Source of the DNA: a virus
IMG/VR virus record: IMGVR_UViG_3300025079_000023
Span: 1-26,155 of that record
Reading direction: 5' to 3' (one strand)
DNA: 26,155 bases
Below, piece by piece: positions 1 through 26,155 of the stretch. A program made the translations under genes and the position numbers. How positions within the stretch are numbered: position 1 is the first letter of the stretch; every line of letters begins with the position of its first letter. The notes below the pieces were generated by a model that did not search any database, was not told the DNA's origin, and saw only the letters and a list, made by a program, of their open reading frames with translations.

Positions 1-68
1 GCTCCTGATCCTGCTCCTGCTCCTGATCCTGCTCCTGATCCTGCTCCTGCTCCTGATCCTGCTCCTGC
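1..68 (-). repeat. Hexanucleotide repeat encoding (Gly-Ala/Gly-Ser)n
   Basis: The plus strand is a run of tcctgc and tcctga units. On the minus strand, in the frame of the overlapping gene, they read GGA-GCA and GGA-TCA, giving strictly alternating Gly with Ala or Ser, including GAGAGS. The run reaches the window edge, so its full length is unknown. Confidence 0.85.
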
Positions 69-890
69 ATCTGTTTCTGTACTTGTCGTTCCAAAATAAT
101 CCCTAGCTGTTGCGGCAGCGTTGTCTCTGTTATCTGGGTTTAAATAAGTATAACCTTTAACCGCATCAGGAACTCTACTCCATCCGTCATTAGTACTTCC
201 TGTTGTGTCGGTTGCAGGATCGTACCAATAAAAAGTCATAGAATCAAGATACTCACCACCTAAACCCCTAGAACCTATATCACTAAAATCATAAGGGCTA
301 TATGCTTTTGTTTCTGTTGTTGTCTGACCTTCTGAACCTGCTGTTGTTGTACCTGTTTGAGCTTCTGCTGCAGCTTTTTCTTCTGCAAGTCTTTTTTGTA
401 CTCTTTCTTCTTCTGCTGTCGTACCTGCTGTCGTACCTGCTGTCGTACCTGCTGTCGTACCTGCTGTCGTACCTGCTGTCGTACCTGTTTCCGCGCTTTG
501 ATCTATTTCATCATATGTATAATCATAAAGATCCTCACCAGGACCATCATCATAAGCATATTCTACATAATCTTCATAACCATATCCTGCAGGATTGTAG
601 TTTAATTCTTGTTCTACTTCTTGTCCTGCGGGTAAACTAGCAATACCCGCTCCAGTTGCAACACCTGCAGTTTCTTCTGCTGCTGCTGCTTCAGACTCAG
701 CAGTATCTGCTACATCTTGGTCATATGTAGTGTTTACATTTAGTTTAGCCGCGTTTGCGTTATACCGAGCTAGTGCTGCTTCTATTTGTTCTGGACTAAT
801 ATCTATTACTATATCATCGAAAGTAGGTAAATTACTTAGATCAATTCCTAAGTTAGAACCGCCTCCAAAATTTCCTGGATTGTATGACAT
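1..890 (-). CDS. Virion-associated low-complexity protein with silk-like tail, C-terminus missing
   Basis: An open frame starts at ATG 890 (MSYNPGNFGGGS...) and has no stop before the window edge, so about 296 residues are visible and the C-terminus is missing. It was read directly from the sequence. The N-terminal third is acidic and Asn/Ala-rich. An acidic Tyr-rich stretch follows (GYGYEDYVEYAYDDG), then six GTTA tetrapeptides, then a Lys/Glu helix (EEERVQKRLAEEKAAAEAQ). A more globular part contains YDFSDIGSRGLGGEYLDSMTF. The end is a pure Gly-Ala/Gly-Ser dipeptide run. The start shares TAATG with the stop of the 1115-residue gene, so it is coupled to the large virion genes. I do not recognise a family. 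A structural, fibre or internal virion role is inferred from position only. Confidence 0.75.
   Translation of the reverse strand, partial: MSYNPGNFGGGSNLGIDLSNLPTFDDIVIDISPEQIEAALARYNANAAKLNVNTTYDQDVADTAESEAAAAEETAGVATGAGIASLPAGQEVEQELNYNPAGYGYEDYVEYAYDDGPGEDLYDYTYDEIDQSAETGTTAGTTAGTTAGTTAGTTAGTTAEEERVQKRLAEEKAAAEAQTGTTTAGSEGQTTTETKAYSPYDFSDIGSRGLGGEYLDSMTFYWYDPATDTTGSTNDGWSRVPDAVKGYTYLNPDNRDNAAATARDYFGTTSTETDAGAGSGAGAGSGAGSGAGAGSG
413..487 (-). repeat. 12-bp tandem repeat encoding GTTA
   Basis: The unit gtacctgctgtc (plus strand) occurs as five perfect copies at 421-480, with partial copies on both sides, about 6.2 copies in all. The unit length is a multiple of three, so copy number can change without a frameshift. 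It encodes Gly-Thr-Thr-Ala six times in the overlapping minus-strand gene. Confidence 0.9.
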
Positions 891-3800
891 TAGTTCATCC
901 CCTTACTGTATCCGAAGTAACTCGGCATACCATATTTTGATTGAATTTCTTGAATATACGCATTTATTGAACCATAGTCTACAGCCTCTTTATCAGGTTG
1001 TGTATATGTTAAAGTTACTGGAGAGTAAAAAGAATATTCACTTGCTAAATCTCGTGAGGCTACTGTGTTCATAGAGTTTAAAGTTCGAATAAATTGTAAT
1101 GCATTTACATACGTATCAGCCCTGCCTATCAACCTATTTAGTAATGCAGGATCTGCGAGAGCTTCTCCTAAAACTTGTCCTGCTTTTGCACCTATCAAGT
1201 TTCTTAAACCAGTTATTCTTCTTCCTGTTTTTGTTAAAGGAGCAATAAAAGCTCTTTCAAGCCACTGTGTTTGCGGAGCTAAGTTTACTTTATCTAAACC
1301 TTCTTGTGCGGGTGCTCTAGCTGCAACTCTTTGTGCGATAGTGTTTAATGTTTCTAAATTTTTAACATATTTATTACCTTCTTTTCCTATAAGAGGTGCA
1401 AAAAAATCTTTAAAAGTGTTTGGAGAACCTGGAGGTCCGAAACCATCAGTCATTATTTTATTTAATGTGTCTGGGTCTATTGCATATGTGCCATCAGGCT
1501 GTCGTTTCATAATATTAGTTATTAACCACGATTTAGACACACTTGCAGTTTGATCTTGTATGATTGGATTCGTTTCTATTAGTTCTTGTAAAAATTTAAT
1601 ATTATCTACTCCTGCAGCACTTTCTTTAAAACTTTTTCCTGCATTAAGATAACCACGTATTATATTAGTAAAATTTTCATTACCAAACCTAGCTTCAAGT
1701 TCTGCTATTTGTTCTGTAGCTTCTTCTATTGGTTTTAGGACATTTGTTTCAAAACCTTTTAAACTAACTATGTTTCCGTACTGACCTTCAGGAAATAAAG
1801 CGTTTATTGTGCCTTCATTTTCTTTTAAAAATTTATTAAAATTTCTAGCTCTTTCTACGGGAGTTCCTTGAGTCAATGACTGATTATATATTCGGGTTGC
1901 AGCTGCTTGTTGTAATGTCAAAAGCTCAGGTGCTTCTGTTTGTTTTAAAATATTTACAAGATTTTCTACTTCAGTGTTTTTATTAGCGTTTTTAACGTTT
2001 GTATTAAATAAATACTCAACGACGTTCTCTGGGTTAGTTTTATTTATTTGTTTTATAGCATTATATTTAGCTTCTTTTAAAGCTTGCGTTCTATCCATAT
2101 AAGCAATTTTTAAATCTGTTCCATAATTATTATCTGCCATCCAACTTTTAACTTTTTTAACAGAAGTTATTGGGATGCCAGACTCTCTGGAAGCTCCTTC
2201 TAAAAATAATCTATCAATTTGTTTTTCTATACCTCTTTCTAAATTTCGTGCAGATGCAGCGGCTGTTGGATTACCTGTATTGCTTGCAAAATTATTTAAA
2301 CTTACTCTCGCATTATTTAATTCTTGTAAAGTAAAATTAGGTTTTTTAAATTTACCTGAAACGATTATCTCTTGAGGTTGTCCTGTCTTTTTATTTAGAA
2401 CAGTTTTTGGAACTTTTTCTCTGCCTTGTAATCTTATTAATGTTTCTTTACCCTGTGGTCCTAGTAATTCATAAAGTTGTTCTCGGGCTTCTTGTGAACC
2501 AAATTCATTAAAAAGCTCGTCACTTTTTGCTCCTAAATTTTTCCAAGCAACCATACTTGGTTGTATTTGACCCGCTCCTGTTGTTAAATCTGCGTAACGT
2601 GGAGACGCTAAAACTTCTTTAAAAGCTTCGTCAAATGGTTTGACAAATTGTTGAGTTATTTCTTGTATCCTTGACCTAGTTTTTTCAAATGTTTCAGAGC
2701 CTAAATCTTCAGCTACAACTTCTTTTTGTAATACTGTACCACCTTCTGATATATTTCTTCCAGATAAAATATCTTCTATTTTATTTATAGCTTTGTTAGA
2801 AGCAGCTTCGAAGATATTTTTTCTATCTCCCCCGATACCTTCTATTTCTTTTTGTAAAAAAGTAGCAGATACTGAATCATCAACTTGATTACCTACTTGT
2901 AGGTTTAATTCAGTTATAAACCTGTTCATTAAATCTTTTTCACCCTGTTGTATTTGTAAAAATAATTTTCTTAATGCAGGGTTATCTGAGTTTTTTAAAA
3001 AAGTTAGTTCTAAATCAAAAGCCAACTCGTCTAAAGTTGTTGTTCCTAAAGTAGCGTTTTTACCTATTGCATAATTTACGTCAGGCATTAATTCTGATAC
3101 TGCATCTTGTATGTCTTTAGTTGTTATTTCTTCTCCAATAATAAAATCCTTTTGTTTAGAAACACCTGTTGCTGAATCTCTATATTGATTTGCTAAATCT
3201 TCTAGATCTTTTAAAGCTCCTGCAGGTATTTCACCTCCAGACATGGTTTTATATAATGTTTTTAAAAACCTTAATCCAACATCCACTACGAATGTTCCTC
3301 CTGTAGCCCATGCACCTGTTATACCGCTTTCCACAGCTATTTCAGAAAGAGTTAAATCATTTGCCCCTATAAAAGAACCTACCGTTAATCGAGCAGCTTC
3401 TCCCCCCGCGGCTCCAAAACCACTGGAGGCTGAAAGAGCAGCAACCTGTCCTACTTTTCCTACAGCAGAAGGAATATTACCTACAAACCGACTTTCAAAT
3501 TGTTTCAATCCTTTATTGCCTAAAATAATTTCGCCTGCTAGTGCTGGTCCGTAAATAGAACCCGCTTCAATAAAATCTTTTGCTGTTGTAACAGGTGAAT
3601 CAAAAAACACATAATCTTCTGGAGATTGTCCGCCTGTAGGGTTAACTTGTACCCCCTCTTCTGGGGCTCTACGGTCTGTCCATTTAGGTGTTGTTTCTAT
3701 TCCAACTGCATTAAAATATTGTTTAACACTTCTGGGAGTATCTTTCATAGGTCCAAAAGCTCTTAAAAAACCTATATCTTCAAGAGGATTAAGTTTGTTT

Positions 3801-4237
3801 TCATAAGCGTATTCGTTATACGGTTGAAAACCTTTTCTTTTTAATCTGTTTTCTACTTCCACTCCTGGTCTTTCATACGGTTCACGAGCAACGTTTCCTG
3901 GATAACCTCCATAAATTTTATCAGCTGTAGCTAGAGCACCGAATCCTAAATCTTTACCAATAAATTGTTCAAACCTTGTTAAGGTTTTTTCCCTACCTAC
4001 AGGCTCTCTATCATAGAACTGTATGTCATTTTTAATAACTTTTAATGCATTTTTATAACTTTGTTCTTGTCCTATACTTTTATAATAAGCATCAGCACCC
4101 TCTGGATCAAACATATATTGACCCCAAACGTTTAATTGGTCTTGATTTAAAATATCACCGTAAGTTCTATCTGATTGATTCACAAGAGGCTGTTGAGCGA
4201 CTTGTTGTGAATATTCGAATGTTTTTTCTATGTTCAT
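890..4237 (-). CDS. Large putative internal virion/ejection protein (1115 aa)
   Basis: This is the largest gene of the window, 1115 residues. It is mostly predicted helical and Gln/Asn/Lys-rich. Residues about 220-325 are Gly/Ala-rich and hydrophobic enough to be membrane-active (for example VESGITGAWATGGTFVVDV). I see no clear transglycosylase, protease or other catalytic motif. Size, helical character and position after a row of Gly/Ala-rich structural genes resemble the internal core or ejection proteins of podoviruses (T7 gp16, P22 gp16 type), but I recognise no family by sequence. The start overlaps the stop of the 560-residue gene by 4 bases (ATGA), and its stop overlaps the next gene by TAATG. 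It could instead be a tail-associated scaffold. Confidence 0.8.
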   Translation of the reverse strand: MNIEKTFEYSQQVAQQPLVNQSDRTYGDILNQDQLNVWGQYMFDPEGADAYYKSIGQEQSYKNALKVIKNDIQFYDREPVGREKTLTRFEQFIGKDLGFGALATADKIYGGYPGNVAREPYERPGVEVENRLKRKGFQPYNEYAYENKLNPLEDIGFLRAFGPMKDTPRSVKQYFNAVGIETTPKWTDRRAPEEGVQVNPTGGQSPEDYVFFDSPVTTAKDFIEAGSIYGPALAGEIILGNKGLKQFESRFVGNIPSAVGKVGQVAALSASSGFGAAGGEAARLTVGSFIGANDLTLSEIAVESGITGAWATGGTFVVDVGLRFLKTLYKTMSGGEIPAGALKDLEDLANQYRDSATGVSKQKDFIIGEEITTKDIQDAVSELMPDVNYAIGKNATLGTTTLDELAFDLELTFLKNSDNPALRKLFLQIQQGEKDLMNRFITELNLQVGNQVDDSVSATFLQKEIEGIGGDRKNIFEAASNKAINKIEDILSGRNISEGGTVLQKEVVAEDLGSETFEKTRSRIQEITQQFVKPFDEAFKEVLASPRYADLTTGAGQIQPSMVAWKNLGAKSDELFNEFGSQEAREQLYELLGPQGKETLIRLQGREKVPKTVLNKKTGQPQEIIVSGKFKKPNFTLQELNNARVSLNNFASNTGNPTAAASARNLERGIEKQIDRLFLEGASRESGIPITSVKKVKSWMADNNYGTDLKIAYMDRTQALKEAKYNAIKQINKTNPENVVEYLFNTNVKNANKNTEVENLVNILKQTEAPELLTLQQAAATRIYNQSLTQGTPVERARNFNKFLKENEGTINALFPEGQYGNIVSLKGFETNVLKPIEEATEQIAELEARFGNENFTNIIRGYLNAGKSFKESAAGVDNIKFLQELIETNPIIQDQTASVSKSWLITNIMKRQPDGTYAIDPDTLNKIMTDGFGPPGSPNTFKDFFAPLIGKEGNKYVKNLETLNTIAQRVAARAPAQEGLDKVNLAPQTQWLERAFIAPLTKTGRRITGLRNLIGAKAGQVLGEALADPALLNRLIGRADTYVNALQFIRTLNSMNTVASRDLASEYSFYSPVTLTYTQPDKEAVDYGSINAYIQEIQSKYGMPSYFGYSKGMN

Positions 4238-5916
4238 GTAGTGATATTTTTTAAACTGTCTTCCATCATTTTTTGAAATTGCAAACTATCTGGATCGCCG
4301 AACTGTTTAGCTTTTTCTACTTCTTCTTCTAATGTGCCCATTTTACCGCCTTGTAATGCTTTTTGGAATCTTTCCATAGCTGGGCTATAGGAGGGACTGT
4401 TTGGATCAGGGCTATGTCTTTTTACGAAAGGAACAAATTCATACTCTCTTTTATTCACGGGTGCTTTTCTATCAAAGTTATAATAAACACCTAAAACATC
4501 TGTATATTCTTCTTGGTCTACCTCTGAAGCTAATCTTCTACCCCCTATCTTAGCTCTCACAGGTTCGTCTATTTGTCTAAAAACTTGTGTTATATAATTA
4601 GCCAAATTTCTTTTTTGAGCGGAAGGATCTGATAATCCAACTTGACCTTGACCAACTATTTTTAAGAAAAAAGCTAAATCTTTATCCGATAAAGTACGAC
4701 CTGTTTGTCCCGAAGTTGCTGCTGCAGAATATGCCAGTTGTAATAATCTGGCAGTTAGTATTGCATTATCTCCCGCTACTTCACTTAATAATCTACGGAG
4801 GGCAGGATCCCCTACACCATCTGTAAAATCATTAACCTGTAATAAAAACTGATCAGCCGCCGCAGGATCATTAACAAGTGTTTCTAAATCTAAAGTCGCA
4901 AGATTATTATATAAAGCTTCCGCTTGTTTACCGCTTCCTGTATTTCCAGAAGAACGACCTCCCCCATTTTTATTTTGGCTAAAAAACGAAGTACCTAAAC
5001 TTTTCTCAAAACTATTTTTAAAAACATCAAATTCAGCAAACACACCATTAGTAAAAGAAGCAAATTGAGCGGTTGTTGTTGCACCAGCCCCCTCTCCTAA
5101 TTCTTGTTTATTAATTATTTCTAAGGAACTAGCTCCGTATTCTGCAACAGCAAGAGCTGCTTGCTCCTGTAGTGCGTGTGCAGTTGACCAAGCTCTAATA
5201 TCATTTTTAGTTTTTGGATCTTTATTAATGCTACTAAGTTCTTCAAAAGAATCTAATGTAACGTAATTATCTGGAAACTCTAATAAATTTTGATATCCGT
5301 CTTTTGCATCGTTTTGTAAAAAATAATCACCTCGACCAGAACCTGCTCTACTTGTAAAATAACCTTCTCTAAAATTCATGGTGCCGTCTTTTTTATATTG
5401 AGAAAGGTTTACAAAAGTTTGTTCTTTAGGGACATCAAACTTTGTTTTATCGTTTATAAATTTTCTTTTTTCTAATGCAATATTTCTTTGGTATTCTTTA
5501 TCTGAAGTTCTTTTAGCGATCCTTTGTCTAGCATATTCTAAGCCACCTCGATCCGCGCCTAGTCCAGCAGAGACAGCGAGGTCTATTCCTGCAGGTAAAA
5601 TTTCTTGTAAAAAAGAAGGAGCTGCTTTATCGGGTCCGTAAATTGCATCAGCAGCTGTGTAAATATCTTGGACTGCAGGGTCTGAAGAAGTTCTGGCTGG
5701 CAGTGTTTCTTGCTGTGGTAAAAATTTATCACCCAACGCTCCTATGATCCCTGGAAGAAAAGCTACACCAGGATTAATAGAACTTTTAGAACTTCCGCCT
5801 CCACCACTTACTCGTGGGAATTGCATTTGTCGAGGTTGTAGTTTTAATTGTTCTACTCCCCCTGTCTGAAAATTTGGGAATCCAAACCCGCCTATTCCTT
5901 GTTTACCGTTTGCCAT
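4234..5916 (-). CDS. Putative internal virion protein (560 aa)
   Basis: 560 residues starting MANGKQGIGGFGFPNF. The Shine-Dalgarno AGGA lies 7 bases before the ATG. The first 60 residues are Gly/Ser/Gln-rich and probably disordered. Residues about 60-130 carry a hydrophobic stretch (ILPAGIDLAVSAGLGA) followed by a charged helix (ARQRIAKRTSDKEYQRN). The rest is mixed alpha/beta without recognised motifs. It sits between the Gly-rich 416-residue protein and the 1115-residue protein, overlapping the latter by ATGA, so the four genes 8220-890 probably supply one virion substructure such as the ejectosome. The function is inferred from position, not homology. Confidence 0.8.
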   Translation of the reverse strand: MANGKQGIGGFGFPNFQTGGVEQLKLQPRQMQFPRVSGGGGSSKSSINPGVAFLPGIIGALGDKFLPQQETLPARTSSDPAVQDIYTAADAIYGPDKAAPSFLQEILPAGIDLAVSAGLGADRGGLEYARQRIAKRTSDKEYQRNIALEKRKFINDKTKFDVPKEQTFVNLSQYKKDGTMNFREGYFTSRAGSGRGDYFLQNDAKDGYQNLLEFPDNYVTLDSFEELSSINKDPKTKNDIRAWSTAHALQEQAALAVAEYGASSLEIINKQELGEGAGATTTAQFASFTNGVFAEFDVFKNSFEKSLGTSFFSQNKNGGGRSSGNTGSGKQAEALYNNLATLDLETLVNDPAAADQFLLQVNDFTDGVGDPALRRLLSEVAGDNAILTARLLQLAYSAAATSGQTGRTLSDKDLAFFLKIVGQGQVGLSDPSAQKRNLANYITQVFRQIDEPVRAKIGGRRLASEVDQEEYTDVLGVYYNFDRKAPVNKREYEFVPFVKRHSPDPNSPSYSPAMERFQKALQGGKMGTLEEEVEKAKQFGDPDSLQFQKMMEDSLKNITT

Positions 5917-5924
5917 TTTTTATC

Positions 5925-7175
5925 CTAAACAGGCATATTACTGCCGTACGTATTATTATAAACACCGCCCGTATATCCCCCTAAGGTGCCCGTGCCCGTG
6001 CCTGTTGTTCCATAAGAGCCGATTCCTGCAGTACTTGGGAAAAAGTTACTTCCAAAACCACTTGCTAAATCTGCTGTTGGATTAGCTCCTGCGTAAGAAA
6101 AACCACCTGCCATCGGACCTGCAGCACCTACCGCACTTATTGTGTTACCTAATACTGTGTTTGGCATATTATATTCACCTACGAAGTTAGAGTAATCTAA
6201 ATCTAAACCTGCTTGATTTCTTGCTCTACCCATACTACCCATGTTCATAATTCTATCTATATCTGCAGAACTTAAATTAGCAAACTGAGTACCTAATCCA
6301 CTCATTGCGCTTGCTGAAGCACCATATGTTCCTGCTAAATTTTGTCCTATACCTGCGATACCTTGTCCTGCGCCTGAGCCAAGATTGAAGAGTCCTTGTC
6401 CTGCGCCTAACCCCATTCCATATGTTTGTTGTCCTAGACCACCTAAAGCACCTGCTATTTGTGTTTTTTCGTCTTGACCTCTACCGAATTCTTGATAAGC
6501 CCTATCCATAGCATTACTATAACCCTGTGCACGTAGAGAACCTGCAGTATCCCCCATAGAACGTAGCCCACCTCTTTCTATATCCGCTTCTGTAATTCTT
6601 CCTCGACTTCCTCCGAAAGCACCTCCCGTGACAGCTTGGGCTCTTGAAGCATCTCGTGAAATGTTTGTTTGATCTCTGATATCACCTAAAGTTCTGTTAA
6701 TTACTTCGTCGGTGTAAGGGTTCATGTACGCGGAATAACTATTAGGATCAAAACTAGCTCCAAGTCCTCTATACATATTAGACGCTTCATCTGTTAATGC
6801 TCTGCCTGCATCAGTTCCTTCTCGCATGTACCCAGCACCTTCTCGTGCTGAATCGGACAAATATTGACTACCCACACCTGAGGCAGCACCTGCTGTTCTA
6901 TTTGCTTCTCCTAATCCTCTTGTAGAAGCATCTATAAAATTTCTATAATTACCAATAGCTTCATCCGAAAGTTGCATCCCATAAGTTTCTCTTGGATCAA
7001 ATCCTGCAATTCTTTCACCTGAATAAGTAAACGGAGTAGAATCCGCTTTACCCATATTTTGATAATATCTATTTAAATTTCCTCCGATTGCGGGAAATAT
7101 AGTGTTTCTTAAATAATCACCTACATATCCTGCGGGAGCCGATGTCCCAAATTCTCGTCCTGTTCTGTCAACCAT
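5925..7175 (-). CDS. Gly/Ala-rich putative internal virion or DNA-transfer protein
   Basis: Two ATGs are possible, at 7184 (MHVMVDRTG) and at 7175 (MVDRTG). GAGG lies only 2 bases before the first but 11 before the second, and the second gives an ATGGTTGA overlap with the preceding stop, so 7175 is preferred. The protein has 416 residues. Its N-terminal half is helical with Arg/Asp (DEVINRTLGDIRDQTNISRD). Its middle contains repeated glycine-rich helices of the GLGAGQGLFNLGSGAGQGIA kind, and its end is Thr/Gly/Tyr-rich. This composition is typical of membrane-interacting ejection proteins of marine podoviruses, although I cannot name the family. An 8-base gap separates it from the next gene. 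Confidence 0.8.
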   Translation of the reverse strand: MVDRTGREFGTSAPAGYVGDYLRNTIFPAIGGNLNRYYQNMGKADSTPFTYSGERIAGFDPRETYGMQLSDEAIGNYRNFIDASTRGLGEANRTAGAASGVGSQYLSDSAREGAGYMREGTDAGRALTDEASNMYRGLGASFDPNSYSAYMNPYTDEVINRTLGDIRDQTNISRDASRAQAVTGGAFGGSRGRITEADIERGGLRSMGDTAGSLRAQGYSNAMDRAYQEFGRGQDEKTQIAGALGGLGQQTYGMGLGAGQGLFNLGSGAGQGIAGIGQNLAGTYGASASAMSGLGTQFANLSSADIDRIMNMGSMGRARNQAGLDLDYSNFVGEYNMPNTVLGNTISAVGAAGPMAGGFSYAGANPTADLASGFGSNFFPSTAGIGSYGTTGTGTGTLGGYTGGVYNNTYGSNMPV

Positions 7176-8220
7176 AACGTGCATTACCTCGTCTATTGAA
7201 TTCTTCTAACCTAGCTATCCCTCTACGGTGATTGCCTCCACCTGCTTGATCTACTGAAGCTTTAGAAAGCATATATTCCCCGTTACTTGCCATTACTGGT
7301 ATAAGATCCTCTTTTGGACCACCTGGACCCTTTATGTCCCCACCATTAGGCATATAGTTTTTCATAAAAGTTGATTCAGAAGGAACCATTGCTTTACCTT
7401 CTGCAGCAAAACCTACTTGTTTAAAACCCTGAAAAGCTCCCCCAGTGGGTATACTCATTAATCCACCTAGTCTACCACTAGATTTTGTATTAGGAATATT
7501 CATTTTTCCTAACATAGCTAATGTATCTCTAAAGTCTGAATTATCATAATTTCCAGCTAATTTTTCGAAAAAATTCATTTCGTAAGGTTTAGCTTCTCCT
7601 TGTCCTGAAGAAGCATATTCTTCATAGGTCATGGTTTGATCTGAACCACCTTCACTTTCGAAAAATTCATCATCAAGAATTGGGTTTTCTCTCATTGAGT
7701 CAACGTATACATCATATTCTGTTTGCATAGCTAGATTAGCTTCTGCTGTTTTTGTTTCTGCTGAAGAGTTTATTAAATTTTGTAAAGGCTCAATTAAAGA
7801 AACAATTCCCCCTAACGGATTGTTTTGTCCTCCGACATAGGTTCCAGAATTTGCATATAAAGGACCTCCATTCATTTTTTGACCTACCCCTTCTCTTAAT
7901 AATTTTTTTATAGCTTCAGGATCTTCACCTAATTCTGCTGCTAACCTTTCATAAAAAACAGAAGCTGGGATTTCAGAACCAGAAACTTCTTGAAATTTAA
8001 AACCAGTACCGCCTTGAGGTGCTGCAGGAGTTCCCCCACCACTGCCTCCGCCTGTTTGTGACCCCTGTACTGCGTCATAGATACCTTTAGCACTAGTGGC
8101 TATCGTCGCTGCGTCTTTTGCGAATGGGGCTGCCGCTTTTGCTCCTGCTGCTATTTTACCACCAGCCGAGGCTATTGTTGTCCCTATGGTTTTTAAAGCT
8201 GCGAGTAGTTCTATTGCCAT
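7168..8220 (-). CDS. Putative virion structural protein with conserved C-terminal GPGGPKEDLIP motif
   Basis: 350 residues. The N-terminus (1-50) is an Ala/Lys amphipathic helix, and residues 55-72 are a Gly/Pro linker. The middle carries acidic stretches. Residues about 293-350 hold the motif GPGGPKEDLIPVMASNGEYM, followed by SKASVDQAGGGNHRRGI. In my memory this 'GPGG-x-D-x-IPa-x(2)-s-GE-v-S' segment is common in tail or internal proteins of marine phages; I could not search. It is the first gene after the FecR/cyclase module, preceded by an 86-base gap with a small hairpin, so the return to virion genes begins here. The Shine-Dalgarno is weak (AGAAA). Confidence 0.8.
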   Translation of the reverse strand: MAIELLAALKTIGTTIASAGGKIAAGAKAAAPFAKDAATIATSAKGIYDAVQGSQTGGGSGGGTPAAPQGGTGFKFQEVSGSEIPASVFYERLAAELGEDPEAIKKLLREGVGQKMNGGPLYANSGTYVGGQNNPLGGIVSLIEPLQNLINSSAETKTAEANLAMQTEYDVYVDSMRENPILDDEFFESEGGSDQTMTYEEYASSGQGEAKPYEMNFFEKLAGNYDNSDFRDTLAMLGKMNIPNTKSSGRLGGLMSIPTGGAFQGFKQVGFAAEGKAMVPSESTFMKNYMPNGGDIKGPGGPKEDLIPVMASNGEYMLSKASVDQAGGGNHRRGIARLEEFNRRGNARYG

Positions 8221-8306
8221 TTTAATTTCTGCATAATGTTTTTCAGTATGGTTTATTAGCGGATAAAGCCGTTCCCGAAGGCTGCAGTAAAGAACTGATA
8301 AAATGA
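8221..8306 (-). other. Intergenic gap after the cyclase gene, with a weak hairpin
   Basis: These 86 bases are among the few real gaps in the window. On the minus strand AGCCTT, loop CGGG, AA-C-GGCT (8283-8267) can form a 6-bp stem with one bulged C, followed by TTTATCC. The U run is too short for a convincing rho-independent terminator. It may be a processing or attenuation hairpin between the signalling module and the downstream virion genes. I see no good -10/-35 promoter. Confidence 0.3.
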
Positions 8307-10061
8307 TTATACTTCAAGATCATTGACTGTGTATATATTTATTGGTTTTTCTTTCCCCTTAACTTTTATAGGTTTTAATGGTCTAAGTTCTATTTGAGTT
8401 TGTGATGCTGTATTTTCCGTAATTACTATATCTTCCCCGACTTCCTTACAACTACTCTCCATTCTAGCTGCAGTGTTTACAGAGTCTCCAATAGCGGTGT
8501 AATCGAAACGCGTATCACTGCCCATGTTGCCAATTACAGCGTCACCTGTATTTAATCCAACTCCGATCTCTATCCCAATATTTTCTTCTTTTATACGTTG
8601 TTGTATCTCTATAGCCGCAAGAACCGCCTTATGTGCGTGGTTTTCTAAATCTAACGGTGCATTAAATATAGCCATCATTGCATCACCTATATACTTATCT
8701 ACCATTCCTCCATGTTTTTGTACAACTTTTTGTTGAATAGTCAGTGCTTTGTTCATAATTATAGTAACTTCTTCTGGAGGCATACTTTCGCTCATAGCTG
8801 TGAATCCCCTTACATCCGTGAACAGAAAGGTACAGTACCTTTTTTCACCTCCTAATTTTAATAACTCAGGATTGTTTTGTAGTTGTTTTACTTGGCGAGG
8901 ATCTAAATAATGTTCAAATTGTTTTTTAATCTGTTGACGTAATTTAAATTGTGTACGATAGTTTATATAAAAAGCTGTTGTTCCTGTTAGGATTCCAGTT
9001 ATTAATGTCCATGTTACGTCTATTAATAACCCGTTTTTTATTAAATAAAGCCCAGAAAACGCAGTTAAGAAAGAAATAAGGGTAGCTAATACTATTCCAG
9101 AGGTTATTCCGAATACGTTTAAAACTAACCAGATTAAGCTTATAACCACAGAAAAGATAAGAAGCTCTACAGCTAAAGCATAATCAGGTACATATGGACT
9201 ATTTTCTATAAGAATACTTTCAGCTAATGCGGTTTGTATTTTATGAGGCTCAAGATAGCCAACTGGAGTACTTAACTGTGGCATAATTCCTTTAGCAGTA
9301 AACCCCACAAAAACAAACTTATTTTCTACGTCCATCTCTCGTAACGTAGTCTGTGGGGTATCTACCCAACTTACCCATTTTCTACCGTAAGAATCTACAG
9401 GAACAGAAGGTAAACCTTTTACTCTTATTTCTTCTAAACCATTTTCGTTTGTTTTAATAACATAGGTATCTGCTCCAGCTAATATTTTTAAAACTTCTGT
9501 TCCAAAAGCTGGCACGAATCCATCAGGAGTTCTTAATAACAAAGGTAATCTACGAATTAAAGAATCAACTTCAGGTCTGGCTACTGCAATTCCTTGTGAA
9601 GCATTTTGTTTTAAAATGTCTATGTTTTGTACTACTCCTTGAGCCTCTATCCCCCCGATATTTTCTCCTAAAATTACTGTGCCTGTGGTCGGTGGGTAAT
9701 TATCTGTATCGTTTTCATACATAGCTAACACACTAGGAGCAAAACCTAGTGCTTCCATAAATTCAAAATCCCCTCCGAATCTATCGGGTTGTGGAAAAGC
9801 AACAACCCAACCGACACCTATCGCACCTTTTCGTAATAAGTTAATTTGTATCTGTGCTAAAGTCTGTCTGGATAACGGGTATCCCCCCTCGTTTGTTATG
9901 TCTTCTTCTGTAATATTTAAAATTGTAAAATAACCAGAAGGTTGTTGTTTAGGAAGAAAAGCATCAAATGTTTTTAGTTTTAATACTTCTAACGGAGTTG
10001 TTTGAAACGCTAACGGAAGAAGTAAAACTATAAATAAAATTGTAAAAACTATTTTCTTCAT
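8307..10061 (-). CDS. CHASE2-domain class III adenylate cyclase (membrane sensor)
   Basis: 584 residues. It has an N-terminal signal-anchor (1-20), a CHASE2-like extracytoplasmic sensor (about 25-290, with the typical end FVFVGFTAKGIMPQLSTPVG), three transmembrane helices (about 296-318, 320-342, 346-366), then the linker FEHYLDPRQVKQL and the cyclase domain (about 405-580). The catalytic set looks complete: metal aspartates D416 (FLFTDVRGF) and D460 (KYIGDAMMAIF), substrate Lys K456, Thr T522 (DYTAIGD), and transition-state N529 and R533 (SVNTAARME). Lys/Thr is the class IIIb pattern that favours ATP. By family knowledge it should make cAMP in the cytoplasm in response to an envelope signal. 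It shares TGATG with the FecR gene, the usual bacterial partner. It is an unusual cargo for a phage operon. The identity is firm; the ligand is unknown. Confidence 0.95.
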   Translation of the reverse strand: MKKIVFTILFIVLLLPLAFQTTPLEVLKLKTFDAFLPKQQPSGYFTILNITEEDITNEGGYPLSRQTLAQIQINLLRKGAIGVGWVVAFPQPDRFGGDFEFMEALGFAPSVLAMYENDTDNYPPTTGTVILGENIGGIEAQGVVQNIDILKQNASQGIAVARPEVDSLIRRLPLLLRTPDGFVPAFGTEVLKILAGADTYVIKTNENGLEEIRVKGLPSVPVDSYGRKWVSWVDTPQTTLREMDVENKFVFVGFTAKGIMPQLSTPVGYLEPHKIQTALAESILIENSPYVPDYALAVELLIFSVVISLIWLVLNVFGITSGIVLATLISFLTAFSGLYLIKNGLLIDVTWTLITGILTGTTAFYINYRTQFKLRQQIKKQFEHYLDPRQVKQLQNNPELLKLGGEKRYCTFLFTDVRGFTAMSESMPPEEVTIIMNKALTIQQKVVQKHGGMVDKYIGDAMMAIFNAPLDLENHAHKAVLAAIEIQQRIKEENIGIEIGVGLNTGDAVIGNMGSDTRFDYTAIGDSVNTAARMESSCKEVGEDIVITENTASQTQIELRPLKPIKVKGKEKPINIYTVNDLEV

Positions 10062-11179
10062 CAGTTTCCTTGTTTTATGTTTATAGTATTTGAAGAACCA
10101 CCGTTAACTTTAATTATGTTTTCTACACCATTTTGTAACAGGACTAAGGTATAAGAACTTGATCCGTCAAGGTCTATTCGTACTGTTTCTCCTACACTTC
10201 TTCTTAAACTAATAAGTTGTCCTGTAATAATTGTTGTTATTTGGCTTACTTTGTCCTGACCTATTTGTGTACCTGTTATTTTTATTCCAGTCGCAATTTG
10301 ATTTAATTGATCTTCTTCAGCTCCTATGGCTAAAGCATCAAGTATATTAAGTAAGTCTTCAAGAAAGTTTACGTCAAGATAATTTATATCTAGTTCTGTA
10401 AATGTTAAATCAGCTTCGTTATCTAAAAAATCTTCTGCTAAAAAATCTACATCTAAATCATTAAAATCTAAATAATCTGCTGTAGTGCCTGTTTGTGATT
10501 CTTCTTCTATATTATCTTTTTCATTAGGAGAGTTTACTATCAACATGTTGTCGATAAACTCTAAACTTATGTCTAACGTCACGGGTTTAGAAGGGACTTG
10601 GTTATAGGTCATAGCTGTCGTGGCTTGATACGGTTGGTTCAACACAACTTGACCCATAGCTGTAGCTACAACTATCTCTCCACTAGATTCCCCGTACTCG
10701 TCGGGCAATAAAATAACTAAAGAAGCACCTGTTTCTGGAGTTGTTGTAATCGTAAAATCTGTGCCTCTAACAAACACATCAGCACTGGGAGTACTGATTT
10801 TTATATTCTTTTTATTATTAAATTTACCTGTTACGAATCTTGCTGTTCCACTAGCAAACCTAAGAGCCATTTCAGATTTTTTAGGATTAGGATCATAAAT
10901 ATATGTATCTATAACTAACTTACTATGATCCATAACGCGAACAATCGTATCGTCAGCAAACGTAATCGCGACTCGACCAGTTTCTGTTTTGACATTATCC
11001 ATTTGCTGGATAGGAAACGATAGTTCTGCGCCATACGGCTTGTCTCGTACAACCTGAGCATTGCCTTTTAGCTCACTGATACTTCCTATATCAACAGCTT
11101 GTGCCTGTGCCTTGGTCGTTTTGAACGACGCAGACAGTAGAAGTGCTAGTACCAGAGCTAAGTATTTTAAGCCAGTCAT
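10061..11179 (-). CDS. Secreted FecR-domain protein with curlin-like C-terminal repeats
   Basis: 372 residues. A signal peptide (MTGLKYLALVLALLLSASF..., probable cut after AQA near 26) is followed by a FecR domain at about 30-190: GNAQVVR, TETGRVAITFADDTIVRV, and the hallmark ISTPSADVFVRGTDFTI at 128-144. Residues about 235-282 are an acidic repeat of short YLDFNDLDVDFLAEDFLD-type units. The last 28 residues (LVLLQNGVENIIKVN... SSNTINIKQGN) look like curlin repeats. This FecR domain is not linked to a sigma factor or TonB receptor but to a CHASE2 cyclase, with which it is translationally coupled. Its first 89 bases overlap the curlin-like gene in another frame, so the signal peptide is written over that gene's end. 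It probably acts in the periplasm as a ligand-binding or cyclase-modulating partner. Confidence 0.9.
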   Translation of the reverse strand: MTGLKYLALVLALLLSASFKTTKAQAQAVDIGSISELKGNAQVVRDKPYGAELSFPIQQMDNVKTETGRVAITFADDTIVRVMDHSKLVIDTYIYDPNPKKSEMALRFASGTARFVTGKFNNKKNIKISTPSADVFVRGTDFTITTTPETGASLVILLPDEYGESSGEIVVATAMGQVVLNQPYQATTAMTYNQVPSKPVTLDISLEFIDNMLIVNSPNEKDNIEEESQTGTTADYLDFNDLDVDFLAEDFLDNEADLTFTELDINYLDVNFLEDLLNILDALAIGAEEDQLNQIATGIKITGTQIGQDKVSQITTIITGQLISLRRSVGETVRIDLDGSSSYTLVLLQNGVENIIKVNGGSSNTINIKQGN

Positions 11180-11804
11180 TATCTAATGTTGATGATTGTG
11201 TAATGTTAAATGTTCTATTAGCCCCGTCGTGGTCTAGGTAAAAGTAATTACCCGCATAACCAGTAGCTGTGTGTGTTAAAGCATTATCTGATCCGTCTAT
11301 GCTGACATAGTTTGTAGCAGCATCTACATTGATTGAAGATATAATTGTATTACTAGAACCATTAATAATCCAATCTAGGTCTAATGTACTGGCTAAAGCA
11401 GAAGTAGCTTGGTTTAAAGTAAATGTATTACTATTTCCAGTCACGTCCACATTAACATTTGATGAATCTGCTCCGTAAGTTGCTGTCTTATCGGTGTTCA
11501 TATTAAAAGTATTACTGTTGCCGTCAAATTCAAAAAGCCCTGTATATGAGTCTGAAACAATATCACCTAAAAACTTGTTTGTATCTCCGATCTGGTTTAT
11601 GTCTAAAGTAAGCGCTGTCCCTACTAAATTTAAATCAGTCATAGAACCTGCTGCTGCAGTGGCTCCTCCGATAATATTACCAGAACCTAATTGTTCTAAA
11701 TCTATATTAGAATTAGATGCTCCTGAACTTTGATCAATAAATATTTCGTTATCTGCTCCGTAAATAGGTGCACAAAATATAAGTATAAATAGATATTTTT
11801 TCAT
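11091..11804 (-). CDS. Secreted curlin-like repeat protein
   Basis: The start is the ATG at 11804 (MKKYLFILIF...), because GGAGG lies 8 bases upstream and ATGA overlaps the csgG stop; a TTG in the same frame 15 bases upstream is less likely. It has 237 residues with a signal peptide cut near G16/A17. The mature protein is Asn/Ser/Thr/Asp/Gly-rich. It has two good curlin-type Q-x-G-x2-N motifs (EQLGSGN 37-43; NQIGDTN 70-76), then degenerate beta repeats with G-N/S/D-S-N-T-F/I (DGNSNTFNM, TGNSNTFTL, NGSSNTII, DGSDNAL, DGANRTFNITQ). There are two Cys at the end (C225, C237), which curlins lack. Position directly after csgF-csgG makes it the obvious export substrate. It could be an amyloid subunit, a nucleator (CsgB-like) or a non-amyloid beta-solenoid. 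Confidence 0.75.
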   Translation of the reverse strand: MKKYLFILIFCAPIYGADNEIFIDQSSGASNSNIDLEQLGSGNIIGGATAAAGSMTDLNLVGTALTLDINQIGDTNKFLGDIVSDSYTGLFEFDGNSNTFNMNTDKTATYGADSSNVNVDVTGNSNTFTLNQATSALASTLDLDWIINGSSNTIISSINVDAATNYVSIDGSDNALTHTATGYAGNYFYLDHDGANRTFNITQSSTLDNDWLKILSSGTSTSTVCVVQNDQGTGTSC

Positions 11805-12601
11805 TGTATTAACCTCCAATAATTTTTATCTAAACCCTCTTTAATTGTTTCTAACACAGCTGTTTCGATAGCTATTTGTAAAGCTACGCTCATCGGCTCG
11901 TTCCTAACATTTCCCCCTTCTATCTCTATAAGCTCTGTTCCCTGACTTATAAATCTAAAAACATCACTATCTAAAGAAGCTGATAAAACAGTTTTAGTAA
12001 CCAACACTTCAGTAAGGACTCTGCCCGTACTTACTGAGACCGTTCGTAAACTAATAGTAATTATATCTTCTCTATATTGTTTAGAAAAACCTATTCCTAA
12101 ATTTCTAGCCCCTGCTCCTCCAGAACTTATATTTGCTTGATACGATAACACTCCACCTGTCATAATCATATCGCCAAATTTGAGGGGTAAGAGTTTTTGT
12201 TTTTCGTCAAACGTTTCTCGAGTTGAACGAATTAGTTGTCTTTCTTTACTAACTGATTCAAGAGCGACTCGTTCGACTACTTCAAAAAACCCTGAGTGTT
12301 TAAGTGCTCGTATAAGATATGCATGTGGTGCTTGTGTAATTGCTGTAGCAAAAGTTGCATATTTAGCGTTCGATCTACGTTGCCCTGTTTGATCTTTGAA
12401 ATCATTAGCATAAACGGAAATAACTGGTTTCCTAGAAGGCTCTTCGACATCCGCTAAAGCAGTGTATAGTTTCTCAATCGAAGCAGGTTGTATATGCTTG
12501 ATCGGTGGTAAATTATTTTCTAGCGGATCAATCATCAAAGCACAACTAGAAAGTAAAACCACCAATAGGTACGATAACTTCTGTTGTATTGCCGTCTTCA
12601 T
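11801..12601 (-). CDS. csgG: CsgG-like outer-membrane lipoprotein secretion channel
   Basis: 266 residues from ATG 12601. The lipobox is L-S-S-C with the acylated Cys at 20. The CsgG signature is extensive: ISVYANDFKDQTGQ (61-74), FATAITQAPHAYLIRAL, FFEVVER, KERQLIR, the gating/plug-type stretch GDMIMTGGVLSYQANI followed by SSGGAGARNLGIG, LRTVSVSTGRVL, KTVLS, VFRFI, NEPMSVALQIAIETAV. E. coli CsgG forms a nonameric outer-membrane pore for curli subunits; this protein is slightly shorter. The constriction Phe (F84, equivalent to F56) is kept, while the preceding Asn of E. coli is Thr. An in-frame ATG further upstream (12640) would destroy the signal peptide. The first 56 bases overlap csgF in another frame. 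Identity is near certain; substrate is inferred. Confidence 0.95.
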   Translation of the reverse strand: MKTAIQQKLSYLLVVLLSSCALMIDPLENNLPPIKHIQPASIEKLYTALADVEEPSRKPVISVYANDFKDQTGQRRSNAKYATFATAITQAPHAYLIRALKHSGFFEVVERVALESVSKERQLIRSTRETFDEKQKLLPLKFGDMIMTGGVLSYQANISSGGAGARNLGIGFSKQYREDIITISLRTVSVSTGRVLTEVLVTKTVLSASLDSDVFRFISQGTELIEIEGGNVRNEPMSVALQIAIETAVLETIKEGLDKNYWRLIQ

Positions 12602-13013
12602 CAGTGATTGTAACTCTAACCTCCTCTTCCGTAATCTCATAATCTATCGTGTTTCCATCAAGTTCCATAGATCCACTTTTGTTTGTATCTTCTCCAAACA
12701 ATGCAGCTTCTACTTGCCTAGCAATGTTTGCATAAATTCGTGAAGTAAGGTTGCGCATAAACCTAGCTTCCACTGTGTTATTTTCTTCTCTTTCTATTTC
12801 GTCTTTAAGAGCCTGTATTTCTTCTTCTATAGCTTGTTTGCGATTAGCTTCTTGGTTTTCTATAGTTAAATAATGACTAGAAGTTCCTTCTCCGTTAAAA
12901 GAAGGACTTTTAAACTGATGCACCATTTCATCAGCCTGTACTTGTTGTAGAACTACTACAAGTAATACTATAGATAAACCTATTATTGCAAAAAGATTAT
13001 CATGTTTGTTCAT
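12546..13013 (-). CDS. csgF: CsgF-like curli assembly factor
   Basis: 155 residues from ATG 13013; an in-frame TTG directly before it is less likely. The signal peptide or anchor is residues 1-28 (IIGLSIVLLVVVLQQVQA). The mature N-terminus MVHQFKSPSFNGEGTSSHYL matches the CsgF segment F-x-N-P-x-FGG-N, the part that inserts into the CsgG pore. A charged helix follows (QAIEEEIQALKDEIEREENN), then ARFMRNLTSRIYANIARQ, equivalent to the QAIQSQIL region. The C-terminal beta part (GSMELDGNTIDYEITEEEVR, VTITDEDGNTTEVIV) parallels E. coli GRMVTNDYIVDI...LNVTDRKTG. It is longer and much more acidic than E. coli CsgF. The start shares TGATG with the preceding membrane-protein gene, tying it to the phage operon. 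Confidence 0.88.
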   Translation of the reverse strand: MNKHDNLFAIIGLSIVLLVVVLQQVQADEMVHQFKSPSFNGEGTSSHYLTIENQEANRKQAIEEEIQALKDEIEREENNTVEARFMRNLTSRIYANIARQVEAALFGEDTNKSGSMELDGNTIDYEITEEEVRVTITDEDGNTTEVIVPIGGFTF

Positions 13014-13363
13014 CAATCTTTACGTTGGTCGTCTCTATCCGCTTTAGCGATTTTATCTATGTCTATAAGATTAGGAACTCCTAGGATTGTTTTGATCATA
13101 GTATCTTGCCTAATAATTTCATTATCTAGAGAACGTATTCTGTCAATCAATGCTACTAAAATACCATGTTGTGAATCTAGTTTGCCCCCTAGCCTTTCTT
13201 CCATTGCTGCTATTTGTACTGCAACTTTTTCATCTAAGACATCTAGCTTTGTTTCCATGCCATCAATAATTCTATTGATAAGTTTCCATATAAAGAAACC
13301 TAAACCCAATGCCGCTGCAATAGGAAAACCAACTTCGTTTATAAATGTTACTGCTTGATCCAT
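13013..13363 (-). CDS. Small membrane protein with coiled coil, holin-like
   Basis: 116 residues. One N-terminal transmembrane helix (about 9-28, VGFPIAAALGLGFFIWKLIN) is followed by a long heptad-like helix (GMETKLDVLDEKVAVQIAAMEERL) and a charged tail. TM-plus-coiled-coil proteins of this size beside an endolysin and holin are often second holins or antiholins (BhlA/XhlA style), or phage inner-membrane accessory proteins. It shares TAATG with the holin gene upstream and TGATG with csgF downstream. No residue-level match allows a firm name. Confidence 0.75.
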   Translation of the reverse strand: MDQAVTFINEVGFPIAAALGLGFFIWKLINRIIDGMETKLDVLDEKVAVQIAAMEERLGGKLDSQHGILVALIDRIRSLDNEIIRQDTMIKTILGVPNLIDIDKIAKADRDDQRKD

Positions 13364-13839
13364 TAGTCTTGTTTCTGAGACGCTCCAAAATAAAAACTTA
13401 TAATCGCAGAAGCTAAACCACCGAGGTAGCCTAGAACAAGGTTTATCAATGCCTCTGAGTTTTGCTCAGGAGGCTGGATGGTGACTAAAAATATGTAACC
13501 CATAAAACCGCCTACAACAACAATACCCATGATTCTGGCTGTCCAATCTTTAGAAAACTTACCTCTTGCGTCTTGTATATCTGCTGTTTCTAATTTAAAA
13601 ACATCTACCTTGAGTTCTTTCATTTGAATTTCAAATGCTTGTTCTGCTTTTTTAAGTTCAAGAAGTTGTTCGGGAGTAGCTTCTTGTATCGCTTTATCAA
13701 TCGCTTTGGGAGTATTAGGAACACCTAATACTTCTGAAATCATTTTAGCCGCCATACCGCCCATTGGACCACCTAGTGCAGTGCCTAAGGTAGGAGCTAC
13801 TGCTCCGACCACACTTTTTAATATTCCACCTATCTTCAT
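13363..13839 (-). CDS. Putative 3TM-type holin (gene-transfer-agent holin-like)
   Basis: 158 residues; Shine-Dalgarno AGGAG 7 bases before the ATG. The N-terminus is an Ala/Gly/Met-rich amphipathic or membrane segment (SVVGAVAPTLGTALGGPMGG). A charged helix follows (PEQLLELKKAEQAFEIQMKE), then ETADIQDARGKFSKDWTARI, and two strong transmembrane helices (about 104-120 MGIVVVGGFMGYIFLV; 133-152 LVLGYLGGLASAIISFYFG). This order, including the DIQDAR...DW stretch before the helices, is that of the 3TM holin family first described in gene transfer agents. Its role would be to open the inner membrane for the lysozyme encoded upstream at 14921-15364. Identification is from remembered family features. 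Confidence 0.8.
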   Translation of the reverse strand: MKIGGILKSVVGAVAPTLGTALGGPMGGMAAKMISEVLGVPNTPKAIDKAIQEATPEQLLELKKAEQAFEIQMKELKVDVFKLETADIQDARGKFSKDWTARIMGIVVVGGFMGYIFLVTIQPPEQNSEALINLVLGYLGGLASAIISFYFGASQKQD

Positions 13840-13847
13840 AACATCTC

Positions 13848-14264
13848 CTAAGGATTAAATTTACCTAACTCAATTAATTTATTTCTATTAACTAAATGTT
13901 CTTCTTCTACGTCGCTTTTAGATTGTCCAAAATAAGCAACAGCTAGGTAACTTTCTATCATTTTTTTATTTATATTAACTCCGTCAACTACAACGTTTCC
14001 TAAAACTCTTCCATACTTACCTCTTGAATCTTTTACTTCAGTTTGAATAACAACTTTAGCACCTTCTTCAATAGCTTTTTTTAAGAAAGCCCCAGCCATT
14101 TTTCCTCTAGCCTTCTCATCCAGGTCACGAGTACGTGACTCGGGAGTATCAATACCATATAGCCTAACACGAGACTTATACAAAATATCAAACCCAAGAT
14201 CCAACACAACGTCGATAGTATCTCCATCAACCACTCTTTCAACTGTGCAACTATATTCATACAT
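13848..14264 (-). CDS. Thermonuclease-like (SNase) nuclease
   Basis: 138 residues. The staphylococcal nuclease fold is shown by RVVDGDTIDVVLDLGF (10-25), RVRLYGIDTPESR (33-45), and GKYGRVLGNVVVDGVNINKKMIE. The Ca-binding Asp pair (D14 in VDGDT region and D40 in GIDTPE), the Arg of RVRLYG and the Glu of TPE correspond to the enzyme's active residues; the second Arg is in GKYGR. No signal peptide is visible, so it acts in the cytoplasm or virion. It may degrade host DNA, although such genes are usually unassigned in phages. It lies between the basic proteins and the holin. Confidence 0.9.
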   Translation of the reverse strand: MYEYSCTVERVVDGDTIDVVLDLGFDILYKSRVRLYGIDTPESRTRDLDEKARGKMAGAFLKKAIEEGAKVVIQTEVKDSRGKYGRVLGNVVVDGVNINKKMIESYLAVAYFGQSKSDVEEEHLVNRNKLIELGKFNP

Positions 14265-14265
14265 A

Positions 14266-14565
14266 TTAACATTTCCATCTCTTTCTTGCTTGTCTCAACC
14301 TAGAATTAGGATTTTTAGCGGCTTTAGGAAACTTTTTCATTTGTCCTGCTGACCTTGCGCAATAAGATTTTCTTCTTTTTGCTGCTTTACTGCCTTTTTT
14401 TACTGTTCCTGTTACAGCGGTTTGAAGTTTAGATCCAGGATTTTTCTTCCTATAGGCTTTTACACCCTCAGCCGTCATTCCCGCGCCCGATTTAGTCTTG
14501 CGATAGTTAGCCCCTTTTCCGCTCGTAGTGCGTCGTATAGGTTTTTCCTTACGCTTAGTAGCCAT
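14266..14565 (-). CDS. Small, very basic conserved phage protein (99 aa)
   Basis: 99 residues with very many Lys/Arg. The segment YRKTKSGAGMTAEGVKAYRK, then NPGSKLQTAVTG, RRKSYCARSAGQMKKFPKAA and RLRQARKRWKC is one I recognise from many phage, and some giant-virus, genomes as a conserved protein of unknown function (a DUF; I recall DUF6321, unverified). The charge suggests nucleic-acid binding. It begins on the TAATG shared with the 60-residue basic gene. Three Cys/Trp positions at the end (C69, W97, C99) are conserved in the pattern I recall. Confidence 0.85.
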   Translation of the reverse strand: MATKRKEKPIRRTTSGKGANYRKTKSGAGMTAEGVKAYRKKNPGSKLQTAVTGTVKKGSKAAKRRKSYCARSAGQMKKFPKAAKNPNSRLRQARKRWKC

Positions 14566-14747
14566 TATTTCTTTTTAGGTTTTTTAGCTGTTTTAGCAGA
14601 ACGTTTAAAATCTGCGGCGGTAGGCGCTCCTTTAGCTCCTTTTTTACGCGGTTTTCTGCCCTCTGCTTTCTTTTTATTAATATAGTAATAAAGACCTCTT
14701 TTAGCTGTTCTACCGTCTTTAGTTTTATGTGTTTTTTTACTTGGCAT
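14565..14747 (-). CDS. Small basic protein with KRGLYYYINKKKAEG motif
   Basis: 60 residues, about 40 percent Lys/Arg. The motif RGLYYYINKKKAEGRKPRKK followed by GAKGAPTAADFKRSAK is shared with small proteins of T4-like and marine phages and some giant viruses (I recall DUF5872, unverified). The function is unknown; DNA or RNA binding is plausible from charge. It shares TAATG with both neighbours, so the three basic proteins are translated as a coupled block. Confidence 0.8.
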   Translation of the reverse strand: MPSKKTHKTKDGRTAKRGLYYYINKKKAEGRKPRKKGAKGAPTAADFKRSAKTAKKPKKK

Positions 14748-14920
14748 TATTTTTTCCCTTTTGCTTTTTTCTTAGCTGTTGCACTTAGGTCTTTGAAGTG
14801 AAATAATCTTTCACTTGTTTTGCCGTGAGATTTACCTGAATGTAAAGTTCCGTTAGGCATTTTATGAGTACCACCTTTATGGGGTCTCCCATCTCTTTTG
14901 TAATGTGTTACACCTTTCAT
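14747..14920 (-). CDS. Small basic His-rich protein (57 aa)
   Basis: Read by eye: ATG at 14920 with AGGAG 5 bases upstream, stop TAA at 14747-14749 inside a TAATG junction. The protein begins MKGVTHYKRDGRPHKGGTHK, continues MPNGTLHSGKSHGKTSERLF, and ends in a Lys-rich tail (ATAKKKAKGKK). Seven His plus many Lys make it strongly basic. The segment GGTHKMPNGTLHSGKSH recalls small phage proteins of unknown function. It fills exactly the space between the lysozyme and the next basic gene, which supports it being real. Confidence 0.8.
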   Translation of the reverse strand: MKGVTHYKRDGRPHKGGTHKMPNGTLHSGKSHGKTSERLFHFKDLSATAKKKAKGKK

Positions 14921-15364
14921 CTATACTCCTTTTAACATTTTTATTTTTAATCTTTTCGCTCTATCTCCTACTTGAGTCGCCCATTTAGAATCCATCATTT
15001 CTTCTGAAGCTTTTTCCCAATCTGAATCTTGAACAGCTTTTAAGAATTTAACAAACTTACTTAATCTAGGTAATCCTAAATTAAATGCCATATTAGCCAA
15101 CACACGTTGTCTGGTATCGTTTAAATCCTGCCACCATTCCATATTTCTATTTAATTCATTACAGACTATTTCAATATCATTACTAAGGCATTCTTTAATT
15201 CTTTCTTCTGAAACAGGAGTACCAACAGGCTTTCCATATTCTTCATCTTTTTCTAAAACTAGATGACCTACTCCGAACGTAGGGTAGCCAAGGTGGTCTA
15301 AATATATTTCGTATTTATATCCTTCGTCTTTTATTAATTCTTCTATTAATTTATCTTTATTCAC
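14921..15364 (-). CDS. T4-type lysozyme endolysin (GH24)
   Basis: 147 residues when started at GTG 15364, which overlaps the previous stop as GTGA; a longer ATG frame from 15466 would overlap the upstream gene by about 100 bases and add an unrelated Arg-rich N-terminus. The catalytic triad has T4 lysozyme spacing: E14 (KDEGYK), D23 (IYLDHLG), T29 (GYPTFGVGH). Later motifs NMAFNLGLPRLSKFVKFL and WATQVGDRAKR are typical of the C-terminal lobe (R near GDRA). It cleaves the murein glycan. No signal-arrest-release segment is present, so it needs the holin encoded downstream. Confidence 0.93.
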   Translation of the reverse strand: MNKDKLIEELIKDEGYKYEIYLDHLGYPTFGVGHLVLEKDEEYGKPVGTPVSEERIKECLSNDIEIVCNELNRNMEWWQDLNDTRQRVLANMAFNLGLPRLSKFVKFLKAVQDSDWEKASEEMMDSKWATQVGDRAKRLKIKMLKGV

Positions 15365-15687
15365 AGTATTGATATCGTTGTTGCTCCGTTGGTCGAAACC
15401 GTAATTTTTCCAAGAAAAGCAGCGCCTTCTACTCCTTGTTTGGTTCCTGTGTAGATGTTTACCCATTTATTTCCAACCCATAGCTGTAATTGTTCGCTTT
15501 CTTTATTCCAAATAATATCGCCATCATTAAATAAATTTTCATTTCTTTCTTTAAAGTTTACTGTGTTTGTTCCATCTATATCAACTTTATTTAAACTTAA
15601 TTCCAGCACCCTGACCAGTCTGTTAAATGTTTCAGGAGAAATTTCTCCAATCGCTATCGGTAATTTTGTTTCAAGTATTTTAGCCAT
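15361..15687 (-). CDS. Small virion-associated protein, unknown (108 aa)
   Basis: 108 residues. An N-terminal part resembles the oligomerisation start of small fibre-associated proteins (ETKLPIAIGEISPETFNRLVRVLELSLNKV). A beta-rich segment with NEKDGDIIWNKESEQLQLWV-like features (here GDIIWNKESEQLQLWVGNKW) follows; this 'nFn-GDIIWN...LqvW-G..W' pattern occurs in short phage proteins near tail genes. It shares TAATG with the gp10-like gene and GTGA with the lysozyme. It is probably a minor tail or fibre component; the function is not established. Confidence 0.75.
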   Translation of the reverse strand: MAKILETKLPIAIGEISPETFNRLVRVLELSLNKVDIDGTNTVNFKERNENLFNDGDIIWNKESEQLQLWVGNKWVNIYTGTKQGVEGAAFLGKITVSTNGATTISIL

Positions 15688-17576
15688 TATCGTCTTCCGT
15701 TAGCTTGTACGTTCATTCTAGTGACTCCGATTCTAAAGCCTACACCTAATCTATTTCCGTCTGTGTTGTCGTCATCAGATTCAATTCTTAATGCTGCTTG
15801 TCTTGCTCTAAGCCTAGTGTCTATTTTCGTTGTCGTGCTTGTGCAGGTGCTGGTCACATTAGTAGATAAACTTTCTCCAGGAAAATTCCTTTGTTTTAAT
15901 ACTACATTTATTGTTTGACCTGATCCTCCATTTCCTGTAAATTTAACATCAGGGATTACTCTGCTGATAGATTGAAACTCTTCACCCTCTCCTAAATCAA
16001 AATCACTAGACTCTATAAACACGTTGTTCATAGGAGTTCCGTCATCATCATTACCAACTTCGTGATCATATAAATAACCTACATAATCTGCATCAGTTAA
16101 AGTTGCTACAGGGTTATTAAAAACACCCTCATCAAGCCATGCCGAACGACTAAGTTCTCCGATACTCCATGCATTATCTTCATAGTTATAGACGACATAT
16201 CTATCGATAGCTGAAGAATTAGATGAACAATAAAACCAGCCTACTTCGTCAAACTCTTTATTTAAAAAAGAAAATGTTTGAAAAGCTTGCTCTTCGTTAA
16301 TATCACTCAAAACATAATCTTGTACAGTACATGGGAGATCTGACACATTTCCATTATATGTATAGAAACCTTTTTTATCCATCCAAAACACTCCTCTGGG
16401 TGTGTTAATCATCGCGTTTGGTGAAATTAATCCAACCCCTTCGTTTACTAAATTTATTGAAAAAACAAAAGGTTGACCAATAAAACTCATCGAATATAAA
16501 GAAACATCGGTCCAAATTAATGTTTCTTGTCGGGCTCGTACTGCCCCAATAATTGCAGAACCCGCAGACAACCTAAAAGAGCCTGCTGTATTACTTGATA
16601 AAGGTTCCCATTGTGCTGCGTTTTCTTGGTCGCTCCAAGCTATAAATAAAGGATCAGAAGCACCTGTTCTAGCTGTTCCATCCGTGTTTAAAGGATCTGC
16701 TCCAAAACAAATAACATGTCTGTCTACGTCGCTTACTAAAACTTGTAATGCCACATTTGGAGCAAGATTAGCTCCACTCAAATCACCTAAAGCAACAGCT
16801 CTTTGTGTTGTTCCCGAACTTTCGTCCCAATAAAAGACTCCTCCTCCTCTGGGATTAATTAATAAGTCTTCTCCAAAATTATCATGAGACCAGTTTCGTA
16901 ATTGACTAGAAGCAGAAATACCACTGACAGATCCAAAAGTTCCAGCCCCCCACGCGCCTGCTCCCCAACCAGAACCTTGAACATAAACATCTAAACCTAC
17001 GTTAATTTGATAAGCACCATCAACTCCTGAACCGCCATTACCTGAATCACTTGCGTTAGCAGTTACAGCATCTCCGCTAGTATCTTTGGCTATAAACGTA
17101 TAGGTATTAGTAGAAGGTACTGCTGTAATTTGATATTCCTGATTTAGAACAGCAGCAGTTATAACACCACCTAAAGAAACAGCACCAGCAATAGTAACAA
17201 AGTCATTTTCTACCGCCCCATGGCTTGAATCGGTAGCTGTGATGATTGATGAACCATTTGTTGCAGCAAAAGTAATGCCGTTTGTGGTTGTTGCTCGAAT
17301 AGGGGTGATGTCTTGATAATTATCCCCTTCCTTAATGTAATATTTCCAAGTTGTACCTAAACCAAGGTACGATGTGAGTTGGACATCTACCCACGCATGT
17401 AAAGCGCGACAAGTAGCAAGAAAAGTATTGTTAGAAGATTTGACCCATCCTCCTATTTTTTCAGGCAGCCCTTTTCGAAACCTAACTAAATTAGAATCAA
17501 ACCACCCATTTTCATTAGAATAATCAGTGCCTTCTTTGTTAATTCCAGGTCTAAATTCAAATCTTTGTAAGGGCAT
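15687..17576 (-). CDS. P22 gp10-like tail / packaged-DNA stabilisation protein
   Basis: 629 residues. The start PLQRFEFRPGINKEGTDYSN with GWFDSNLVRFRKGLPEKIGGW is the characteristic N-terminus of the gp10-type tail hub family (rings of beta-propeller blades that close the portal and bind the needle and tailspikes). Later blades include RGVFWMDKKGFYTYNGNVSD and DRYVVYNYEDNAWSIGELSR. It is longer than P22 gp10 (about 470 residues) because of an inserted Gly/Thr/Asn-rich beta domain at about 95-215 that contains WGAGAWGAGTFG, a motif echoed in the 276-residue virion protein. No catalytic residues are expected. It is coupled by TAATG to the next gene. Confidence 0.85.
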   Translation of the reverse strand: MPLQRFEFRPGINKEGTDYSNENGWFDSNLVRFRKGLPEKIGGWVKSSNNTFLATCRALHAWVDVQLTSYLGLGTTWKYYIKEGDNYQDITPIRATTTNGITFAATNGSSIITATDSSHGAVENDFVTIAGAVSLGGVITAAVLNQEYQITAVPSTNTYTFIAKDTSGDAVTANASDSGNGGSGVDGAYQINVGLDVYVQGSGWGAGAWGAGTFGSVSGISASSQLRNWSHDNFGEDLLINPRGGGVFYWDESSGTTQRAVALGDLSGANLAPNVALQVLVSDVDRHVICFGADPLNTDGTARTGASDPLFIAWSDQENAAQWEPLSSNTAGSFRLSAGSAIIGAVRARQETLIWTDVSLYSMSFIGQPFVFSINLVNEGVGLISPNAMINTPRGVFWMDKKGFYTYNGNVSDLPCTVQDYVLSDINEEQAFQTFSFLNKEFDEVGWFYCSSNSSAIDRYVVYNYEDNAWSIGELSRSAWLDEGVFNNPVATLTDADYVGYLYDHEVGNDDDGTPMNNVFIESSDFDLGEGEEFQSISRVIPDVKFTGNGGSGQTINVVLKQRNFPGESLSTNVTSTCTSTTTKIDTRLRARQAALRIESDDDNTDGNRLGVGFRIGVTRMNVQANGRR

Positions 17577-17584
17577 TAGTCATT

Positions 17585-17761
17585 TTAAAATAATTGATCA
17601 GCTAAAATAGCTCCCGTACTTAATAAAAGTGTAACTAAAGTAGCTATTACAAATAACTCAAGACGTTTTATTCGATGAATAGTTTCGAGCCAACGTTCGG
17701 TACAAACTGCTTCGTGTCTTTCTATATGTGCGGCTACTTCCATTACGGTTCTTTTAGGCAT
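17585..17761 (-). CDS. 58-aa membrane protein, XhlA/holin-like
   Basis: Read by eye: ATG 17761 shares TAATG with the 71-residue gene, and the stop is TAA at 17585-17587. The protein starts MPKRTVMEVAAHIERHEAVC and continues TERWLETIHRIKRLE, then has a single transmembrane helix LFVIATLVTLLLSTGAIL and a short DQLF tail. An amphipathic helix then a C-terminal TM is the layout of XhlA-type haemolysin/holin accessory proteins. It could equally be a small membrane protein of unknown role. An 8-base gap precedes the gp10-like gene. Confidence 0.78.
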   Translation of the reverse strand: MPKRTVMEVAAHIERHEAVCTERWLETIHRIKRLELFVIATLVTLLLSTGAILADQLF

Positions 17762-17976
17762 TACTTTCCATTTAAAACAGGTTCTTGAATCACTTCTAAG
17801 GTACTTTGATAGCCAACTAAAGCTGTAACTCTAATATCTAATTGATATTGTAGTTGAGCCATTTGCTCTCTAAGGTTTTGAATCTCTTGTTGCAAAGTTT
17901 CGGTATAAGCGATTCTTTGTTGTAATTGAGGGTCTACAGGTTGTTCTGTAGTTTCAGTTGTTACTTTTTCAGTCAT
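17761..17976 (-). CDS. Short coiled-coil protein (71 aa)
   Basis: 71 residues, Gln/Glu-rich, with an almost continuous heptad helix at about 18-52 (QQRIAYTETLQQEIQNLREQ, then MAQLQYQLDIRV). Its end is short and non-helical. It sits between a tail-fibre accessory gene and the 58-residue membrane protein, and shares TAATG with the latter. Such proteins are common beside phage tail genes; the function is unknown. A trimerisation or chaperone role would be a guess. Confidence 0.7.
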   Translation of the reverse strand: MTEKVTTETTEQPVDPQLQQRIAYTETLQQEIQNLREQMAQLQYQLDIRVTALVGYQSTLEVIQEPVLNGK

Positions 17977-17978
17977 GA

Positions 17979-18287
17979 TTAATTAGCTGCTATATAAGCT
18001 TTACCCGTTGTAACTCCGCCACTACAAGTAGTTTTTTTACTTGAAGAAGAACCTACTACGTTAGGTGTATCATCTGCTGCGTCAACAGGTTCGTAAAGCA
18101 AGATAGTTTCTAAGTGGTCAACATTACGTTGTACCATTTCATTTATCTCGGCTTGTGTCATAGTTGTTGTATCAGCTTCTGCTGAACCGCCAACATACGT
18201 TGATTTTTTGCCATTTGTATTGATGTCGTTGATAACTGTTACGCTATCTTCTCCTGCTGTTAAACATTCTGCTACTGTTTGAGCCAT
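17979..18287 (-). CDS. Tail-fibre-adjacent protein of unknown function (102 aa)
   Basis: 102 residues; GGAG lies 8 bases before the start at 18287, which follows the fibre stop by one base. The centre is helical (TQAEINEMVQRNVDHLETIL), followed by a Ser/Thr/Lys-rich low-complexity part and a short end (GGVTTGKAYIAAN). I recognise no motif. Position directly after the fibre suggests a fibre accessory or chaperone. Confidence 0.72.
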   Translation of the reverse strand: MAQTVAECLTAGEDSVTVINDINTNGKKSTYVGGSAEADTTTMTQAEINEMVQRNVDHLETILLYEPVDAADDTPNVVGSSSSKKTTCSGGVTTGKAYIAAN

Positions 18288-18288
18288 A

Positions 18289-21174
18289 TTATTCTCCGTT
18301 TAATTTATTTTCTAATTCTTCAACTTTTGCCGAAAGTTCTTGTACTGCTTTTATAAGTGGATGTACAAACATCTCTTGTGATATAGCTTGTATGCTACTA
18401 CCTTCTTCTACATTCCATCCACCAAAGTCTGTAATATTATGTTTATCTAAAGATTCTTTAACTTCTTGTGCTATAAGACCATACATTTTTTCTTTATATT
18501 CAGGTTCTGACTCTTCTTCATTATAGTCAGGCAAAGTGTTATCTATATCTGCTTTAGCTTTCCAAGTAAAAGTTACAGGTTTCAAATCATTTATAAATGC
18601 TAAACCACAATCATTATTAGGTGTTATGTTCTCTTTGTACCTTTCATCAGATACCCTAGTCCAAGAAGCGTTACTATCAAAATTATTATAGACTCTATCG
18701 CTTCCTGTAGAAGTACCAAATGTAAGCGTGTTATTACCAGCACTTATGGTGTTATATCCTAAAACAATTTGATAATTACCACTATACGTAGAAGGTCTTG
18801 TACCAGAACCTAAACAGACATTACCAACTCCCGTAGTTAAAGCATCAGCAGAGTCATAACCTATAGCAACATTACTATGACCTGTGGTTATTTGACCACC
18901 TCCATCATGTCCTATACCTATGTTTCTAAAACCTGTCGTTGTACTTTGTAGGGCTGCATCTCCTAAACCTACATTAAGAGTACCTGTGGTGTTTGCTCCT
19001 AAAGCAGCACGACCAACTGCTACGTTTTGTGGTCCTGTAGTAGTAGAAATCATTGCCCCTGCACCAATAGCTACATTATAATTAGCAGAAGTGTTTGCTC
19101 CTAAAGCATTAACACCTAGACCTACGGAGTATGAGCCAGTTGTATTGGCATCCATAGCCAGATAACCTGCTGCTACATTTTCTGTGCCTGTTGTATTAGC
19201 ATATAATGCTCTTTGTCCTAATCCTGTGTTATATGAACCTGTGGTAAGAGCTTGCATAGCATCCATTCCAAAAGCAGAGTTTCTTGTTGCGGTAGTGGCT
19301 TTATCTAAAGCTCCTGCACCAACTGCTGTGTTATCAGTACCTGTAGTGTTTAATTCCAAAGCACTTATGCCAACTGCTGTGTTGTTATTAGCAGTGGTGT
19401 TAGTTTTTAAAGATTCCATACCGACAGCAGTATTAGCAGTTCCTGTCGTGTTTGCTTGTAAAGCACCTTTACCGACTGCTGTGTTGTTATCTGCTGTAGT
19501 GTTATTCCCTAAAGAACTTTTACCTAATGCTGTGTTATTGCTTCCTGTAGTAGCGTTTGATAAAGCACTATAACCAACTGCAACATTTTCAGCACCAGTA
19601 GTATTGGCATCTAAAGCTTCTGAACCTACTGATGTGTTTTCTGCACCTGTAGTGTTTGCTAATAAAGCTGTATATCCAAAAGCGGTGTTGTCATTTGCTG
19701 TTGTGTTTGCAGCTAAAGCAGATGCACCTGCTGCTGTGTTTCTTGTGCCTGTGGTGTTTACTTTTAAAGTTTCGTTTCCTAAAGCTGTGTTTGCATTTGC
19801 TGTTGTATTTGTTAGTAAAGCTTCGTTTCCTATGGCAGTATTGTAATCACCCGTAGTATTAGCCCCCAATGCTTGATTACCAACAGCAGCATTGTTTGTT
19901 CCAGTTGTATTAGCATCTAAGGATAACCTACCAACAGCAGTATTTTCAGAACCTGTCGTGTTTGCAAATAAAGCTTGATAACCAAAAGCTGAATTATTAC
20001 TAGCTGTTGTATTGTTATATAAAGATGCGTTGCCCATAGCTGTATTAGTAGCACCTGTTGTATTAGTAAATAGTGCTTCTCTACCCAACGCTGAATTATT
20101 ACTTGCAGTTGTGTTATTTGCTAAAGCACTTACACCTACTGCGGTATTAACATCCCCTGTAGTGTTATCTGCTAAAGCACTTGAACCAACGGCTGTGTTG
20201 TTAGAAGCTGTAGTGTTTGCTGACAAAGCAGACCTTCCTAATGCAGTATTAAAAGCACCTGTAGTATTGGCATCCAAAGAAAAAGAACCGACTGATACGT
20301 TATTGCCACCTGTTGTGGTAGATACCATTGCTTCCCGTCCAATAGCAACATTATCGTCACCTGTGGTGTTGGCTCGTAAAGCATCTTTACCAACAGCAGT
20401 ATTGGCAGCACCTGTAGAGTTTAAACCTAATGCATCTACTCCAACAGCCGTATTGTTATCTGCTGTAGTAGTAGTGGATAAAGAAAAATATCCGATTGCT
20501 GTGTTCCCTTCGCCTGTTGTTATAGCATCACCTGCTCTATTTCCAACTGCTACGTTTTGTTGTCCTGTGGTGTTTGCTGTAAGAGCATTAAAACCAACTG
20601 CTACATTACTGTCACCAGAAGTTAAAGCTGCAAAGACATTAACACCTACACCTGTATTTTCGTTAGCAGCATCTATAGTTCCTGTAGCGTTGTCTCCAAT
20701 CATTATTGATGAAGTACCAAAGGCTTTACTGATTATGCCATTAACAGTTAAACTAGCAAAAGCGTCTACTACGGCTGCGCCTGAACCAGCACCATCTAGG
20801 TATACTGCTTTTGCATCACCAGGAGCGATCGTTACGTTAGCTCCAGTACCTTGTGAAATTATTATGTTTTGAGAACCACTTGTTCCGTTCTCTATAAATT
20901 GCATCCTATTGATTGTGTTAGGTGCAATAGTGATTGTACAAGCTGAATCTAATGTGCCTGTATATTTAACATACATCGCCCTTACTGGATCTGTAGCTCC
21001 ATCTGCTACTGTTGAAGTATGCGTATCTGCGTTGGTGGTTATACCTTCTGTTCCAAAGCCAAGTGCTTCACCAATCAGCTCTAAATTGGTATTTGTTGTT
21101 GTTCCCCAAGTTCCTGACGCATCACCTGTCGCCATTTCATTAAGTCTAAGGTCATTTACGTATGTGCTTGCCAT
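18289..21174 (-). CDS. Tail fibre with YadA-like repeats and S74 self-cleaving chaperone
   Basis: 961 residues; GGAG lies about 9 bases before the ATG. Residues 1-40 (YVNDLRLNEMATGDASGTWG) are the conserved attachment start of marine phage fibres. Residues about 41-170 are a beta-rich shoulder. Residues 173-784 are 36 tandem 17-residue repeats with consensus N-T-A-V-G-x2-A-L-x2-N-T-T-G-x2, as in trimeric YadA/Hia head beta-rolls. The C-terminal S74 intramolecular chaperone is about 842-961, with the dyad S842 and K847 in SDERYKEN, then MYGLIAQEV and a heptad tail (LIKAVQELSAKVEELENKL). Self-cleavage would occur just before S842, removing 120 residues after trimer folding. It is the likely receptor-binding protein. 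Confidence 0.93.
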   Translation of the reverse strand: MASTYVNDLRLNEMATGDASGTWGTTTNTNLELIGEALGFGTEGITTNADTHTSTVADGATDPVRAMYVKYTGTLDSACTITIAPNTINRMQFIENGTSGSQNIIISQGTGANVTIAPGDAKAVYLDGAGSGAAVVDAFASLTVNGIISKAFGTSSIMIGDNATGTIDAANENTGVGVNVFAALTSGDSNVAVGFNALTANTTGQQNVAVGNRAGDAITTGEGNTAIGYFSLSTTTTADNNTAVGVDALGLNSTGAANTAVGKDALRANTTGDDNVAIGREAMVSTTTGGNNVSVGSFSLDANTTGAFNTALGRSALSANTTASNNTAVGSSALADNTTGDVNTAVGVSALANNTTASNNSALGREALFTNTTGATNTAMGNASLYNNTTASNNSAFGYQALFANTTGSENTAVGRLSLDANTTGTNNAAVGNQALGANTTGDYNTAIGNEALLTNTTANANTALGNETLKVNTTGTRNTAAGASALAANTTANDNTAFGYTALLANTTGAENTSVGSEALDANTTGAENVAVGYSALSNATTGSNNTALGKSSLGNNTTADNNTAVGKGALQANTTGTANTAVGMESLKTNTTANNNTAVGISALELNTTGTDNTAVGAGALDKATTATRNSAFGMDAMQALTTGSYNTGLGQRALYANTTGTENVAAGYLAMDANTTGSYSVGLGVNALGANTSANYNVAIGAGAMISTTTGPQNVAVGRAALGANTTGTLNVGLGDAALQSTTTGFRNIGIGHDGGGQITTGHSNVAIGYDSADALTTGVGNVCLGSGTRPSTYSGNYQIVLGYNTISAGNNTLTFGTSTGSDRVYNNFDSNASWTRVSDERYKENITPNNDCGLAFINDLKPVTFTWKAKADIDNTLPDYNEEESEPEYKEKMYGLIAQEVKESLDKHNITDFGGWNVEEGSSIQAISQEMFVHPLIKAVQELSAKVEELENKLNGE
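18823..20658 (-). repeat. 51-bp coding repeats (36 copies of a 17-residue unit)
   Basis: These repeats encode residues 173-784 of the tail fibre. The protein period is an exact 17 residues without insertions across 36 units, while the DNA copies have diverged. The antisense strand is also open over long stretches because of the periodicity. This is a protein repeat, not a CRISPR or transposon. Confidence 0.9.
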
Positions 21175-21222
21175 ATTAGTATTCTCCGTACATTTTGATT
21201 ATATTCTCTTTTTTCATATTAG

Positions 21223-22053
21223 TTAAGCAACTTCTTCCCATCCTGGGGTCTGAGAATCAGATATGCTTGTCCAATTAGGGGTTTGTGTGTCTGATATCCC
21301 TGACCAATCAGCGTTTTGGGAATCATCTACTTTCCCCCAAACAAGTATTTGACTGATAGCTCCTGTAGCTTCTACCCCTGTCAAAGACACAATTCCTTGT
21401 GCATTTATTACTACTGTTCCTATCGCTCCTGTAGACTCTAATCCCGTAACAGAAATAAAGTTTTCGCCAACTATACTTAGGCTTCCTAAAGCCGAGGTTG
21501 CCGCAACACCTGTAGGAGATACATTAGCGTCACATATTACAGTTTCTTCACCTAATGCTATTGTAGAAGCAGCACCTGAAACACCTGTTATTGCAGCTCC
21601 TGCGGTAATTACAGTGCCTAAAGCTGTTGTTCCTACTACACCTGTTTCTGCTACATTTGCATCTGCTCGTGTAGTTAATGAACCTAGTCCACTTGTTGCT
21701 GCTAAACCTGTTAAAGAAGCTTCACCTTGCCCAGATGCAGAAACACCTCCTAATGAGGTGGTTGCTGATAAACCTGTTACAGATACATCACCTCCAGCAG
21801 AAATAGCTACAGAGCCTAAAGAAGTAGTTGCTGATAATCCTGTCTCAGTTACAACTGCGCCACCAGTAGCTGTAAGAGAGCCTATAGAGGCTGTACAAGT
21901 AACACCTGTTTCAGTTACGTTTGCATCACAAACTACTGTTTCTGTACCTAACGCAGAAGTCCCTGCAACACCTGTAAGGCTTACAGCTACATTAACTACA
22001 GCGGGCTGACCCCATGGACCAGCACCCCAGGTACTTCTACCCCAACCTGCCAT
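21223..22053 (-). CDS. Virion protein of ~22-residue beta repeats with WGAG start
   Basis: 276 residues. It starts MAGWGRSTWGAGPWGQ, a Trp/Gly motif echoed in the gp10-like protein. Residues about 22-238 consist of ten repeats with consensus V-x-x-TG-L/V-x-A-T-x2-LG-S-x-x-x (for example VSVTGLSATTSLGG). The last 36 residues hold three 11-residue units ending in Trp (DDSQNADW, SDTQTPNW, SDSQTPGW). Such a repeat should form a regular beta structure, perhaps a fibre or a decoration protein. I do not know a family name. It lies between the 143-residue protein and the fibre. Confidence 0.8.
   Translation of the reverse strand: MAGWGRSTWGAGPWGQPAVVNVAVSLTGVAGTSALGTETVVCDANVTETGVTCTASIGSLTATGGAVVTETGLSATTSLGSVAISAGGDVSVTGLSATTSLGGVSASGQGEASLTGLAATSGLGSLTTRADANVAETGVVGTTALGTVITAGAAITGVSGAASTIALGEETVICDANVSPTGVAATSALGSLSIVGENFISVTGLESTGAIGTVVINAQGIVSLTGVEATGAISQILVWGKVDDSQNADWSGISDTQTPNWTSISDSQTPGWEEVA
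21334..21993 (-). repeat. Ten 22-residue (66-bp) coding repeats
   Basis: Limits are approximate. The period is about 22 residues with T-G-L/V and L-G as anchors. Two copies with the same anchors (SGLAGTGSIDSLTT and TGLAGTGTLGSLTV) occur in the 284-residue zinc-ribbon/cupredoxin protein upstream in the operon. Confidence 0.75.
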
Positions 22054-22059
22054 TAGCGG

Positions 22060-22491
22060 TTACGCTATTCTTATTACTGCGTTACTAGCGTCTGCTGCTG
22101 GAAATTGAATAGTAAAACTTCCTGCAGTAGATGTTTTATCTCCGCCAAAATCAAACACAGCTACAGCGGGATCCCCCGATGCAGTGTCGTTGTAAATCAT
22201 ACAACCTCTTGCAGTAATCGTTGCTGTTCCAAAAGTTAAATCAGCAAAATCAGTAAACGCTGTTGTTCCTGAAGATGTTGGGTTAACGTTGGTTAATGCA
22301 GCTCCACCTGAAGTATAATTTGTTCCAGATGCTTGGTTTGTAGTTGTAAACGCTGTAGTAGCTGCAGTCATAGTTGCAGAACTTGTATATAACGCTAGTT
22401 TAAAACTATTACCGCCTGAGGCAAGAAAGTTATGTTTTGCTTCCAGTAGTTCTTTTTTAAAGCTAGTGCACATTGCTTGTGTTATCGCCAT
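22060..22491 (-). CDS. Putative tail/virion structural protein (143 aa)
   Basis: 143 residues. A short N-terminal helix (FKKELLEAKHNFLASGGNSF) is followed by a beta-rich Ala/Thr/Ser domain (FKLALYTSSATM, YTSGGAALTN, FADLTFGTATITARGCMIYN, AVAVFDFGGDKTSTAGSFTI). The pattern 'FKLALYtssAtl...YtaGG..Lt' is one I recall from many small phage structural proteins of marine and cyanophage genomes. It shares TAATG with the gene upstream. Confidence 0.8.
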   Translation of the reverse strand: MAITQAMCTSFKKELLEAKHNFLASGGNSFKLALYTSSATMTAATTAFTTTNQASGTNYTSGGAALTNVNPTSSGTTAFTDFADLTFGTATITARGCMIYNDTASGDPAVAVFDFGGDKTSTAGSFTIQFPAADASNAVIRIA

Positions 22492-22781
22492 TATAGTCTC
22501 CTAATAATATTTGCTAGGTCATGTTGACCTTGTTTTTCTAATTCATTACATATTGTACAAACATGGTTTTTAACAGCCTCATTCATATAATAAGTAATAA
22601 CGTGTTTGCATGCTTCTTTAAAAACATGTGCTTGATCCCTAATGGGTGCAGGGGCGGTATCGCTAATGGAAACTAATCTATTAGTAGCCATTTCTGCGAC
22701 TTCTTCTACAGTATGCCCTCTGTTATTTGTTGTAACAACTCCAAGGTTGCCAACTTCTGTTTCAGAATTAAGTGAAAACAT
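22491..22781 (-). CDS. Small helical conserved phage protein (96 aa)
   Basis: 96 residues. The N-terminal part is polar (TTNNRGHTVEEVAEMATNRL). The rest is helical (APAPIRDQAHVFKEACKHVI, then YYMNEAVKNHVCTICNELEK, and QHDLANIIRRL). The C-x2-C pair (CTICN) and His residues could bind metal, but only two Cys are present close together. Both ends overlap neighbours by TAATG. The function is unknown. Confidence 0.75.
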   Translation of the reverse strand: MFSLNSETEVGNLGVVTTNNRGHTVEEVAEMATNRLVSISDTAPAPIRDQAHVFKEACKHVITYYMNEAVKNHVCTICNELEKQGQHDLANIIRRL

Positions 22782-23509
22782 TAATACTCCTCTGGTTCTG
22801 GTGGTAAATCATTTCTATCTATCATTTGCGGTTCAGGGTGTTCAATCTGCTCTACCTCCGACCATTTACAAGTTTTTATTGTACCTTCTTTTTGATAAGT
22901 AATAATAGGGTCTTTTAACCTATGATACCCATAAAGTTTTTCTTTAGTGTCTATATTAGTTTCTAACAAGTTTGATCTTGGAGCAACCGAGATATTTATT
23001 TTATTTTCCATACATTTAGCTAACCAAAACTCACAACAGGCTTTACCCGATTCAGCAAAATGCATATTTGTTTTATAAGTAAAATCTACGCCAAAAACAG
23101 TTAAATGACTAACTTGATTCCATAATCCAAAAGCTATAGCATAAGCTACAGTATTATTAAAATATGCACAGCCTAAATCCTGTATTAAAGGTTCAAGTGG
23201 AAACTCCTCAGTATACGGAACCCTTTCGTCAAGTTCGCATGTATAAATAGGGTATTTTGCTCGTGGAAGATATTTTCTCATCATCTCAGTCATACTCCCT
23301 GCATCTTCCGTATCAAAAAACCTAGACATAGGGTCTAATATAAAAGCTCTATCTATTTCAGGTAAAACTCCAATCATCGCATTTACAGCCCATATTTCAT
23401 CAAAAGCTAAACTGTGTGTTCTTGATAAGTGATAATCTATTTGACTTTGTCCCATAGCTACTAAAGCAATATTTGCATTTTTAAGTTCAGGTATAGGTTC
23501 TTTTAACAT
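22781..23509 (-). CDS. Rossmann-like phage protein, possible MptE/DUF115 or glycosyltransferase relative
   Basis: 242 residues. Alternating beta/alpha elements with NIALVAMGQSQIDY near the start, DEIWAVNAMIGVLPEIDRAF, IDRAFILDPMSRFFD, and VSHLTVFGVDFTYKTNMHFA suggest a Rossmann-like fold. The 'G-x-D-F-x-Y' and 'SGKACCEFW' segments resemble phage proteins related to the DUF115/MptE-like group, or a nucleotide-sugar enzyme. I cannot assign a substrate. The last 30 residues are acidic and Pro-rich (QIEHPEPQMIDRNDLPPEPE). It lies among head-tail genes, so it may modify a virion component or host glycan. Confidence 0.7.
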   Translation of the reverse strand: MLKEPIPELKNANIALVAMGQSQIDYHLSRTHSLAFDEIWAVNAMIGVLPEIDRAFILDPMSRFFDTEDAGSMTEMMRKYLPRAKYPIYTCELDERVPYTEEFPLEPLIQDLGCAYFNNTVAYAIAFGLWNQVSHLTVFGVDFTYKTNMHFAESGKACCEFWLAKCMENKINISVAPRSNLLETNIDTKEKLYGYHRLKDPIITYQKEGTIKTCKWSEVEQIEHPEPQMIDRNDLPPEPEEY

Positions 23510-23511
23510 AG

Positions 23512-24165
23512 TTACTGAGGGGGTACTCTTAAACTGTCGTACCTTGCTTCATCTCTTATATCTTTTGATTCACCTAATAATTTTAACCTTGCTAATCCTT
23601 CTTGATATTTAACATCATATGTTTGTATTTCTGCGGGGGCTAGTTTCATAAAAATAGCGGCTTCAACTAAAGAACCATATAACAAAGTATTGGATGCATT
23701 TGTAGCTAACCATGTGGTTCCTGTTCCACCTGCGTCGACTAATGAAGACGGTCTATAGAAATAATGCAGTTCAAATGTAAAGTTGCTGTTTGGTGTTGGA
23801 GCTAAAATAAAAGTATTATCGTCAAATAAAGCATAAAACAATGGGTCTCCTGTTGTTGCTGCGGCAGGAGTATAGTCTCTAATCCAAGACACATGTTTTA
23901 ATAATAAATAACTATAATTACCGCTGCTGTCAATTACAGCTAAACTACGCGGAGATAAAAAATCTGTAGGGGTTGATAAATAAGTATTACCAGAAGAAGC
24001 AGTTCCTGTGACGTTTTCTCTAAATACAGGAAGGTCTGCAGATTTTAATATTTTTTCTTCAGCTTGTTGTATAAACGTTGGTATTGTGTTTGTGAACGTT
24101 GTTTCAGTGTTATCCATGTAATTTTGGATAGCTGTGGTTAGTCCGTTGTAAGTAAATCCTGCCAT
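23512..24165 (-). CDS. Head-tail adaptor-like protein (217 aa)
   Basis: 217 residues. The segment TFTNTIPTFIQQAEEKILKS near the start, then LSTPTDFLSPRSLAV, FILAPTPNSNFTFELHYFYR and the end with DVKYQEGLARLKLLGESKDI match the adaptor proteins that join portal to tail in SU10-like and marine podoviruses (remembered pattern). It would sit in the connector ring. A second protein of similar layout lies one gene upstream. Two bases separate it from the 242-residue gene. Confidence 0.8.
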   Translation of the reverse strand: MAGFTYNGLTTAIQNYMDNTETTFTNTIPTFIQQAEEKILKSADLPVFRENVTGTASSGNTYLSTPTDFLSPRSLAVIDSSGNYSYLLLKHVSWIRDYTPAAATTGDPLFYALFDDNTFILAPTPNSNFTFELHYFYRPSSLVDAGGTGTTWLATNASNTLLYGSLVEAAIFMKLAPAEIQTYDVKYQEGLARLKLLGESKDIRDEARYDSLRVPPQ

Positions 24166-24166
24166 T

Positions 24167-25021
24167 TTAAGTATTTATTTGTCCGCCCATACCTGAGTGA
24201 TTAGTACAGTAATAGTAAAGTGTTGGAGCACCTGAGGCTACTGTTATTTGAGTGTAGGCTCCTGATGATCCTGGTGTCCCAGAAGTCGTTACTCCCGTCG
24301 TGTATGCCGATCCTCCGCCGTGTGTTCCGTCTGATGTAATAGATATTCTTAGCGGATGATTACTGTTGCTACTATCAGACTGATCAAATCTATATGCTGA
24401 ACCTTCCGAAAGATTTAAGGTTGCTGCTCTAGATCCATCTATATAGAAATAGTTTGCTCCAGAATAACTAGCTACTGTAACTGTGTAGCTAGTAAGAGAA
24501 GAAGCTCCTGTCACAGTTAATGATCCTAAAGTTCCTGTTCCAGCTAAACCTGTTGGAGTCGCTATGCTGTCAGAAACTGAAGTTGTAAGTGAATCTATAC
24601 TTCCTGTCCCTGCGAGTCCAGAAAGTTCAGAAGTTGTATCGGGGGAAGTTTCTTGGTCTACACTAACCTCTAATAGTCCTAAAGACGTTTGTCCTATAGC
24701 CCCAGAAAAAGCACTACCGATGTTTGGATCGTCTCTAAACCTCATCATATTAGTGCCTTTGACAGCTATTACAGAATCTGAAGGATTTCTAGTTGTAACT
24801 CTTCCTAACTGAGCCTGAGGTAAACTAACATCAGGTCTTGGTTGCCACAAAGCTTCTGCATCAACAGGAGGGTGAGAAGGATCTAGTTGTGGATGTTTTG
24901 GTTCATAACATTCATGACAAACTCTTGTGTGATCCCATTCAGTTTTCATAGACAAGTAAGGATATTTGAAGCCACATCTATCACAAATAGCATTAGCGTA
25001 TTTACCTGTGGCATACGCCAT
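24167..25021 (-). CDS. Virion protein with N-terminal zinc ribbon and C-terminal cupredoxin-like domain
   Basis: 284 residues. Residues 13-38 form a zinc ribbon: C13-x2-C16 and C35-x2-C38 (CDRCGFKYPY...VCHECYEPKHPQ). Residues about 133-172 hold two copies of the repeat seen in the 276-residue protein. Residues about 178-284 form a beta domain YTVTVASYSGANYFYIDGSR, SAYRFDQSDSSNSNHPLRIS, DGTHGGGSAYTTGV, ending TLYYYCTNHSGMGGQI. H222, C272, H275 and M278 fit a type 1 copper site (C-x2-H-x2-M, as in amicyanin). I recall this C-terminal domain from cyanophage and marine phage structural proteins. Copper binding is untested. It is coupled by TAATG to the upstream adaptor gene. Confidence 0.82.
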   Translation of the reverse strand: MAYATGKYANAICDRCGFKYPYLSMKTEWDHTRVCHECYEPKHPQLDPSHPPVDAEALWQPRPDVSLPQAQLGRVTTRNPSDSVIAVKGTNMMRFRDDPNIGSAFSGAIGQTSLGLLEVSVDQETSPDTTSELSGLAGTGSIDSLTTSVSDSIATPTGLAGTGTLGSLTVTGASSLTSYTVTVASYSGANYFYIDGSRAATLNLSEGSAYRFDQSDSSNSNHPLRISITSDGTHGGGSAYTTGVTTSGTPGSSGAYTQITVASGAPTLYYYCTNHSGMGGQINT

Positions 25022-25692
25022 TAAATATAACTCCTATTGGGAACTAAATGTATCGAAGACCTATCTTCATCATATTTAATTGCATTTTCAAGGTTTTGTT
25101 CATATAACGGTTGAATTACAGGAAGTTTTTGAGTGTTCTTTTTTAAACAAAGGTAATAAGCTAACCCAGAAACCAAACAAGGCATAAATCTATTTGGGAT
25201 ATCTAAATCATTAAGTGACGCCGTTGCGTCTTGTATTCTTTGCCAAGAATAGTAAATGAGTTTGTCGGTTGAATTCTCGGGCGCTGGATAGAGATGTATA
25301 ACAGGGGTTATTAATCGTTCTAACCAAAACTGTGTGGGTCTAGCTTCTGTTGCTTTTACAGGAATATTTACATATTCGTTACGATCAATTCTACTTAACG
25401 AAAAATCTGTGACCGTGTTTCCTACTGTTTTTTGTATGTACGCATCTAAAATATCGATATCAGAAGAATTTAAAGAGTATGTTTCATCTCCTTTTGTTAA
25501 AGCTTGTTCAACTTTAACAACTTCCCACATCTGAATACCTCTATTTGCCCAATCGGCAAACATAATATTTAAAGAACGACGAGCAGTTACGGCATCGTAT
25601 GACGTGCGGGCTTCTAGACCCGCAAGTTCATATGCCTCTTCTATTGCTGTCGCTACATCTAAACTAAATGTACGAGTTCCTGAGGTTGCCAT
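25021..25692 (-). CDS. Head-tail connector/adaptor-like protein (223 aa)
   Basis: 223 residues. The start FSLDVATAIEEAYELAGLEA with the helix TARRSLNIMFADWANRGIQM and later IHLYPAPENSTDKLIYYSWQ, DIPNRFMPCLVSGLAYYLCL is the layout of head-completion or tail-tube-ring proteins (P22 gp4 / T7 gp11 class) found in marine podoviruses: helical bundle, central beta part, C-terminal helix. It should contact the portal. I identify it from remembered pattern and position, without a search. Confidence 0.8.
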   Translation of the reverse strand: MATSGTRTFSLDVATAIEEAYELAGLEARTSYDAVTARRSLNIMFADWANRGIQMWEVVKVEQALTKGDETYSLNSSDIDILDAYIQKTVGNTVTDFSLSRIDRNEYVNIPVKATEARPTQFWLERLITPVIHLYPAPENSTDKLIYYSWQRIQDATASLNDLDIPNRFMPCLVSGLAYYLCLKKNTQKLPVIQPLYEQNLENAIKYDEDRSSIHLVPNRSYI

Positions 25693-25695
25693 ATT

Positions 25696-26022
25696 TTAAC
25701 AATGATAAGCAACAAAGAAGTCGCAATTAGCCAATACGACGTATGCCCCATTCTTAAAGTAAACTCCGTCATTGGGCAGATAGTGATCAAACGATTCGTT
25801 TGCCGCGCTGCCAAATTTAAATTCCATTAGAAGTTTAGTTCCAGAAGCACCTGTTCCATCGTATACTTTTATAGTGGCATCAGCAGCACTAGCTTGAGCC
25901 TGTACTGACTGAACTCTTAGTGGTCCTAAATTAGTCGCTGTACCCGCCCCAGTGCCTATGGTTCCCTGTAACTGCCCAGTAGCAGTCAAAGGTACGGAGG
26001 CTTTTACATCTGATGAGCTCAT
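25696..26022 (-). CDS. Small virion protein, possibly decoration/capsid accessory (108 aa)
   Basis: 108 residues with Shine-Dalgarno AGGAG 8 bases before the ATG. It is beta-rich: PLTATGQLQGTIGTGAGTAT, LRVQSVQAQASAADATIKVY, TKLLMEFKFGSAANESFDHY, then GAYVVLANCDFFVAYHC. It looks like a single beta-sandwich. It lies next to the connector genes, so a capsid decoration or minor structural role is likely. No enzyme motif is seen. Confidence 0.75.
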   Translation of the reverse strand: MSSSDVKASVPLTATGQLQGTIGTGAGTATNLGPLRVQSVQAQASAADATIKVYDGTGASGTKLLMEFKFGSAANESFDHYLPNDGVYFKNGAYVVLANCDFFVAYHC

Positions 26023-26036
26023 ATTAGTCTCCTGAA

Positions 26037-26155
26037 TTAAGCGTCAGCAAATGGTGTAACTATAGTTCCTGAACCAATTAACAATGAATCATGAACTAAA
26101 TAAGTTACTGCATCGACAGCTGTAACCTTTACAACACTCCCTACAATACCACCTT
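26037..26155 (-). CDS. C-terminal end of a phage structural protein, truncated by the window
   Basis: Read by eye. The frame runs off the right edge and ends with TAA at 26037-26039. The visible 38 residues contain VVKVTAVDAVTYLVHDSLLI and end GSGTIVTPFADA. They are beta-like, similar in character to the neighbouring small structural protein. Fourteen bases with AGGAG follow before the next start. The family cannot be judged from this fragment. Confidence 0.65.
   Translation of the reverse strand, partial: GGIVGSVVKVTAVDAVTYLVHDSLLIGSGTIVTPFADA

What the first reader, a model, noticed from the sequence alone, without database searches (positions are those of the whole stretch)
24167..24490. 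Type 1 copper-site pattern in a virion protein
H222 with C272-x2-H275-x2-M278 in a beta domain is the ligand set and order of blue-copper proteins. If loaded, virions could carry copper or do electron transfer; if not, it is a cupredoxin fold reused for stability or glycan binding. The ligands look intact.
Basis: partly seen in the sequence, partly recalled or inferred. Interest (0 to 1): 0.6.

Follow-up and report, generated by a model that had tools for sequence, protein, structure and literature searches.

The report
Copper-protein domain on a marine phage
A marine phage carries, on a flexible tether at what is probably its neck, an optional add-on domain with the fold and the fully conserved copper-binding residues of blue-copper proteins; the same domain recurs in the structural proteins of many marine phages, so their particles may carry copper, although metal binding has not been measured.

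Summary
The 284-residue protein at 24167-25021 (-) has H222, C272, H275 and M278. The domain holding them (24170-24493) is predicted with high confidence (pLDDT 93) to be an eight-stranded cupredoxin: the best structural matches are copper nitrite reductase and rusticyanin (Z 9.6, 95 residues, 2.4 A), and all 50 listed rows are cupredoxin-fold proteins. In 18 diverse copies only six columns are invariant, and four are the ligands. In 52 full-length relatives all four ligands are kept in every one, while the zinc-knuckle cysteines of the same protein are lost in half. A related Woeseiaceae lipoprotein domain passes Pfam's Copper-bind cut-off.

The domain is a mobile accessory module. Sister phages with 92-96% identical flanks lack it. 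Relatives carry it inside a loop of the second SU10-type adaptor, or fused to the first adaptor. T4-like cyanophages carry it in baseplate gp9 and gp7 and in tail fibres. The most likely reading is a surface-displayed, metal-holding decoration of the virion neck, probably for copper, acting in particle-to-cell contact or as a metal-locked fold rather than in electron transfer. Copper loading, virion incorporation of this exact protein and function are inferred. No paper describing it was found in the library searched.

The parts
24167..25021 (-). 284-aa protein P0001: N-terminal knuckle domain, disordered tether, C-terminal cupredoxin domain
   Evidence: ORF and translation; full-length model with an ordered knob at about residues 10-40, low-confidence residues 65-173, and ordered residues 176-284
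24170..24493 (-). cupredoxin domain, residues 177-284
   Evidence: AlphaFold2 pLDDT 93.1, pTM 0.87, eight strands; Foldseek and VIA matches to cupredoxins; profile hits to T1 copper proteins
24356..24358 (-). H222, N-terminal His ligand, in an invariant His-Pro pair just before the strand at 224-227
24206..24208 (-). C272, Cys ligand at the end of strand 268-272
24197..24199 (-). H275, second His ligand in the loop between the last two strands
24188..24190 (-). M278, axial Met ligand
24494..24799 (-). tether, residues 75-176, predicted disordered
   Evidence: pLDDT below 50 over most of residues 65-173
24800..25021 (-). N-terminal domain with C13, C16, C35 and C38 (zinc-knuckle-like); phrog_28581
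   Evidence: cysteines all kept in 35 of 61 aligned proteins and all lost in 22
24167..24712 (-). segment absent from sister phages (tether end plus cupredoxin module); 58 bases in its place in L244 and L245
   Evidence: blastn of the flanks, 92-96% identity either side; 72 of 80 relatives end after 111-125 aa
25021..25692 (-). SU10-type adaptor 1, directly upstream; its homologue in phage 023Pt_psg01 carries a cupredoxin at its N-terminus
   Evidence: PF24175 E=4e-11; 34% identity, E=6e-41 to the fusion protein
23512..24165 (-). SU10-type adaptor 2, directly downstream; homologues in L250, L001, L012 and L025 carry a cupredoxin inserted near residue 101
   Evidence: PF24175 E=8e-25; split blastp alignment; L250 fusion hits PF24175 in two stretches

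Best explanation
The C-terminal third of this protein is a genuine cupredoxin domain with an intact type-1-like copper site (His222, Cys272, His275, Met278). It hangs on a roughly 100-residue flexible tether from a small N-terminal knuckle domain encoded in the neck (adaptor) gene cluster of a pelagiphage-like podovirus. It works as an exchangeable display module: marine phages add it to, or drop it from, neck, baseplate and fibre proteins, much as other phages do with Ig-like domains. Most likely the site takes up copper outside the reducing cytoplasm, during or after lysis. The metal then locks the domain and/or forms the contact surface used near the host or on particles; electron transfer is not its main job. 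Shown here: ORF, ligands, conservation, family link to copper-binding proteins, modular gain and loss. Computed prediction: the fold. Inferred: virion location of this very protein, copper as the metal, timing of loading, and the contact/display function.
For: Fold: pLDDT 93.1, eight strands. Foldseek top hits are NirK 2dv6 (E 2.6e-4) and rusticyanin (about 1e-3). VIA gives Z 9.6, 2.4 A over 95 residues to 2dv6, and all 50 rows listed are cupredoxin-fold proteins. Sequence: profile A5 against the PDB finds NirK, plastocyanin, amicyanin and pseudoazurin, with the C-H-M loop aligned. The relative L225 passes PF00127 Copper-bind (25.1 bits, cut-off 21.2) and 9 of 14 cellular members match it; 15 of 64 phage members match PF00127 weakly. 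Ligand constraint: 4 of 6 invariant columns are ligands; 52 of 52 full-length relatives keep HCHM while 26 of those 52 have lost knuckle cysteines; unbiased sets 8/8 and 8/8. Copies without the site lose Cys, His and Met together in recurring gp7 domain positions. Modularity: absent in sisters with 92-96% identical flanks, inserted within adaptor 2, fused to adaptor 1. Display: gp9 of T4-like cyanophages, 329 phage records with the gp9-type domain. Tether: disordered 65-173.
Against: No metal was measured and no atomic coordinates were available, so ligand geometry could not be checked. Phage structural proteins fold in the cytoplasm, where copper is scarce and apo-cupredoxins can take zinc. 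The second-sphere residue after the first His is Pro rather than the Asn of plastocyanin and amicyanin. The window sequence itself does not reach any Pfam family. Nothing in the neighbourhood is an obvious redox partner or host-receptor protein, and no proteome of this phage exists.
Confidence: 0.68

Rival explanations
1. The site is a real metal site but holds zinc (or is metal-free with a Cys used otherwise) in the particle; the metal is only a structural staple.
For: Assembly in the cytoplasm favours zinc (established knowledge: cupredoxins made in E. coli cytoplasm are often recovered as zinc forms). Sites are kept in very different host proteins, as expected for a fold-locking role.
Against: The axial Met is invariant in A1 and in both unbiased sets; Met is a poor and rare zinc ligand. 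Exported cellular relatives reach the copper-binding Pfam family.
Confidence: 0.2
2. It is an electron-transfer cupredoxin used during infection, for example exchanging electrons with host envelope or thylakoid partners.
For: Fold and ligands as in electron carriers. Cyanophages also carry plastocyanin genes as host-derived genes (PMC3037559).
Against: The domain is fused to structural proteins, tethered, optional between sister phages and present in phages of very different hosts. No redox partner gene is adjacent. The virion form has no signal peptide.
Confidence: 0.08
3. Copper version of the iron 'Trojan horse': bound copper lets the particle dock on a host copper-uptake receptor.
For: Iron in HxH tail-fibre motifs is proposed to act this way, including in marine phages (PMC11705849). 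The domain sits in fibres, gp9 connectors and necks.
Against: No receptor is known. A neck position is not the usual receptor-binding site; neck fibres of cyanophage A-1(L) were judged not to be primary host binders (PMC10966104). The presence/absence pattern was not tied to hosts here.
Confidence: 0.12
4. A cupredoxin or Ig-like fold reused with no metal at all, the ligands being chance or relict.
For: Degenerate copies exist in gp7-type proteins with no ligands.
Against: Ligands are the most conserved residues in the functional copies, and loss is of the Cys-His-Met set together, not drift.
Confidence: 0.03

Closest known systems
Plastocyanin/azurin family (Pfam PF00127 Copper-bind), amicyanin in particular
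   Same: Cupredoxin fold; His plus Cys-x2-His-x2-Met in the last loop, amicyanin spacing; a cellular relative (L225) passes the PF00127 cut-off
   Different: Fused to phage structural proteins, no signal peptide on the virion form, invariant His-Pro instead of His-Asn, window sequence below Pfam thresholds
Copper nitrite reductase and multicopper-oxidase cupredoxin domains, rusticyanin
   Same: Best structural matches; His-Pro also occurs at the type-1 His of laccases (own knowledge)
   Different: No type-2 or trinuclear ligands; a single small domain, not an enzyme
Cupredoxin-bearing lipoproteins of SAR86, Woeseiaceae and related marine bacteria
   Same: About 45-60% identical domain with the same ligands, usually at the C-terminus
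   Different: Exported lipoproteins, some with cadherin-like parts, not virion proteins
Ig-like accessory domains of tailed phages
   Same: Optional, mobile modules added to surface structural proteins, at termini or in loops
   Different: Different fold and a conserved metal site
Iron-binding HxH motifs of phage tail fibres (Trojan horse hypothesis, PMC11705849)
   Same: Metal carried by the virion of marine phages is the proposal
   Different: Mononuclear His2-Cys-Met cupredoxin site, not octahedral HxH iron in a trimeric fibre

Membership tests
Cupredoxin superfamily, type-1 copper site | Eight-stranded Greek-key beta sandwich of cupredoxin type | tested here: met
   (prediction)
Cupredoxin superfamily, type-1 copper site | His...Cys-x(n)-His-x(n)-Met ligand set in that order | tested here: met
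Cupredoxin superfamily, type-1 copper site | Cys, second His and Met in the loop joining the last two strands, first His at the start of a middle strand | tested here: met
   DSSP strands 224-227, 268-272 and 279-283
Cupredoxin superfamily, type-1 copper site | Converging ligand geometry in three dimensions | not testable with these tools
   model coordinates are not released to the session
Cupredoxin superfamily, type-1 copper site | Binds copper; blue or related absorption | not testable with these tools
   needs experiment
Pfam PF00127 Copper-bind | Score above the gathering cut-off for the window protein | tested here: not met
   no family at E up to 1; relative L225 does pass, 25.1 versus 21.2 bits
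Pfam PF00127 Copper-bind | His followed by Asn, as in the plastocyanin and amicyanin hits (a common, not universal, feature) | tested here: not met
   invariant His-Pro in A5; plastocyanin and amicyanin rows show His-Asn
Multicopper oxidase / NirK | Type-2 or trinuclear copper ligands | tested here: not met
   only H222, H234, C272, H275 and M278 among His/Cys/Met in the domain
Phage Ig-like accessory domains | Optional module of surface structural proteins | tested here: met
Phage Ig-like accessory domains | Ig fold | tested here: inconclusive
   all listed matches are cupredoxins; absence of Ig rows does not exclude it

The most novel reading that the evidence does not exclude
Marine tailed phages, from T4-like cyanophages (gp9, gp7) to pelagiphage-like podoviruses (neck), display genuine type-1 copper domains on their particles, so that virions are copper proteins: the copper tunes host contact and makes phage particles a carrier of colloidal copper in seawater.
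Probability: 0.4. Interest if true: 0.85.

Novelty: new variant of a known kind. Interest (0 to 1): 0.68.

Why it matters
If the sites are loaded, a large share of marine phage particles would carry a defined, tight copper site on their surface, which has not been described in the papers found. It would give a copper counterpart to the iron Trojan-horse idea, a handle on a module with no Pfam or NCBIfam family of its own that recurs in gp9, gp7, tail fibres and necks, and a possible term in the ocean's copper budget. It also shows a cupredoxin shared between phages and marine bacterial lipoproteins.

Tried and rejected
phmmer of the whole protein against PDB sequences found nothing; only profiles reached copper proteins. 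Pfam and NCBIfam gave no family for the window protein. The second viral scan used a pattern that contains the Cys, His and Met, as did the genome-contig scan; counts from those seeds were therefore not used as evidence for conservation of these three, and incidental, N-terminus-fetched and BLAST-fetched copies were used instead. Profile A1 also pulls antibody chains at E above 0.1; these are beta-sandwich look-alikes around Tyr-Tyr-Cys and were discounted in favour of structure and ligand evidence. Literature: no paper found combining cupredoxin with phage virion, tail fibre or cyanophage structure; the S-TIM5 genome paper is not held.

Full report
The finding. The ORF is 284 aa on the minus strand, and the four residues are exactly where stated. 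The domain is residues 177-284, window 24170-24493.

Fold. An alignment of the window domain with 63 copies from IMG/VR contigs (A5) was folded with AlphaFold2 without templates: pLDDT 93.1, pTM 0.87, eight strands. Foldseek against the PDB ranks the N-terminal cupredoxin domain of Hyphomicrobium nitrite reductase first (E 2.6e-4), then rusticyanin and pseudoazurin. VIA-align gives Z 9.6 with 2.4 A over 95 residues for the same chain, and all 50 listed entries are cupredoxin-fold proteins. Z values near 9 are only a little above the level the tool calls middling, but the uniformity of the list and the sequence evidence below agree. In the full-length model C272 ends strand 268-272, H275 and M278 lie in the loop before strand 279-283, and H222 sits just before strand 224-227. 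This is the classical layout of a type-1 site. Coordinates are not given to the session, so distances were not measured.

Sequence kinship to copper proteins. The window protein alone finds nothing in PDB sequences or Pfam. The profile of 64 copies finds 19 chains at E up to 10, and nearly all are type-1 copper proteins (copper nitrite reductases, plastocyanins, amicyanins, pseudoazurin), with the Cys-His-Met loop aligned to theirs. A cellular relative, the C-terminal domain of a Woeseiaceae lipoprotein (L225, 47% identical to the window domain), passes the curated Pfam cut-off of PF00127 Copper-bind (25.1 against 21.2 bits), and 9 of 14 cellular members match that family. The loop spacing C-x2-H-x2-M is that of amicyanin. 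One difference is consistent: the first His is followed by Pro, invariant in A5, where the plastocyanin and amicyanin hits have Asn. From own knowledge, His-Pro is the form found at the type-1 His of laccases.

Conservation of the ligands. In 18 diverse phage copies with median pairwise identity 0.38 the invariant columns are F, H, Y, C, H and M; four of the six are the ligands. If invariant columns fell at random among the 57 gap-free columns, all four ligands would be included with probability about 4e-5. Because two of the collection scans used patterns containing the ligands, independent sets matter more. Proteins fetched only by their N-terminal domain include 8 with the cupredoxin, and all 8 have HCHM. 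Nine gp9-type relatives picked down a tblastn ranking give 8 complete alignments, all HCHM, plus one cut off by the alignment. An internal contrast is the strongest argument. In 52 full-length relatives with both domains, the copper quartet is intact in 52, while the N-terminal knuckle cysteines are all intact in 26, partly lost in 4 and all lost in 22. Copies that lack the site exist. They are recurring positional domains of gp7-type proteins, in which the Cys, His and Met of the loop are gone together; one copy has HCHK.

A mobile module. Of 80 relatives fetched by the N-terminal domain, 72 are short proteins of 111-125 aa that stop before the tether. Two of these, L244 and L245, are 94-96% and 92% identical in DNA to the window on either side, with 58 bases where the window has about 546. 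So the module has been gained or lost recently. In L250, L001, L012 and L025 a cupredoxin is inserted near residue 101 of the second SU10-type adaptor, with adaptor sequence continuing on both sides (the L250 fusion matches the adaptor Pfam model in two stretches). In phage 023Pt_psg01 it is fused to the N-terminus of the homologue of adaptor 1 (34% identity, E 6e-41). The same domain occurs at the C-terminus of gp9 and within gp7 of T4-like cyanophages, in tail fibres of pelagiphages and methylophages, and in S-TIM5. A gp9-type query finds 329 phage records. This is the behaviour of an accessory display domain.

Location in the particle. The gene lies between two SU10-type adaptor genes with overlapping or nearly touching ends. 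CRP-902 and DSL-LC04 place the homologue beside an annotated adaptor, and HTVC027P and HTVC023P show the same spacing of genes without annotation. The N-terminal domain is therefore probably a neck or tail component, and the cupredoxin hangs from it on a predicted disordered tether (residues 65-173). Virion incorporation of this protein was not shown.

How it most likely works. Shown: conserved ligands, modular gain and loss, fusion to structural proteins. Predicted: the fold. Inferred: copper binding, because the axial Met is invariant and the nearest annotated families bind copper; loading outside the cytoplasm; and a role in display or contact, or in locking the fold, rather than in electron transfer, because the module is optional, tethered and spread over unrelated carrier proteins and hosts. 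Rivals are zinc or no metal in the particle, electron transfer, and a copper Trojan horse; they are weighed in the fields above.

Known or new. Cupredoxins and type-1 sites are well known, and viral plastocyanin genes are known as host-derived genes (PMC3037559). Searches of the open library for cupredoxin with virion, tail fibre, cyanophage or bacteriophage returned no paper describing the domain in virion proteins. This is limited by the library and by the words used. I file it as a new variant of a known kind.

Noticed in passing
window 8307-13016 (-): Curli (type VIII secretion) cluster: CsgF, CsgG, a curlin-like repeat protein, FecR and a CHASE2 adenylate cyclase. Such clusters are described in HTVC023P-type pelagiphages (PMC9599517).
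   Followed up: partly
L199, L205, L218, L222, L225, L228, L234: SAR86, Woeseiaceae and related genomes encode proteins carrying the same domain, mostly at the C-terminus; most look like lipoproteins (Cys followed by a Gly run) and some have cadherin-like parts; function unknown.
   Followed up: partly
L094, L095, L098-L104 (gp7 homologues): gp7 of T4-like cyanophages holds one cupredoxin with ligands and a second, at a fixed position, without them; in L132, L138 and L152 the His stays but Cys, His and Met are gone.
   Followed up: partly
window 24908-24985 (-): Four cysteines of the N-terminal knuckle (13, 16, 35, 38) are lost together in many relatives (SDRSG...), although the domain is otherwise conserved.
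   Followed up: partly
window 21223-22053 (-) and the C-terminus of L240:2992-3918: Repeats of the type TGVxGTxALG in a tail-region protein of the window, in the tether of P0001 and in CRP-902 gp53, the homologue of P0001: another exchangeable C-terminal extension.
   Followed up: no
window 18289-21174 (-): Fibre protein made of many 'NTAVGxxAL..NTTG'-type repeats with an endosialidase chaperone domain (PF13884).
   Followed up: no
window 302-640: Tandem repeat seen as SYLLSYLL / CRTCCRTC in two frames near the left end.
   Followed up: no
BFVD matches A0A481Z6J5, A0A481YVH3: Beta-sandwich proteins of pithovirus- and marseillevirus-like genomes match the domain's fold.
   Followed up: no
A5 members: 24 of 64 phage copies weakly match PF25489 (At5g54830-like domain; best E 0.0011), a plant protein domain.
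   Followed up: no
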